64,000 nucleotides of DNA from assembly GCA_019637295.1 (NCBI GenBank), contig JAHBVX010000008.1:186001-250000 (forward strand). Direction: 5' to 3'. Below, piece after piece: positions 1-64,000 of the stretch. The DNA comes from Polyangiaceae bacterium. GTDB lineage: Bacteria; Myxococcota_A; Polyangia; Polyangiales; Polyangiaceae. The translations under genes were made by a program, and so were the position numbers. The notes beneath the pieces are model-generated. The model did not search any database. It worked only from the letters and a program-made list of their open reading frames with translations, and was not told the DNA's origin. Every line of letters starts with the position of its first letter. Positions within the stretch are counted from its first letter, which is position 1.

Positions 1-1
1 C

Positions 2-1630
2 CGCCTCGATGCGCTCACGGACCTGGACGCGAAGGTGCGCGAGCTGCGCGCCATCGCGCGCGCTTACCTGGAGGCCGCGGCGTCACCCAAGCAGGCGGTC
101 GCGGTGCTCGAGCAGTGGATCGCGCTGCGCGCCGACGAAGAAGCCCACGCCCTGCTGGTGGAGGCAGAGGACGAGATCGGAAAGGCGTCCGCGCGCGTTG
201 CGGCCCGGCGGCGAATGGCCGCCGTGCAAGAGCCCGCGGACCGCGCGCGAACGCTGATCGCGGCGGCGACCATCGCCGAACGGCATCTGGCGGGAAGCAA
301 GGAGGCGGCCGAGCTCGCGGCGGACGCGTTGCGGGCGGACCCGTCCGCCCTCGAGGCCCTGGAGATCGCTGCGCGGGTGCTCGGTGGCGGGCGGCGCTGG
401 CAACAGCTAGCGGACCTGTACGATGAAGTGATCGCGAGCACCGAGTCGCGCGAGCTGGTCTGGGACCTCTCGAAGCGACTCGGCGCGTTGTTCCGCGAGC
501 AGCTCGACGACGCGGAGAGCGCGCTCGCGGCCTTTGCCCGAGCCGCCGAGCAGAATCCGAGCGACGTGGAGTTGTTGCTCTGGATCGCCGAGCTGTACGA
601 GGCGAAGCGCGAGCACGCCGACGCCGCCGCGGTGCTGCGGGCTGCCGCTTGCGTACGGCCGACCGAGCCCGAGCTGGTGCGGCGAGCGCTGTGGGCCTTC
701 GAGAAGACTCAGCAGACGGACGCAGCCTGGCAGGCGGCGTGTATCCTCGATCACCTCGGCGAGGCGGACATCAACGAGTCGCTGCTCGCGGACATGCATC
801 GTCCCGAGGGCTTGATCCCGGCCCGCGCGACGGTGCCGCCGACGGAGCTCGGGCGCCTCGTGCCCGAACGGGACCGCGCCTTGACGACCTTGCTCGCCGC
901 TGTGGCGCCCAGCGCGGGTCCGCTCCGCGCCGAGGAGCTCCGCGCCGAGAAGCGCCTGCCCGCGCTCGACCCCAAGACGCTGCAAGATCCCGAGAGCACC
1001 ACCACCCTGGGGCGCAGCCTCGCGTGGACCTGTCGCTTGCTGCAGCTGCCCGTGCCGGAGCTGTACGTGCTCGAGGGCGTGGACGGCACGCTCTCCGCCT
1101 TGCCCCTCGAGCCGGCCGTGGCGCTGGCGGACAGCCGAGCCCGCTCAGGGATGGACCTGGCCGAGCTGTCGTTCCTGTGGGCCCGAGCGCTGGTCGCGCT
1201 CCGGCCGGAGAACTCGCTCGCCGTGCTGTTTCCTTCTGCGGCGGAGCTAGCGCGCTGCATGTTGGCTGCGCTCACGGTGGGCGAGGCGCGCGGGCTCGGG
1301 GAAGTCGACGGCGCGGTACAGCGCTTCGCAGAGAGGATGCGGGAGGAGCTGGACGACGAGCAGCTCGAAGCAATCGCGGAGGCCGCCGCCGAGGTGAGCC
1401 TACGTGGCGCGCGGCGTCGCATCGAGGAGTGGCTGCGCGTGACGACCCTGGCCGGCGGTCGCGCGGGTGTCTTGGTGGCGGGGGACGTACGGCTCGCCGT
1501 CGACGTCACGCGGCGCTTCCCGCTGCCGGGGATCGAGGTCGAGGAGCAGGTGCAGGACCTCTACCGCTTCGCGTTGTCCACCGAGCTCGGTGCGTTGCGC
1601 AAGTTGCTTGGGATCGACGTCAGAGGATGA
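2..1630 (+). CDS. TPR-repeat protein, 5' end outside window
   Basis: The frame is open from the left edge, so this is the 3' part of a longer gene; a GTG at 35 is only an internal candidate. The visible 542 residues are almost all alpha-helical, with repeated Ala/Leu/Glu-rich helix pairs typical of tetratricopeptide repeats, for example around 'AFARAAEQNPSDVELL' and 'ALRADPSALEALEIAARVL'. TPR proteins act as scaffolds for protein-protein contacts. The last 200 residues form a different helical domain that I do not recognise. No signal peptide can be judged because the start is missing. It converges on queD and overlaps its 3' end by 11 bases. The TPR assignment is firm in kind; the biological role is unknown. 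Confidence 0.75.
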   Translation, partial: RLDALTDLDAKVRELRAIARAYLEAAASPKQAVAVLEQWIALRADEEAHALLVEAEDEIGKASARVAARRRMAAVQEPADRARTLIAAATIAERHLAGSKEAAELAADALRADPSALEALEIAARVLGGGRRWQQLADLYDEVIASTESRELVWDLSKRLGALFREQLDDAESALAAFARAAEQNPSDVELLLWIAELYEAKREHADAAAVLRAAACVRPTEPELVRRALWAFEKTQQTDAAWQAACILDHLGEADINESLLADMHRPEGLIPARATVPPTELGRLVPERDRALTTLLAAVAPSAGPLRAEELRAEKRLPALDPKTLQDPESTTTLGRSLAWTCRLLQLPVPELYVLEGVDGTLSALPLEPAVALADSRARSGMDLAELSFLWARALVALRPENSLAVLFPSAAELARCMLAALTVGEARGLGEVDGAVQRFAERMREELDDEQLEAIAEAAAEVSLRGARRRIEEWLRVTTLAGGRAGVLVAGDVRLAVDVTRRFPLPGIEVEEQVQDLYRFALSTELGALRKLLGIDVRG

Positions 1631-1994
1631 CGCCGTCGCCCTCGTACTCGCAGCGGGCGTCGCAGGTCTCGTGAACCGTGACGCGCTCGAGGGCGGGCAG
1701 CGCGGGCTTGAGGCGTTGCCAGATGAAGTGCGCGAGCACTTCGCTGGTGGGGTTCTCGAGGCCAGGGACCTCGTTCAGGTAGTGGTGATCGAGCAGCTCT
1801 TGCAGCGGTTGCCAGAGCGCGTCGAGGTCCCCGTAGTCCATGAACCAACCCGTGTCCGGATCCACGGGGCCCTTCACGCGGAGCTCGATCTTGAAGCTGT
1901 GGCCATGGAGGCGCTCGCACTTGTGACCGGGGGGCACCTTCGGGAGGCGGTGCGCAGCCTCGAATCGATACTCACGAACCAGTCGAACGTTCAC
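1620..1994 (-). CDS. queD: 6-carboxy-5,6,7,8-tetrahydropterin synthase (QueD/PTPS family)
   Basis: This enzyme converts 7,8-dihydroneopterin triphosphate to 6-carboxytetrahydropterin in the preQ0/queuosine pathway. The 124-residue length fits the family. Zinc ligands are visible: His15 in 'FEAAHRLP' and His30/His32 in 'RLHGH', with the expected catalytic Cys26 four residues before His30. 'MDYGDLDAL', 'LDHHYLNE' and 'NPTSE' are also family hallmarks. The start is a GTG at 1994 without a strong ribosome site. No queC, queE or queF lies in the window, so it stands alone here. A PTPS-type role in another pterin pathway is possible, but the Cys in the Cys-x3-His-x-His motif favours QueD. Confidence 0.93.
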   Translation of the reverse strand: MNVRLVREYRFEAAHRLPKVPPGHKCERLHGHSFKIELRVKGPVDPDTGWFMDYGDLDALWQPLQELLDHHYLNEVPGLENPTSEVLAHFIWQRLKPALPALERVTVHETCDARCEYEGDGVIL

Positions 1995-2095
1995 GGCAGA
2001 GAGCCTAGAGCTTTTGAGCGAAGGTCGTAAGCGGCAACCGCTGACCCGGACGACGCTGATTGACTTGGACCGGACAGCCAGTCGAGACTAGGCAC

Positions 2096-2371
2096 ATGGG
2101 ACTACTGAGCAGCCGCTGGGAAGCGGACTGGGACGGCGTACACATCACCGTGCATCGCAACGAGGTGACCAAAGGGTTCTCGGTGGAAGCGGATGGCCGA
2201 ACCCTGGACGAGAAGAGCTGGTCGCTCATCGGCGTGGGCGAGCTCCAGGGCACGCTCGAGAAGGATGGGCGAGAGGTGAACGTCTGGGTGGAGCTGCCGC
2301 TCGCCTTTCGCAATCCCAAGTGCTTCGTCCGCGTGGACGGCAAGGAAATCGCCGTCAAGCAGGTCAAGTAA
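2096..2371 (+). CDS. small beta-rich protein of unknown function
   Basis: A 91-residue protein starting at the ATG at 2096; a TTG at 2060 would add 12 residues but looks less natural. The sequence alternates aromatic and charged residues ('SRWEADWDGVHITVHRNE', 'SWSLIGVGELQGTLE', 'REVNVWVEL'), which suggests a small soluble beta-sandwich. It has no signal peptide or membrane segment. The WEADWDG-HI-V pattern recalls FAIM-like beta-sandwich repeats, but I cannot confirm this and do not assign a function. Its stop is only 3 bases before the TTG start of the DNA methyltransferase, so the two are almost certainly co-transcribed. Confidence 0.6.
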   Translation: MGLLSSRWEADWDGVHITVHRNEVTKGFSVEADGRTLDEKSWSLIGVGELQGTLEKDGREVNVWVELPLAFRNPKCFVRVDGKEIAVKQVK

Positions 2372-2374
2372 GCG

Positions 2375-4681
2375 TTGGCCGAGCCGAGCCCCCTCGCCGC
2401 CGCCGCCCTCGGGGCCGTGGAGGCGTTGCTGGCCGGGATGCAGCGGGCCGCGGCTCGTTCGTCCGATTTTCGTGCCCGCCTCGACGCGAGCCTCGCCCTA
2501 GACGCGGACGCGCTGTCCCGGGAGCTCTTGCTCACGGCGCTCCGCATCGTCATCGCCTCTCGGGCGGCAGAACGCGGCCTGCTACCCGCTGCCGGTCCGT
2601 CTCTGCTCGCCGTGCACCAGCGGCTCCGGGGGAGCGAGCCGAACGCCGGGCCGATGTCCGAGGCGTGGACCCACGTCATGACCTGCCTCGGTCCCAGCTC
2701 GCGCGGCACCTTCCCGTCGACGGCGGCTGAGCCGTTACTCGCCGATGCCCCGCTCGACGTCGCTGCCGTGTGCGGGCTCCTCGATCCGCTGCTCGCGCCG
2801 GACATTGCCCGGTACCCGATCGGCGATGCCTACGAAGGCCTGATCGGTCATCGCTTGGTGCGCGTCTCGGCGCTGGCCGTCGCGGTGCCCTTCGGACCCG
2901 GTGGGGCGCGGGTGTGGCTGAGCCCCGAGCGGCTGCGGGGGCTCTCGCGCGAGCGCTGCGCGCAGGTGTTGATGGCGGAGTTCGGACTCACCCGACCCGC
3001 CGCGGAGCGCCTGCGGCGGGAGCACGAGCGAGTGCAGTCCAGGGCGGATCGGGTCACCGTCGAGCCTGGGGGCCTCGTGCTCCAGCCGACGGGGCGGCGG
3101 CGAGCATCCGGCGTGCACTACACGCCACCCGAGGTCATCGAGCAGGTGGTGCGGGCGACGCTCTCGCCGTTGCTCGAGGACTGCGGCTCGTCTGCCGAGC
3201 GACTCCTGGGGCTGACGGTGTGTGATCCGGCGATGGGAGCAGGCGCCTTCTTGCTCGAGGTGGTCGAGCAGCTCGGCGCAGCCCTCGCCGAGAGCTGGGC
3301 GGGGCCCGGTGCGCTGACCGGGGCTCTGACCGCGCGGGCGCGTCGCGAGATCGCCGCTCGCTGCGTGTACGGCGTGGACCGGGACCCCATCGCGGTGGGT
3401 CTGGCTCGCGCGTCGCTGTGGCTGCACGCCGCCGCTCCGGGCGACCCCCTCACGCTGTTCGACCCACACTTGCGCGTCGGGGACTCGACCGTCGGCACTG
3501 CGCCGGGGGAGCTCGACGTGAGCCACGAGGCGGCCGCGCTCACGGAGGTCTTTCACTGGCCCCGCGAGTTCGGCGAGGTGTTCGAGGGCGGCGGGTTCGC
3601 CGCGATCGTGGGCAACCCGCCGTGGATCGCGTACGCCGGGCGCGCGGCGCAGCCGCTCGCGCCCGAGCTGCGCCGCTATTACTTGGCGAACAACCCGGCG
3701 TTCGCCGGCTACCGAAGCTTGCACGGCGTGTTCATCCGTCGCGCGGCAACCTTGCTGCGTCCCGGCGGCCGGCTGGGCCTGGTGCTGCCCACCTCCGTCG
3801 CCGACTTGGCCAACTACGGCCCCACCCGGGCGGCGCACGACGAGCTCTGCGTCCCCGACGAGGAGCTGCCAGACTTCGGAGACGGCGTGTTCGAGGGTGT
3901 GTTCCAACCGTGCATGGCGCTGCTCTCGACGCGCCGGGTCGAGGCCACAGCGCGCGCGAGATGCAGCCCAGCGTGGTCCCTGACGCGGTCCGATCTGGGT
4001 CCGGTGGCTGCACGCTTGTTGGCTCGCTTGGCCGCGTTGCCTTCGCTCGACCCGACATCGTTCGCCGAGCGCGGCTATCAGACCTCGGCGGCGGACGCAG
4101 CTGCGCTCTCCCGCGTCGAGCAGGACCCGTTCGTGACGCCGCTGCACGAGGGGACCGACGTGGGGGAGTTTCAGACCCGTCCGGCGCGCGTGTTCGCCAA
4201 CCCGGACGCGCTCACGGGCAGACTTCGCCCTGCCGCACAGTGGCGCCAAGTGCAGCTCTTCGTGCGGCAGACCGCGCGCTACCCGATCGTCGGCTTGGCG
4301 GACGGGCGGCCCTTCCGTAACAGCATCCTGGCCGGGTTTGCGCGCGGCCCCTGGAGCGCGCCCGCGCTGGTCTGCTACCTCAACAGCAGCGTCGTGCGCT
4401 GGTACCACTTCCAGCGCCATCGGGACGCACGGCAGGGCATGCCGCAGGTGAAGATCGGGCACCTGCGCAGCCTCCCGGAGCCGGCCTTCGGCGCTGACGC
4501 GCGCGAAGAGCTGGACCGCATGGGATACGAGCTGTGCTCCGGCAATCGCGGGATCTCGGCGCTTCAGCGCGCTCGCCTCGATGAGCTGGTCGCGCGGGGA
4601 TTCGAGCTGGAGCCTGCCGAGCTCGCGCTGGTGCGGAGCTGGGCTGCAGAGCATCCCCCGCCGCGCTCGCGGGCCGACTGA
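2375..4681 (+). CDS. N6-adenine-type DNA methyltransferase (Eco57I/TaqI-like)
   Basis: A 768-residue protein with the gamma-class adenine methyltransferase layout. Residues 1-240 are a helical N-terminal region. A 'SGVHYTPPEV' entry motif lies near residue 245, the SAM-binding motif I 'DPAMGAGAF' near 283, 'YGVDRDPIAV' near 333, and the catalytic 'GNPPWI' has its Asn at 414. The C-terminal third, with 'FRNSILAGFARG' and 'ALVCYLNSSVVRWYH', resembles TaqI-type target-recognition domains. I see no PD-(D/E)xK or other nuclease motif, so it is either an orphan methyltransferase or one half of an unknown system. The start is a TTG 3 bases after the small upstream gene. The methyltransferase call is secure; target site and defence role are inference. 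Confidence 0.87.
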   Translation: MAEPSPLAAAALGAVEALLAGMQRAAARSSDFRARLDASLALDADALSRELLLTALRIVIASRAAERGLLPAAGPSLLAVHQRLRGSEPNAGPMSEAWTHVMTCLGPSSRGTFPSTAAEPLLADAPLDVAAVCGLLDPLLAPDIARYPIGDAYEGLIGHRLVRVSALAVAVPFGPGGARVWLSPERLRGLSRERCAQVLMAEFGLTRPAAERLRREHERVQSRADRVTVEPGGLVLQPTGRRRASGVHYTPPEVIEQVVRATLSPLLEDCGSSAERLLGLTVCDPAMGAGAFLLEVVEQLGAALAESWAGPGALTGALTARARREIAARCVYGVDRDPIAVGLARASLWLHAAAPGDPLTLFDPHLRVGDSTVGTAPGELDVSHEAAALTEVFHWPREFGEVFEGGGFAAIVGNPPWIAYAGRAAQPLAPELRRYYLANNPAFAGYRSLHGVFIRRAATLLRPGGRLGLVLPTSVADLANYGPTRAAHDELCVPDEELPDFGDGVFEGVFQPCMALLSTRRVEATARARCSPAWSLTRSDLGPVAARLLARLAALPSLDPTSFAERGYQTSAADAAALSRVEQDPFVTPLHEGTDVGEFQTRPARVFANPDALTGRLRPAAQWRQVQLFVRQTARYPIVGLADGRPFRNSILAGFARGPWSAPALVCYLNSSVVRWYHFQRHRDARQGMPQVKIGHLRSLPEPAFGADAREELDRMGYELCSGNRGISALQRARLDELVARGFELEPAELALVRSWAAEHPPPRSRAD

Positions 4682-5512
4682 TCAGCGCCGCGTCTTGTAC
4701 CACAGCGTCGCGCCTGCCCCGAGCAGCAGCGCCGCGAGCGCGTAGGGCCAGCGCGGCGCCGGGGCCGGCGGCGCGGGTGCAGTGGGAGGTTCGCTGCGCG
4801 GGACGTCGCAGCTGGGCGGGGAACCGATGCGACCCGGGCTCGACGTGGGCGCCGCGTCGATGGAGCGGCCGTCTCGGCAGTGCCAGCGCACGCCCAGGGG
4901 CTCGAGCGTGACCCCGGCTTGGTCTACTCGCGTCACGCGATAGGACTCTGTCACGCGCGACAGCTTCATCGCGAGCTTGACCGCGACGTGATCGCGAAAG
5001 CCGAAGTCCACGTCCGTCTTCACCAGGCGCGCTTCGGAGGCGAAGAACGCGTCTGGGTCCACGATATTGACGCGTGGTTCGAGCAGCGCAACCGGTGGCA
5101 TGCGGTGCTCTTCGGCGCGCCAGCGCTCGGTGCTCGGCGGCGCGGCGTTGCGCTCGGCGAGCTCTACGCCGGCGCGGGGCAGCAGCCACAACTTGCCGCC
5201 CGTCACGAAGGGTGCGCTGCGGACCACGACGCAGTAGGGCAACGTGGCGCCATCGTCGACCGAGAACCGGGTGTAGCAGTTCTGCAAGATCAACAGGTAG
5301 TCACCGAAGCGCTCGACCTCTCTCAGCTCGACCAGGCGTGGGATGGCCTCCTCGTCCGCTGGGAGCAGGTCCGCGCGCACGAACGGCGTCATCAGGAGCA
5401 GCAGCGCGAGCAGCCGATGGAAGAGGCGTCGAGAACTGAGCCAGTTCACGCCGGCGGAGCCGGCCCACGTGGGGTGGGGCCTTCGACAGCTCTTGCGTCG
5501 CCGAGCGGTCAT
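4682..5512 (-). CDS. exported protein with C-terminal membrane anchor, unknown function
   Basis: Up to 276 residues from the ATG at 5512. A GTG at 5449 would place a classical signal peptide (positive start, Leu-rich core, 'PFVRA' before the mature end) right at the N-terminus and may be the true start. The mature part begins 'DLLPADEEAIPRLVEL' and contains four Cys, including 'QNCYTRF' and 'LPYCVVV'. A Pro/Ala-rich linker precedes a single C-terminal membrane segment, 'YALAALLLGAGATLWY', ending in KTRR. This gives an exported domain tethered by its C-terminus. I do not recognise the family. It converges on the methyltransferase with adjoining stops and is transcribed divergently from the AGPS gene. 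Confidence 0.65.
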   Translation of the reverse strand: MTARRRKSCRRPHPTWAGSAGVNWLSSRRLFHRLLALLLLMTPFVRADLLPADEEAIPRLVELREVERFGDYLLILQNCYTRFSVDDGATLPYCVVVRSAPFVTGGKLWLLPRAGVELAERNAAPPSTERWRAEEHRMPPVALLEPRVNIVDPDAFFASEARLVKTDVDFGFRDHVAVKLAMKLSRVTESYRVTRVDQAGVTLEPLGVRWHCRDGRSIDAAPTSSPGRIGSPPSCDVPRSEPPTAPAPPAPAPRWPYALAALLLGAGATLWYKTRR

Positions 5513-5584
5513 GCTCGCCTGATCCTACGGCAAAGTCGGGCGCGATATGACAACCGCGGCAGAGCGGTGTCATAAGTGGACGCC

Positions 5585-7180
5585 ATGACCGGGACGCGCC
5601 GTTTTTGGGGCTGGGGCTGGGAGGAAGTGGAACCCACCGAGGCCGAGCTCGACAGGGTGGAGGCGGGGCTCGCTGGAGCGCTGGGCATGACCAGCCTGTC
5701 GCCTCGCCCGCGGCCGCGCGCCGCGGAGCTGAGCCTGCCCGCCGCGCGGGTCTCGCTGCCCACGAGCCTCGGCCACCTCCAGCGCGACTCGCCGGTGGAG
5801 CGAGCGCAGCACAGCTACGGTCGCTCCTACCGCGATCTGGTGCGCGCCACGGCGTTGTGCTTCGACCATCCGCCGGACATCGTCGCCTACCCCGAGAGCG
5901 AAGACGACGTTCGTCGCGTGCTCGACTTCGCGAGCACTCAGCGCATCGCCGTGATCCCCTACGGCGGTGGTTCGAGCGTGTGCGGCGGCGTCGAGCCGCT
6001 CGTGGGGGCTGACTTCCGCGGCACCCTGTCGCTCGATCTCACGCGCCTCAGTCGCGTACTCGAGGTGGATCTCGAGTCGCGCTGCGCCCGTGTTCAAGCG
6101 GGTGTCCTCGGCCCGCAGCTGGAGGCCCAGCTCCGCGGCCATGGCCTGACGCTGCGACACTTCCCTCAGTCCTTCGAGTTCTCCTCCCTCGGCGGCTGGA
6201 TCGCCACCCGCGCCGGAGGACACTTCGCCACCGTTTACACCCACATCGACGACTTGGTGCAGGCCGTTCGCGTCGTCACGCCGAGCGGCGCGCTCGAGAC
6301 CAGGCGCCTGCCCGGCTCGGGCGCGGGGCCCGACCCCAATCGGCTGTTCATCGGCTCCGAAGGCACCCTCGGCGTCATCACGGAGGCTTGGGTCCGGCTG
6401 CAGCAGCGGCCCATATTCCGCGCCAAGGCCAACGTCCGCTTCGAGAGTTTCCGCGTCGCAGCGACAGCACTGCGGGCCTTGTCCCAGAGTGGCCTGTATC
6501 CCGCCAACGCCCGCCTGGTCGACCCGATGGAGGCCATGCTCAACGGCGTCGGGGATGGTCAGAGCGCGGTGCTGCTGTTGGGCTTCGAGTCGCAGGATCA
6601 CACCCTCGACGCTTGGCTATCGCGCGCGGTCGAGATCTGCCGCGCTGCCGGCGGTCGGGTGCCCGACTCGGCCGTCGCCACGCGCACCGACGCCGGGGCG
6701 TCCAGCGAGGGCGACGCGGGCACCTGGCGTCAGTCCTTCCTGCGCGCGCCATACCTGCGCGACGAGCTGGTGCTGAGGGGGGTGTTCGTGGAGACCTTCG
6801 AGACCGCGGTCACCTGGGACCGCTTCGAGGCGCTGCATGACGCCGTGATCGCGGCGGCGCGGCGCGCGCTCGGGCAACCGGCGGTGGTGACCTGTCGCAT
6901 CACGCACGTGTACCCCGACGGTCCCGCGCCCTACTTCACGGTGATCGCTCCCGCGCGCTTGGGCTCGGAGCTCACCCAGTGGGCGGAGGTCAAGGACGCG
7001 ATCACCCTCGCGATGCTGGAGCACGGGGGCACGACGACCCACCACCACGCCGTCGGTCGCGACGTCGTCCCCTACTACGAACAGGAGCGGCCGGAGCCGT
7101 TCGCGCGCGCCATGCGGGCGGTCAAGCGCGAGCTCGATCCCCAGGGTGTGCTGAACCCCGGGGTGCTGTGGCGAGAGTGA
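5585..7180 (+). CDS. alkyldihydroxyacetonephosphate synthase-like FAD oxidase
   Basis: A FAD-linked flavoprotein of the vanillyl-alcohol-oxidase fold. The start is the ATG at 5585; a GTG at 5576 is also in frame. The FAD-binding segment is visible as 'VIPYGGGSSVCGGVEP', followed by 'SLDLTRLSRVLEVDLES'. The C-terminus carries the alkyl-DHAP synthase hallmarks: the His-rich 'THHHAVGRDV' and 'LDPQGVLNPGVLW'. Length (531 residues) fits. The enzyme exchanges the acyl chain of acyl-DHAP for a fatty alcohol, the step that makes ether phospholipids. Ether lipids are known in myxobacteria, where they are linked to fruiting-body development, so the call suits the host. A generic FAD-binding oxidase is the alternative. 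Confidence 0.82.
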   Translation: MTGTRRFWGWGWEEVEPTEAELDRVEAGLAGALGMTSLSPRPRPRAAELSLPAARVSLPTSLGHLQRDSPVERAQHSYGRSYRDLVRATALCFDHPPDIVAYPESEDDVRRVLDFASTQRIAVIPYGGGSSVCGGVEPLVGADFRGTLSLDLTRLSRVLEVDLESRCARVQAGVLGPQLEAQLRGHGLTLRHFPQSFEFSSLGGWIATRAGGHFATVYTHIDDLVQAVRVVTPSGALETRRLPGSGAGPDPNRLFIGSEGTLGVITEAWVRLQQRPIFRAKANVRFESFRVAATALRALSQSGLYPANARLVDPMEAMLNGVGDGQSAVLLLGFESQDHTLDAWLSRAVEICRAAGGRVPDSAVATRTDAGASSEGDAGTWRQSFLRAPYLRDELVLRGVFVETFETAVTWDRFEALHDAVIAAARRALGQPAVVTCRITHVYPDGPAPYFTVIAPARLGSELTQWAEVKDAITLAMLEHGGTTTHHHAVGRDVVPYYEQERPEPFARAMRAVKRELDPQGVLNPGVLWRE

Positions 7181-7199
7181 CGCGCGCCTGCTGCGTCAC
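7177..7199. terminator. possible bidirectional hairpin between convergent genes
   Basis: A 7-bp inverted repeat (GTGACGC ... GCGTCAC, 9-base loop) spans the 15-base gap between the AGPS stop and the lipoprotein stop. There is no T-run on either side, so it is at best a weak or factor-assisted terminator. Confidence 0.3.
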
Positions 7200-7930
7200 G
7201 GCCCGAGGTTCTGCCCCGCCAAGGTCCACATGCCCACCGTGTTGCCTTGCAGCGTCGCGTCCGTCACATCGAGCCAACCGGGCTGAGGGTTCGGACCGCA
7301 GTGACCCACGATCATATCGATGACGTAGACGTTGGTGCTGCCCTCGCTCACATCCGCGCCGAAGTGGTAGTCCACGACGTCCTGTGACAGATCGCCGACC
7401 ACGCCGCGCTTCCAGTTCAGTCCCCAGCGCGTGTCTTGCTGGCGAAGCCGGCGCACCACCTCGTACAGGAACTCGTTGTGGCCGCCCTCGTCCACGCACG
7501 ACTCGGTCAGCCAGTTCGGATGATCCGCGGCGACCTGCTGCACGATGGCGTAGCCGTCCGGCGTGGGGTCGTGCGGGTAGACGCCGATCGGTGGGTGGGC
7601 CGGCCCGCCGGGCTCGGGGGTGTAACCACCGGCGCCGCCGCCGCCGCTGGAGCCGCCCGCGTCGCCCCCCGTGCCCGCGCTGCCCCCGGACGCGGCCGCT
7701 CCGGCCGTGCCGCCGGAGCCGGGCCAGCCCGCGCCGCCCCCGAGCCCGCAGCTCGCGCAGGCCCCCACGGAGGTACCGTCGGCGTTGCACGTCGTCTGCC
7801 CCTTCGAGCCGTCGCTGCAGGTGCAACCCAGGGTCTCTCCTGGCGAGCATGGCTTCCCGGACGGGTCGTCGTTGGATGAGCAACCGGGGAGCAACAACAG
7901 AGCGCCGAGCAGCCACGTCAGCCGAGCCAT
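7196..7930 (-). CDS. lipoprotein with Gly-rich linker, unknown function
   Basis: A 244-residue protein with a lipoprotein signal peptide ending in 'LLLLPGC' (lipid-anchored Cys16). A short Cys-rich segment follows, '[17 protein letters not shown]', resembling the small Cys modules common in myxobacterial surface lipoproteins. About 50 residues of Gly/Ser/Ala linker then lead to a C-terminal domain of about 140 residues ('[19 protein letters not shown]', '[20 protein letters not shown]'). I do not recognise that domain; it has conserved-looking Trp and His but no known catalytic motif. The gene is minus-strand and convergent with AGPS. Outer-membrane surface location is inference from the lipobox and linker. 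Confidence 0.7.
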
Positions 7931-8035
7931 GCCTTAGCTTACGCGCGCCGCGCGGCTTCGTCCCCGCGCTTCGTATACGGAGAATTTTTCACTCCGGACG
8001 CCTCACGCGGCGAGGCGTGGTATGCGGACGTCATC

Positions 8036-8899
8036 ATGAGCCAGGTGCTCGAAGAACTCGTGGAGCTGTTGTCGCTCGAGCGGATCGAAGAGAACCTGTT
8101 CCGCGGCCAGAGCCAGGACCTCGGCTGGGGTAACGTGTTCGGCGGGCAGGTGCTCGGACAAGCGCTCTCCGCCGCGGAGAAGACCGTCGGCGGTGGGCGC
8201 GAGGTCCACTCGTTTCACAGCTACTTCCTGCGCACGGGCGACGCGAAGCGACCCATCGTCTACGACGTCGACTGCATCCGGGATGGCCGGAGCTTCACCA
8301 CCCGGCGCGTGGTCGCCATTCAAGGAGGCAAGCCCATCTTCAGCATGTCGGCCTCGTTTCAGACGCCGGAGGAGGGCTTCGATCACCAAGCCGAGAAGCC
8401 CGAAGCGCCCGGACCCGACGGGTTGCTGTCGGAGGCCGAGCTCGCCCGCGCGGCCAAGGACCGCATCCCCGAGGCCTTCCTCGAGCGGGCGCTCGCCGAG
8501 CGGCCCATCGAGGTGCGCCCAGTGGAGCCCGTCGATCCCTTGAATCCCGAGCGGCGCCCGCCGCAGCGCAAGGTCTGGTTTCGGGCCGCAGGGCGGCTGC
8601 CGGACGCGCCCCGCGTGCATCAGTACCTGCTCGCCTACGCGTCCGACTTCAACTTCCTGGGCACGTCCATGCAGCCGCACGGCATCAGCTGGCTCACCCC
8701 GGGCATGCAGGTGGCGAGCTTGGACCACGCGATGTGGTTTCACCGGCCCTTCCGCTTCGACGAGTGGCTGCTGTACGTCGTGGACAGCCCCTCGGCTTCT
8801 TCTGCCCGCGGCCTGGTGCGCGGTCAGTTCTTCACCGAGTCGGGAATCCTCGTCGCGTCCACCGCGCAGGAGGGGCTCATCCGTCAGTGGCGGTCGTGA
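8036..8899 (+). CDS. tesB: acyl-CoA thioesterase II
   Basis: A 287-residue double hot-dog thioesterase that hydrolyses medium- and long-chain acyl-CoA to free fatty acid and CoA. The N-terminal half shows '[20 protein letters not shown]' and '[12 protein letters not shown]'. The C-terminal half shows '[12 protein letters not shown]', holding the catalytic Asp, then '[13 protein letters not shown]', and 'STAQEGLIR', holding the catalytic Gln. The expected third polar residue lies in the 'DSPSAS' stretch. Length matches the family. The start is the ATG at 8036, just after an AT-richer stretch. Its 3' end overlaps the convergent SpoIID-domain gene by 16 bases. Confidence 0.93.
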
Positions 8900-10596
8900 C
8901 GCCTGCGCCGGCGCGCGAACAGCGCGCCTAGCGCGGCAAGCGACCACCAGCCCGAGCCCGTGCGCGAGCGGGGCAGGCGACACGAGCAGCCGCTGTCGCC
9001 TTCGAGCACGGCGCTGCTCTGCGAGTTGCCGTTCTTGCTGCCGCCGCTGCCGCCGCTGCCGACGGTGCCGCCGCCGAAGCCGCCGCTGCCGCCGCCGGAC
9101 AGCGGTGAGTCGATGAGCTCGACGCGACCGTCGTCGTGACGAACCGTCACGGGCCGGGGACGCAGGGGCGGGCCTTGGGTGAGCGCCAGCACCTCGGCGG
9201 CTGGCTTCTCCACCACGTCGCCAAAGACGAAGCGCCAGGCGCTCATCGCCGCGGGGCTCGGTACGTGGCGGCGCAGGGCGCCGTCCACGAGCCACACCTC
9301 GGTGCTGCCGTCATCCGCGCGTACGAGGGTCGGCTCCGCCGCGAGCGCGGGCCCCTCGGGCAGGGTCTCGATCTGCGCGTCGTCGAGGGGAAGCTCGTCC
9401 CAGAAGGCGTCGAGCCTCCACGCGTCATAGCTGGCCTCGGAGCTGACGTGACGGCGCACGCCCTGTGGGATCTCGGCGACGCAGCTCAAGGCGCGCGGGC
9501 TCGAGCCCAGCTCGGCGTTCGACCCGCCTTGGCTGTCGATGCCGTAGGCGTGGACCGGGTGGGATGCGCCGTCGAACAGCGACAAGGGGGGCGCAACCTC
9601 GAAGCCGTGCTCGCACGAGCCGAGCGCGCTGCACAGATCCGAGCGGTTCACGTTGGCCAAGAAACCCTTGCCCGTGGCTCCCGAGCCCGAGGGACCGCCG
9701 AAGTACAGGTGCACGTCGATGGACTTGCTCGGCTCGTCCGGATCCTGCGTCCAGCCCACGACGCTGTCGCACCCGGCGGAGTCGAGATAGCCGATCGGCG
9801 CTTGGCCGCACACGCCGCCCTCGTCGACCTCGCCGTCGCAGTCGTCGTCGACGCCGTTGCACACCTCGGTGGAAGGCGTGCAGGTCTGCGTGCAGGGCCC
9901 CGGAGCCTTGAGGATCTGGATGTCGTCTCCGTAGTAGAAGCGGAGGATCTGGACGTAGTCGTAGCCGTTGTTGTTCTCGAGGCAGCGCGCGCCCCACTGG
10001 CCCATGCAGCCGCGGTTCTGTCCGTATCCGGGCGGGCCGACCCAGCCCAGGGTGGTCTGCGTGACGCCGGTGCCGGTCTTGCCTTGGTTGTAGGTGATGT
10101 ACTTGGTGGTCGTCCCGCCCACGTCCTTGCAGCCGGGCGGCTGCACGGCCGAGTCACCCGCGACGTAAAAGCCATAGGTGAGCATGGACGCGTAGGACAG
10201 GTACATGCCCGCGGTCTCTTGGACCGCTTGGTAGTGCTTTGCCTGAGGCTGTGCGCCGCAGGTGTACACCTGACAACCCTGGCTGTCGCAGATGGAGCCG
10301 CTGGTCGCGATCGCGTAGTAGGCAACCGAGCGAGCCGCGATCGCTTGCGCCTTCAGCGCTTGCAGGTTGGCGCCGCCGTTCTCGCAGGTGATCACCCGCG
10401 GGAGGTAGTCCTCCTCCATGCTCTTGACGCCCTTGGTCTGGACCGTGATCGAGCAGTACGCCTGCGCGAGGGGCGCGACCACCGCCTCGCGGCGCTGGCC
10501 GAGAGACTCCACCGCGTCGCCCTCGCCGCCACAGGCGGCCACACCGAGCGCGCCGACCGCCAGAACGGCAGCTCCTCTTGCCCTCGGTCCAAGCAT
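8884..10596 (-). CDS. SpoIID/LytB-domain protein with MopE-like motif and MYXO-CTERM tail
   Basis: A 570-residue exported protein with a lipoprotein-like signal ('[10 protein letters not shown]'). Residues of about 45-215 match the SpoIID/LytB domain found in cell-wall amidase activators and glycan-strand hydrolases: '[12 protein letters not shown]', '[17 protein letters not shown]', and a degenerate '[10 protein letters not shown]' in place of MSQWGA. Next comes a MopE-like metal-binding motif, '[15 protein letters not shown]', then a beta-rich region. The C-terminus is a Gly/Ser linker, 'GCSCRLP', one membrane segment and RRRRR, i.e. a MYXO-CTERM sorting tail. The ATG at 10596 directly follows a GTG at 10599. 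The combination suggests a surface-displayed protein acting on peptidoglycan, but catalytic activity is unproven. Confidence 0.8.
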
Positions 10597-10645
10597 CACA
10601 CGATGGTAGAGGACCTGCGCGCGAGCGCAAGCGCGCGCCGGACGA

Positions 10646-11113
10646 TCAGCGCTCCTTGGTCGGTGAGGGCATGGAGGTCTCTTTGGTCGGAGACGGCAGG
10701 CCGACCTCCTTGGTGGGCGAGACGCCGACCTCCTTGGTGGGCGAGACGCCGAGCTCCTTGGTGGGCGAGACGCCGACCTCCTTGGTGGGCGAGACGCCGA
10801 GCTCCTTGGTGGGCGAGACGCCGAGCTCCTTGGTGGGCGAGATGCCGAGCTCCTTGGTGGGCGACGTCAGGCTGCGCTGTGCGGGCGTGTCCGCCGCCGC
10901 GCCGCGCGAGTTGTCCGCGCCGTGATCGCTGCGGGCAGCGGCCATGGACTCGTCGCTCGCGCCCTCGGCCGGGCTCTGCGCCGCGGCGGAGGCGGGCTCG
11001 GCGGCGCTCGGCTCGGGCGTGATGCGCGTGCCGATCTTGGCGGCGAGATCGCAGCCGGCCGCGGCGCTCAGCGCGAGGGCCGCCGCCAGGAACTTCTCTC
11101 GATTGATCTCCAC
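10646..11113 (-). CDS. lipoprotein with tandem SPTKE octapeptide repeats
   Basis: A 155-residue protein starting at a GTG (11113) preceded by a good ribosome site (GGAGG about 6 bases upstream). Residues 1-20 form a signal peptide with a lipobox-like 'SAAAGC'. The middle is Ala/Ser/Glu-rich and looks disordered. The C-terminal half is nine copies of Ser-Pro-Thr-Lys-Glu separated by L/V-G-V/I, an 8-residue period, ending in 'MPSPTKER'. The repeats carry no Cys or aromatic residues and are probably unstructured; Ser-Pro and Thr-Lys pairs could be kinase targets, which is speculation. I know of no family. The gene sits between the SpoIID-domain gene and the aldo/keto reductase on the same strand. 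Confidence 0.72.
   Translation of the reverse strand: MEINREKFLAAALALSAAAGCDLAAKIGTRITPEPSAAEPASAAAQSPAEGASDESMAAARSDHGADNSRGAAADTPAQRSLTSPTKELGISPTKELGVSPTKELGVSPTKEVGVSPTKELGVSPTKEVGVSPTKEVGLPSPTKETSMPSPTKER
10706..10873 (-). repeat. seven in-phase 24-bp tandem repeats (coding)
   Basis: The unit starting CTCCTTGGTGGGCGA recurs at exactly 24-base steps at 10706, 10730, 10754, 10778, 10802, 10826 and 10850. Two more degenerate units lie at the low-coordinate end. Differences are single bases that swap Leu/Val or Val/Ile. The array encodes the SPTKE octapeptides and never leaves frame. Confidence 0.95.
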
Positions 11114-11193
11114 CTCACACCTCCGGGCGCGATGAGAGTACCGCGTCTGAGATACGCAAGCGACCGCGAGGTCCTTCCTCGATGGACGGACGT

Positions 11194-12450
11194 TCAGCCC
11201 AACCGGGCGCGCGCCTCGCGCACGCCGCTGGCCGCGTCCACGCCGTAGGGGCAGGCGTCCGTGCAGGCGCTGCAGGTCGCGCAGCGATCGGACCAGCGCG
11301 CCGGGGCGGGAAGCTCGCGATAGTGCTCGCGCGCCCGCTCGTGCCAGCCGTATTCGCGGTCGTACATGGAGAACTGCAGGACATGGTCGATCGCCACGCC
11401 GTCCGGGCAGGCGGCCGCGCAGGTGTCGCCGCAGCCGCGGCAGTAATCGGGCGACAGCGCCGTGGCGTAGCGGTCGAGCAGCCCGTGGTCCCGTCGGCCG
11501 AGCTGCTCCTGAACGGCGGCGATGGCGAGGTCCTGATACGCCGCCTCGCGACCGATCTTCGACTCCACCACGCAGGCGACCTCCGGGTGGTCGAGCACCC
11601 AGCGCAGATTGGCCTGGTAGATGTCGTAGCGACTCTCCTCGTAGGCCTTCGGGATGCGGCCCCCGCCCGGCTGGGACTTCATGACCACGACGCCCACGTC
11701 CTTGTCGCGGGCCTTCGCCAGCAGCGCCGGGATGTCGGCGTCTTCGTGATCGAGCACGTTCATCTTCACCAGGATCATGTCGAAGGCGCCCTTGTCGATG
11801 GCGTGCTGCAAGATGGCGCTGCGCTTGCCCGCGTGGCTGGTAGCGCCAAAGAAGCGCACCTTGCCGCTCTTTCTGGCCTCCTCCATGGCCAGGTACAGCT
11901 CCGGGTTGTCCAGGCGGTTGAAGCCGTCGTCCGGGAACTTGTGACCGCCGCCTAGCCAGTGCACCTGCATGATGTCGACGTGATCGACGTTGAGTCGCGA
12001 GAGGCTCTTGTCCAGCGAGTCGAGCATCTCTTTCTTGGTGGTGGTCGTGCCGGGGTCCCACTTGGTCGCGATGACGAGCTTCTGCCGCAAGCTCTTGTCG
12101 GCCAAGAGCGCGCGGCGGATCACCTTCTCGCTGTCGCCGTAGCAGATCGAGGTGTCGATGAAGTTCATGCCGCGATCAACGGCGCGCAAGATGGGCTCGT
12201 GGCCCTGGAGTCCACCAGCGCCGATGCCCACGACGCCGATGTCCAGCCCCGTGCGACCGAGACGGCGACGCGTCTCGACGCGAGCGCCTGGGTGGACGTA
12301 GCCCGGCCGGTCCTCGACGATGGGCGCGCCTTCGATCGGCCGCCGTCGCCACAACAGGTACCCCCCGCCCCCCGCCGCCGCCGTCGCGCCCGTCGTGGCG
12401 AGCGCGATCTTCAGAAATCGACGCCGCCCCGGCCTCTTGTCGCTCGACAT
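11194..12450 (-). CDS. Tat-exported aldo/keto reductase with two 4Fe-4S motifs
   Basis: A 418-residue protein. The N-terminus has a twin-arginine signal, 'RRRFLKIALATTG', and a hydrophobic stretch. The central domain is an aldo/keto reductase TIM barrel with the usual tetrad: Asp and Tyr in 'FIDTSICYGDSE', Lys in 'LVIATKWD', His in 'MQVHWLGGG'. The C-terminal 110 residues add two ferredoxin-like Cys clusters, 'CRGCGDTCAAACP' and 'CATCSACTDACPYG'. AKR-ferredoxin fusions are a known family, but Tat export is less usual and suggests a periplasmic redox role. It lies 7 bases downstream of the Cys-repeat lipoprotein gene on the same strand. Substrate unknown. Confidence 0.85.
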   Translation of the reverse strand: MSSDKRPGRRRFLKIALATTGATAAAGGGGYLLWRRRPIEGAPIVEDRPGYVHPGARVETRRRLGRTGLDIGVVGIGAGGLQGHEPILRAVDRGMNFIDTSICYGDSEKVIRRALLADKSLRQKLVIATKWDPGTTTTKKEMLDSLDKSLSRLNVDHVDIMQVHWLGGGHKFPDDGFNRLDNPELYLAMEEARKSGKVRFFGATSHAGKRSAILQHAIDKGAFDMILVKMNVLDHEDADIPALLAKARDKDVGVVVMKSQPGGGRIPKAYEESRYDIYQANLRWVLDHPEVACVVESKIGREAAYQDLAIAAVQEQLGRRDHGLLDRYATALSPDYCRGCGDTCAAACPDGVAIDHVLQFSMYDREYGWHERAREHYRELPAPARWSDRCATCSACTDACPYGVDAASGVREARARLG

Positions 12451-12457
12451 GCTGCCG

Positions 12458-13672
12458 TCAGACCTTGGTGCAGGTGGCGCGGTTGTTGGCGCAGCAGGGC
12501 CCGCACTGGGTGCTGCTGCTGAACGACGTGGCCACGTAGCCGGCCGGGCAGGTCAGCCCGCACTGCACGAACGAGTTTCCCGTGTTCTCGGCGCAGGTGG
12601 CGCGGTTGTTGGCGCAGCAGGGCCCGCACTGAGTGCTGCTGCTGTAGGAGGTGGGGTGGTAGCCGCTCGGGCAGGTCAGCCCGCACTGGGTGAAGCTCGG
12701 ACCCGTGTCCTTGGCGCAGGTGGCGCGGTTGTTGGCGCAGCAGGGCCCGCACTGGGTGCTGCTGCTGTAGGAGGTGGGGTGGTAGCCGCCCGGGCAGGTC
12801 AGCCCGCACTGGGTGAAGCTCGCACCACAGGCGTAGGCGCAGGTGGCGCGGTTGTTGGCGCAGCAGGGCCCGCACTGGGTGCTGCTGCTGTAGGAGGTGG
12901 GGTAGTACCCGCTCGGACAGGTGAGCCCACACTGAGTGACGCTGCTGACCGTCGTGTGCTTCACCCCCGTCACCGGATCGCAGCTGTCGATGGTGCAGTC
13001 GTTGCCGTCGTCGACGTTCACCGGCGTGTGCGTGATCTGGCCCGTCGTCGGGTTGCACGCGTCCGTGGTGCACGCGTTGTTGTCGTTCACGTTCACCGGC
13101 GTGTGCGTCACGCCGCTGACCGGATGGCAGGCGTCCGTGGTGCACGCGTTGCCGTCGTCGATCTGCGGCGGTGCTCCCGGCGCGCACACCCCGCTGCCGT
13201 TGCAGGTGGCCACGCCGTCGCACACGGTCGCGTTGTCGCAGTTCGTGCCCGCCGGCGAGAAGCTGTTCTGGCACTGCCCGCCCTGGCACGCGTTCACGGT
13301 GCAGGGGTTGCCGTCAGTGCAGTCGGCGTTGTTCGTGCAGGTTGGCGTCACGCCACCGGTGCCGGCCGTACCACCGGAGCTCGCGCCTCCCGAGCTCGCG
13401 CCACCGGAGCTCGCGCCGCCGGTGCCGGCCGTGCCCCCGAAGCTCGCGCCGCCCGAGCTCGCGCCGCCCAGTCCCGCGCCACCGCTCCCACCTCCGCCCG
13501 TGGCGCTGCCGCCGGTGTTGGGGAAGCTCCCGTCCGACTCCACGCCACCCGTGCCTGCGCTCGCGCCGCCGCCGTCTGCGCCCTCCGCCAGCAGCTCCTC
13601 CGCGCCGTCGAACGCGGTACACGCCACCACGCCGACGAGTCCCAGCAAGACGCATGTCCGCGAGAGTCGCAT
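12458..13672 (-). CDS. lipoprotein with Gly-rich linker and four Cys-rich 41-residue repeats
   Basis: A 404-residue protein starting at the ATG at 13672, where a signal peptide ends in the lipobox 'GVVAC'. A linker of about 75 residues of Gly/Ala/Ser with 'GGASFGG'-type units follows. The middle resembles the 'CTDGNPCTVNAC' and 'GNACTTDACHP' dicysteine modules common in myxobacterial surface proteins, here three or four copies. The C-terminal half is four nearly identical 41-residue repeats built on 'QCGLTCPSGYHPTSYS' and 'CGPCCANNRATC', with six Cys each. No catalytic motif is visible. It is probably a disulfide-stabilised surface stalk or adhesin; the function is inferred from architecture alone. 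Confidence 0.78.
   Translation of the reverse strand: MRLSRTCVLLGLVGVVACTAFDGAEELLAEGADGGGASAGTGGVESDGSFPNTGGSATGGGGSGGAGLGGASSGGASFGGTAGTGGASSGGASSGGASSGGTAGTGGVTPTCTNNADCTDGNPCTVNACQGGQCQNSFSPAGTNCDNATVCDGVATCNGSGVCAPGAPPQIDDGNACTTDACHPVSGVTHTPVNVNDNNACTTDACNPTTGQITHTPVNVDDGNDCTIDSCDPVTGVKHTTVSSVTQCGLTCPSGYYPTSYSSSTQCGPCCANNRATCAYACGASFTQCGLTCPGGYHPTSYSSSTQCGPCCANNRATCAKDTGPSFTQCGLTCPSGYHPTSYSSSTQCGPCCANNRATCAENTGNSFVQCGLTCPAGYVATSFSSSTQCGPCCANNRATCTKV
12471..12962 (-). repeat. four 123-bp tandem repeats (coding)
   Basis: The stretch beginning CAGGTGGCGCGGTTGTTGG occurs at 12471, 12594, 12717 and 12840, exactly 123 bases apart. The core of each unit is close to identical at the DNA level, including third codon positions, which points to recent duplication or gene conversion. 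Divergence is concentrated in the short stretch encoding the linker between Cys modules. Confidence 0.93.
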
Positions 13673-13802
13673 CAGCGTCGAGCTTAGCGGACTTGTGCGC
13701 CTCGGGCCATGTGCGACTCGCGTGACGGCGCCGTGAACTTCTGGCCCGCCAAATTGGAGCTGAACGGCTGTCTGCCCTGGCCGCCCACCGGCGCCCGCGA
13801 GG

Positions 13803-16043
13803 TCAGTCCATGTCCACCGCGTACAGCCGGCCACGCAGCTTCACCAGCAAGAAGGTGTCGGTCTTCTCCTTTCCGTCCTTCTTCTTGTACTTGACCTTGA
13901 CGTTGAAGACCTCGAAGCCTTCGATGTCTTTGCGCTCCACTGCGGCGATGGCGACGAAGCTAGCGGCCTCTTTCTGGATGCGCTCGACGCCCTTGCGCAG
14001 ATCGCCGTTGTAGCTCTGCCACTGCTTCTCGGGGTCAGTGTTGGGCTTGAGGGCCTTGGACAGATCGATGAGCAGGGAGTGGCTCATCATGGCGTCCTGA
14101 GCCAGGCGGACCCAGTCGCCGGCCTTGGCGATGTCGAACAGGTGCCGGGCCGCCTTCTCGGGGGTCTCCATGCCCGGGACCGCGGCGTCCTGCTTGGTGT
14201 TGAACTGCGAGCCGATGGTCGAGGGCGCGCGGCACGCGCGCTGCAAGCCGCCCTTGCACGCGGCGTCGAGGTTGGCCTTGGCCTTGGCCATGTCGCGTGA
14301 GCCAGCCGAGCCTCGCTCGTGGATGATGGCGGCGTTGTAGCAAGACAGCGCGGTGGTGGTCGCGCCGTCGCAGCTTCGGCGGATGAGCCCTTCGTTGTTC
14401 CAGCGGCCGCCGAAGGTACTCTGCATCTCATCCACGCTCAGGCAGCCGCCGGAGCCGGGTAAGCCGCACCCCTTCTCGTACAGCGACAGGGCCTTGCCGA
14501 AGCGGTCCGCGGAGCTGAGCTTCTCCTCGGCGACCAGGCCCGCGAGCATGCAGCCGAAGGAGTCCTTGGCGTTGCAGCCCTGCAGGTAGTGCTCGACGGC
14601 CTTGGTGATGTCCTGCGGGCCGCCCATGCCCAGCTCGTAGGTGATGCCCAGGTTGTTGCAGCCCGCGTGGCCGGTGGCGTTGCAGGCGCGCTCGAAGAGC
14701 TGGCGCGCCACGGGTTGATTCTTGGGCACGCCGATGCCGTTGAAGATCACGGCGCCGGCGTTGCTGCAGGCCATCCAGTCTTGCAGCTTGCACGCGCGCT
14801 CCCACAGCCGATACGCCATGGGGCGGTCTTCCTGCATGCCGCGGCCGTAGAACGCGTTGACCGCGACGTTGGTGCAGGCGGCTTGCTCGCCGGCCAAGCA
14901 CGCCTTGGCGCCGTACTTGGCGCTCTCGGCGTAGTTCTGGCGGACGTCGTAGAAGTTGCCGAGGAACATGCAGCCCTTGGCCACGCCCTTGTCGCAGGCC
15001 AGGCGGTAGAAGGCCTCGGCCTTCTCGGGATCCTTCGGCGCCATCTCGCTGCCGTTCTCGAGGTGCAGGCCGAGGTTGGCGCAGGAGGGGAAGTTGCCGA
15101 GCTTGCACTGGTCCAAGCACTGCCTCGCGTTGCTCACCTCACACTCGAAGCCGCCGTAGGTCTGCGCCGCCGGTGTCGTGTCCGACGCGGGAGCGGCCTG
15201 TTTCGCCTCGCGCTCGAGGCGGACCTGGGTGACGCAGGCGCGGCCGTCCCACTGCATGCCTTCGCCACAGCTCGGATCCTTGGCCGCGACCTCTGCCGAG
15301 GCATCGACGGGGACGATGCGGATGCGCAGCACGGCCGCGCACCTCGAGGGCGCGTCGCTCCCGGTCGGATCCGCGCCGTCGCACGCGCCGAAGTCGCCGT
15401 CGACCTGCAGCATCTCGCGCGTGCCGGACGACTCGGCGCCGGCCGAGGCGGTCAGGATCTTGGCACCGGCCTTGGCCTCTGCCGCGGTCGAGCTCGACAG
15501 CCTGAAGGCGCCCACCGTCAGCGTCTGCACGAAGTGGGTCACCCCCTGGCAGCGCCCCTTGAGATCGCTGCGCGAGACGGTGGGGCGGTCGAGCACGCGC
15601 TGGCCGACCATGCGCAAGTCCACGTTGAGGGCGCCGGAGCGGGCGAGCTTGGCCTCCAGGGAGACCGCGGAGAACGGCAGGTTGGTGTGCAGCTCCGCGC
15701 GGGACTGGAAGCTCACCATCTCTTGCTTGGGCGTCACGCCCACGTAGCCGTACGCACCCGGCGCGTCGCAGTCCGGCATCAGCTCGAAGGTCTTCTCGTC
15801 GAAGCGCACGAGCGCCGGACCGCGCTTGGTGCGCACCTCGAGGTCCGCGCGGTGCTCCGGCTTCCAGTCCACGACCATCGGGGCCGAGGCCTGCTTGGCG
15901 GTGGTGACGCGGGCGCGGACGGGATCCGTGTCGTCCACGAAGGCCTGGGGCTCGGGGGCCGGGTTCGGCGGCTGTACGGTCGGACCACAGGCGGCCAGGG
16001 TGAACGTGAACGTGACGGTCGCGAAGGTGCGGAGGTGGATCAT
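13803..16043 (-). CDS. Sel1-repeat lipoprotein
   Basis: A 746-residue protein started here at the ATG at 16043 (an in-frame TTG lies 21 bases upstream) with a lipoprotein signal ending 'FTLAAC'. Residues of about 20-290 form an unassigned N-terminal region. Residues of about 300-620 contain tandem Sel1-like helical repeats of 36-40 residues, each with Cys pairs: 'SCANLGLHLENG', 'GCMFLGNFYD', 'ACTNVAVNAFYGRGM', 'GCNNLGITYELGMGG'. Sel1 repeats mediate protein-protein contacts. The last 110 residues form an alpha/beta domain ending 'LVKLRGRLYAVDMD'. A periplasmic or outer-membrane scaffold is likely. The role is unknown; the repeat family is clear. Confidence 0.82.
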   Translation of the reverse strand: MIHLRTFATVTFTFTLAACGPTVQPPNPAPEPQAFVDDTDPVRARVTTAKQASAPMVVDWKPEHRADLEVRTKRGPALVRFDEKTFELMPDCDAPGAYGYVGVTPKQEMVSFQSRAELHTNLPFSAVSLEAKLARSGALNVDLRMVGQRVLDRPTVSRSDLKGRCQGVTHFVQTLTVGAFRLSSSTAAEAKAGAKILTASAGAESSGTREMLQVDGDFGACDGADPTGSDAPSRCAAVLRIRIVPVDASAEVAAKDPSCGEGMQWDGRACVTQVRLEREAKQAAPASDTTPAAQTYGGFECEVSNARQCLDQCKLGNFPSCANLGLHLENGSEMAPKDPEKAEAFYRLACDKGVAKGCMFLGNFYDVRQNYAESAKYGAKACLAGEQAACTNVAVNAFYGRGMQEDRPMAYRLWERACKLQDWMACSNAGAVIFNGIGVPKNQPVARQLFERACNATGHAGCNNLGITYELGMGGPQDITKAVEHYLQGCNAKDSFGCMLAGLVAEEKLSSADRFGKALSLYEKGCGLPGSGGCLSVDEMQSTFGGRWNNEGLIRRSCDGATTTALSCYNAAIIHERGSAGSRDMAKAKANLDAACKGGLQRACRAPSTIGSQFNTKQDAAVPGMETPEKAARHLFDIAKAGDWVRLAQDAMMSHSLLIDLSKALKPNTDPEKQWQSYNGDLRKGVERIQKEAASFVAIAAVERKDIEGFEVFNVKVKYKKKDGKEKTDTFLLVKLRGRLYAVDMD

Positions 16044-16107
16044 CTCAACCAAGCAGTAGAGCACGCGGCTTCGCTCGATTTCAACCCCCGGGACGGCTGG
16101 CGCCTGC

Positions 16108-17370
16108 TCAGCGAATGTCGAAGGTCATGCCTGCAGTTCGCAGGCGGCCAACCAGGGTCATCCCGAGCGCGACCGCGGGAGTGAGCACGCCGCCGGCGCT
16201 GGTGAGCGCGTCGGACGCGAGGCACAGCGCCGACTCTCCCAGCATCTTCGCCGTCTCTCCGTAGCCGGGGTCTTGGGTGCCCGCGACGACGGCGCGGACC
16301 TCGAAGGGCTCGCCGCTCGGACGCGCGCCGGTGCCACGCAGCTCGACCTCGAAGAAGCCCCGCTCGCGGGCGCGCCGGCTGGGCCCCTCGCCGGGCTTCG
16401 GCAAGCGCTTCTCGAGCGCGCGACGGAGCGGCGGGACGTTCGCCGCCAACAGCAATCCGCCGAGGCCGAGCGTCAGGCCCGCTGCGGTGAGGGCCCCCTT
16501 CGGCGACGCCGGCAGGCTCGTCACCTCCGAGTAGGAGAAGTCTCGACCGTAGCGATAGCCGAACAGCGCGTTGCTGCGCCGAACCACGCGGGTGTTGATG
16601 GCGGCCATCACGAAGGGTGCGGTGATGGTGCCGGCGTCGGCGTCCCAGCCGATACCGCGCTGGTCGGAGCCATCCGGACCGGTTTGCTCGCCTGGGGGGT
16701 TCAACGCGTAGGGATGGCCGACCGTGCGCAGCACCGAGCGATCCCGGCGCGCTTCGTCGAGCAGGTTGAGCATGCTGGCGACGGTGCCGCCGCTGACGCC
16801 TCCGCGGTTCTTGGTCAACGAGAAGCGCACGACGCTGCAGGGCGCACCAAAGGCCTCGATGGCGTGCTCTTGCAGCATGAGGCAGCCCAAATCGGACGGG
16901 ATCGAATCGAAGCCCGCGCAGTGGACGATGCGGGCGCCGGTCTGCTGCGCGCGCTCATGGTGAGCGTCGATCATGCGCCGGATGAACTGCACCTCGCCGG
17001 TCAAGTCGCAGTAGTGCGTGCCCGCGTCGACGCACGCCGCCACCAGCTCGGCGCCGTGCAGCGCGTAGGGGCCCACGGTGGTGCACACCACGTGCGCGTC
17101 CTGCGCGACGCGATCGAGCGAGGCGCGATCGTGACTGTCGGCCACGAGCAGCGGCAACTCCGCGAGCCGTGGCTGCGCCATACCCAGCGACCGGCGAACC
17201 GCCTCGAGCTTCTCGCGGCTGCGGCCCGCCAGCGCCCAGCGCAGCGACGGCGGCGCGTGGCCCGCCAGGTACTCGGCCACCAGCGCTCCAGTGAAGCCCG
17301 TGGCGCCGAACAGCACCAGATCGTAGGGTCGCGTCACGCCGTTACCGCGCTTGGGATCCGAGGGGCTCAT
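16108..17370 (-). CDS. saccharopine dehydrogenase-like / trans-acting enoyl reductase family
   Basis: A 420-residue protein from the ATG at 17370. The N-terminus is a Rossmann fold with 'LVLFGATGFTGALVAEYLA', then 'WALAGRSREKLEAV', 'VVCTTVGPYALHGAELV' and 'THYCDLTGEVQFIRRMID'. These are hallmarks of the saccharopine-dehydrogenase-like family that includes the mycobacterial trans-acting enoyl reductase. 'IVHCAGFDSIPSDLG' is also characteristic. A hydrophobic helix lies near residue 300 ('AAGLTLGLGGLLLAA'), suggesting membrane association. It probably reduces a lipid-linked double bond using NAD(P)H; the substrate cannot be read from the sequence. The closely spaced Sel1 gene downstream shares its strand. 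Confidence 0.85.
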   Translation of the reverse strand: MSPSDPKRGNGVTRPYDLVLFGATGFTGALVAEYLAGHAPPSLRWALAGRSREKLEAVRRSLGMAQPRLAELPLLVADSHDRASLDRVAQDAHVVCTTVGPYALHGAELVAACVDAGTHYCDLTGEVQFIRRMIDAHHERAQQTGARIVHCAGFDSIPSDLGCLMLQEHAIEAFGAPCSVVRFSLTKNRGGVSGGTVASMLNLLDEARRDRSVLRTVGHPYALNPPGEQTGPDGSDQRGIGWDADAGTITAPFVMAAINTRVVRRSNALFGYRYGRDFSYSEVTSLPASPKGALTAAGLTLGLGGLLLAANVPPLRRALEKRLPKPGEGPSRRARERGFFEVELRGTGARPSGEPFEVRAVVAGTQDPGYGETAKMLGESALCLASDALTSAGGVLTPAVALGMTLVGRLRTAGMTFDIR

Positions 17371-17581
17371 GGCTGGTGTGTAGGCGATTTCGCGGCGCGC
17401 CGTAAGATTCGTGAATCCACTCAGGAAGGAATCCCGCGGCGCCGCTGTATCAAGCGACAAGGCTCGCTCTGGGGCACCCCAAATTCTTGGCCCCGCGGAG
17501 CACGCCTTGGAATGCTTACGACCGAAAACCTTTGGCACCACCGAAGGGCACAGCCCGAGGGCCACGACCCAGGAGACCATC

Positions 17582-18289
17582 ATGATGATTCGACGCATTA
17601 CGGCACTTTCTTTCGGCGCGGTTCTCGCGCTCTCGGCCGGCAGCGCCTTCGCGGATGACCACGAGGGTGGCGGCGAAGAGGCGGGTGGCGAGGAGAGCAG
17701 CGGGGCTGCGGCGGCTTCCACGTCAGGTGAGGCTTCAGCAAGCGTGGAAGGCCTCCCCGACAGCAAGGGAGACTTCGGCAAGTCCGGCCAAATCGCCATC
17801 TCCAGCGACTTCGAGCTCAGCCTCGAGAGCCGCAGCTCCAAGCCACCCCAGGGTGACGCGGGCGACTCGCGTTTGACCATCGCCATCGCGCCCGCCCTCG
17901 ACTACTTCGTCACCGACGGCGTGTCGGTCGGCGGCCAGATCGCGTTCTGGAGGGCCTCTCAGGGCGACGACAGCATGCAGATGATCGGGATCGGTCCGCG
18001 GGTGGGCTACAATCTCGGCCTGACCGAGACCATCTCCCTGTGGCCCAAGGTGGGCGTTCGCTACGCGATGCTCTCGACCAAGGCGGACGTTGGTGGCACG
18101 ACCGTGGAGTCCGACGGAAGCAAGCTGACACTGCAGGCCCACGTGCCGCTCCTGATCCACCCGGCCAAGCACTTCTTCATCGGCATCGGCCCAACCTTCG
18201 AGATGGACCTGATGAGCAAGGTCGAGGACAACGACGGCAACAAGGACACCGCGTTCGGTCTAGCCAGCGTGGTTGGCGGCTGGTTCTGA
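17582..18289 (+). CDS. outer-membrane beta-barrel protein
   Basis: A 235-residue protein with a Sec signal peptide (positive 'MMIRR', hydrophobic core, cleavage after 'GSAFA'). The mature N-terminus is an acidic Gly/Glu/Ser stretch. From residue 70 onward it alternates hydrophobic and polar residues in about eight strands ('LTIAIAPALDYFVTDGVSVG', 'IGPRVGYNLGLTETISLWPK', 'FFIGIGPTFEMDL') and ends in an aromatic residue ('VVGGWF'). This is the OmpW/OprF-like barrel pattern. An AGGAG ribosome site lies 7 bases before the ATG. It is followed by a strong intrinsic terminator, so it is probably a single-gene, well-expressed unit. Confidence 0.85.
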   Translation: MMIRRITALSFGAVLALSAGSAFADDHEGGGEEAGGEESSGAAAASTSGEASASVEGLPDSKGDFGKSGQIAISSDFELSLESRSSKPPQGDAGDSRLTIAIAPALDYFVTDGVSVGGQIAFWRASQGDDSMQMIGIGPRVGYNLGLTETISLWPKVGVRYAMLSTKADVGGTTVESDGSKLTLQAHVPLLIHPAKHFFIGIGPTFEMDLMSKVEDNDGNKDTAFGLASVVGGWF

Positions 18290-18313
18290 GTCCCTGACGC
18301 CAGCGACGAAGAG

Positions 18314-18348
18314 AGCGCTACCCCGCCGGTCGGGGTGGCGCTTTCTTT
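18314..18348 (+). terminator. rho-independent terminator
   Basis: A 12-bp stem (AGCGCTACCCCG / CGGGGTGGCGCT, one G-T pair) with a CCGGT loop is followed by a T-rich tail (TTCTTT), 25 bases after the beta-barrel stop. This is the best intrinsic terminator in the window. Confidence 0.88.
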
Positions 18349-18383
18349 GCGTTTGTGGGCGCCGGTCGCGTACACCCGAGGTG

Positions 18384-19730
18384 ATGCGCGCGCTCGTCGT
18401 CGCCCTGCTCGCCTGCGCCTGCACGCGCAGCGATCCGCCGGGGCCCGGCACCCGCGCCCCCGAGCGACCGGCCTCCGCCAGCGCCATGGCGCCCAACCCG
18501 CCCAAGGTCGCGACGCCCGAGCCGAGTCTGCCGGCGCAGCCCGCTGCGCCCGAGGACGCGCGGGTGGTGTATCCGTTCGAGCGCGTCCACTCGCCCATCG
18601 GGTCCGTCGTGCTGCGCTCGCTGCGCGAGATCGCAGCCCGGGAGCCGAAGCTGCGCGCCGACGCGTTCCTCAAGGTCGGCGACTCGATCACGTTCAGCGA
18701 CGACTCGCTGCACTGCTTCGGTCGGCGCGAGCCGGAGCTCGGCGCACACGGCGACCTCGCCGAGACCCTCGCGCGCTTCCGCGGCGAGGGAAGACGGCAG
18801 CCCTTCACGCGGCAGAGCCACGCCGCCAAGATCGGCTGGAGCGCGTGGCAAGCACTGAGCGGCAACCCCTCACCGGTCGACCGCGAGCTGCGCGACACCC
18901 GCGCGCGCTTCGCTCTCGTCCAGTACGGCACCAACGATCTGGAGATCGGCTCGGCTCACTACTTCGCGGACAGCCTCTGGAACATCGTCGATCACCTCAC
19001 GGCCAAGGGCGTGATCCCGGTGCTGTTCACCATCCCCGGCCGCGGAGATCGCAAGGACCGCGACGTCTGGGTGCCGCGCTACAACGCGCTGGTGCGCGGC
19101 ATCGCGCAGTCCGCGCAGGTGCCGCTGGTGGACTACCACCTCGCGCTGTCGTCGCTGTCGGGGCGCGGTCTCGGTCGCGACGGCATCCACCCGACGACCT
19201 ACCTCGGCCCGCGGGGACGTGACGGCTGCGCCCTCAGCGAGGAGGGCTTGCGCCACGGCTACAACACGCGCAATCGCCTGGTGCTGGAGGCGTTGTCGCG
19301 ACTCGGTCGCGCCCTGGAGACGGGCCAACCCCTCGACGACGACGAGCCCACGCGCAGCGGCGCGGGCACGTTCTCCGAGCCCCTCTCGATCGACGCGCTC
19401 CCCTACGCCGACGTGCTCGCGCACGACGCCGCCGAGCCGCGGGACGATCGCTACGCGTGCGCCGGAGCGCGTCCGGCTCCAGGCCCGGAGCGGGTCTATC
19501 GCTTCCGCCTGAGGGAGGCGACGACGGTGCGCATTCAGGGCTACGACCGGGGCGGACAGGTGGACCTGCACCTGCTCTCGAACCCGTCCCCGGAGGCGTG
19601 CGTGCGCAGCGCCGAGCGCGTGATCACCTCGCGCCTGCCGCCCGGGACCTACTTCGTCGTGGCCGACGAGGTGTCGCGCGAGAAGAAGCTCGTCCCGCCG
19701 CGCTCCTTGGTCGTGATCCAGGCGGAGTGA
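18384..19730 (+). CDS. SGNH/GDSL-type hydrolase lipoprotein
   Basis: A 448-residue protein with a very short lipoprotein signal ('VVALLACAC'). A Pro/Ala linker leads to an SGNH hydrolase domain: block I 'LKVGDSITFSDD' holds the nucleophile Ser, block III 'VQYGTNDLEIG' holds Asn, and block V 'GRDGIHPTTYLG' holds the Asp/His pair. The final 110 residues are beta-rich ('VYRFRLREATTVRIQGYD'), like a small carbohydrate-binding or pre-peptidase-type domain. It probably removes acyl groups from polysaccharide or lipid at the cell surface. The ATG at 18384 follows an in-frame GTG at 18381. It lies downstream of the terminator and so has its own promoter. Confidence 0.82.
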   Translation: MRALVVALLACACTRSDPPGPGTRAPERPASASAMAPNPPKVATPEPSLPAQPAAPEDARVVYPFERVHSPIGSVVLRSLREIAAREPKLRADAFLKVGDSITFSDDSLHCFGRREPELGAHGDLAETLARFRGEGRRQPFTRQSHAAKIGWSAWQALSGNPSPVDRELRDTRARFALVQYGTNDLEIGSAHYFADSLWNIVDHLTAKGVIPVLFTIPGRGDRKDRDVWVPRYNALVRGIAQSAQVPLVDYHLALSSLSGRGLGRDGIHPTTYLGPRGRDGCALSEEGLRHGYNTRNRLVLEALSRLGRALETGQPLDDDEPTRSGAGTFSEPLSIDALPYADVLAHDAAEPRDDRYACAGARPAPGPERVYRFRLREATTVRIQGYDRGGQVDLHLLSNPSPEACVRSAERVITSRLPPGTYFVVADEVSREKKLVPPRSLVVIQAE

Positions 19731-19736
19731 GCCCGA

Positions 19737-19765
19737 TTGCATAACCGACATAACAAGCATATAAT
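19737..19765 (+). promoter_or_regulatory. sigma-70-type promoter with three 9-bp-spaced CATAAC direct repeats
   Basis: TTGCAT (19737-19742) and TATAAT (19760-19765) are separated by exactly 17 bases. CATAAC at 19740 and 19749 and CATATA at 19758 form direct repeats with 9-base phasing across the promoter. The expected transcription start (19771-19773) coincides with the ATG at 19773, so the antitoxin mRNA would be leaderless. The repeats are a plausible operator for the ribbon-helix-helix antitoxin. Confidence 0.75.
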
Positions 19766-19772
19766 CCCCCCA

Positions 19773-20030
19773 ATGTCCTCCGCGCGCACCAGCCTGATGC
19801 TCGACGACGCGACGCGACGCGCCGCTCGGCAGCTCGCGCGTCACTACGACTGCGGTGTGTCGGAGGCGATCCGGCGGGCCGTGCAGAGCCACCGCGACGC
19901 GGTGGTGGGCGTCAATGCGGAGGAGCGCAAGCGCCGGCGCCAGGTCCTCGAGCGGCTCTTCGTGCTGTTCGACGGTACTGACCCTGAGGCCGAGGTGCGT
20001 CGGCTGAAGACCGAGGACGCCGGCTCTTGA
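19773..20030 (+). CDS. ribbon-helix-helix antitoxin (VapB-like)
   Basis: An 85-residue protein. The N-terminal 45 residues fit an RHH/Arc-MetJ DNA-binding fold: strand 'RTSLMLDDATRRAA', helices around 'QLARHYDCGVSEAIRRAVQSH'. The C-terminal 40 residues are charged ('EERKRRRQVLERLF') and probably wrap around the toxin. The ATG at 19773 lies 7 bases after the -10 box with no ribosome-binding site, consistent with leaderless translation; the longer frame would start inside the -35 box. The PIN toxin gene follows 22 bases downstream. RHH antitoxins normally repress their own promoter. Assignment rests on pairing and fold pattern. Confidence 0.85.
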   Translation: MSSARTSLMLDDATRRAARQLARHYDCGVSEAIRRAVQSHRDAVVGVNAEERKRRRQVLERLFVLFDGTDPEAEVRRLKTEDAGS

Positions 20031-20052
20031 GCCCCTTGGTCGCACTGACGCC

Positions 20053-20442
20053 ATGCGTGTTCACCTCGACACGGACTTCCTCGTGCACGCGCTGGGTCGT
20101 GCTGGTCCCGAACGGCAGCGTCTACTCCAGCTCGCGGACTCGGACGCGTTGGTCGAGATCAGTGCCGTCGCTTGGTACGAGCTCGTCAGAGGTCCGCGCA
20201 CGCCTCAGCAGCTCGCCGTCGCGCGCTCGTTCTTTCCCGAGGACGGCGGCGTCGTGCCGTTCTCGGAGGAGCTGGCGCTCCGAGCGGCGGAGGTCTTTCG
20301 CCTGCTCGGCTCCCCGCGCAAACGAGCCGCTGACATCGCCATCGGCGTGACCGCGAGCGTGATGGGCGCCACGCTCTTGAGCCGCAATCCAAGGGACTTC
20401 AAGGGTATCCCAGCTCTGGAACTCGAAGTGGTGGGTGAGTGA
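20053..20442 (+). CDS. vapC: PIN-domain ribonuclease toxin (VapC-like)
   Basis: A 129-residue PIN-domain protein. The acidic metal-binding residues are all visible: Asp6 in 'HLDTDFL', Glu43 in 'WYELVRG', Asp94 in 'AADIAIGVTA', and the Asn112/Asp115 region in 'SRNPRDFKGI'. VapC toxins cleave tRNA or rRNA and are silenced by the upstream antitoxin. Length and fold order are typical. It lies 22 bases after the RHH antitoxin and probably shares its transcript. The chromosomal module is flanked by ordinary genes with no mobility genes nearby. The target RNA cannot be predicted. Confidence 0.9.
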   Translation: MRVHLDTDFLVHALGRAGPERQRLLQLADSDALVEISAVAWYELVRGPRTPQQLAVARSFFPEDGGVVPFSEELALRAAEVFRLLGSPRKRAADIAIGVTASVMGATLLSRNPRDFKGIPALELEVVGE

Positions 20443-20455
20443 GCCGGCGCTCGGG

Positions 20456-21199
20456 TCACCAATATTTCTCGAACGTGACGTGGCCGGGCTTGCGCACGCG
20501 GTGCCGCACCAGGCCGCGAGCATCGAGCAGGGGCGTCAGATCACGGATCATGTCCGGGTTGCCGCACAGCATCAGGTGACTGGTCGCGGGTGCGAGCTCG
20601 ACGCCCGCTGCGCGCTCGAGCTCGCCGCTGACGAGCGCCGCCGTGATGCGGCCCGCGATGACGCCTGCCTGCGGCGCTTCGCGGCTGACCAACGGTACGT
20701 AGGCGAGCGTGGGCTCATGTTGCGCGACGAGGGTGCGCAGTTCGGCTGCGTAGGCCAGGTGAGCATGCTCGCGCACCGAGTGCACCACGACGATGCGCGT
20801 GAAGCGGTGCCAGGGCTCGTCGGTGCGCAGCATGGAGATGAACGGCGCGAGGCCGGTGCCCGTGGCCACCAGCCACAGGTGCTCGGCGTCCGGCACGTAC
20901 TGCAGCGTGAAGAAGCCGTGCGCCACGCGCTCCAGGCCCACCGCGTCGCCCAGCTTCAGCTCGAACAGGTGCGGCGAGAGCGCGCCTCCGGTCACCCGCG
21001 TCAAGAACAGCTCCGCCGGTGCTCCCGGCGCCGACGCGAGGCTGTACACGCGGCGGACCACCTGTGCGCCCAGGGTGAGCGCGACGTTCACCCACTGCCC
21101 GGCGACGAAGTGGGGCACCTCACCCTCGAAGCGCAGGGTAGCGAGCCCGTCGGCCCAGTCGTGACGCTGGGTGAGCCGCGCGTCGACGTAGCCGCTCAT
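20456..21199 (-). CDS. fpr: ferredoxin--NADP+ reductase
   Basis: A 247-residue flavoprotein of the bacterial Fpr type, moving electrons between NADPH and ferredoxin or flavodoxin. The FAD site is 'RRVYSLASAP', the NADP site 'VATGTGLAPFISML', and 'LMLCGNPDMIRDL' lies near the end. The C-terminus 'KPGHVTFEKYW' is the signature of this group, with the terminal aromatic residue stacking on FAD. The ATG at 21199 overlaps the stop of the upstream gene in an ATGA arrangement, so translation is probably coupled. No ferredoxin gene is adjacent. Confidence 0.93.
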   Translation of the reverse strand: MSGYVDARLTQRHDWADGLATLRFEGEVPHFVAGQWVNVALTLGAQVVRRVYSLASAPGAPAELFLTRVTGGALSPHLFELKLGDAVGLERVAHGFFTLQYVPDAEHLWLVATGTGLAPFISMLRTDEPWHRFTRIVVVHSVREHAHLAYAAELRTLVAQHEPTLAYVPLVSREAPQAGVIAGRITAALVSGELERAAGVELAPATSHLMLCGNPDMIRDLTPLLDARGLVRHRVRKPGHVTFEKYW

Positions 21200-21828
21200 T
21201 CCGGGACTTTGAACCACGAGCGCGAGCTCGTGATCTGATCCCAGGTGTGCTCCGCCTTCTCCGAGCTGACCTTCACGCACTGCACGTGCAAGATGACCCG
21301 CGTGACCTTGCTGGTCATGATCAGGCGCACGCGCCCCTTGGGATCCGACTTCTGGAACACGGCGTCCGTGCCCGGCGTGGGCAGCGGATAGCTCAGCTCG
21401 TTGCCGTCTTCCGAGCGTCGCTGGCCGCCCACGAGCTGCGCGCCGATGAGCTGGTGCTTCTCGTCGCTGGCGCCGGAGGACAGGTCGATCACCTCCGTGC
21501 AGGTCAGCGCCGTGTCCAGGTTGTACACCCGGTTCTTGGTCCAAATTTCGTAGGAGGGCGGCGGGCGACGCGCGTGCGTCGCGAGGTTCTTCACGAAGCG
21601 CAGCTCCACCTCGATGGGCGGTCGATCCGACAGCGCCATGGTGCTGCTGTGCGGCGTGGTGGTGGGCGCGGTGACCTCGGGAGCCGGCTCGCTCTGGGTG
21701 ATCTCCGGCTCCCAGCCCACGGGCGCTGCGCCGACGATCGTGCTCTCGGTGTCGCGCTGCGGGGCCTCGCTCTCGGAGTGGAACATCCGAACGGTCTTGC
21801 CCGGCGTGGGCTTGGGGGGGCCGGTCAT
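21196..21828 (-). CDS. protein of unknown function coupled to fpr
   Basis: A 210-residue soluble-looking protein. The first 70 residues are Pro/Thr/Glu-rich and probably disordered. The rest looks like a beta-rich domain ('PIEVELRFVKNLATHARR', 'YEIWTKNRVYNLD', 'LIMTSKVTRVILHVQCVK') with two Cys. It has no signal peptide, membrane segment or catalytic motif that I recognise. A later ATG at 21786 would trim the disordered start. Its stop overlaps the fpr start by 4 bases (ATGA), which ties its expression to ferredoxin-NADP reductase. Confidence 0.65.
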   Translation of the reverse strand: MTGPPKPTPGKTVRMFHSESEAPQRDTESTIVGAAPVGWEPEITQSEPAPEVTAPTTTPHSSTMALSDRPPIEVELRFVKNLATHARRPPPSYEIWTKNRVYNLDTALTCTEVIDLSSGASDEKHQLIGAQLVGGQRRSEDGNELSYPLPTPGTDAVFQKSDPKGRVRLIMTSKVTRVILHVQCVKVSSEKAEHTWDQITSSRSWFKVPE

Positions 21829-21869
21829 GCCTAGCCGCCCACTCTAGCGGGCTGACGGGACGAGGTCAT

Positions 21870-22748
21870 TCAGAACACGAAGCCGAGCGAAAATCGGCCC
21901 ATGAGGTACACCGGGTGCAAGCCGCCGTTGATGTCGGCCCGGGTGCCCAGGTTGCGCGTGATGGCCAGCTCTTGCACGCCGTCGCAGCCGCTCGTGACGG
22001 CGTCCTGCACGCCGGTCGCGCCCGCGGGAAAGCAGCGTTCCCGCTTGTTGAGCTCCACGCCGAGGCCGATGCCCGCGGAAATGGTGAAGAATCCCCACTT
22101 CGAGTGGGAGCCGAAGAAGCCGTAGAGGTGCCGCTCGGTGTGCGAGACGCTGTCGATCCGCCCAGCCGCGTCGCTGGTCCGGTACTCGTACCCGTAGTTC
22201 GTCAGGATCACCCGCAGCACGTTGCCCTCGAAGGGCTTGCCCTGCAGCCAGAACCCCGCCCCGAAGGACGCGCCCGCCATCGAGCCGATGCCGTTCGAGT
22301 GCTGCGTCAGGTCCTCCGGGAAGCCGCGCAGGTTGAGCAGCGGGGGCTCCTCGTTGACCACGAACACGGGCACCAGCTCGAAGCTGATGAACTCCCACAC
22401 CTCGACCTCGAGCTCGAAGCCCAGTCGGCCCTGCAACAGCCAGTTGAACGGATCGACGCGCACCGAGAAGTCGGGGATCTCGAGGCCCTCGTCCGGCTTG
22501 CGGGGGGGCGGCGGGGGCGGACCGTAGCCCTGCTGTCCGTAGTAGCCACCCTGCTGCTGTCCGTAGCCCTGCTGCCCCGGCGGTGGCTGGCCGTATCCGG
22601 GCGGCGGCGGCTGCTGTCCGTATCCGGGCGGCGGTGGCTGTCCGTAACCGGGAGGTGGCGGTGAGCCGTACTGGGCGGACGCCGACGTGGCCAAGCAAAG
22701 TACGGCGGCGCCGAGCGCGACGCCCAAGGTCGAACGAGCTCCGATCAT
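21870..22748 (-). CDS. outer-membrane protein with PPGYGQ-repeat N-terminus
   Basis: A 292-residue protein with a Sec signal (cleavage after 'SASA'). The mature N-terminus is about 70 residues of Pro/Gly/Tyr/Gln repeats ('PPPPGYGQ', 'GYYGQQGYG'), a flexible low-complexity region. The remaining 200 residues form a probable beta-barrel or beta-sandwich ('FELEVEVWEFISFELVPVFV', 'FGAGFWLQGKPFEGNVL', 'FFTISAGIGLGVELN') ending 'RFSLGFVF', with a terminal Phe as in outer-membrane barrels. Repeats of this type are common in delta-proteobacterial envelope proteins. The ATG at 22748 is chosen because it starts the signal peptide. Confidence 0.78.
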   Translation of the reverse strand: MIGARSTLGVALGAAVLCLATSASAQYGSPPPPGYGQPPPPGYGQQPPPPGYGQPPPGQQGYGQQQGGYYGQQGYGPPPPPPRKPDEGLEIPDFSVRVDPFNWLLQGRLGFELEVEVWEFISFELVPVFVVNEEPPLLNLRGFPEDLTQHSNGIGSMAGASFGAGFWLQGKPFEGNVLRVILTNYGYEYRTSDAAGRIDSVSHTERHLYGFFGSHSKWGFFTISAGIGLGVELNKRERCFPAGATGVQDAVTSGCDGVQELAITRNLGTRADINGGLHPVYLMGRFSLGFVF

Positions 22749-22845
22749 GCGGGGAACCATAGCGCGAAGGGCGCGCGGGCGCACCGGGGGCCCGCTCGGT
22801 GGGCGTGCGGTGGACGATCCCCGGTCGGGCACGTAGGATCGACCC

Positions 22846-23661
22846 ATGCGCAGCGAGGCCCAGGTTCCCCCCAGCAAGCTGGAGGCCCGGCCGCACACCG
22901 CGTTCGATGGCACGCCCTACTTCGACGAGGAGCTCCAGGTGGCGCAGAGCCGAGCCCACAGCATCATGGCGGGTGAGTCGCTCCCCATCTTCTCGGCCAT
23001 CGCCACCGAAGCGGGCCTCGTGTTCATGTCGGACGAGCCCATCTGGTTTCTTCACCCAGAGACGGACGAACAGAAAGCGTTCTACGGCGACTGCGTGTTC
23101 GCGCGTCCCATCGAGACCACGCGCGCGACCGCGCGGGACTTGCTGCTCGTGATGGAGATCGTCAGCACCAACGACCGTCGCAAGGAGCTCAAGGACACGC
23201 GCTTCCAACACCTGCTGAACGAGTACAACGAGGTCCCCGAGTTCGCGCTGGTGTTTCCGGATCTCGACGACCCGCGCGCCCTCACCTGGCATCGGCTCGT
23301 CGACGGGCGCTACGAGGCGCAAGTCGTGGCGCCGGGTGGTCGCGTCACGTCGGAGGTCGTTGCCGGTCTCGAGCTCTTGGTGCTGCCACGAGAGCGCTGG
23401 TCCGACGGCTACAAGCTCGACGTCTACTACCGGGGCGAGCTACGCCCGCGGCTGCTGGGCGAGCGCGCACGCGCGAAGCAGGAGAAAGCGCGAGCGGAGC
23501 AAGAGAAGGCGCGAGCGGAGCAAGAGAAAGCGCGAGCGGAGCAGGAGAAGGCGCGAGCGGAGCAAGAGAAGGCGCGAGCGGAGCAAGAGAAGGCGCGAGC
23601 GGAGCGGCTCGCCCAGCGCCTGCGCGAGCTCGGCGTGGAGCCCGACGACGGCGGAGCCTAG
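22846..23661 (+). CDS. Uma2-family putative endonuclease with coiled-coil tail
   Basis: A 271-residue protein. Residues 1-205 fit the Uma2 (DUF820) group of PD-(D/E)xK nuclease-like proteins: 'FDEELQVAQSRAHS', the core 'DLLLVMEIVSTNDRRKELKDT' region (about residues 98-118) and 'VPEFALVFPDL'. The expected acidic/Lys residues are present in the EIVS...K stretch, though Tyr replaces no obvious partner. Residues 214-255 are five perfect copies of the heptad K-A-R-A-E-Q-E plus one partial, a charged single helix or coiled coil. The family is abundant in large genomes and poorly understood. Its last 4 bases overlap the convergent fbp gene. Confidence 0.75.
   Translation: MRSEAQVPPSKLEARPHTAFDGTPYFDEELQVAQSRAHSIMAGESLPIFSAIATEAGLVFMSDEPIWFLHPETDEQKAFYGDCVFARPIETTRATARDLLLVMEIVSTNDRRKELKDTRFQHLLNEYNEVPEFALVFPDLDDPRALTWHRLVDGRYEAQVVAPGGRVTSEVVAGLELLVLPRERWSDGYKLDVYYRGELRPRLLGERARAKQEKARAEQEKARAEQEKARAEQEKARAEQEKARAEQEKARAERLAQRLRELGVEPDDGGA
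23485..23589 (+). repeat. five 21-bp tandem repeats (coding heptads)
   Basis: Units start at 23485, 23506, 23527, 23548 and 23569, each encoding KARAEQE, with only silent AAA/AAG and CAA/CAG changes; a partial sixth unit follows at 23590. The array extends the Uma2-like protein with a charged helix. Confidence 0.93.
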
Positions 23662-24674
23662 CCCCGCGAGAAGCGCTCGAAGGTAGCCACGTCGGACCTC
23701 GAGCCGATGATCAACGGACAGCGCGAGTGCAGGGTCTGCGGGACCACGTCCAAGACGCGCCCCGTTCCGGTGGACGCGCTGCCGCCGGCCGCCTCGAAGA
23801 TGAAGGCCATCGGACCCGCCTCGTACAGCAGGCGGAGCTTGCCCTCGGGGCTCTTGGTGTCCGCGGGGTAGGCGAAGATGCCGCCTTTGAGCAGCGTGCG
23901 GTGAGCGTCCGCCACGAGGGAGCCGACGTAGCGCTGCGAATAGGGTCGCCCGTCCGCCACGTCGACGCTCTTGACGTGCTCGTTCCACGCGCGCACGCCG
24001 GGCGTCCAGCGGCTGGCGTTGCCCTCGTTGACCGAGTACAGGTTGCCCTTCTGGGGGCAGCGGATGTTCTCGTGCGACAGGAAGAACTCCCCCGCGCCTG
24101 GATCCCAGGTGAACCCGTGCACGCCCTCGCCCGTGGTCATCACGAGCACCGTCGAGGAGCCGTAGATGACGTAACCCGCCGCGGAGAACTCGCGACCAGG
24201 CTTCAGGAAGGACGCGGTGGTGATCGGCCGCGAGTCGGCGCGCAGGATGCCGAAGATGGTCCCGATCGAGATGTCGACGTCGATGTTGCTGGAGCCGTCG
24301 AGGGGGTCGACCGTGACCAAGTAGCCGCCCGTCGCGTGGGGGAACAGCACCGCGTCGTCGAGCTCCTCGCTGGCGATGCCCATGCAGTGTCCGCGCCGCC
24401 GGAGCACTGCGATGAAGGTATCGTTGGAGATGACGTCGAGCTTCTGCACGGACTCTCCCTGGACGTTGGTGTCCCCGGTCCAGCCGAGCACGTCCGCCAG
24501 GCCCGCGCGCCGAACGCGGTTGGCGATCAGCTTGGCGGCGAGTCCGATCTGGTTGAGCAACGAGGTGAAGGCGCCGGTCGCGCCGGGCACCTTGAACATT
24601 CCTTCCAGGATGAAGGTCTCCAGCGTCGCGCCGGCGGCGGAGCTGTCCGGGGGAGTCCAGGAGGTCTGCGTCAT
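23658..24674 (-). CDS. fbp: fructose-1,6-bisphosphatase class I
   Basis: A 338-residue enzyme that hydrolyses fructose 1,6-bisphosphate to fructose 6-phosphate, the committed step of gluconeogenesis. The metal and substrate motif 'VDPLDGSSNIDVDISIG' is intact. 'GIASEELDDAV' holds the metal-binding Glu pair, and 'YGSSTVLVMTTGEGVHGF', 'KGNLYSVNEGN' and 'KGGIFAYPADTKSPEGKLR' are all family blocks. The start is the ATG at 24674. It diverges from fbaB across 146 bases, so both gluconeogenic genes may share a control region. Its 3' end overlaps the Uma2-like gene by 4 bases. Confidence 0.95.
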   Translation of the reverse strand: MTQTSWTPPDSSAAGATLETFILEGMFKVPGATGAFTSLLNQIGLAAKLIANRVRRAGLADVLGWTGDTNVQGESVQKLDVISNDTFIAVLRRRGHCMGIASEELDDAVLFPHATGGYLVTVDPLDGSSNIDVDISIGTIFGILRADSRPITTASFLKPGREFSAAGYVIYGSSTVLVMTTGEGVHGFTWDPGAGEFFLSHENIRCPQKGNLYSVNEGNASRWTPGVRAWNEHVKSVDVADGRPYSQRYVGSLVADAHRTLLKGGIFAYPADTKSPEGKLRLLYEAGPMAFIFEAAGGSASTGTGRVLDVVPQTLHSRCPLIIGSRSDVATFERFSRG

Positions 24675-24820
24675 CGGAGTGAGTCTGCCTTTCGCTGCCG
24701 AGCGGCCCTTGTTGCGAGCGAGCGTATATGGATCTACGGTCGGCGTCCGCACTCAAGCGGCCGAGCCCGCGCACGGCTCGGCGGGGAAGTGCAGCAAACT
24801 TTTCGCGAAAGGGACAAGCC

Positions 24821-25738
24821 ATGGGCCACACGGATCGCGTCAAAGAGATTCTCTCCTGGTACGGCTCGGACAACCCGGGCACCCGAGCCAACATCGCGCG
24901 ACTGCTGAACACCGGCGCACTCGCGGGCACCGGCAAGCTCGTCATCCTGCCAGTAGATCAAGGCTTCGAGCACGGGCCCCTGCGCTCGTTCGCGGTCAAC
25001 CCGGACGCCCACGACCCGGACTACCACTTCCAGCTCGCCATCGACGCGGGCTGCAACGCCTACGCGGCCCCGCTCGGCTTCATCGAGGCGTCCGCTGCCA
25101 AGTTCGCCGGTGAGATCCCGCTCATCCTCAAGCTGAACAACAGCGACTCGCTGAGCAAGGTAGAGCCTTGCTCGGCCATCACCGGCACGGTGGACGACGC
25201 GCTGCGCCTCGGTTGCTGCGCCATCGGTTACACCATCTACCCCGGCTCCGACTTCCGCAACGCCATGTACGAGGACCTGCGCGAGCTGACCGCGGAGGCC
25301 AAGGCCAAGGGCCTGGTGGTGGTGGTTTGGGCTTACCCCCGCGGGAACGGCCTGAGCAAGGACGGCGAGACGGCGGTCGACATCTGCGCCTACGCCGCGC
25401 ACATCTCCGCCGAGCTCGGCGCGCACTTCATCAAGATCAAGCCGCCCACGGCCCACATCGAGCAGGCCGAGAACAAGAAGGCCATCGAGAAGGCCGGCAT
25501 CGACGTGAGCAGCCTGTCCGCGAGGGTGCGCTACTGCGTCAAGGCGGCGTTCAACGGCAAGCGCGTGGTGATCTTCTCCGGCGGCGCCGCCAAGGGCACG
25601 GACGAGGTGCTGCAGGAGATCCGCGAGATCAACGCCGGCGGCGGCTTCGGCTCGATCGTGGGGCGCAACGCGTTCCAGCGGCCGCGCGCCGAGGGGCTCG
25701 CGCTGCTGCACAAGATCATGGACGTGTACAAGAGCTGA
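24821..25738 (+). CDS. fbaB: fructose-bisphosphate aldolase class I (DhnA/FbaB type)
   Basis: A 305-residue Schiff-base aldolase of the archaeal/bacterial DhnA type. It interconverts fructose 1,6-bisphosphate and the triose phosphates. Visible motifs are 'VILPVDQGFEHGPLRSF', 'LILKLNNSDSLS', 'GCCAIGYTIYPGS', and 'GAHFIKIKPPT' with the probable catalytic Lys; the phosphate-binding end includes 'VIFSGGAAKG' and 'SIVGRNAFQRP'. The ATG at 24821 starts the conserved region; the frame upstream shows no homology pattern. It is transcribed divergently from fbp, so the two consecutive gluconeogenic steps are neighbours. Confidence 0.94.
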   Translation: MGHTDRVKEILSWYGSDNPGTRANIARLLNTGALAGTGKLVILPVDQGFEHGPLRSFAVNPDAHDPDYHFQLAIDAGCNAYAAPLGFIEASAAKFAGEIPLILKLNNSDSLSKVEPCSAITGTVDDALRLGCCAIGYTIYPGSDFRNAMYEDLRELTAEAKAKGLVVVVWAYPRGNGLSKDGETAVDICAYAAHISAELGAHFIKIKPPTAHIEQAENKKAIEKAGIDVSSLSARVRYCVKAAFNGKRVVIFSGGAAKGTDEVLQEIREINAGGGFGSIVGRNAFQRPRAEGLALLHKIMDVYKS

Positions 25739-25745
25739 GCGCGCG

Positions 25746-26861
25746 CTACTCCGCGACCTTGTCTACCGCGCGGTACAGCGGCAGCGGCGCGCCGAGCTCT
25801 GCCCAGTCGATCTCGCCGTCGTGCACCAAGTTCTCGAGCTCGAGCACGCCCAGCTCGTCGTACAGCGGGCGCACGGCGTCGGTGATCAGGCCCACCTTCT
25901 TGAGGTTCGGCATGATGCGGGTGAACAGCAGCTTGCGGAACTCGTCCATGATCTTGGCCTCGAGCACGACGGCTCGGGACTCTTCGATGGGCCAGCCGAA
26001 GTAGGCGAACACGTCAGTGCCGATGATGCGCTCGCGCATGACCACGCACGCCTCGTACGCGAAGCGCGCGCGATCCTCGATCTCGGGCTGGGACAGCGCC
26101 TTGACGAAGTCTTCCATGTAGGTGACGCCGAAGGCGACGTGGCGCGACTCGTCCCGGATCACCAGATCGACGATGTCGTGCAGCAGCTCGTCCCTCGACA
26201 CCAACTTCTGGGTGTTGAACGCGGCGAGCGCCAGCGCTTCGACGATCAGCTGCATGCCGATGAACTTCAGATCCCAGCGCTCGTCCGTGAGGATCTTGTC
26301 GAGCAAGGCCTTGAGGTTGGGGTCCACCGGGTACATGAAGCCGACCTTCTCGGTCAGGTAGCGGCCGAAGGCCTCCACGTGCCTGGCCTCGTCGAAGGCT
26401 TGGGACGCCGCGTACAGCTTGGCGTCGTAGGTGGGCGCGCAGGAGACGAGCTGGGAGGCTACGAGCAGCGCGCCTTGTTCGCCGTGCAAGAACTGGGACA
26501 GCGTCCAGCACTGCTGGTGCCACGCGAAGTCGATGCGCTCTTCGTTGCTCATCCGCTCGAAGGGCTCGTAGCCGGCGAAGGGGTTGAACAGATCGTGTAC
26601 GGGCGACTCGCTGCGTGGAAAGCGACGCGACCAGTCGACGTCCGTGTCGGCGTTCCAGTTCCGCTCCTTGCCCAGCCGATAGAGCTTGCGGATCTTCTGG
26701 TCCGCTTCCTCGTAGTTCCACACGTACGCGCCGGTCAGCGGCGTGTGGAAGATCTCCGCGATCTGCTCGACGTCCTTGGGCGCGAGCTGACTCGCGACGT
26801 CCCCCGGATCGGGTGCGAATCGGACCTCACGCGGCGGTCCAGCGACGTACTTCACGCTCAC
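25746..26861 (-). CDS. ferritin-like di-iron protein (R2/oxidase-like)
   Basis: A 371-residue helical protein. The start is a GTG at 26861 with a good AAGGAG 6 bases upstream. The core has the carboxylate/His pattern of ferritin-like di-iron proteins: 'FLHGEQGAL', 'AFDEARHVEAFGRYL' (E-x-x-H) and 'VIRDESRHVAFGVTYMEDF' (second E-x-x-H). This matches ribonucleotide-reductase-R2-like or N-oxygenase-like oxidases rather than storage ferritins. No large reductase subunit is nearby, so ribonucleotide reduction is unlikely. Substrate unknown. It converges on fbaB with 7 bases between stops. Confidence 0.78.
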   Translation of the reverse strand: MSVKYVAGPPREVRFAPDPGDVASQLAPKDVEQIAEIFHTPLTGAYVWNYEEADQKIRKLYRLGKERNWNADTDVDWSRRFPRSESPVHDLFNPFAGYEPFERMSNEERIDFAWHQQCWTLSQFLHGEQGALLVASQLVSCAPTYDAKLYAASQAFDEARHVEAFGRYLTEKVGFMYPVDPNLKALLDKILTDERWDLKFIGMQLIVEALALAAFNTQKLVSRDELLHDIVDLVIRDESRHVAFGVTYMEDFVKALSQPEIEDRARFAYEACVVMRERIIGTDVFAYFGWPIEESRAVVLEAKIMDEFRKLLFTRIMPNLKKVGLITDAVRPLYDELGVLELENLVHDGEIDWAELGAPLPLYRAVDKVAE

Positions 26862-27078
26862 GGTGTGCTCCTTGGTCGCGACGGACCTCGAGCGAGGCGG
26901 CCGCAGCGCTCAACAATTCGCCCTGGAGGCGCGGGAGTCAAGTCACCGCTGCGACGAGATGCGCATCCACGGCCGCGCGCTCCCCCCCGGGCTCGGCGCT
27001 GCGAGGTCGCTGAGGGCATCCCCGGGCTGGCAACGAACCCGACGTCTAGCGTGCGGTCGGAGCGCCGGGGTTCGTGGT

Positions 27079-27885
27079 TCACGCAAGCGTGAGATACTTG
27101 CGAAGCAGCGTCCTGGTGTCGCCTGAGTCGAAGGCGACCTCCACCTTCTCGCCATCGACGCGCACGAGACTGCCGTCGCCGAACTTGGGGTGATGCAAGC
27201 GCACGCTCGGCACCGGACCCGGCCGGTCGTCCACCACTCGTACCGCGAGGCCGTCCGCGGGCCTGGCATCCTCCGCGGCGGCCTGCACGAGCAACGGCCA
27301 GCGCTCGGTCGTCGCGTAGCGTTGCGCCAACCGCTCGCGCACGAACGCGGAGAGCGGCGTCGGAGCGGAGGCACCCGACTCGTCCACGGCGCGGACGCCC
27401 GGGTCACCGTCTCGCGTGCAGCGCCGTGAAATGCAGAGCAGCGTGTCGTAGCCCGTCTGCGCACCGTCCGGCATTCCCCGGCCAGCGAACGACGCCACCG
27501 CGACCCACTCGCGTGGCGCGCCGAACCCGCCTGCGCAGTCGCGGGTCGGCGAGTCGAGCAGGGCCACATCCAGCCCCGTCGCGCGGACGAGAACTGGGAT
27601 CCGCAGCACCGACAACATGATGACGTCGGTGGGCAGCTCCGCACCGAGCGCAAGTTCGACCGCCTCGAGGTGTACGAGGCTCACCTCATGCGCCGCAGGC
27701 GCGAGCTCGCTCTGTCGCTCGGGCATCCGCTCGGCGATCGCGCGACACAAGCGAAAGACGGACGCGAGCCCGTCGCTCGCGACGAGCGGGCCCTCCCGCA
27801 GCGATGACGAGGATCCGCGGCGCTCCACTTCAAGGGGCAACTTCCCGCGTCGCCCGCAGGGCGTCAATCGACCGCCCGCTCGCAC
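27079..27885 (-). CDS. SMI1/KNR4-like protein (tentative)
   Basis: Up to 268 residues; the GTG at 27885 is the longest start and a GTG at 27828 is equally possible. The segment 'HLEAVELALGAELPTDV' followed later by 'WVAVASFAGRGMPDGAQTG' recalls the SMI1/KNR4 superfamily, which includes immunity proteins against polymorphic toxins. The last 40 residues ('VRLHHPKFGDGSLVRVDGEK') resemble the small beta-barrel modules with an 'H-x-x-FG-x-G' core found at the end of some nucleic-acid enzymes. The two-domain reading is tentative. No toxin gene is adjacent, and it is separated from neighbours by 217 and 77 bases. Confidence 0.5.
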   Translation of the reverse strand: MRAGGRLTPCGRRGKLPLEVERRGSSSSLREGPLVASDGLASVFRLCRAIAERMPERQSELAPAAHEVSLVHLEAVELALGAELPTDVIMLSVLRIPVLVRATGLDVALLDSPTRDCAGGFGAPREWVAVASFAGRGMPDGAQTGYDTLLCISRRCTRDGDPGVRAVDESGASAPTPLSAFVRERLAQRYATTERWPLLVQAAAEDARPADGLAVRVVDDRPGPVPSVRLHHPKFGDGSLVRVDGEKVEVAFDSGDTRTLLRKYLTLA

Positions 27886-27962
27886 ACCCGGCGCGCAGCG
27901 CGGAGTAGCCCTCCTCGACGGCGATCGCCTGGAAGGGGGTCAGCTCGTGTTGCGCGCGTCGG

Positions 27963-28385
27963 TCATGGCGGTCGATTCGCGGGCAGGGCGATTGGGAGGG
28001 TCTCGGTGCTGCCGTCGGTGCGCTCGGCGAGGATCTGCAGGGTCGTCCCGGCCAGCGCCGGGTCCATGGTCTCGACGACGAAGGTGCCTGCGTCGCTCTG
28101 GCGGACGATCACCCCGGCAGGCGGTGCGAAGGAGCGGTAGGGACCCGGCGGGACTAGCGCGGAGCTCACCGGTCCGGTCGCGACCGCAGAGGGCGGCGGT
28201 TGGGGCTCGGCCAGACCACCTTCTGGCGTCGGCGCTGCGGACGGCGGGTCGCTGGCCGCCGAGGTGGGCGGGGGCACGGATCGCGACGACAGGCTCGCGT
28301 GCAGCGCGAACGCGAGCGCGACCGCGCTGATCGCCAGCGCGGCCAGCGCCACCTGCATCGCTGGCTCCGTCCGGCGCTTGGTCAC
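27963..28385 (-). CDS. small membrane-anchored protein coupled to collagen-like gene
   Basis: A 140-residue protein. The chosen GTG start (28385) overlaps the stop of the collagen-like gene in a GTGA arrangement; an ATG at 28358 is the alternative. A single N-terminal membrane segment ('[19 protein letters not shown]') is followed by a 50-residue Pro/Ser/Ala linker and a compact beta-rich domain of about 60 residues ('[18 protein letters not shown]', '[18 protein letters not shown]'). No Cys follows the hydrophobic core, so it is probably a membrane-anchored periplasmic protein. Family unknown; the coupling suggests work with the collagen-like protein. Confidence 0.65.
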
Positions 28386-29644
28386 ATTTGTAGCGTGCAG
28401 GAGTTGGCGGCGATGTGCAGGTACTTCTGCGCGCCGTCGTTGTAACGAACGCGGAAGCCGTACGCGTAAGTGACGCCGGCCGATCCCGACACACCGAACG
28501 CAATGACGTAGCGCGTGTTCGCAGAAACCACGTGCGAGCCGGAGTGGAGGGTGAGCAGGATGTTGCCATTCGCCATCCCCTGGCTGTGCTGCCAGACGCA
28601 CGCGGTGGACGCCCAGCATGTGGGTCCAAACGACATGGTGCCGAAACCGTGGGTGCTCGCCTCGAAATAGCCGTTGGAACCCGAGTGATAGCCGTAGCCC
28701 AGCACCTCCTCGATGGTCGCGCCGGAAGGTACGGGGACGTTGCAGACGTAGGTGTCGAGCGCGCCGCTCGCGCGAGGCTTGACCAGGCACGGGAAGGAGG
28801 AGCCGCCGCTGGCGCGCACCATGCCGCCACCGCCGCAGAAGTTATAGGTGCCCGGAGCTGGGCCGGCGGGCCCGGTAGGCCCGGTGGGTCCCATGGAACC
28901 GGCGGGTCCCGCCGATCCGGTCGCGCCAGCTGGTCCGGTGGGCCCCGCAGGTCCCGTCGCTCCGGCGGCCCCTGCAGGCCCTGTCGCTCCGGCGGCCCCC
29001 GCAGGCCCCATGGGACCCGTGGGGCCCGCAGGCCCGATCGCGCCGGCAGCGCCTGCAGGCCCCGTCGGCCCCTGCGCTCCCGGGGTGCCTTGCGACCCTT
29101 GCGGACCCGTATCGCCTTGCGGTCCGGTCGCTCCGGTCGGTCCGGTGGGTCCCTCGGGGCCCGTGGGTCCGACCAATCCCGTGCTCGGGCCTACCCACTG
29201 CCCGCTGCTGTCGATCACGGTCGTGCCGTTCACGCTGATGCTGGTCGGCGTGATGTCCCCGACGGCGTTGTTCGCCATCAGCGCGTACGGCACGCTGACG
29301 ATCGTCTGGCGTGGAGTCATCTCCGGATCGCCGCCGACGGCCACGCCCAGGTAGCGCGTGGAGCCGTTGAACACAGTCGTCGCGATGGGCTGCGACTCGC
29401 CGAGCCGCACGGAGAAATACCCTTCGTCCAGCGTGACGGTCTGCGTTTCGGTCCATAGCGCGGTCCCGCCGCTCGCGGCGTCGTAGACCGTGAAGACGAT
29501 CGACACGGAGCCCGTCGCGGGGGCCCCGCTGGAGTCGAACAAGCGGCCCTGCTGGGTGAGCGTGCTGGGGACCGCCGCCGACGCCGCCGAAACCGTGAGG
29601 AGTGCCGCCGCCGAGATGCCCAGGATGCCGAGTCTTCGTGCCAT
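28382..29644 (-). CDS. exported collagen-like Gly-X-Y protein
   Basis: A 420-residue protein. The signal peptide is cleaved near 'SAASA', and an N-terminal beta-rich domain ('[20 protein letters not shown]', '[11 protein letters not shown]') of about 130 residues follows; this domain is frequent before repeat regions in such surface proteins. The centre is about 36 uninterrupted Gly-X-Y triplets rich in GPT, GPA and GAA. The C-terminal 130 residues form a separate globular domain with Cys and Trp ('[18 protein letters not shown]'), perhaps a trimerisation or binding head. Bacterial collagens of this layout form triple helices on surfaces or spores. The 3' end overlaps the following small membrane-protein gene. 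Confidence 0.85.
28850..29179 (-). repeat. Gly-X-Y triplet-coding region
   Basis: About 330 bases of imperfect 9-base repeats encode roughly 36 Gly-X-Y triplets, dominated by Gly-Pro-Thr, Gly-Pro-Ala and Gly-Ala-Ala. It is the collagen-like stalk of the protein and is the kind of array that changes length by slippage. Confidence 0.9.
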
Positions 29645-29758
29645 TGACGTTCACCTTCCATCAGTGAGTAGCCTCCGCGAGCGAGGCGCGGCGGAGAATC
29701 GAAAGTTCCCCAAACCGCACCAAGCTACAGGAACTCGAGCGCCACCGGTAGCGAATCG

Positions 29759-30577
29759 TCAGCTCGGCTGGCGCCGGAGCTTTTGCTTCACGCGGCGCCC
29801 GTGGGCCTCGAGCAGGGGGCGCAGCGCTCGGGACAACGTGGGCCACAGGTAGCCCAGCGTCGCGAGCGCGCCGGAGCCTCGGGGCAGCGCGCGCTCGGGG
29901 GTTCCGTCGGCGGCGCAAGCGAGCACGGCGCCCGCGACTTGCTCGGCGGTGCGCATGGGTTGGGAAAACACGATGTCGGCGGCGACGTCCATGTTGTCCA
30001 GCAGGAAGCCCGTGAAGAGCGGTCCCGGGGAGACCACGCTGACGGTGACGCCGGTGCCGCGCAGCTCTTCGTTCAGCGCCAGGCTGAAGGCGCGCAGTCC
30101 GAACTTGCTCGCGGAGTAGACGACGGCGTGGGGTAGCGGCGTACGCCCGGCCAAGGACGCGACGTTCACGATGGCCCCGCCGCCCGAGCTGCGGAGCAGC
30201 GGCAGCGCCAGGCGCGACATGACGATCGGCGAGCGCAGGTTCACGTCGATCACGCGGGCGAGCTCGCTGGCCGGCAGCGACTCGAAGTCGCCGCGGGCGT
30301 TGTAGCCCGCATTGTTCACGAGCACGTGCAGCGCGCCGAAGCGCTCTTCGGCGGCGGTGACGATGCGGCGGCAGTCTTCGTCGCTTGCCACGTCGGCGGT
30401 CAGCGTGATGACCGGGTGGGGCCTGAGGTCTCGCGCCAGCGCCTCGAGCGCGTCCGCTCCGCGGGCGGCGAGCACGAGCTTGGCGCCTTCGCGCGCGAAC
30501 GCTCGCGCGCAGGCCGCACCGACTCCCGCCGAGCCGCCGGTGATGGCGACCACCTTGCCTTCGAAGCGCGCAGCCAT
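29759..30577 (-). CDS. short-chain dehydrogenase/reductase
   Basis: A 272-residue classical SDR. The NAD(P) site is 'VVAITGGSAGVGAACARAFA', then 'LVNNAGYNARG', and 'IVNVASLAGR' with the catalytic Ser, followed by 'YSASKFGLRAF' (Tyr-x3-Lys). A C-terminal hydrophobic/basic end ('LGYLWPTLSRALRPL') suggests membrane contact. I use the ATG at 30577; GTG codons at 30598 and 30595 overlap the upstream stop and would couple the two genes. The length and C-terminal extension resemble SDRs acting on lipids, but substrate is unknown. Confidence 0.88.
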   Translation of the reverse strand: MAARFEGKVVAITGGSAGVGAACARAFAREGAKLVLAARGADALEALARDLRPHPVITLTADVASDEDCRRIVTAAEERFGALHVLVNNAGYNARGDFESLPASELARVIDVNLRSPIVMSRLALPLLRSSGGGAIVNVASLAGRTPLPHAVVYSASKFGLRAFSLALNEELRGTGVTVSVVSPGPLFTGFLLDNMDVAADIVFSQPMRTAEQVAGAVLACAADGTPERALPRGSGALATLGYLWPTLSRALRPLLEAHGRRVKQKLRRQPS

Positions 30578-30591
30578 TGGGTGGTTCGCGC

Positions 30592-31497
30592 TCACCACTC
30601 GATGCGACGCCGGACCTCGGCCTTGCCGCTGCCCGACACGGCCAAGAGGCCCTTCTTGGTGTCCATCTTGCCGCGGGGCTTCACGGAGCCCGTCAGCGAG
30701 AGCTCGGTCACGAAGCCGGTCTTGCGATCGATCTGCGCCGGGCCGGTCAGATCCAGCTCGAGGATCGTCGGCCCCGACTCGACCAGCACGATGGCGTGCA
30801 CGTCGAGCCCGAGCGCGCCCTGGCTCTCACCCTTGGACGTGACCTCGAGCTTGGTCTTCTTGGGATCCACGCCGGGTAGCTCGCCGATCAACGCGCGAGC
30901 GTGCTCCGCCTCGCCGCTGCGCTTCTCGCCGCTCGGCACGGTGCCGCCGTCGAGCCACACGAGCAGCGGCGACGGCTTGCCGGTCCAGGCGTACTCGCTC
31001 AAGCCGGCCTCTTCGTTGATGCTGACGCTGCCGCCGTCGGGCTTGGTGAGTGAGAGCTTGCCGGCTTTGGCTGCGACCACGAAGCTCTGCCCCGAGGTGG
31101 CCGCGTGGGGCTCGAGGCCGAGCAGCGCGTTGCCCTCGCGAGCGCCGAAGGTCACCCGCAGCTCGCGGATGACCTTGCCGGAGACGTCTACCACTTCATA
31201 AGAGCGCTTCTCGTCCAGAGACCAGCTCGCGGACTGAATACCGGCCGGGGCGCCGTCTTCCCGGGAGAGGGTGAGCTGAAAGTCGATCGACGCGAAGCGC
31301 GACTCGGCGGCCTTGGTTCCCTTGACGGGCGCCAGCAGCTTCGGTGACTGAACCAACGCGTCCTCGCGCTGTCGCTGCGCGCTCTCCGCCGACTCGCCGC
31401 TACTTTCGCCGCCCGTAGCGGCGCCACCCGCCGGCGCCGCGCCGCCACAGCCCATCAGAAAACCAACCAGCCATACGCTCGCCGTTGCTCTCGTCAT
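30592..31497 (-). CDS. lipoprotein of unknown function
   Basis: A 301-residue protein beginning at the ATG at 31497, with a lipoprotein signal ending 'LVGFLMGC'. A short Gly/Ala/Ser linker precedes a beta-rich domain of about 250 residues with no Cys ('FASIDFQLTLSREDGAPAG', 'KLSLTKPDGGSVSINEEAG', 'GFVTELSLTGSVKPRGKM'). The pattern suggests a periplasmic beta-sandwich or lipid-binding fold. No family recognised. The gene ends against the SDR gene (probable operon) and is divergent from glgE, with 103 bases between start codons. Confidence 0.7.
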   Translation of the reverse strand: MTRATASVWLVGFLMGCGGAAPAGGAATGGESSGESAESAQRQREDALVQSPKLLAPVKGTKAAESRFASIDFQLTLSREDGAPAGIQSASWSLDEKRSYEVVDVSGKVIRELRVTFGAREGNALLGLEPHAATSGQSFVVAAKAGKLSLTKPDGGSVSINEEAGLSEYAWTGKPSPLLVWLDGGTVPSGEKRSGEAEHARALIGELPGVDPKKTKLEVTSKGESQGALGLDVHAIVLVESGPTILELDLTGPAQIDRKTGFVTELSLTGSVKPRGKMDTKKGLLAVSGSGKAEVRRRIEW

Positions 31498-31600
31498 GCC
31501 GTCATCCTGCCCTGGCGATAGTACGGCGCGCCGGTCGCAGCAACCGCGTGGCGAAGTCCGGTTGCGACCCGACCGGCGTCGCACTAACGGCGGAGGAACC

Positions 31601-33565
31601 ATGCCCGCAGCGCACGACTCGGCCTTCGACCTCCCGCGCGTCGTCATTCAGCGCATCTCGCCGGAGCTCGACGGAGGCCGCCACCCCGTCAAGCGCGTCG
31701 TGGGTCGCGAGGTCGCGGTGGGAGTGGACATCCTCAAGGACGGACACGACGTGGTGGCGGCGCGGCTCTGTCATCGCGTGAAGGGCGAGCGCAAATGGGC
31801 GACCACGCCGCTCGAGTTCGTGTTCGACGACGAGCGCTGGATGGGTCGCTTCACGCCGGAGCGCGTGGGCCGTCATCAGTTTCGCGTCGAGGCCTGGCCG
31901 GACCCCTTCGCCACCTGGTGCGGCGAGCTGAAGAAGCGCATCGACGCTGGGCAGGACGTGAAGAGCGAGCTGCTCGAGGGCGCCGCCATCGTGCGGGCGC
32001 GCCTGGCCCACGCGGCCGGCGCTTCTACCGTGCGCCTGGCCGACGCGCACCGAACCCTGGCGCACGACGAGGAGTCGCTCGAGGCGCGCATCGAGGTGGC
32101 GCTCTCGCCGCAGCTGCTCGAGCTGATGGCCGGACCCTGGGACGAGACGACCGTCACCCGCAGCGAGCTGCGCGAAATCGTCGTCGACCCCGAGCTTGCG
32201 GAGTTCAGCACCTGGTACGAGCTGTTTCCGCGCTCGCAGACCGACGACCCGGCGCGCCACGGCACCTTCGCGGACGTCGAGGCGCGCCTGCCGCAGCTGG
32301 CGGCTCTGGGCTTCGACGTGCTGTATTTGCCGCCGATCCACCCCATCGGGCAGAGCAAGCGCAAGGGCCGCAACAACAGCCCCAGCTGCGAGCCCGGGGA
32401 CGTGGGCAGCCCGTGGGCCATCGGCTCGGCGGAGGGCGGCCACGACGCGGTGCACCCCCAGCTCGGCAGCCTGGCGGATTTCGAGAAGCTCGTGCGCTCC
32501 GCCCGCGCGCTCGGCATCGAGGTGGCGCTCGACTTCGCGCTGCAGTGCTCTCCGGACCACCCCTGGGTGAAGCGGCACCCCGAGTGGTTCTTCGTGCGAC
32601 CCGACGGCACGCTGCGCTACGCGGAGAACCCGCCCAAGAAGTACGAGGACATCTACCCGCTGAACTTCTGGTGCACGGATCGGGCAGGGCTGTGGACCGC
32701 GTGCCGTGATCTGCTCCTGTTCTGGATCGCGCGGGGGGTGACGATCTTCCGCGTGGACAACCCCCACACCAAGCCCTTCGCGTTCTGGGAGTGGTGCATC
32801 GCGGAAGTGAAGGCGCGCCACCCGGAGGTGATCCTGCTGGCGGAGGCGTTCACGAGGCCGAAGCGCATGCAGGCGCTCGCCAAGCTGGGCTTCACCCAGA
32901 GCTACACCTACTTCACCTGGAAGAACACGTCCGAGGAGCTGCGCGCTTACGTGAGCGAGCTGGCTCACGGGGAGATGGCCGAGTACTACCGGCCCAACTT
33001 CTTCGCCAACACGCCGGACATCTTGCACGAGTACCTGCAGCGCGGCGGCCCGGCGGCGTTCCGCGTCCGGCTCGTGCTCGCGGCCACCCTGAGCCCGACC
33101 TACGGCATCTACAGCGGCTACGAGCAGTGCGAGAACGTGCCGCTGCGCGAAGGCAGTGAAGAGTACCTGCACAGCGAGAAGTACGAGATCAAGCCGCGGC
33201 TGCGAGAGCCCGCGGGCGTGCTCGAGCCGGAGATCGCTCGCCTCAACCGCATCCGCCGCGAGCACCCGGCGCTGCAGCGCTTGGACAACGTGACCTTCTT
33301 GTACACCGAGTACCCCGGCATCTTGGCGTACCTCAAGCGCGCGCAGCAGGGGGATCTGATCGTGACCGTGAACACCGATCCGCACTCGGCCCACGACACC
33401 CTGGTGGACGTTCCCCTGGAGCTGCTCGGCATCGGCGAGACGGAGCCCTTCGCGGTTCGAGATCTGCTCACGGGCGAGCGCTACGTCTGGCAGGGGCGCC
33501 ACGCGTACGTGCGGCTCGATCCCCGCGAGCGGGTCGCCCACGTGCTGCGCGTCGAGCGCGCGTGA
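31601..33565 (+). CDS. glgE: alpha-1,4-glucan:maltose-1-phosphate maltosyltransferase (GlgE)
   Basis: A 654-residue GH13 enzyme that transfers maltose from alpha-maltose 1-phosphate to the non-reducing end of alpha-1,4-glucan. The start is the ATG at 31601 with a GGAGG 5 bases upstream. The N-terminal domain is beta-rich; the barrel shows 'LYLPPIHPIGQSKRKGRNN', 'DFALQCSPDHPWVKRHPEWF', the nucleophile Asp386 in 'FRVDNPHTKPF', the acid/base Glu415 in 'LLAEAFTRPKRM', and 'YGIYSGYEQCENVPLR'. These blocks are diagnostic for GlgE rather than other amylases. No treS or maltokinase gene lies in the window, but glgX and glgB do. Confidence 0.95.
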   Translation: MPAAHDSAFDLPRVVIQRISPELDGGRHPVKRVVGREVAVGVDILKDGHDVVAARLCHRVKGERKWATTPLEFVFDDERWMGRFTPERVGRHQFRVEAWPDPFATWCGELKKRIDAGQDVKSELLEGAAIVRARLAHAAGASTVRLADAHRTLAHDEESLEARIEVALSPQLLELMAGPWDETTVTRSELREIVVDPELAEFSTWYELFPRSQTDDPARHGTFADVEARLPQLAALGFDVLYLPPIHPIGQSKRKGRNNSPSCEPGDVGSPWAIGSAEGGHDAVHPQLGSLADFEKLVRSARALGIEVALDFALQCSPDHPWVKRHPEWFFVRPDGTLRYAENPPKKYEDIYPLNFWCTDRAGLWTACRDLLLFWIARGVTIFRVDNPHTKPFAFWEWCIAEVKARHPEVILLAEAFTRPKRMQALAKLGFTQSYTYFTWKNTSEELRAYVSELAHGEMAEYYRPNFFANTPDILHEYLQRGGPAAFRVRLVLAATLSPTYGIYSGYEQCENVPLREGSEEYLHSEKYEIKPRLREPAGVLEPEIARLNRIRREHPALQRLDNVTFLYTEYPGILAYLKRAQQGDLIVTVNTDPHSAHDTLVDVPLELLGIGETEPFAVRDLLTGERYVWQGRHAYVRLDPRERVAHVLRVERA

Positions 33566-34108
33566 TCAGTCGAGCCAGCCGCGGCGCGCCGCGAGCAAGA
33601 TCGGCCCGATGTGCATGCCGTGTACGATCGCGCCGCCCTCCACCGCTTGCAGCAACCCGGCGACGGGCATGAGGGTGACGCGGATGTCTTCATCCGGCAT
33701 GGGCGTCGGCGCGGCGACGGCGCGGGCGCCGCGAGCGAAGAAGAAGTGCGCGCGAGCGGTGTGGCGCACGGGCTCGGTCTGCACGGTGAGCAGCTCCCGC
33801 CAGTCGTCGGCCGCGTGCCCGGTCTCCTCGAGCAGCTCACGCTGCGCCGCTTGGAGCGGAGTCTCGCCGGGATCGATGACGCCGGCGGGGAGCTCGCGGC
33901 TCGTGCCGCCGAGGCCGTGCCGATACTGCTCCACCAGCACCACCTGGCCGTCGTCGCGCAGCGCGAGCACGGCGGTCCAGCTCGGCGCCTCGATCACGTG
34001 AAACTCGTCGATCTGCGCCCCGGAGGCCAGCTCGACGCGCTCTTGCTTCACCCGCAGCCACTTGCGGTCGAGCAAGGTCTGACTGTCGAGGACGGACCAG
34101 GGCTTCAT
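33566..34108 (-). CDS. Nudix hydrolase, ADP-ribose pyrophosphatase-like
   Basis: A 180-residue Nudix protein from the ATG at 34108; GTG codons just upstream are alternatives. The Nudix box reads 'GVIDPGETPLQAAQRELLEETG', matching G-x5-E-x7-RE-x2-EE-x-G. 'VLVEQYRHGLGGTSRELPAG' upstream is typical of the NudF-type ADP-ribose pyrophosphatases, which clear ADP-ribose and sugar nucleotides. Such an enzyme next to glgE could act on a sugar nucleotide, but that is inference. Its stop abuts the glgE stop; the convergent gap is zero bases. Confidence 0.87.
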   Translation of the reverse strand: MKPWSVLDSQTLLDRKWLRVKQERVELASGAQIDEFHVIEAPSWTAVLALRDDGQVVLVEQYRHGLGGTSRELPAGVIDPGETPLQAAQRELLEETGHAADDWRELLTVQTEPVRHTARAHFFFARGARAVAAPTPMPDEDIRVTLMPVAGLLQAVEGGAIVHGMHIGPILLAARRGWLD

Positions 34109-34249
34109 GGGCACCACTCATACCCCGCCGCGGCGGAAGTTGCGCGACCGGCGGGGCTGCTCCCGCACAATCGGCCCCGGCGCGCGCTGGATCGCTTGAC
34201 GGCCGAGCGCGGCCGGGCTTCCCTGACCACGTTCGGGAGGTCTCCTCAC

Positions 34250-38131
<3,882 letters not shown>

Positions 38132-38226
38132 TACTCGAGGTCTGGCGCGCGCGGCTCATTGGGGGGCTGCGCGCGTCGACCCTCGCACTCCCTGTTCACT
38201 CAAGCTTGGATTCGAGGATCTCTGCC

Positions 38227-39957
<1,731 letters not shown>

Positions 39958-39968
39958 CGGAGGCGTCT

Positions 39969-39994
39969 GGGGAGCGCGCTTGGGCGCGCTCCCC
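39969..39994 (+). terminator. GC-rich hairpin after ompA-like gene
   Basis: A perfect 11-bp stem (GGGGAGCGCGC / GCGCGCTCCCC) with a TTGG loop starts 12 bases after the stop. The following bases (GCGTCTTGGG) lack a clean T-run, so it is a probable but not canonical terminator. Confidence 0.65.
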
Positions 39995-40050
39995 GCGTCT
40001 TGGGCTTGTGCCAGGGCCGGGTCGTGCTATCCCGAGCCATGGAGGTCGCG

Positions 40051-40710
40051 ATGCGCAGAGCTTGGACTTGGCTGGCGGTGACGGGGATGTCTCTCGCGTC
40101 GCTCGGGTGCGACGGGGAGTCGGACGGCGCCGGTGGCGGTGGCGCAGCGTCGGGAGGCGGCGGCACCGCCGGCGCCGGCGGTGCGAGCTCCGGCGGCACC
40201 TCCGGCAGCGGTGGCAGCGCGACGGGCGGCACGTCGGGTAGCGGCGGGAGCGGCGCCGGGGGCGCGTCCGGAGCGGCTGGCAGCGCGGGCAGCGCGGGCA
40301 GCGCGGGCAGCGCGGGCAGTGGTGGCTCCGCGGGCAGCGGCGGCGCGAGCGGTGCGGGCGGCAAGCCGGGCAGCGGTGGCCTGGGCGGCACCGGCGGCAC
40401 CGGCAGCAAGACCTGCGCCCAGCTCGAAGCGGACTACGCGAAGGCGCTCGCCACGGCCAAGAGCTGCAGCGGCATCCTGCCCGTGGTGCAGTGCACCGAG
40501 TCCGTGCCGGACGAGCTCGCGTGCCCGTGCCCCACCTTCGCAGAAAAGACCAACACGGCGGCCCTCGCCGAACTGAAGGCGCTCGAGCAGCAGTGGAAGG
40601 ACGACGGCTGTAACGTCATCGTCTGCCCCGCCATCGCTTGTGTGAGCCCCGGGAGCGCCGCGTGCAGCTCCGCGGGGGTGTGTCAGGACCTCAAGTCGTC
40701 GCCTAACTGA
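40051..40710 (+). CDS. lipoprotein with long Gly/Ser/Ala linker, unknown C-terminal domain
   Basis: A 219-residue protein. The ATG at 40051 is preferred over the ATG at 40039 because GGAGG lies 5 bases before it. The lipobox is 'SLASLGC'. About 95 residues of Gly/Ser/Ala repeats ('GGTSGSGGSGAGG', 'GSAGSAGSAG') follow. The C-terminal 95 residues form a small Cys-rich domain with about seven Cys ('CAQLEADYAKALATAKSC', 'LACPCPTFAEK', 'GCNVIVCPAIACV'). I do not recognise it. Its 3' end overlaps the convergent GMC oxidoreductase gene by 8 bases. Confidence 0.72.
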   Translation: MRRAWTWLAVTGMSLASLGCDGESDGAGGGGAASGGGGTAGAGGASSGGTSGSGGSATGGTSGSGGSGAGGASGAAGSAGSAGSAGSAGSGGSAGSGGASGAGGKPGSGGLGGTGGTGSKTCAQLEADYAKALATAKSCSGILPVVQCTESVPDELACPCPTFAEKTNTAALAELKALEQQWKDDGCNVIVCPAIACVSPGSAACSSAGVCQDLKSSPN

Positions 40711-42220
40711 GCCTCGCCGTGAGCGCGCGCGCGGTCGTGATGATCGGCGCCATGGTGTGGCTCGACGCGCTCGACGGGTAGCCCGACGAGTCGAACACGT
40801 AGACGCGCTTCGTGCCCCACACCTGTCCGTCCGGATCGGCGCCGCCCTGCGAGCGGGACGTCGAGAAGCGGACCGTGCCCTGCTGATGGGCCGAGAGGAG
40901 GGGTACCGTGGCCGGAGCGAAGTCCAGAGCATCCGCGCTGGATAGGTCCGCCTCCGAGCGCAGGAGCAGCGGCGGATGACAGGGCACCACCACCTCTCGG
41001 GCTCCCGCCGCGAGGTAGATCCGGGTAGCGACCTTGATCGCCTCCCGCAGGCGCGCGCGGTGGTTGTCGCGCTGGGTATAGCGAACGATGGGGCGCCCGC
41101 CCGGTCCGCGGCGGATCTCCCCGCTCGGCTCGTCCGGGACGAGCAGCAGGGACGCGGCGATGTGGCGATAGCGGCTCATGCGCGCCTTGCCCTCCGCGCC
41201 GATCCACGGGAGCAGCGTCGAGACGATGCCGGGAGTGCCCATGATCGCCTCGATGCGGAAGCCCCACAGTCCGCGCTCGGCGTCCGCGGTCTCGTGCTCG
41301 GTGACGGCGTAGGCCTGCGGGATGCCGCGGAAGGCGTCCACCTCGCGCTCGAAGATGGCTGTGATGGGGAGCTGCGGTTGCAGCATCAGGTTGCGTCCGA
41401 CGTGGGGGTTGCCGATGCCGCTCTGAAGCAAGAGGTGCGCGCTGCCCACCGCGCTCGCAGCGACGATCACGGTCTTGGCGCGCAGCTCGAAGCGCGCGCC
41501 GGCGTGGTAGCCCTTCGCGTCGAGCGCGCGGCACACGACGGTCTTGTCCTCGCGCTGTGCCCCCGTCACTCGCTCGACCCGAGCGCGCACGAAGACCCGC
41601 GCTCCGGCGGCGAGGGCCGCCGGTATCGCTACGAGCCGCGGGCTCTGCTTGGCGTTCATGGGGCACCCGATCAGGCAGGTCCCGAGGCCGATGCAGCCCT
41701 GACGATTGTGGTCCATGACCTCGCCGCGTAGCCCGAGCTTCTGCGCTCCCTCGCGCAGCAGGCGGTTGGCCAGGTTGAGCTGATCCTCGCGGATGGGATT
41801 GGCCCGCAGATCCTCGAGCGCTGCTCGGGCGTGGGGAGCGAGCTCCGCCTCGGAGAGCCCGGGGATGCCGAAGCGACGGCTCCAGTGCTCGAGCACGGCG
41901 GGCGGGATGGGCACGACGTCGCTGGCGTTGATCACCGCGCCGCCGCCGAGGGCACGCCCTTGGAGCACGGCGATCGACATGTCCTCTGTCGTTCGTCCCC
42001 CGCGGTCCATGTACAGCTGGTCGTACATCGCGCCGTCGCGCTGAGTCAGCGCGCGCCCAGTGAAGTCGCCGCCCTCCTCGAGCAGGACGACGTCGCGGCC
42101 GCGCTCCGCGAGCAGGCGCGCCGCGGTAGCGCCGGCCGGGCCCGAGCCGATGATGCAGTACTCCGTCGTGAGCTGAGCGGGCGGCGCCGTCGCCGACAGG
42201 TCGACCACGTCATCGCTCAT
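40703..42220 (-). CDS. GMC-type FAD oxidoreductase
   Basis: A 505-residue flavoprotein. The FAD-binding fold is 'EYCIIGSGPAGATAARLLAE' with 'VVLLEEG', then 'GRALGGGAVINASDV'. A Cys motif, 'CIGLGTCLIGCPMNAK', is characteristic of the cholesterol-oxidase/long-chain-alcohol-oxidase branch. The C-terminal block, 'VYVFDSSGYPSSASSHTMAP', holds the catalytic His region. It oxidises a sterol, alcohol or sugar-like substrate. The start ATG (42220) overlaps the upstream stop (ATGA). The partner gene encodes a gluconate-2-dehydrogenase subunit 3-like protein, so the two probably form a membrane-linked dehydrogenase. No cytochrome subunit is adjacent. Confidence 0.88.
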   Translation of the reverse strand: MSDDVVDLSATAPPAQLTTEYCIIGSGPAGATAARLLAERGRDVVLLEEGGDFTGRALTQRDGAMYDQLYMDRGGRTTEDMSIAVLQGRALGGGAVINASDVVPIPPAVLEHWSRRFGIPGLSEAELAPHARAALEDLRANPIREDQLNLANRLLREGAQKLGLRGEVMDHNRQGCIGLGTCLIGCPMNAKQSPRLVAIPAALAAGARVFVRARVERVTGAQREDKTVVCRALDAKGYHAGARFELRAKTVIVAASAVGSAHLLLQSGIGNPHVGRNLMLQPQLPITAIFEREVDAFRGIPQAYAVTEHETADAERGLWGFRIEAIMGTPGIVSTLLPWIGAEGKARMSRYRHIAASLLLVPDEPSGEIRRGPGGRPIVRYTQRDNHRARLREAIKVATRIYLAAGAREVVVPCHPPLLLRSEADLSSADALDFAPATVPLLSAHQQGTVRFSTSRSQGGADPDGQVWGTKRVYVFDSSGYPSSASSHTMAPIITTARALTARLS

Positions 42221-42774
42221 CGCTGCAGCGCCTCGAGGGACGGCCCCGGGTAGCCGATGCTCGGCCAGACCCGCGGGTCGTCGTAGAACACGAGGCAAAG
42301 GAACTTCTGAAACGCGATCGTCACTTGTCGCCGCAAGAGCAGCGCGCTGCTACGCCAGGCCTGCCAGTGGGCGAGCCGCTCCTCGGGGGTGCAGCGCGAG
42401 AAGGTTCGTGGCTTGCCGTCGAAGAGCAAGGGCCCGAACTCGACGAGGGAGAGCGCGCTGGACAGATCGCCGACCACGAACGCCGGCTCGTCGGCGAGAT
42501 AGCCGTCGAAGGCGCGAGCCAGGTCGAGCTCGGCGGCGCCCGTCTCGAACACGCCGCCCGCCGGCAGCACCGTGCGCGCGATGGCGTCCAGGGTCCGGTA
42601 CTGGTGCGCCGACAGTACGCGCAGGCCCTCCACGGCAGGCGCGCGCCCGCGCAGCAACCACAGTCCGCCGGCGCCCGACAGGGCGACACCACCGGCGCCC
42701 AGCGCCAGCCGAAGCCAGCGACGACGACTGAGAAAGGCGAAGGGCTCACCACCCGTGCTGCGTGCGTCGACCAA
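42217..42774 (-). CDS. Tat-signal gluconate 2-dehydrogenase subunit 3-like protein
   Basis: A 185-residue protein from a TTG at 42774 (start uncertain). A twin-arginine-like signal, '[19 protein letters not shown]', precedes a helical domain of about 130 residues ('[19 protein letters not shown]', '[18 protein letters not shown]') that matches the small-subunit family partnering GMC dehydrogenases. It helps export or stabilise the large flavoprotein, since the GMC protein itself has no signal. The stop overlaps the GMC start by 4 bases. It is divergent from recQ across about 125 bases containing three inverted repeats. Confidence 0.78.
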
Positions 42775-42783
42775 GAGTCCCGC

Positions 42784-42857
42784 GAGTGTACACTCTGCTG
42801 AATCCCGGCTGTCCTTGGATTCGCGAGAGCCCCACACCAGCCGGGTACGCGGCTGGT
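42784..42857. promoter_or_regulatory. three inverted repeats in the recQ / dehydrogenase intergenic region
   Basis: GAGTGTACACTC (42784-42795) is a perfect 12-bp palindrome. GAATCC...GGATTC (42800-42822) is a 6-bp repeat with 11 bases between arms. ACCAGCC...GGCTGGT (42836-42857) is a 7-bp repeat with 8 bases between arms. All lie in the 125-base gap between divergent genes, so at least one may be an operator. No clear -10/-35 pair is visible. Confidence 0.45.
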
Positions 42858-42898
42858 TCAGAGTGACAAGAGCCGAGCGATCACGTAAGCGAGCGACA

Positions 42899-44596
42899 GT
42901 GGAGGACTCGGCTACGATCGACGAGCGCATCCAAGAGCTCGAGTGCCTGCTCGATGGCGGACGCCTCGAGCAGGCCGCGGAGCTGCTCGAGTCGGTCCGC
43001 TTGCTCTACCGGCGCAACCGGGCTGCCTTCTCGACCGAAGCGGTGACCATGCTGCAGCAAGCCAGGGTCCGCTTGGACTCGACCCGGTCGTCCGCCCGGT
43101 CTCTCACCTCGCCCGAGGCCGTGCTCAGAGAGGTCTTCGGCTACCCGAGCTTCCGTCGCGGCCAGCGCGAGCTCATCGAGGGTCTGCTCGCGGGCCGGGA
43201 CTCGGTCGGCATCATGCCCACCGGGGCGGGCAAGTCCTTGACCTACCAGATCCCGGCGCGCGTGCTGGGCGGCGTGACCTTGGTCGTCTCGCCGCTCATC
43301 GCGCTGATGAAGGACCAGGTGGACGCCCTGACCGAGGTCGGTATCCGCGCCACCTTCTTGAACTCGTCCGTGCCGCCCGAGGAGCGCGAGAGCCGACTGC
43401 GACGCATCCGCGACGGGCAGGTGGAGCTGGTCTACGCGGCGCCCGAGGGCCTGGTCGCCTCCGTGGGCCGCGCGCTCTCGGGGGTGGCGCTCGACCTGAT
43501 CGCGGTCGACGAAGCGCACTGCATCAGCCAGTGGGGGCATGACTTTCGCCCGGCGTACCGCGAGCTGTCGGGGATCAAGCGCCGCTTCCCGCGGGTACCC
43601 GTGCTGGCGCTGACCGCCACGGCGACCGAAGAGGTCACCCGCGACATCATCGAGCAGCTCGGCATGCAGTCGCCGCTGCTCTTTCGCGGCAGCTTCTTTC
43701 GGCCGAACCTCAAGCTCCAGGCTCGGAAGAAGGGCGAGGAGCGCGCGGGCAAGCGTCGCGCGCCTCCCGTGGGCAAGTCCATCCTTCGGCTGGTGCAGGA
43801 GCGTCACGGTGAGAGCGGCATCGTGTACTGCCTCTCGCGCGCGGCCAGCGAGAAGACGGCTGAGCTCTTGAGCCAGGCGGGACTGCGTGCAGGCGCGTAC
43901 CACGCCGGTCTCGAGGCCAGCGAGAGGGAGCGAGTTCAGGACGCCTTCCAGAACGACTCGATCGACGTCGTGGTGGCCACCATCGCGTTTGGCATGGGCA
44001 TCGACAAGTCGAACGTCCGCTACGTGATCCATCGCGACATGCCGCGGTCCATGGAGGGCTACTACCAGGAGATCGGGCGCGCGGGTCGCGACGGTCTGGA
44101 CAGCGACTGTGTGCTCTTCTACTCGTGGAACGAGGTCGCGGCTTATGACCGCTTCGCGCTCGATGCACCCGAGGAGCACGCCGCGCGCATGCAGCGGCAG
44201 GCGCGAGAGATGTTCCGGTTCGCGGAGGCTCAGGCGTGCCGGCACCAGCTGATCGCCGCGCGCTTCGGTGAGGCGATTGAGCCCTGCGAGTCGAGCTGCG
44301 ACGTGTGTGCGGACCTGACCCCCAAGTCCCGCGCCGCGGCTCGCAGCGCGACCGCGCGAGTCACGACCACGGACGCGGGTGACGGGGTGCTCTTCGCGCA
44401 GCTCAAGGCGCTGAGGGCCGAGCTCGCGCGGGAGCGTCGCGTGCCGGCCTACATCGTGTTCAGCGACGCGACGCTGCTCGAGATCGCGGTGCGGCGCCCC
44501 AAGAGTCTGGACGCGCTGGCGCTGGTTCCCGGCATCGGTCCCAAGAAGCTCGCGGCGTATGGCAAGGAGCTCCTGGCGACGCTGCGCCTCGGGTGA
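42899..44596 (+). CDS. recQ: ATP-dependent DNA helicase RecQ
   Basis: A 565-residue helicase that unwinds DNA 3'-5' in recombination and repair. The start is set at the GTG at 42899; a GTG at 42863 would add 12 residues. An unusual N-terminal helical stretch of about 70 residues precedes the core. Walker A is '[16 protein letters not shown]' (near residue 106), then '[16 protein letters not shown]', the DEAH box '[18 protein letters not shown]', and the helicase C block '[19 protein letters not shown]' with 'EIGRAGRDG'. The zinc site '[10 protein letters not shown]' and 'CESSCDVC' is present, and the protein ends in an HRDC-like domain ('[19 protein letters not shown]'). The long winged-helix region between zinc site and HRDC is short or missing. 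Confidence 0.92.
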
Positions 44597-44642
44597 CGAG
44601 ATCTTCTCAACGCGCGGCCCTGGCGCGCTATAAGCGGGGCTC

Positions 44643-46769
44643 ATGCGCGTCTGGCCCGGTCAACCCCACCCCCTCGGGGCGACGTGGAACGGCGAGGGCG
44701 TCAACTTCGCGGTCTTCTCGCAGGGAGCGTTCGCGGTGGAGCTGTGCTTGTTCGACCCATCCGGCGCGCCCACCCTGCAGGTGCCGCTCACGGAGCGGGA
44801 CGCGCGCATCTGGCACGCCTACCTGCCGGACGTGCGCCCGGGACAGCTCTACGGCTTCCGCGCCCACGGACCCTGGGATCCGACCCGCGGGTTTCGGTTC
44901 AACCCCAACAAGCTGCTGCTCGATCCCTACGCCAAGGCCATCAACGGGCGTGTCGCCTGGAGTGACGCGCTGTTCGGCTACGTGGTCGGCCACCCCAACG
45001 ACGACCTGTCGTTCTCGGACACGGACAGCGCGGCGAGCTTGCCCAAGTGCGTGGTGGTCGACACGGCCTTCACCTGGGGAGATGACCGCCCGCCTCACAC
45101 GCCCTGGACGCGCACGGTGATCTACGAGTGCCACGTCAAGGGCATGACGGCGCGCCACCCGGACGTGCCCCCGCACCTGCGCGGCACCTACCTGGGCATG
45201 GCCTCGGACCCGGTGCTCGATCACCTGCTCGAGCTCGGCGTCACCGCCGTCGAGTTGCTGCCGGTCCACCACTTCGTCTCGGAGCGGGAGCTCGTGGAGC
45301 GCGGGCTGGTGAACTACTGGGGCTACAACACGATCGGCTTCTTCGCGCCGGACCCGCGCTACGCCACCGGCGCGGTCGGGCAGCAGGTGACCGAGTTCAA
45401 GACCATGGTCAAGGCCATGCACCGGGTGGGGCTCGAGGTCTTGCTCGACGTCGTCTTCAACCACACCGCCGAGGGCAGTCACCTCGGTCCCACCCTCAGC
45501 TTCCGCGGGCTCGACAACCGCGCCTACTATCGCTTGAACGCCGAGGCGCCGCGCTTCTGCTGGGACGTGACCGGCTGCGGCAACACGCTCAACGTGCCCC
45601 ACCCGCGCGCGCTTCAGCTGGTGCTCGACAGCCTGCGCTACTGGGTCACGGAGATGCACGTCGACGGCTTCCGCTTCGATCTCGCTCCCGCGCTGGCCCG
45701 GGATCCGGAGGCCTTCTCGGGTATCTCTCGCTTCTTCGCCACGTTGCAGCAAGATCCGGTGCTGTCGCGGGTCAAGCTGATCGCCGAGCCGTGGGATCTC
45801 GGCGCTGGCGGCTATCAGCTCGGCGCCTTCCCGCCGGGTTGGGCCGAGTGGAACTCGAGGTTCCGCGACACGGTCCGCCGCTACTGGGGCGGCGACCTCA
45901 CTCGCGTGCCGGAGCTGGCTTCGAGGCTGTCCGGGTCGAGCGACATCTTCCAGGGCAGCGATCGGGGCCCCTATGCCAGCATCAACTTCGTGGCCTGCCA
46001 CGACGGCTTTGCCCTGCGCGACCTGACGACCTACGAGCAGCGGCGCAACGAAGCCAACGGGGAGGAGAACCGCGACGGTCACGACGACAACAACAGCAAC
46101 AACTGGGGCGTGGAGGGTGAGACGCAGGACCTGGAGATCCGGCGCAAGCGGCTCAAGGCGATCAAGAACATGCTCGCGACGGTCGCGTTCGCGCAAGGCG
46201 TGCCCATGCTCGGTCACGGGGATGAGCTCGGGCGCACCCAACGGGGCAACAACAACGCCTACTGTCAGGACAACGAGCTCACCTGGCTCGACTGGGAGCT
46301 CGACGCGGAGGCTCGGGACTTGCTCGCGTTCACGCGCCTGGTGTTCAAGCTGCGCGCGTCGAACCCGGTGTTTCGCCGCCGCAAGTACTTCGCCGGAGAT
46401 CCCATCACGGACACGGGTGTGAAGGACGTCAACTGGGTGCGCCACGACGGCGAGGAGATGACCCACGCAGACTGGCACGACGACAAGCACGGTGTGTTCG
46501 GCATGCTCATTCACGGCGGCGCCTCGGACGAAGTGGACGAGCGCGGGCGCCCCAATCGCGGCCAGACGTTGCTCTTGTGGATGAACGCCGAGACGCGGGC
46601 GCGGCACGTCGTGCTGCCGGAGGTCCCCGAGCCGGGTCACTGGATCGAGGTGGTGAACACCGCGGAGCAGAGCGTGCCGGTCGCTCGCGGTCACGAGCTG
46701 AACATCGCTCCGCACTCGCTGGTGCTGCTGGCCCACGGCGACGGGGACGTGGATCGTTCCGGCGTGTGA
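44643..46769 (+). CDS. glgX: glycogen debranching enzyme (GlgX)
   Basis: A 708-residue GH13 isoamylase-type enzyme that hydrolyses alpha-1,6 branches in glycogen. The N-terminal beta domain begins 'PHPLGATWNGEGVNFAVFS'. Family blocks are 'DVVFNHTAEG', the nucleophile Asp in 'DGFRFDLAPAL', the acid Glu in 'LIAEPWDLG', and 'NFVACHDGFALRDL', with 'WLDWELDAE' further on. Length fits GlgX. The start ATG at 44643 is 46 bases after recQ. With glgE at 31.6 kb and glgB at 52.7 kb, it makes a dispersed set for alpha-glucan turnover. Confidence 0.95.
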   Translation: MRVWPGQPHPLGATWNGEGVNFAVFSQGAFAVELCLFDPSGAPTLQVPLTERDARIWHAYLPDVRPGQLYGFRAHGPWDPTRGFRFNPNKLLLDPYAKAINGRVAWSDALFGYVVGHPNDDLSFSDTDSAASLPKCVVVDTAFTWGDDRPPHTPWTRTVIYECHVKGMTARHPDVPPHLRGTYLGMASDPVLDHLLELGVTAVELLPVHHFVSERELVERGLVNYWGYNTIGFFAPDPRYATGAVGQQVTEFKTMVKAMHRVGLEVLLDVVFNHTAEGSHLGPTLSFRGLDNRAYYRLNAEAPRFCWDVTGCGNTLNVPHPRALQLVLDSLRYWVTEMHVDGFRFDLAPALARDPEAFSGISRFFATLQQDPVLSRVKLIAEPWDLGAGGYQLGAFPPGWAEWNSRFRDTVRRYWGGDLTRVPELASRLSGSSDIFQGSDRGPYASINFVACHDGFALRDLTTYEQRRNEANGEENRDGHDDNNSNNWGVEGETQDLEIRRKRLKAIKNMLATVAFAQGVPMLGHGDELGRTQRGNNNAYCQDNELTWLDWELDAEARDLLAFTRLVFKLRASNPVFRRRKYFAGDPITDTGVKDVNWVRHDGEEMTHADWHDDKHGVFGMLIHGGASDEVDERGRPNRGQTLLLWMNAETRARHVVLPEVPEPGHWIEVVNTAEQSVPVARGHELNIAPHSLVLLAHGDGDVDRSGV

Positions 46770-46828
46770 ACGGTGAGTCTCGGCTCGAGCCATTGTCGCG
46801 AGACGCGGCGCGCGCCATAGTGGGGGCC

Positions 46829-47716
46829 ATGCGCATCCCTCGACGCCAGGCCCTGGGAGCAGGCCTCTGCCTGCTCGGCGCGGCCGCGTGCCGGAGCGCA
46901 ACCCCGGAGGAGAACGTGACTCGACCACCAACCTCTAGCGCGCTGCCGGTGGTCTTCGTCGGCCACGGCTCGCCCATGAACGCCATCGAGGACAACACCT
47001 GGGCCCGCGCCTTCCAGCAGCTCGGCCGGGTCCTCCCCAAGCCCGCGGCCATCCTCGCCGTCTCCGCGCACTGGTTCGTGGGCGGGACGTGGCTCACCGA
47101 CAACCCCGCGCCTCGCACCATCCACGACTTCGGTGGCTTTCCGCGCGCGCTGTACGAGATCCAGTATCCGGCTCGCGGCAACGTGGACCTCGCCAAGCGG
47201 GTCGCCGCCTTGCTCGCGTCGCGCCAGGCTGGCCTCTCCAGCGAGTGGGGGCTCGATCACGGAACCTGGAGCGTGCTCCGCCACATGCGGCCGGAAGCGG
47301 ACGTGCCCGTGCTTCAGCTGAGCATCGATCGCCGTCTGCCGCCGCGAGAGCATCTCGCGATCGGCCGCGCGCTCGCGCCGCTGCGCGAGCAGGGCGTGCT
47401 GATCCTGGGCAGCGGCAACGTGACCCACAACCTGCGCCACGCGATGCAGCACATGAACGCGCCTGGTGGTGCAACGCCGGGCTGGGCCTCGCGGTTCGAC
47501 GCGGAGGTCGCGCGAGCGCTCTCGGAGCGCGACGACGATCGCCTGACGCAGTTGATCGAGACCGATGACGGTCGCGCCTCGCATCCCAGCGTCGACCACT
47601 ATCTTCCGCTGCTCTACGTAGCGGGCGCCGCGAGCCGCTCGGATCCGGTGACGTTTCCGGTGACCGGCTTCGACCTGTCCTCCGTGTCGATGCGCTCGAT
47701 CCAGCTCGGCGCGTGA
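46829..47716 (+). CDS. 4,5-DOPA dioxygenase extradiol (LigB/YgiD) family, apparently exported
   Basis: A 295-residue protein. From residue 40 onward it matches the LigB/YgiD-type aromatic ring-opening enzymes: 'VVFVGHGSPMNAIEDN', 'AVSAHWFVGG', 'TIHDFGGFPRALYEIQYPA', 'LDHGTWSVLRHM' and 'LILGSGNVTHNLRH', the expected metal-binding His. The N-terminus carries 'RRQALGAGLCLLGAAAC', a Tat/lipoprotein-like leader that cytosolic relatives lack. If the leader is real, the enzyme would be exported and lipid-anchored. The start is the ATG at 46829. It follows glgX by 59 bases on the same strand. Substrate unknown. Confidence 0.83.
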   Translation: MRIPRRQALGAGLCLLGAAACRSATPEENVTRPPTSSALPVVFVGHGSPMNAIEDNTWARAFQQLGRVLPKPAAILAVSAHWFVGGTWLTDNPAPRTIHDFGGFPRALYEIQYPARGNVDLAKRVAALLASRQAGLSSEWGLDHGTWSVLRHMRPEADVPVLQLSIDRRLPPREHLAIGRALAPLREQGVLILGSGNVTHNLRHAMQHMNAPGGATPGWASRFDAEVARALSERDDDRLTQLIETDDGRASHPSVDHYLPLLYVAGAASRSDPVTFPVTGFDLSSVSMRSIQLGA

Positions 47717-47720
47717 CCTC

Positions 47721-48647
47721 TCAGAAGGTGCCGACGGCGTACGCGCTGCCAGGCCCGACGACGACACCCTGCCGCGTGCCCCGGCCACCCCAGTCCACCC
47801 AGAACACCCCGAGGGCGGCCGTGGCCGCGCCCGCTACCACGGTGCCGCTCAGCAGCCAGTTCGTGCGCCGCTCTCGCGCGTGACCGTCGCTCACACGAGC
47901 GTTCACCGCTGCTTGGTCGAGCCGCGGCAGATCCCGCTCGTAGTCGTCGAAGGCGCGCTTGGTGTCGAGCGCGCTCCAGGTGGCCACCCCACCGAGCACG
48001 GCGGTGACGCTCGCGCCGACGTAGAACCACGTCGGCGACAGTCCCGCGCTCGACGGCGAGCTCGGTGCAGCAACCGAGTCGCCCGGCGCGACCACGATCT
48101 CACGCTGACGCTCCACCGTCAGCCGCAGCCGCTCCGCCTCGCTCAGGTCCACCCGGCGCTCGATCACGGTCCTCCCGTCGAGCCGTACGCGGACGTCGTA
48201 GCTCCCTGGGTCGAGCGCCGCTACGGGAGGGCTGCCCGCGACGAGCACGCCATCCACCAGCAGCTCCACCTTGCCGCTGGCGTCGACCTCGATGCGGGCG
48301 AGTCGACCGTCGGCGCGCGCCCGCTCGCGCTCGGCCTTTGCGCGAACCTCTTGCGAGGTCTGGGGGTCCGCCATGACCTCGTCGAGGTGCCGTATGGCGT
48401 CACGTAGCTTTCCTCCACGGGCTTCGGCGAGCGCGAGATTGAACAGCACGACGGGGTGAGGGCGCGCGGCCTGAGCTTGCCGGAAGTGCTCGATCGCTTC
48501 GGTGTAGCGCTCGGCCTCGTAGGCCTCGACGCCGGCCTTGAACGCGCTGCGCCCGCAGCTGACGGCATCCTGCGTGCAGGGTGCGCCGAGACTGGGCGTC
48601 GGGGTGCCGAGCAGGCAGGCCAGAGCGAGCGCAGCGCGGCGCGACAT
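47721..48647 (-). CDS. TPR and PEGA-domain membrane protein
   Basis: A 308-residue protein with a signal peptide ('ALALACLLGTPTPSLGA'). One or two TPR-like repeats ('AFKAGVEAYEAERYTEAIE', 'ALAEARGGKLRDAIRHLDE') precede a PEGA-like beta domain ('KVELLVDGVLVAGSPPVAAL', 'YDVRVRLDGR'). Two C-terminal membrane segments follow ('FYVGASVTAVLGGVATW' and 'NWLLSGTVVAGAATAALG'). This layout is very common in myxobacteria beside Ser/Thr kinases. It lies 27 bases after the kinase gene on the same strand, so it is probably part of the same signalling unit. Confidence 0.8.
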   Translation of the reverse strand: MSRRAALALACLLGTPTPSLGAPCTQDAVSCGRSAFKAGVEAYEAERYTEAIEHFRQAQAARPHPVVLFNLALAEARGGKLRDAIRHLDEVMADPQTSQEVRAKAERERARADGRLARIEVDASGKVELLVDGVLVAGSPPVAALDPGSYDVRVRLDGRTVIERRVDLSEAERLRLTVERQREIVVAPGDSVAAPSSPSSAGLSPTWFYVGASVTAVLGGVATWSALDTKRAFDDYERDLPRLDQAAVNARVSDGHARERRTNWLLSGTVVAGAATAALGVFWVDWGGRGTRQGVVVGPGSAYAVGTF

Positions 48648-48674
48648 GGCTGGAGTCTACACGAGCGCTCCGGG

Positions 48675-50234
48675 TCAGAACGGGTACTCGGTCACCAGCG
48701 AGCCAGGGCTGCCCCCGGTCTTGCCGGACTTCTGGCCTGCAGGAGCTGACTTGCCCTTGCCCGGCTTCGGCGCGCTGGCGGCTGGCGCGCCCGCGGTCGG
48801 GACGGCAGCCGGCTCGTCGACGAGGGTCACGAGCATGCTGCGATCCCGGTCGGGCACGACGGCGAGCGACACGCGCTGCTTTCCGGCGGCGCTCACCTCC
48901 ACACGCACCGGATGCGACGCCTGCGGGAGCGCCAGGCGAGGCGGCGAGCCGCTGGCGCGGCGCCCGTCGATCAGCACTTGGGCGCCCTCGGCTGGCTCCA
49001 CCACGACCTCGATCGTCGCGAGGCTGGGTGCGGCTGGCGGGGGCTCCGACTGGGCCGGCGCGGGCTGGGCCCGGCCCAGGAGGATGAGCGACACGACGGC
49101 GAGTGCGACCGCGAGTCCCAACGCCAGCCCCAGCGCCCAACGCGGCCTGTGCGCACGCAGCCCCACCCTGCTGGGCCGGTCGTCGAGGGATGGCGTGGGC
49201 CGCAGGGTGTCGGGTTGGGCCTCGAGCGCCTTGAGCTCCTCGATGCCGGCCAGCTGCTTCTCGCGCTCCTGCGCGAACAGCGACCCGAGCAGCGACGCAA
49301 GCTCGCCGCGCAGGTCACGGCCCGGGGCGTGCTTGGCGACGAAGGCGTCCAGCTCCGTGGCCAGCGCGGCGGCGGTGGGGTGCCGAGCATTTGGATCGCG
49401 CTCGAGGCAGCGGCTCAAGGTCGACGCGAGCTCGGCCGGAAAATCAGTGAGTGTGCTGGTGAGGTCCGGAATGTCGTCGATCAAGAGCTTCTGCAACGTG
49501 TCGGTCTCGTCTTCTCCCTTGAAGAGCCGTGCGGCGGCGGCGGCCTCGTGCAGCGAGGCGCCGAGCGCGAACAGGTCAGCGCGGTGATCGAAGCCCGAGC
49601 CCAGCGCCTGCTCCGGCGCCATGTAGCTGAACTTGCCCTTGATGCGACCGACGGTGGTGCGCGAGAGCCGGCCCCGCGCGCGGGCGATGCCGAAATCGAT
49701 GACCTTCACCGAGCCGTCGTAGGTGATGAACACGTTCTGTGGGCTGATGTCGCGGTGCACGAGCCCCTCGGGTGCGCCCTGCGCGTCCTTCAGGGCGTGG
49801 GCGTACGCCAGCCCGTCGGCGACGCGCGCGCCGAGCCAAGCGACCAGCTCTGGAGGCAGCCGACGCCGTTCGCGCTGAAGCTTGTCGATCAGCGCCGAGA
49901 GGGGCTGGCCGTCGAGGTACTCGATGGCCAGGTACAGCGTCTCCCCCGCGCGCCCCAGCTCGTGCACCCGCACGATGTTTGGGTGATCGAGGCGAACCAG
50001 CAGGTTGGCCTCGTCGAGGAACTGGGTGATGAACTCGGTCTCCTCGCTCAGGTGATCATGAACCACCTTGAGGGCGACCAGGCGCTCGAAGCCGTGAGGA
50101 CCTGCCAGCCGCGCGAGGTAGACGGATGCGGTGCCCCCCGCGCCGAGGCGCGGTCCGATCAGATACTGGCCGAGTCGCGAGCCCGTGAGGCGGCGGCGCG
50201 CCTGGAAATCCCCCTCCGCCGCCACAGCGCCCAT
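48675..50234 (-). CDS. transmembrane Ser/Thr protein kinase with PEGA domain
   Basis: A 519-residue kinase. The catalytic domain (residues of about 20-300) is intact: Gly loop 'LGAGGTASVYLAR', Lys56 in 'VALKVV', Glu75, the catalytic loop 'HRDISPQNVFI' (Asp162), and 'DFGIAR' (Asp180). A cytoplasmic linker leads to a membrane segment at about 365-388. Outside it, a PEGA-like domain ('IEVVVEPAEGAQVLIDGRR') and a Pro/Lys-rich end complete the protein. The ATG at 50234 is 2 bases after the FHA gene's stop, so the two are coupled. It should sense an envelope signal; substrates unknown. Confidence 0.92.
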   Translation of the reverse strand: MGAVAAEGDFQARRRLTGSRLGQYLIGPRLGAGGTASVYLARLAGPHGFERLVALKVVHDHLSEETEFITQFLDEANLLVRLDHPNIVRVHELGRAGETLYLAIEYLDGQPLSALIDKLQRERRRLPPELVAWLGARVADGLAYAHALKDAQGAPEGLVHRDISPQNVFITYDGSVKVIDFGIARARGRLSRTTVGRIKGKFSYMAPEQALGSGFDHRADLFALGASLHEAAAAARLFKGEDETDTLQKLLIDDIPDLTSTLTDFPAELASTLSRCLERDPNARHPTAAALATELDAFVAKHAPGRDLRGELASLLGSLFAQEREKQLAGIEELKALEAQPDTLRPTPSLDDRPSRVGLRAHRPRWALGLALGLAVALAVVSLILLGRAQPAPAQSEPPPAAPSLATIEVVVEPAEGAQVLIDGRRASGSPPRLALPQASHPVRVEVSAAGKQRVSLAVVPDRDRSMLVTLVDEPAAVPTAGAPAASAPKPGKGKSAPAGQKSGKTGGSPGSLVTEYPF

Positions 50235-50236
50235 GG

Positions 50237-51223
50237 TCAGCTCACCGCCAACGACAGGATGCGCTCCGCGGCCACGGCCTCCTCTCCAGTCAAGGAGCCG
50301 CAGTGCTGTCGCAGCACGACTTTGTAGGCCGCGAGGCCCGCGTGATCGAAGTCGGCGAGACGACGGATCAGCGACTCGAGCAAGGTCACCGCTTTGAGCG
50401 GGAGCGGACGCTTTGCGAGCCGGAACAGCTCGATCGCCATGTTCGCCCAGCGACCGCGCAGGCTCACGTCCGCGAGCTTCATGCCGTACAGCCCGGCGAT
50501 CTCGAGGGTGGCCGGATCGATGGCGCCGCCCTCGCGCGCCTTGCGCAGGAGCGTGTCCATGTGATCGGCGAGCAAGCGCTCGGCCGCCTCCTTGCGGCCC
50601 ATGGTGATCATGCGATCCGCCAGGCGCGCCATGGTGAGCAGCGCGTCGGCCTTCGTGGTTCGCTGCGTGTCCTCCAGGTCTTCGGAGGTCTCGGCCGCGT
50701 GCTGCGCAGCCTGAGGTGGGCTCGGGACCACGACCGGCATGTCGCGCTCGGTCATGGCGGGCGCGGGGACGCCAAAGGCCTGGGGTCCCGAGAGTGACCG
50801 CTTGTGTCCGGGGGGAGGCGCCGTATCGAAGCGCACTGCGGAGTCGCTCACGCACACGGTGAGCTCGGATGTCCCGATCAGGATGCGGTCCCCCTCGTCG
50901 AGCACGCGTGCGCCGCTCAGGGGCTGCTCGTTCACACGCACGCCGTTCGCGCTCTCGAGGTCCTCGAGGAACAGGGCGCAGTTGGAGACGAACAGCCGCG
51001 CGTGGCGGCGCGAGACCAACATGTCTTGCAGGTTCAGATCGCAGCTGCGGCTGCGGCCGATCACGAACTCACCGGGCGGCAGCAAGAACTCGCGACCCTG
51101 AAAGCGCAGGGCGAAGAACCGCTTCTCGCCCGCCGTGGTGGGGGGCGCCTCGCGTCCAGGCCAGGTGACCGGCGTGTGCCTCACTCCTGACACTATAGCT
51201 CGCACCCGTCGGCTCGGCGCCAC
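50237..51223 (-). CDS. FHA-domain protein
   Basis: Up to 328 residues; the GTG at 51223 is the longest start, and GTGs at 51205, 51193 and 51184 are alternatives. Residues of about 40-125 form a forkhead-associated domain: 'FVIGRSRSCDLNLQD' has the phosphothreonine-binding Arg/Ser, then 'SRRHARLFVSNCALFLEDL' and 'SANGVRVN'. The C-terminal 150 residues are helical ('ADALLTMARLADRMITMGRK'), TPR-like. FHA proteins bind phosphothreonine, so it probably docks on the kinase encoded 2 bases downstream. Confidence 0.88.
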   Translation of the reverse strand: MAPSRRVRAIVSGVRHTPVTWPGREAPPTTAGEKRFFALRFQGREFLLPPGEFVIGRSRSCDLNLQDMLVSRRHARLFVSNCALFLEDLESANGVRVNEQPLSGARVLDEGDRILIGTSELTVCVSDSAVRFDTAPPPGHKRSLSGPQAFGVPAPAMTERDMPVVVPSPPQAAQHAAETSEDLEDTQRTTKADALLTMARLADRMITMGRKEAAERLLADHMDTLLRKAREGGAIDPATLEIAGLYGMKLADVSLRGRWANMAIELFRLAKRPLPLKAVTLLESLIRRLADFDHAGLAAYKVVLRQHCGSLTGEEAVAAERILSLAVS

Positions 51224-51273
51224 CCTTCCCGCTTGCGTGGTGCGCCAACCGCCAGCGGGGTTACACTCCCGAC

Positions 51274-52053
51274 GTGCCTCGGTGGATTGGGCTCGCGCTA
51301 CTGTTCTCGGCTTGCAGCCTCTTCCCGGAGTCGCCGCCGCTCGTGGATCTCACTGCCGGCGCCGCGGGGTTCGGCGGGCAAGCCGGGGGGGCGGGCGGCG
51401 TCGGGGGCACCGGCGGCGGCGGGCAGGGCGGCGGACCCGCCGGCAGCGGCGGCCAGCCCCCCGACGCCAGCGGCTGTGGGGGCGACCAGAGCCTGACCTT
51501 GGAGGCGGTGGCCGACACCTACCTTCAAAACACCCCGCCCAACCAGACCAATGGCCAGGCGGAGTTTCTGCAAGTGCTGGCGTTCAACGCGTTCGCCGGC
51601 AATCGCGCGCTCGTTCGCTTCGAGTTCGAGTCGTCCCTGCCCGCGGGCGCGGAGATCCTGGACGCTGCGCTGGTGCTGCGCCTGGTCCTGCATCAGCCCG
51701 CCTCTCACGAGCTGGGCGTGTACCGGCTCGCTCGCAGCTGGGTGGAGGCCGAGGCCACGTGGAGCAAGCCCGCCACCAGCGCGACCTGGTCGACCCCGGG
51801 CGGAGACTTCGCCAGCGCGACGGCGACGCTGGCCATCGACGCGAGCATCATGGTCGGGGGCGTGGTCAGCTGGGACGTTACCAGCGACGTGACGGCGTTC
51901 TTCGACGGCAGCCTGAGCAACCACGGCTGGCTCCTCAAGCACGCCAACGACACTGCGATGAACGGCGAGGCACTCCGCTTTGGGGCGCGCGAGTCCACGA
52001 CGGCCAGCGAGCGGCCGCAGCTGACGATCAGCTACCGCGTGTGCGGGGGCTGA
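51274..52053 (+). CDS. DNRLRE-domain lipoprotein with Gly-rich linker
   Basis: A 259-residue protein from a GTG at 51274. The signal ends in 'LALLFSAC' (lipid-anchored). A linker of about 45 residues of Gly/Ala ('GGAGGVGGTGGGGQGGG') leads to a DNRLRE-type beta-sandwich: 'LEAVADTYLQNTPPNQTNG', 'NRALVRFEFESSLPAGAEI', 'VYRLARSWVEAEATWSKP' and 'WDVTSDVTAFFDG'. DNRLRE domains occur in polysaccharide-binding surface proteins. It is divergent from the FHA gene with only 50 bases between, so promoters overlap. Carbohydrate binding is inferred from the family. Confidence 0.85.
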   Translation: MPRWIGLALLFSACSLFPESPPLVDLTAGAAGFGGQAGGAGGVGGTGGGGQGGGPAGSGGQPPDASGCGGDQSLTLEAVADTYLQNTPPNQTNGQAEFLQVLAFNAFAGNRALVRFEFESSLPAGAEILDAALVLRLVLHQPASHELGVYRLARSWVEAEATWSKPATSATWSTPGGDFASATATLAIDASIMVGGVVSWDVTSDVTAFFDGSLSNHGWLLKHANDTAMNGEALRFGARESTTASERPQLTISYRVCGG

Positions 52054-52134
52054 CGCTGGCTCGCGGACCGCCAGCGAGGGCTTTCGGCGAGTCGGCTCTT
52101 GCCGCTGCCCGCGCGATTGAGTATCCGCCGTGCC

Positions 52135-52674
52135 ATGCGCATGTCCTCACTTCTCCTCCCCGCCGCTGCAGTCCTCCTCTTGTCTTGCGGCGGCTCCACG
52201 CCACCGGAGGGACCCAAGTTCGCCGAGCTGCCCACTCAGCCTGGGGCCGAAGACGGCGAGTCCGGGTCCGAGCCGGAGCCCGCGGACGAGCCGGCGTCCC
52301 CCGAGGCGCCGAAGACGTGGGCGGACATGGACCACGAGGCCCGCGTCGCCTTCATGAAGGAGACGGTCACGCCCCGAATGAAGGCGCTGTTCCAGGAGTT
52401 CGACGCCAAGGAGTTCGAGAAATTCGGTTGTCCGACCTGTCACGGGCCGGGCGTGAAGGACGGCAAGTTCGACATGCCCACGACGTCGCTCGACGTGCTC
52501 GACCCCACCAACGACTTCGCGAAGCACCAGAAGAAGTACGCCAAGCAGCTCGCGTTCATGAAGACGAAGGTCGTACCCGAGATGGCGCAGCTGCTCGGCA
52601 AGTCGGTCTACGACCCCAAGACGCAGCAAGGCTTCGGCTGCTTCAACTGCCACACGATGGCCGGCAAGAAGTGA
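52135..52674 (+). CDS. di-haem cytochrome c-like lipoprotein
   Basis: A 179-residue protein from the ATG at 52135, with another ATG at 52141. The lipobox is 'AVLLLSC'. An acidic Pro/Glu linker precedes a helical domain with two haem-attachment motifs, 'CPTCH' and 'CFNCH', about 80 residues apart. 'EFEKFGCPTCHGPGVKDGKF' is typical of periplasmic c-type haem proteins. Met-rich helices ('FMKTKVVPEMAQLLGKS') could supply axial ligands. Redox partner unknown. Its stop overlaps the GTG start of glgB (GTGA), an odd pairing of an exported haem protein with a cytosolic glycogen enzyme. Confidence 0.82.
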   Translation: MRMSSLLLPAAAVLLLSCGGSTPPEGPKFAELPTQPGAEDGESGSEPEPADEPASPEAPKTWADMDHEARVAFMKETVTPRMKALFQEFDAKEFEKFGCPTCHGPGVKDGKFDMPTTSLDVLDPTNDFAKHQKKYAKQLAFMKTKVVPEMAQLLGKSVYDPKTQQGFGCFNCHTMAGKK

Positions 52675-54854
52675 CCTCGGACGCGCTCGGCGGCCCGGAC
52701 GAGCTTCGCGAGCGGCTGCTGCGGGGCGAGCTGCACGATCCCCACGCGTTGCTCGGCGCCCACCCGTTCGGCGCGGGCGCGACGGTTCGGGCGTTTCACC
52801 CCGAGGCCGAGCGAGCGGAGTGCCTTCTGGGCACGAGAGCGCTGGAAATGCAGGCCATCGGCGGGGGCCTGTTCGCCATCGCGCTGCCGAGCGAGCGCGT
52901 GCCCCTCGGGCACCGCGTCCGCTTTCACTTCGCCGGCGGTGGGATGCTCGAGCGAGACGACCCGTACCGCTTCCTGCCCACGGTGGGCGAGCTGGATCTC
53001 CATCTGTTCGCGGAGGGCAACCACCGTCGCCTGTGGCAAGTGCTGGGCGCGAACGTGCGCGTGGTCGACGGCGTGGAGGGAACGGCGTTCGCGGTCTGGG
53101 CGCCGACGGCGCGGGCCGTGTCTCTGATTGGCGACTTCGACCACTGGGATCCGCGTGCGCTGCCCATGCGCGCGCTGGGTGCGTCGGGGGTCTGGGAGCT
53201 GTTCGTGCCGGGTGTTGGGGTGGGCAGCCAGTACAAGTTCGTGATTCGCAGCAACCTCGGCGTGGTTCGAGTGAAGTCGGATCCCTATGCCAAGGCGATG
53301 GAGCTGCCGCCGCAGACGGCCTCCGTCGTGACGCGGCAAACGCACGAGTGGGGCGACGCGGAGTGGATGGCGTCGCGCCGCGAGCGCGACTGGCGGCGCG
53401 AGCCGATGAGCATCTACGAGCTGCACTTCGGTTCTTGGCGCCGGATACTGGAGGAGGGCAACCGCTCGCTCTCGTATCGCGAGCTGGCCGCGCCTCTGGT
53501 CGAGCACCTCCACAAGCTGGGCATGACCCACGTCGAGCTCATGCCCATGGCGGAGCACCCCTTCTACGGCTCCTGGGGCTATCAGATCAGCGGCTATTTC
53601 GCGCCCACCGCGCGTTTCGGCGTGCCGGACGACTTCCGCTACTTCGTCGACGTGCTGCACCAGAACGGCATCGGCGTGCTCCTGGATTGGGTGCCGGCTC
53701 ACTTCCCGAAGGACGACTTCGCGCTGGCGCGCTTCGACGGTTCCGCGCTGTACGAACATCAAGATCCACGCCTCGGCGAGCACCCGGACTGGGGCACCTT
53801 GATCTTCAACTACGGGCGCGCGGAGGTGCGCGCGTTCTTGCTGGCCAACGCGCTCTATTGGCTGGAAGAGTTTCACATCGATGGACTCCGGGTCGATGCG
53901 GTCGCGTCGATGCTGTACCTCGACTACAGCCGCAACGCAGGCGAGTGGGTCCCGAACAGGTTCGGTGGTCGTGAGAACTTGGAGGCGATCGAGCTGCTCA
54001 AGGCCGTCAATCACATCGTGACGGAGGAAGCGCCGGGTGCCATCACCATCGCGGAGGAGAGCACCGCCTGGGCCGGGGTCACGACGGCCGCGGTGGAGGG
54101 CGGGCTCGGCTTCACCTTCAAGTGGAACATGGGCTGGATGCACGACACGCTCTCGTACTTCCAGAAGGAGCCGATCTACCGCAAGTTCCACCAGAATCAG
54201 CTGACTTTTTCGATGATCTACGAGTACCACGAGCGCTTCATCAACTCGCTGTCTCACGACGAGGTGGTGCACGGCAAGGGAGCGCTGCTCTCCAAGATGC
54301 CCGGTGACGACTGGCAGCGCTTCGCCAACTTGCGTGCGCTGTTCGCCTATCAGTACACACGGCCGGGCAAGCAGCTCTACTTCATGGGCGCGGAGATCGC
54401 TCAACGCAGCGAATGGAACCACGACGGCGCGGTGGACTTCGGCCTGCTTGCCGACGAGCGGCACGCGCGGCACCTCCACTTCATGCAGGCCCTGGGTCAG
54501 CTCTATCTGCGCACGCCTGCGCTGTGGCGAGACGATCCAAGCCCGGAGAGCTTCGAGTGGATTGACGCCGCGGACAGCGAGAGCTCGGTCTTCTCCTACC
54601 TGCGCAGGAGCGGCGACGAGGTGGCCCTCGTGATCATGAACCTCACTCCAGTGCCCCGTCGCCCCTATCGCGTCGGAGCGCCGCGAGGGGGAGAGTACCG
54701 CGTGGTGCTCGACACGGACGCCGTGGAGTTCGGTGGCTCCGGGTTCTCTAGGCAAAGCGTCGTTCAGGCCCAGGCCGAGCCCGTCCATGGCCGACCGTGC
54801 TCGATCGAGCTCGACCTGCCACCGCTCGCGGCGCTCGTGCTCGTGCCGAGCTGA
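52671..54854 (+). CDS. glgB: 1,4-alpha-glucan branching enzyme
   Basis: A 727-residue GH13 enzyme that makes alpha-1,6 branches in glycogen. The N-terminal CBM48-like module includes 'DPHALLGAHPFGAGATV' and 'FAVWAPTARAVSLIGDFDHW'. The barrel shows 'GMTHVELMPMAEHPFYGSWG', the nucleophile Asp409 in 'LRVDAVASMLYLDYSR', the acid/base Glu462 in 'TIAEEST' and 'SLSHDEVVHGKG'. The 53-residue spacing of Asp and Glu equals that of the E. coli enzyme. The GTG start at 52671 overlaps the cytochrome gene by 4 bases; the N-terminus conserved in GlgB begins right there. Confidence 0.96.
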   Translation: MTSDALGGPDELRERLLRGELHDPHALLGAHPFGAGATVRAFHPEAERAECLLGTRALEMQAIGGGLFAIALPSERVPLGHRVRFHFAGGGMLERDDPYRFLPTVGELDLHLFAEGNHRRLWQVLGANVRVVDGVEGTAFAVWAPTARAVSLIGDFDHWDPRALPMRALGASGVWELFVPGVGVGSQYKFVIRSNLGVVRVKSDPYAKAMELPPQTASVVTRQTHEWGDAEWMASRRERDWRREPMSIYELHFGSWRRILEEGNRSLSYRELAAPLVEHLHKLGMTHVELMPMAEHPFYGSWGYQISGYFAPTARFGVPDDFRYFVDVLHQNGIGVLLDWVPAHFPKDDFALARFDGSALYEHQDPRLGEHPDWGTLIFNYGRAEVRAFLLANALYWLEEFHIDGLRVDAVASMLYLDYSRNAGEWVPNRFGGRENLEAIELLKAVNHIVTEEAPGAITIAEESTAWAGVTTAAVEGGLGFTFKWNMGWMHDTLSYFQKEPIYRKFHQNQLTFSMIYEYHERFINSLSHDEVVHGKGALLSKMPGDDWQRFANLRALFAYQYTRPGKQLYFMGAEIAQRSEWNHDGAVDFGLLADERHARHLHFMQALGQLYLRTPALWRDDPSPESFEWIDAADSESSVFSYLRRSGDEVALVIMNLTPVPRRPYRVGAPRGGEYRVVLDTDAVEFGGSGFSRQSVVQAQAEPVHGRPCSIELDLPPLAALVLVPS

Positions 54855-54869
54855 GGAGGCGAGGCCCCA

Positions 54870-55619
54870 GTGTACGAGTCGCTGAGCGCGGAGAAGATCC
54901 TGGAGACGCTGGAGCGGCTCACCCGCCGCATCCAGGAGCGTTTTCCCGGAGCTGGGCTGGCCTCGGTGTCGGGGGAGCTCACTCGCATCGCGAGCGAGGT
55001 GGCGCGCCAGACCCAGGAGCTCGGTCGCCCGCATTTGCCGCTGCGGGCGGGCGTCGGGGTGCTGCTCGCTGGCGTGGTCGTGGTGCTGGCCGTGTTCGTG
55101 CCCGAGCTACGGGTCAACGTGCGCATCCGCGAGATGAGCGATCTGGTCCAGACCATCGAGGCGTTCCTCGGCAGCTTGTTCTTCCTGGGCACCGGCATCG
55201 CCTTCTTGATCACCTTCGAGAGCCGGCTCAAGCGGCGGCGCGCGCTCAAGCTCGTGCACGAGCTGCGCTCGGTCGCCCACGTGGTGGACATGCACCAGCT
55301 CACGAAGGATCCAGAGGGGTTGCTCGGTCCACGCACGCCGTCGTCCCCAGTGCGCGCCATGAGCGACCAAGAGCTGCTGCGCTATCTCGACTACTGCAGC
55401 GAGCTGTTCGCGCTGATCAGCAAGGTGGGAGCGCTGACCGTCCAGGGCTACGGCGATCCGGTGGTGCTCGCGGCGGTGGACGAGGTCGAGAGCCTGACCA
55501 CGGGGCTCAGCCGCAAGGTCTGGCAGAAGATCACGCTCGTGCATCAAATGGTCGAGGATCAGCGCCGCGCCCAGGCGCGCAGGCCCTCGCTCATGGCGCT
55601 GCGCACCCGCGGCGCTTGA
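54870..55619 (+). CDS. membrane protein with two transmembrane segments, unknown
   Basis: A 249-residue protein from a GTG at 54870, 15 bases after glgB. A charged N-terminal helix ('AEKILETLERLTRRIQERF') leads to two membrane segments ('AGVGVLLAGVVVVLAVFV' and 'LGSLFFLGTGIAFLITF') separated by a short loop. The C-terminal 120 residues are helical and cytoplasmic ('ELLRYLDYCSELFALISKVG', 'GLSRKVWQKITLVHQMVEDQ'). No enzymatic motif. It is probably co-transcribed with glgB and the TerB-like gene. Confidence 0.7.
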   Translation: MYESLSAEKILETLERLTRRIQERFPGAGLASVSGELTRIASEVARQTQELGRPHLPLRAGVGVLLAGVVVVLAVFVPELRVNVRIREMSDLVQTIEAFLGSLFFLGTGIAFLITFESRLKRRRALKLVHELRSVAHVVDMHQLTKDPEGLLGPRTPSSPVRAMSDQELLRYLDYCSELFALISKVGALTVQGYGDPVVLAAVDEVESLTTGLSRKVWQKITLVHQMVEDQRRAQARRPSLMALRTRGA

Positions 55620-55672
55620 CGCCGCTACGGCGCTCTGGGTTCATCACCCGAGTCGTACAGGGAGCAAGAGAA

Positions 55673-56188
55673 ATGGGAATCGCAAGCTCACTCGGGAAAC
55701 TTCGAGCCACCGTGCAGGCCATCCCGGCCTACAGCAAGCTGCTCGAGCAGGGCAGCGAGGCGGGGGCAGCTGCGCAGGAAGCCGAGCACGCGGCCCTCGA
55801 AGCGCGCGCGATGTGGCTCGGCGCGATGGTCGAGGCGGCGTACATCGTCGCGCAAGCGGACGGCAGCGTGTCGGAGGCCGAGTCCGGCGAGATCGTCGAG
55901 GGGCTCGTGCAGCTCACCGACGGCAGCGTGGAGGCCGACGAGGTCGTCGACATGCTCGAGCGAGTGGCGGGCGCCGTCGAAGAAGAGGGCGCCAAGGCGC
56001 GCTTCGCCGAGATCGCGTCCATCATCGAGGACACCGAGCTGCGGGACGCGGTGTATCTCGTGGCCTGCGCGGTGGCCTGGAAGGGCGGCGGCATCGGCGA
56101 GAAGCAGGGCCTCTGCCTGCGCGCGCTCAAGGACGCCTTCGGCTACGCCGAGGGCAAGCACCAAGCGCTGCTGGCCAAGGCGCGCTAG
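55673..56188 (+). CDS. TerB-like domain protein
   Basis: A 171-residue helical protein with a GGAG ribosome site ahead of the ATG at 55673. It fits the TerB/tellurite-resistance superfamily of all-helical domains: 'MVEAAYIVAQADGSVSEAES', 'ELRDAVYLVACAVAWKGG' and 'KQGLCLRALKDAFGYAEGK'. The central acidic 'ADGSVSEAE' pattern is the family signature and likely binds metal. TerB domains occur in stress and membrane-surveillance systems. No other ter genes are near. Its last 4 bases overlap the convergent outer-membrane protein gene. Confidence 0.78.
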   Translation: MGIASSLGKLRATVQAIPAYSKLLEQGSEAGAAAQEAEHAALEARAMWLGAMVEAAYIVAQADGSVSEAESGEIVEGLVQLTDGSVEADEVVDMLERVAGAVEEEGAKARFAEIASIIEDTELRDAVYLVACAVAWKGGGIGEKQGLCLRALKDAFGYAEGKHQALLAKAR

Positions 56189-57045
56189 AGCAGATCGAAC
56201 CCGAGCCGCAGGGTCAGGCTCGGCAGCAGCCCGAACTCCTCGAGCTGTCGATCCACGCTGGCGGATGCCTCATCCGTGAGCGCTTGCTGGCTCGCGCCGA
56301 GGCTGCGATTGGGCACCGCCTCCGTGGTAGCGCTCATCATACCTACGACGCCGAGCCCCACGCCGAGCACCAGCCGTCTCGAGACGTGGCCTTGGTAGCC
56401 AACCTCGGCGAACCACAGGTTGAGGCGGCTCGTGATGTCGTAGCGCGCGGGCAATCCATTCTGCTGCCAGCTGCCGTCGAGGGTCGCGCGCACGAGACCC
56501 ACGTCGCCGTACAAGCCTAGCTTGCTCGAGGGCCGCACGCCGGCGAACAGACGCAACGCGCGTCCACTCTCGAAGATCGACGCCGCCGCTCGCTGCTCGC
56601 TCTCGCCCGCTGCCGCGTCGGTCACGAAGTCCAAATAGGCGCCAGGGATCACGCCGTAGCCCGCGCCGAGGCGAAGCCCGACGGGCGTCTGGAGCACCGT
56701 CTGAACGCCCACGTCCACCGGCGCTCGCGTGACACCCTCCACCGACCACATCCACTGCGAACGCGCGCGCTGCGTCTCCATCGCTGGCGCCGGGCGGTCG
56801 TAGGCTGGCGCACCCGCGCCGTAGAAGTGTGCTGGCGGAGGCTGCCACGTCGGCATTGGCTGCTGCTGTTGTTGGGGCGGCGCGGTGGACGGGCTCGGCG
56901 GCAACGGGAAGGCGCGAGCGGACGGCGCGGGATCGTCCTGAACCGGCGCGAAGCTCGCCGTCGGCGTCTCGGCCCTCGCGACACCGGGCTGCAGCAGCGG
57001 CAGCGCCATCAGCGCGGCGAGGGTCCAGGTTCCGGCACGAGTCAT
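56185..57045 (-). CDS. outer-membrane beta-barrel-like protein
   Basis: A 286-residue protein from the ATG at 57045 with a signal peptide ('AALMALPLLQPGVARA'). A Pro/Gln-rich N-terminus ('PPQQQQQPMPTWQPP') precedes a beta-rich region of about 190 residues: 'PVGLRLGAGYGVIPGAYLDF', 'GLYGDVGLVRATLDGSW', 'RLVLGVGLGVVGMMS', ending 'LPSLTLRLGFDLL'. The alternation is barrel-like. No Cys in the mature part. The function is not evident. It converges on the TerB-like gene with a 4-base overlap. Confidence 0.75.
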   Translation of the reverse strand: MTRAGTWTLAALMALPLLQPGVARAETPTASFAPVQDDPAPSARAFPLPPSPSTAPPQQQQQPMPTWQPPPAHFYGAGAPAYDRPAPAMETQRARSQWMWSVEGVTRAPVDVGVQTVLQTPVGLRLGAGYGVIPGAYLDFVTDAAAGESEQRAAASIFESGRALRLFAGVRPSSKLGLYGDVGLVRATLDGSWQQNGLPARYDITSRLNLWFAEVGYQGHVSRRLVLGVGLGVVGMMSATTEAVPNRSLGASQQALTDEASASVDRQLEEFGLLPSLTLRLGFDLL

Positions 57046-57197
57046 GGGCTCTTCGGAGCTAGCAACCCACGTGCCGGGCCGCTTTTCGGCGCGAGACTCG
57101 CCATCCACGCCCGCGCTTCGGACCCAACTGTCTGGGCGTGGCACACCTTGGCCCGCAGCGAGCAGACCGGCCCTTGGGCCTGGCGGAGGTGGCCACG

Positions 57198-59990
57198 CTA
57201 GCGAGCGCAGCGGTGAACGCGCAGGTGCTCGACGCGCAGCACGGTGGGCTCGTCGTCCGTGAGGGCCCAGCTCGCGAGACGCAGCTTGACCCAGCGGTCG
57301 TGCCACTCCGCGAGCGGCAGATCGATCAGCGCGACGGAGGGCTCGTCCCGCCCGAGCTCGACGCGGGTGAGACGTGCCACGTCGCTGCCCTCGAGCACGC
57401 CGACGTCGAGCGCGGCCGTCGCGGAGCCGTTCGGCTGACGGAGCGTCGCGTCGAGCTTGACGCAATGTCCCTGCCGCCCACGCAAGGCCAACAGCACCTC
57501 GGTCGGGGGCGAGCCCCGCGGCTGAGGATGGATCTCCAGCGCTGCGCCCCGACGCTCGACGCGGCCCGAGGTGACCTCGACGTCTCCGCGCGTCACCAGC
57601 AATCCGAGGTCGGCCACGGTCGTGCAGGGCACGACGCGCGGCGCGCTGAAGTGCCCGTGGTTCGAAGTGGAACCCGCGGGCGCCGTCACGCCGAGCCGCA
57701 GCGCGACTCGGCGGTCGGCCCAGGGCTCCAGAGCGAGCTCGATTGGAGCGCCCTCCGCGCCGGGCGCAGCCTCGTGCAGCACGACCCGGGGGCGCTCGTG
57801 CCCATCGATCACGTGGGCCTCGACGCGCACGACCTCGGAGTCGTCACCCCGCACCGAGAGCGTCGTGCTCAGGCAGCTGCCGGCACAGGGCGCGAGGGGA
57901 TAGAACGCCTCGGCTAGCGGCAGCCCTGGAGGATTGGGCCGCATGGCGAGCCCGTGGTCCTCCAGCGAGGGCACGACCTGGCGCGGGTGCACCGCGCCGT
58001 CCCGAGTCGCCTGAACGAGATCGAGGGAGGGCTCGCACGACGGGCTCGCTCGCGTCGGTTCGTCCCCGGGGTTCAGCTCCACCAGCGAGTGGACACGAAT
58101 TCGCACGCTCCCCGGCGAGAGGCGACGCGGCTCGATGGTGAGCACGAGGCGGTCGGCCGTCTCCACGCGCCGCGCTTCGCGTCCGGCGACCCAGCGCCAC
58201 TCCGCCAGCTCCGCGACGACCGGCAACACCGACGAGACGCGGGCCCCGAGGCCGCCGAGCAGCGTCATGGCGGGGGACAGCGGGCGCTCGCCGTCGGAGA
58301 AGTGGAAGCGAACGAGTGGGGCGCCGCCGGCGAGGAGACGCAGATCACCGAGCTCGAGCGAGTACTCGATGCGGACTACGCCATCAGCGCGGATGCGTCG
58401 GCCGAGCGGGATCTCCACGCGCGCCGGAAGGGTGACTCGCTCATCGTCGCCGAAGTCAGCCGGGAGCGGTCGCCGTTCGATCGTGACGGGTCGCGCACGC
58501 AGCCTCGACGCGACGAGATCCGCGCCGATCAGACCCTCCGGCTCATACAGCTCGTGATGCGCCAGCATCACCTCCGTGAAGCCACCGTTCTGCCCGTCGA
58601 AGGCGATGATCTCGCGCACGGCTCGGGGACAGCGCGCGGCCCGCACGCGCTCGGCGATGGCGAGCTGCATGGGCCCGGACCAACCCAGGACCAGCTCCGC
58701 AGGGCCCGGCACGCCCGTCAGCGCGTGCAAGGCCTCCGCGCTCGCGGGCAGGCTCACGCAGCTGTCGGTCAGCTCCTCCCGGTGCGCCTGCACGTACCCG
58801 CGAATCGCCGCGAACTCCCCGCGATACTCGGGCGCGCTCGGGGCAAACAGCTGCTTGCCGAGCGCCAGCCAGCGGGTGGGTTGCCAGGCGCCTGGTCGAT
58901 CCGCGTGGCTCCCGAACCAGGCCAGCCCGAAGATGGTGACGAGCAGCGCGGCGCTGGCCGCGAGTGGCCGGTGCTCGCGCGCGGTGCGGCACGCGACCAG
59001 CACGAGCACCTGCGCCAGTGGAACCAGGCCAGCGTACAGATGCTCGGCGTCGCTCCGCAGTACGGCGCGGTACGCGAGCGGGAGCGCACCGGCGAGCCAG
59101 ATGCCGACGACCGGCTGCAGCCGCAGGCGCGCGCTGGCAGCGGCGAGCAACGTGGCCACGAGGACGAACGCCAACGCGGCGCTCGGATCGTAGCCACTGG
59201 GCGCGAGCACCATCGCGCTGCCGTATGCGCGCGTGATCGCCAGCGAGCCGGTGATGAGCCCGAGGTAGCTACCCCCCACCCACCACAGCACGAGCGCGAG
59301 CGCCGCCTGTCCGATGCCGATCCCGAGCAGCGACTCGGCGAGGCGAACGAGCGCGGCTCGGCCCCGGCGCAGCACGAGCAGTTCGTACGCGCCCATGCAA
59401 CACACGCTGACCGCGCTGAGCACGCCCGTGTCGAACGACAACGCGAAGCCCAACGTGACGAGCAGGCCGACGAACGCGGCTCGGCGCCAGGGTGCGCCGC
59501 GCGCGTCACCGTCCAGCGCGTAGGCCACCAGGACCGCCACGGGCAGCACGGCGCGAAAGGTGCGTACGTCATCGTGCAGCGCGAATAGGCTCAGCCCCGC
59601 GAGCAGCAGCGCGCGCCGGCGCTTTCCCAGCGGTTGACTGAACGCCACGCCAGCGCAAGTCGCGAGCGATAGCAGCGGGAAGATCAGGTGCAGGCCCGCC
59701 ACGGTGCGCGCGCCGCTGAAGGGTGCGCCGAGGGTGGGCAGCGCTGCCAGCGCCTGCCACAGCGGCCCAATCGGGTACGACAGCTCGCGCCCGACCCAGC
59801 GGCCCTCGCGGGCCGCCCAGGGCAACATCAGCTCCCAGCCGTAGTCCCAGCGCCGCAGCTCGAGCATCCAGTCGTCGAACGCGAGCCACCACCAGGCCGA
59901 GTTGGCGACGATGGTGGCGGCGAAGTAGCACAGCACCGCCAGGCTGGCGCGTCCGGGGCTGCCGAGTCTGGTCCTCAGATCGCGTTGCAT
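57198..59990 (-). CDS. large polytopic membrane protein, GT-C-like (paralogue B)
   Basis: A 930-residue protein from the ATG at 59990. The first half has about ten membrane segments. An early extracytoplasmic loop reads 'FDDWMLELRRWDYGWELMLP' and 'LSYPIGPLWQALA', with acidic residues and a conserved Pro-x-Gly-Pro-Leu-Trp-Gln. This pattern resembles GT-C lipid-sugar glycosyltransferases but is not proven. The soluble C-terminal half (residues of about 420-930) is beta-rich with shared motifs 'AEWRWVAGRE', 'LSPGSVRIRVHSL' and 'FYPLAPCAGSCL'. It is a clear paralogue of the upstream gene, whose 3' end overlaps its start by 16 bases. Family and substrate unknown. Confidence 0.72.
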   Translation of the reverse strand: MQRDLRTRLGSPGRASLAVLCYFAATIVANSAWWWLAFDDWMLELRRWDYGWELMLPWAAREGRWVGRELSYPIGPLWQALAALPTLGAPFSGARTVAGLHLIFPLLSLATCAGVAFSQPLGKRRRALLLAGLSLFALHDDVRTFRAVLPVAVLVAYALDGDARGAPWRRAAFVGLLVTLGFALSFDTGVLSAVSVCCMGAYELLVLRRGRAALVRLAESLLGIGIGQAALALVLWWVGGSYLGLITGSLAITRAYGSAMVLAPSGYDPSAALAFVLVATLLAAASARLRLQPVVGIWLAGALPLAYRAVLRSDAEHLYAGLVPLAQVLVLVACRTAREHRPLAASAALLVTIFGLAWFGSHADRPGAWQPTRWLALGKQLFAPSAPEYRGEFAAIRGYVQAHREELTDSCVSLPASAEALHALTGVPGPAELVLGWSGPMQLAIAERVRAARCPRAVREIIAFDGQNGGFTEVMLAHHELYEPEGLIGADLVASRLRARPVTIERRPLPADFGDDERVTLPARVEIPLGRRIRADGVVRIEYSLELGDLRLLAGGAPLVRFHFSDGERPLSPAMTLLGGLGARVSSVLPVVAELAEWRWVAGREARRVETADRLVLTIEPRRLSPGSVRIRVHSLVELNPGDEPTRASPSCEPSLDLVQATRDGAVHPRQVVPSLEDHGLAMRPNPPGLPLAEAFYPLAPCAGSCLSTTLSVRGDDSEVVRVEAHVIDGHERPRVVLHEAAPGAEGAPIELALEPWADRRVALRLGVTAPAGSTSNHGHFSAPRVVPCTTVADLGLLVTRGDVEVTSGRVERRGAALEIHPQPRGSPPTEVLLALRGRQGHCVKLDATLRQPNGSATAALDVGVLEGSDVARLTRVELGRDEPSVALIDLPLAEWHDRWVKLRLASWALTDDEPTVLRVEHLRVHRCAR

Positions 59991-62851
59991 GCGTCCATCC
60001 GGAGGTTGCCCAGCTCCAGCCGGACGCCGGCCGGAGCGTCCACGGGCGTGCTGACCACCGACAGCACGACGTGCCGGCGCAGCCAGTCGTGCAGCGAATA
60101 CACCAGCCGCTCGGGGGCAGCGCTGCCGGACATCCGCCGCCGATCGAGGCGATGTCGGCGCCCGTCGACGGACACGTGAAGCGCGAGGTCCACCGTCGCC
60201 TCGGGACCATCGAGCACGCTGGCGTCGAACGCCAGACAGGTGTCGGCGCTGACGTACAGCGGGTAGTGCAGCTCGGCGTCCCCGCGCAGTCGCACGTCGC
60301 GCCCTGGCGCCTCGCTCTCGCCCCTCACCAGCTGCGCCTGCCCTTGCCGCAACCGCTCGGCGATGAGCGCACGATTCGAGCAGCGAGCCATGCGTGGAAG
60401 TCCGACGAACAGGAAGTCGCTGCTGGGATCGTCCCGGGTCTCGCTGCCCAACCGCAGCAGGATTTCGCGATCGACCCAAGGCTCGAGCGGCACCTCCAGC
60501 TTCAGGGGCGGCTGACCGGGCAGCACCTCGTCGCGCCGAAGCCGCGGCCGCGCCCTGCCGTCGATGACGTGCACGTCGACGAGCGCTCCGTCGCCGGACT
60601 CGGTGGGCATCTCGATGCCCAGCTCCAGGAGCAGGCACGCGCCAGCGCACGGACGGAGCGGGAAGAACACCTCCGCGGGCTTCTCGGGCTTGGGCGTGGG
60701 GTGGAGCAGGAACCGCTCCGCGGTGGGGCGCAGCGCGACGCCGCGCGCCATCGCCCGCCCGCTGGCGATCTCGTCCAGCAGGTCGAGGTCGGGCTGGCAG
60801 CTCTCGCGCGGCGCGCTCACGACGGCGCTCGCGGGTCGCCAGCGCGCCAGGCCGTGGACGGTGAACGACACGCTCTTCGGCGACAAGACACCGCGGGGAG
60901 CGAAGCGAAGCCGCAGGCTGTCCGCGCGCCGCGGCTGTCCGACGTCCCGACTCGCGAGCCAGCGCCACTCCGCGAAGGTCGGGTCGAGCGCCAGCGTCGA
61001 CTGCGCGCGCGTCCCCACCTCGAGGTCGCTCCAGGGTGCTTCCTCGTCGACCGCGACGCCGGACTGTTCGAAGCGGTAGTGAATCTCCGGGGCCGCGCCG
61101 AGCACCCGCGAGAGCCGCGCTGCATGCAGCGTGTGATCGAGCCACAAGAAGTCCGCGCCCTCGAGCGACCGGCCCAGGGGCACGACCACCTCACCGGGGA
61201 CGCTGATGGACAGCGTGCGCCCCAAGAGCTCGCTCGACAGCGGCTCGATCTCGGGCGCGACCTGCTCGCGGCGCAGCGCCAAGACGACGGTGGCGGGGCC
61301 GATGCGAAGCGCGGGCTCGTACAGTCGGTTGATGGCGAACAGGTCCTCGCCCAAGAACCAGTTGGGGCGATCCGGGCGATCGAAGCTGCCCAGTTGATAC
61401 ACGAACCACGGGCACGCGGCGCGCGCGATCGAATCCCCGAGCGCGCGCTGCTGTCTGCTGTTCCAGCGCAGACCCAGGCTCGTGGGACCCGGCATGTCCG
61501 CGAGCGGGTGGGCGGCGGCGAGCCCCGGAGAGAAGGCCACACAGCGGGGGGGGGCCTGCTCGCGCTGTCGCCGCACCCAGTCGACAGCCCGAGTGAGGTC
61601 GGTCTCGAACCCCTGCTGCGCGGCGAGCTTCCCCTCTGCGACGCGCGCTGCGCGGAGAAAGACGTCCGGCGCGAGCCACACGTTCTCCCGGTGGGTGCCG
61701 AACCAGCCGAGCATGAAGACCATCGCGCACAGCCCTGCCGCGGCGCGAAGCGCCACTCCTTCCACGTCTCGGCGCGCGGCCATCACGACCAGCACGCCGG
61801 CCAAGGGCATGACGCCCAGGAAGACGTGTCCGGGGTTCGGTTGCGGCAGAGCGAAGGCGGCGAGCGGCAAGGCGCCAGCGATCCAGACGAGCTCGAGGCT
61901 CCGTCGCTCGCGTGAGGCTCCCGCGACCAGCGCGATCACGCACGCCACCAGCAGGAACGCCGCGATCGTCGTGCTGTCCACCTCCGCGGTGCGAGCGAGG
62001 TTCACCGAGTAGGCCGCGGCGATCTGGCGTTGCTCGCGCAAGTAAGCCAGTGGGCTCGCCCCCAGCGCCCAGGACACGAGCGCCAACGCGGTGAGGCACG
62101 CGGCTTGAGCCGCGACGTAGCGGCCCAGCCGCAGCCACGCCAGCCGGGGCTGGCGCCGCCGGTGCGCGCGCACCGCCAGCTCGACGCCAGCCATCACGAC
62201 CGCCGCGACGCAAGCCAGCACGAGTCGATCGAACGAGAGTAGGAGGCCCAACGTCGCGAGCGAAGCCGCGACGAAAGCGTCGCGCCACGTCGGCTCTCGG
62301 TCATCCCGCGCGCTCGGCAAGTAGGCGAGCACGTGGGCGAGTGAGAGCACCGGACGGACGGTGGCCGCGCCTGCGCCGTACGCGAGCAGCGCGAGCGTCG
62401 AGGCCACCCACACACTGAGCAGGCGGCTCCGGATCGCGATCGACGCGATGACCAGCGCGGCGATGACGCCCAAGAGCTGGGTGAGGGCCTGCATGCCAGC
62501 GATGGCTCGGCCGGCGTCCAGGGGACCGGGCAGCGCCCCGAGCCACGCGAGCCCCTGCCACAGCGGCCCCATCGGGAAGTGAAAATCCACCCCGCTGATC
62601 TCCCCCTTCATCGCGCGCCAGGGCAGCTCGAGCTGCCAGGTGTAGTCCACGGGATTCCACTCGAACTCGCGAGCATCCCAGGTGACGCGTCGGACGTAGG
62701 CGCCCACCCCGATGCTCGCGAGCAGGTAAGCGCCGAGCGCCACGAGCGCCCAGCGAGCGCCGGGCCCGGGCTCCACGCTTGTCGGCTTGCCGTCGTCGCG
62801 GCTAGAACCGAGGCGGTGAGTGCTGCGCGGGCTCGCGATGCCATCCGTCAT
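59975..62851 (-). CDS. large polytopic membrane protein, GT-C-like (paralogue A)
   Basis: A 958-residue protein from the ATG at 62851, with GGAG 9 bases upstream. It begins with a cytoplasmic tail, then a membrane segment 'WALVALGAYLLASIGVGAYV', a loop 'NPVDYTWQLELPW' and 'FHFPMGPLWQGLAWLG', matching paralogue B. About ten membrane segments follow; 'LLSFDRLVLA' parallels 'ALSFDTGVLS' in B. The soluble half has 'AEWRWLASRD', 'LSPKSVSFTVHGL' and 'FFPLRPCAGACLLL'. The pair arose by tandem duplication. The gene overlaps B by 16 bases, so both are translated together. Glycosyl transfer is inference from topology and loop acids only. Confidence 0.74.
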   Translation of the reverse strand: MTDGIASPRSTHRLGSSRDDGKPTSVEPGPGARWALVALGAYLLASIGVGAYVRRVTWDAREFEWNPVDYTWQLELPWRAMKGEISGVDFHFPMGPLWQGLAWLGALPGPLDAGRAIAGMQALTQLLGVIAALVIASIAIRSRLLSVWVASTLALLAYGAGAATVRPVLSLAHVLAYLPSARDDREPTWRDAFVAASLATLGLLLSFDRLVLACVAAVVMAGVELAVRAHRRRQPRLAWLRLGRYVAAQAACLTALALVSWALGASPLAYLREQRQIAAAYSVNLARTAEVDSTTIAAFLLVACVIALVAGASRERRSLELVWIAGALPLAAFALPQPNPGHVFLGVMPLAGVLVVMAARRDVEGVALRAAAGLCAMVFMLGWFGTHRENVWLAPDVFLRAARVAEGKLAAQQGFETDLTRAVDWVRRQREQAPPRCVAFSPGLAAAHPLADMPGPTSLGLRWNSRQQRALGDSIARAACPWFVYQLGSFDRPDRPNWFLGEDLFAINRLYEPALRIGPATVVLALRREQVAPEIEPLSSELLGRTLSISVPGEVVVPLGRSLEGADFLWLDHTLHAARLSRVLGAAPEIHYRFEQSGVAVDEEAPWSDLEVGTRAQSTLALDPTFAEWRWLASRDVGQPRRADSLRLRFAPRGVLSPKSVSFTVHGLARWRPASAVVSAPRESCQPDLDLLDEIASGRAMARGVALRPTAERFLLHPTPKPEKPAEVFFPLRPCAGACLLLELGIEMPTESGDGALVDVHVIDGRARPRLRRDEVLPGQPPLKLEVPLEPWVDREILLRLGSETRDDPSSDFLFVGLPRMARCSNRALIAERLRQGQAQLVRGESEAPGRDVRLRGDAELHYPLYVSADTCLAFDASVLDGPEATVDLALHVSVDGRRHRLDRRRMSGSAAPERLVYSLHDWLRRHVVLSVVSTPVDAPAGVRLELGNLRMDACNAI

Positions 62852-62854
62852 GCC

Positions 62855-63484
62855 ATGTCGCTCCGCGTCGGCGACAAGCCGGCGATTGGCGCGTACGCGA
62901 TCGACTTTTGGTCCATGGTGCGTCGCATTCGGGCGATCGAGCGCTGCGTGAGCCAGCGAGACCCCATCTTGTTCGTGGGTGACGACGATCTCGCGTCGCT
63001 CGCTCTTCACTTCTTAGGGTACAAGAATTTGACGGTGCTCGATCTGGATGTCGAGCTATTGGCGGTGATCGAGCGCGCCTCCGGCGGCCGAGTCCGGTCC
63101 CTGGAGCACGATCTGCGCTCGGTCTATCGGGGGCGCCTGCCCAAGGTCGCGCGCGACCACGCTCTGTTCGTCAGCGATCCCCCGTATGGACCGGATGGGC
63201 TCAGGGCCTTCTGTGGGGTCGGTATGGCCGCCCTCGGGGTCGGAGGGCACGGCTTGCTCGCCTGTCCGGTGGAGCGTGCTCCGGTGACTCGCGTCGGCGA
63301 TCCGGACGAGCTCGCCGCGCTGCTGCAGGCTTTCGTACTCGAGAGCGGGGGCGTGCTCCTGGGCGTGCACGAGCGCGCGGCTCGCTCCTACCACGGCACG
63401 GTCTCGAACTTCTGGGTCATCAAGAAGCTCACGCGACGGCGTCCGCGCTTCGACTTGCTGAAGGGCCCGCATGCGTTCTACTGA
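62855..63484 (+). CDS. BpsA-like aminopropyltransferase / methyltransferase-fold protein
   Basis: A 209-residue protein. The core matches bis-aminopropyl-agmatine/spermidine synthase (BpsA) enzymes that build branched polyamines: 'ILFVGDDDLASLALHFLG', 'LTVLDLDVELLAVIERA', 'LEHDLRSVYRGRLP' and 'FVSDPPYGPDGLRAF'. The Rossmann-like fold binds decarboxylated SAM. The family's N-terminal winged-helix region is absent, and the enzyme is short. Start: the ATG at 62855 leaves only 3 bases to the divergent start at 62851; a GTG at 62816 would overlap it by 36 bases. Its stop overlaps the PaaK-like gene by 14 bases. The real substrate could differ. Confidence 0.7.
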   Translation: MSLRVGDKPAIGAYAIDFWSMVRRIRAIERCVSQRDPILFVGDDDLASLALHFLGYKNLTVLDLDVELLAVIERASGGRVRSLEHDLRSVYRGRLPKVARDHALFVSDPPYGPDGLRAFCGVGMAALGVGGHGLLACPVERAPVTRVGDPDELAALLQAFVLESGGVLLGVHERAARSYHGTVSNFWVIKKLTRRRPRFDLLKGPHAFY

Positions 63485-64000
63485 CGCGCGTCGCGGCGAG
63501 CTCTTGGGTCCGGATCCACACGCCGCGTCGGCAGCCGAGCTGCTTCGAGCGTACGGTGACGGCGCGCTCAGGGTCTTCCCGCAGCTCATGGCCGTTCCCT
63601 GGCTGCCCAAGCCTCTGCTCGACGCGCTGGTGAGGCGTCGCCGCGCGCGCCTCGTGCGCCGCGCCTTCGCCGACGTGCCCTACTATCGCGCGCTGTATCG
63701 CGGCGCCGGCTTCGACGAACGGCGCGTCGCGTCCGCCGAGTCCTTCGCCCAGCTTCCTCTGCTGACCAAGGGGGCGCTCAAGAGCGACGGCTCAGCCATG
63801 CTCAGTCGGCGGGCACCCTCGGCGAGTCGGCTGCTCGAGCGGCGCTCGAGCGGGTCGACGGGCTCGCCGGTTCGCGTGTTCTTCGATCCGCTGATGGAGC
63901 TCCCTCGCCGGGCTCAGGAGCTGCGAGTGCTCGCAGCCCACGGGGTGCGCCCCTGGCACACCCAGCTCGTGCTCGACGCGCCGGCACACATGGCGCCGAG
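63471..64000 (+). CDS. phenylacetate-CoA ligase/CapK-like adenylating enzyme, 3' end outside window
   Basis: The frame opens with an ATG at 63471, 14 bases inside the preceding gene, and stays open to the right edge (176 residues). The protein matches the start of PaaK/CapK-type AMP-forming enzymes: 'FADVPYYRALYRGAGF', 'FAQLPLLTKGALK', and the phosphate loop 'RRSSGSTGSPVRVFFDP'. These activate an acid for transfer, often in surface polysaccharide or secondary metabolite pathways. The overlap with the BpsA-like gene indicates coupled expression. The catalytic C-terminus lies beyond the window. Confidence 0.8.
   Translation, partial: MRSTDARRGELLGPDPHAASAAELLRAYGDGALRVFPQLMAVPWLPKPLLDALVRRRRARLVRRAFADVPYYRALYRGAGFDERRVASAESFAQLPLLTKGALKSDGSAMLSRRAPSASRLLERRSSGSTGSPVRVFFDPLMELPRRAQELRVLAAHGVRPWHTQLVLDAPAHMAP

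Follow-up and report, generated by a model that had tools for sequence, protein, structure and literature searches.

The question raised by this locus is how two small genes are expressed and controlled when they are preceded by a promoter-like sequence that runs almost into the first start codon and is overlaid by short direct repeats. The locus lies in a 64-kb stretch of DNA that was analyzed as a whole and is referred to here as the window. The best explanation of the whole appears to be a leaderless, autorepressed chromosomal vapBC operon in which the operator half-sites have been rearranged, and we put the probability of this reading at about 70%.

The identity of the two genes (Table 1) was established computationally. 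VapC matched the Pfam PIN domain (PF01850) above the cut-off, with an E-value of 2.2e-9, and its matches to the NCBIfam VapC models were far below their cut-offs. The structure model of VapC had a pLDDT of 95.4 and resembled known VapC structures, the best PDB match being VapBC2 of Rickettsia felis (E 5.8e-8). Residues D6, E43 and D94 do not vary across 30 rows of related sequences, and D115 is invariant in seven rows but varies among the 30. Encoded 22 nt 5' of vapC, the 85-aa VapB has the size and position of the small DNA-binding antitoxin of a VapBC pair. Searched alone against Pfam, VapB of the window gave no family at E 0.01; across the family, 21 of 31 VapB rows matched RHH_1 (ribbon-helix-helix, RHH), and the VapB profile picked up CopG-family and VapB26 structures. 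The VapB model has an extended start, RHH-like helices at residues 12–25 and 29–44, and then two C-terminal helices, and the PDB structures closest to it in shape are for the most part RHH proteins (Rv0298, CopG and MazE10; probability 0.94–0.98), with E-values of 0.29 or worse. The N-terminal strand is conserved, reading RTSLML in the window and RTTLLL or similar in relatives. The first-pass annotation of the locus as a VapBC module therefore holds, with the PIN toxin recognized by homology and fold and the RHH antitoxin by profile and family rows, and judged by sequence it is a real type II module. A plasmid collection queried with VapC gave no match at 1e-5, no relative was found in viral contigs with the VapC profile, and neither protein matched an anti-phage family library at E 0.1. 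Further downstream in the window, the ORF at 22846–23661 carries repeated KARAEQE-type heptapeptides at its end (about 23460–23600).

Table 1. Features of the vapBC locus, in positions of the window.
Feature	Positions	Strand	Remarks
TTGCAT, -35-like hexamer	19737..19742	+	3/6 to consensus TTGACA, TTG retained
Half-site 1, CATAAC	19740..19745	+	Inside TTGCATAAC, letter-for-letter the same in relative L012
Half-site 2, CATAAC	19749..19754	+	9 bp 3' of half-site 1
Half-site 3, CATATA	19758..19763	+	4/6 to CATAAC; overlaps the -10
TATAAT, -10 hexamer	19760..19765	+	Sole TATAAT of the 64-kb window
CCCCCCA, -10 to start codon	19766..19772	+	Occupies the place of the relatives' second inverted-repeat arm
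Predicted transcription start	19772..19773	+	Inferred from canonical -10 to +1 spacing; 0–1 nt leader
vapB (P0001), ribbon-helix-helix antitoxin, 85 aa	19773..20030	+	ATG at 19773
vapB stop to vapC start, 22-nt gap	20031..20052	+	
vapC (P0002), PIN-domain toxin, 129 aa	20053..20442	+	D6, E43, D94, D115

Relatives of the module are scattered. Five loci with VapC identities of 64–71% (three from MAGs labelled Acidobacteria, Acidobacteriota or Thermoanaerobaculia, one from a gammaproteobacterial MAG and one from an uncultured bacterium) were obtained from a genome scan, along with a distant sixth, L013, with 35% identity. Another close relative, L031, came from a search of the phylum around L008, in which 30 of the 48 listed matches were made into loci. 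Among the 144 nearest genomes (own genome included), four others had a weaker VapC match, the best of which (L004; 54% over 85 residues) has an internal stop codon, and no vapB was found with it. Profile matches at 1e-12 occurred in 6 of 377 genomes of the module's own phylum, its own genome included, and were more frequent in the phylum around L008 (42 of 396). A search of the class of G455 (321 genomes, E 1e-30) returned the known locus and nothing else. This patchy distribution would fit horizontal spread. Among 59 genomes searched for PIN domains, one (G024) had 60 matches at 1e-8, the next having 23.

Upstream of vapB, the two promoter hexamers are separated by a 17 nt spacer, and TATAAT lies 7 nt before the ATG. 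The first-pass annotation called this a near-consensus promoter, and the coordinates, the spacing and the perfect -10 bear this out, but the -35, at three of six positions, does not. Canonical -10 to +1 spacing places +1 at A19772 or A19773. When every position of the 64 kb was scored on either strand with a sigma-70 matrix, the vapB promoter had the top score of 12.0, and the runner-up scored 8.7. The single TATAAT compares with 0.20 copies expected, and at least one copy appeared in 18 of 100 shuffles. A strict scan (at least 4/6 in each hexamer) found no promoter between 17500 and 22500, and missed that of vapB because its -35 matches in only three positions. By eye, no Shine-Dalgarno-like sequence was seen before vapB or vapC, and with the -10 ending 7 nt before the ATG, the annotated lack of a ribosome-binding site before the antitoxin was confirmed. 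The arrangement is that by which leaderless genes are recognized in sequence, a -10 some 6–7 nt from the start codon with the Shine-Dalgarno absent.

An ORF at 18273–19730 lies on the same strand, its stop 42 bp before vapB, and the scan listed no terminator-like site in between, so that vapBC might be transcribed chiefly from this upstream ORF on a leadered message, with the AT-rich stretch serving as operator or minor promoter. We consider this unlikely, since the best-scoring promoter of the 64-kb window is located in this very gap and promoters stand at this position in many other genomic contexts.

The position of the promoter was compared across PIN-linked antitoxins and ordinary genes, a promoter being counted as leaderless when it scored 6 or more and was located 5–8 nt before a start codon. 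Such promoters were present for 22 of 40 PIN-linked antitoxins of the own genome and its order (window included; 10/18 from the own genome and 12/22 from relatives), versus 15 of 442 ordinary genes (Fisher 1e-17), for which ORFs and codon-position G+C served to guess the starts, so that their leaderless count may be too low. For ordinary genes whose 40 upstream bp contain no called gene, the count was 13 of 319 (Fisher 1e-15). The distance peaked at 6 nt (9/18 own, 8/22 relatives); 18 of the 40 antitoxins were below the promoter score, and some high-scoring pairs stood at other distances, e.g., 13–18 nt. The own genome has 19 PIN loci, and those of relatives were sampled as at least 29 new loci, one per genome, from a list holding many more PIN matches; one of the 19, seven of 29 and, for ParE, 11 of 30 were dropped for a contig edge, lack of an ORF or a long neighboring ORF. 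Controls for the relatives came from 20 stretches of 19 genomes, only in part the same genomes as the PIN loci. ORFs linked to ParE/RelE (one from the own genome) gave 4 of 19, a weaker excess, so the leaderless rule does not apply equally to all TA types. By our reading, the promoter-positive antitoxins look like members of unlike families, RHH and Phd-like.

Of the 39 vapB genes compared, that of the window among them, 20 have a -10-like hexamer 5–8 nt before the ATG (19 under another start rule), compared with 0–6 (0–9) in six control bins of the same genes, although the rows hold near-identical genes and are not independent. A Shine-Dalgarno core was found in two of the 39, counted within the vapB set alone. 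The comparison of loci excluded L004 and L007 (no vapB-like ORF), L013 (low score), L002 and L003 (by hand) and duplicates, and L058–L062 were outside the set. In L008, L009, L011 and L031, AT-rich DNA abuts the ATG, e.g., TATACATATTAT-ATG, and the gammaproteobacterial L010 has CATAAT 6 nt before it.

Could these AT-rich hexamers be operator half-sites that happen to resemble -10 boxes, with the real starts elsewhere? Operator-like and -10 letters do coincide in the window and its relatives, but the excess concerns -35/-10 pairs spaced 16–18 nt apart, is greatest at 6 nt from the start codon and is found in antitoxins whose upstream sequences are unlike, and we regard this alternative as very improbable. 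The message of the vapB antitoxin is very likely leaderless, and the annotated start on the antitoxin ATG stands as a prediction, backed by the position statistics of PIN-linked antitoxins and the rank of the promoter. The idea of a leaderless design peculiar to this module finds no support: PIN-linked antitoxins of the genome and order have their promoter at the leaderless distance more often than at any other, and Mycobacterium tuberculosis has 32 leaderless TA pairs among the 37 for which a primary start was mapped (Cortes et al. 2013, PMC3898074). Nor is leaderlessness simply common in the own genome, an explanation rejected on the low count among ordinary genes. In this group of bacteria, the design looks common for PIN-linked antitoxins. 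On contig C12 of the same genome (~796.2–797.6 kb), two unlike PIN TA modules (L084 and L087) stand divergent, back to back, and each has a separate leaderless-type promoter.

The first-pass annotation also described three CATAAC-like repeats at 9-base spacing over the promoter. Their positions and two exact copies are as described, and the third matches in just four of six positions. The 64 kb contains two copies of CATAAC, both at the vapB promoter and 9 bp apart, and as 2.9 are expected by chance, the count by itself is within chance. The three-copy pattern with up to three mismatches is unique to the vapB promoter in the window (0.01 expected), the search pattern having been derived from that site itself and the half-site picked after inspection of the window and L012. 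When the 60 bases upstream were dinucleotide-shuffled 500 times, seven shuffles gave an equally good three-copy repeat of any period from 6 to 13, i.e., the direct repeat is above shuffles, but moderately, not overwhelmingly. The exact repeat pair was found at seven places in viral contigs, four of them with identical surrounding DNA; no RHH antitoxin was evident by eye in the stretch displayed after each, and these copies were judged to be chance. In the own genome, the promoter region of L099 carries TTGACCAAGC twice, and L098 has TTAGTT-like copies, both being Phd-like by our reading, so that direct-repeat operators may extend beyond the module of the window.

The contrast drawn earlier with the palindromes common for such antitoxins is seen in this comparison too: the window has no inverted repeat with arms longer than 3, and all six closest relatives have inverted ones. 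These are of CATA type, with arms of 5–10 bp, and extend to the start codon. CATATnATATG is present in L008, L009, L011 and L031; L010 has CATAA-5-TTATG at the start codon plus TGCATATCATATGCA upstream; and L012 has a perfect 20-bp palindrome, CATAACATATATATGTTATG, with CATAAC/GTTATG arms. A repeat as good and reaching the ATG was seen, per 1000 shuffles, 0 times for L012, 15 for L011, 55 for L031, 86 for L009, 174 for L008 and 438 for L010, so most of these inverted repeats are unremarkable singly, and no more than two or three of them beat shuffles. The case for inverted repeats is carried by L012, by L011 and by the recurrence of a single motif at one position across the six relatives, which have a common ancestry. 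Half-site counts reached the value of the relative in 550 (L009), 83 (L008) and 71 (L031) of 1000 shuffles, and enrichment is absent from some relatives, L009 among them. In L033 and L034, from the phylum search around L008, an operator-like TATGGCCATA is present twice, and the second copy overlaps the start codon and encodes Met-Ala-Ile, so that the operator may have a part in setting the N-terminal residues of the antitoxin.

The half-sites of the window suggest kinship with those of its relatives: TTGCATAAC is identical in L012, inside the CATAAC/GTTATG palindrome, and half-site 3, GCATATAAT, is identical to the left part of GCATATAATATGC in L011. The comparison suggests, as the simplest account, that the right arm was lost (its place is now CCCCCC), two same-strand half-sites lying upstream at 9-bp steps; we read the window operator as inverted half-sites rearranged to direct ones. 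The candidate half-sites, which overlie the -35 and -10, are plausible as a VapB operator; relatives carry inverted versions of them, for which the shuffles give mixed support. A rival account, to which we give somewhat less than even odds, is that the 9-bp direct repeats are accidental, and that the operator has decayed and VapB reads only GCATATAAT or a sequence within vapB. The modest strength of the repeat against shuffles would agree with this, as would the missing inverted arm and the fact that most of the relatives' inverted repeats are singly within chance. It is opposed by the exact TTGCATAAC in L012, whose palindrome was never equaled in 1000 shuffles, and by the conserved N-terminal strand of VapB, given which the half-site should be conserved too.

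Under the favored reading of a leaderless operon with rearranged half-sites, vapBC would be a chromosomal type II operon directly behind the upstream ORF, with its control signals within the 42-bp gap. RNA polymerase would start at the vapB ATG or one base earlier, giving a leaderless mRNA from which the antitoxin would be made by leaderless (70S-type) initiation. Lying 22 nt further on, with no evident ribosome-binding site, vapC would probably be translated by reinitiation, and hence made in smaller amount than VapB. At this junction, vapB and vapC overlap by one base (TGATG) in the six close relatives, where the window has the 22-nt gap, so coupling of vapC translation should be weaker in the window. 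We infer that VapB, alone or with VapC, occupies the CATA half-sites over the -35 and -10 and represses its own promoter; when VapB is lost, both promoter and toxin would be freed, and the PIN RNase, predicted to be toxic, would cut RNA. In the relatives, inverted half-sites across the start codon would serve as the operator, and in the window CCCCCC would stand for the downstream arm, with three half-sites in the same direction.

Beyond this locus, and with the odds rather against it, one may speculate that leaderless type II antitoxins are general outside the mycobacteria, and that superposing operator, promoter, transcription start and start codon in ~30–40 bp makes such modules portable, with RHH operators that can be rebuilt from inverted to direct while autorepression is kept. 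If true, the portability would come from needing no host-specific ribosome site. If mapped starts agree, the preponderance of leaderless antitoxins in M. tuberculosis is no peculiarity of mycobacteria and recurs in a distant phylum with unlike antitoxins, and why antitoxins avoid leaders becomes a testable question, candidate reasons being host portability, translation under stress or with normal initiation disabled, and compact autoregulation. The window and its relatives would also be a natural experiment on a change of RHH operator orientation.

As for known systems, the leaderless principle in TA modules is already established, and the bacterial group and the operator arrangement look new. 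Zheng et al. 2011 (PMC3160421) used the same signal, a -10 next to the start codon, and their predictions placed leaderless genes in 8 of the 33 genomes from delta-proteobacteria and in all three from acidobacteria; the main text of that paper contains no word beginning with 'toxin'. No report of leaderless antitoxins in myxobacteria or acidobacteria was found in titles and abstract openings of the open-licence literature, among the matches listed. The proposal that MazF generates ribosomes favoring leaderless messages has, according to PMC12274833, not been sustained, and is accordingly not used as support. The closest parallel is with the leaderless TA modules of M. tuberculosis, where the TA operon is likewise transcribed from the start codon and a TANNNT -10 motif is centered 7–12 bp upstream of start sites (PMC3898074). 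The starts were measured there and are predicted here, in an unrelated phylum, and a -35 is often present here, whereas a conserved -35 was not found there. As in VapBC26 of M. tuberculosis and the Klebsiella structures 7BY2 and 7BY3, an RHH antitoxin stands beside a PIN toxin of the same fold, but toxin identity to these structural matches is just 20–24%. Antitoxin targets are usually palindromic according to a review (PMC4803016), unlike the direct half-sites of the window. The ParB (omega) protein of pSM19035, as cited in PMC9499535, is an RHH protein that binds arrays of 7-bp repeats about equally well in different orientations; the window resembles it in pairing an RHH protein with an array of short repeats, here candidate ones, and differs in the 9-bp period and in its PIN partner, which that partition protein lacks. 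Such tolerance of orientation would make a change from an inverted to a direct operator mechanically possible.
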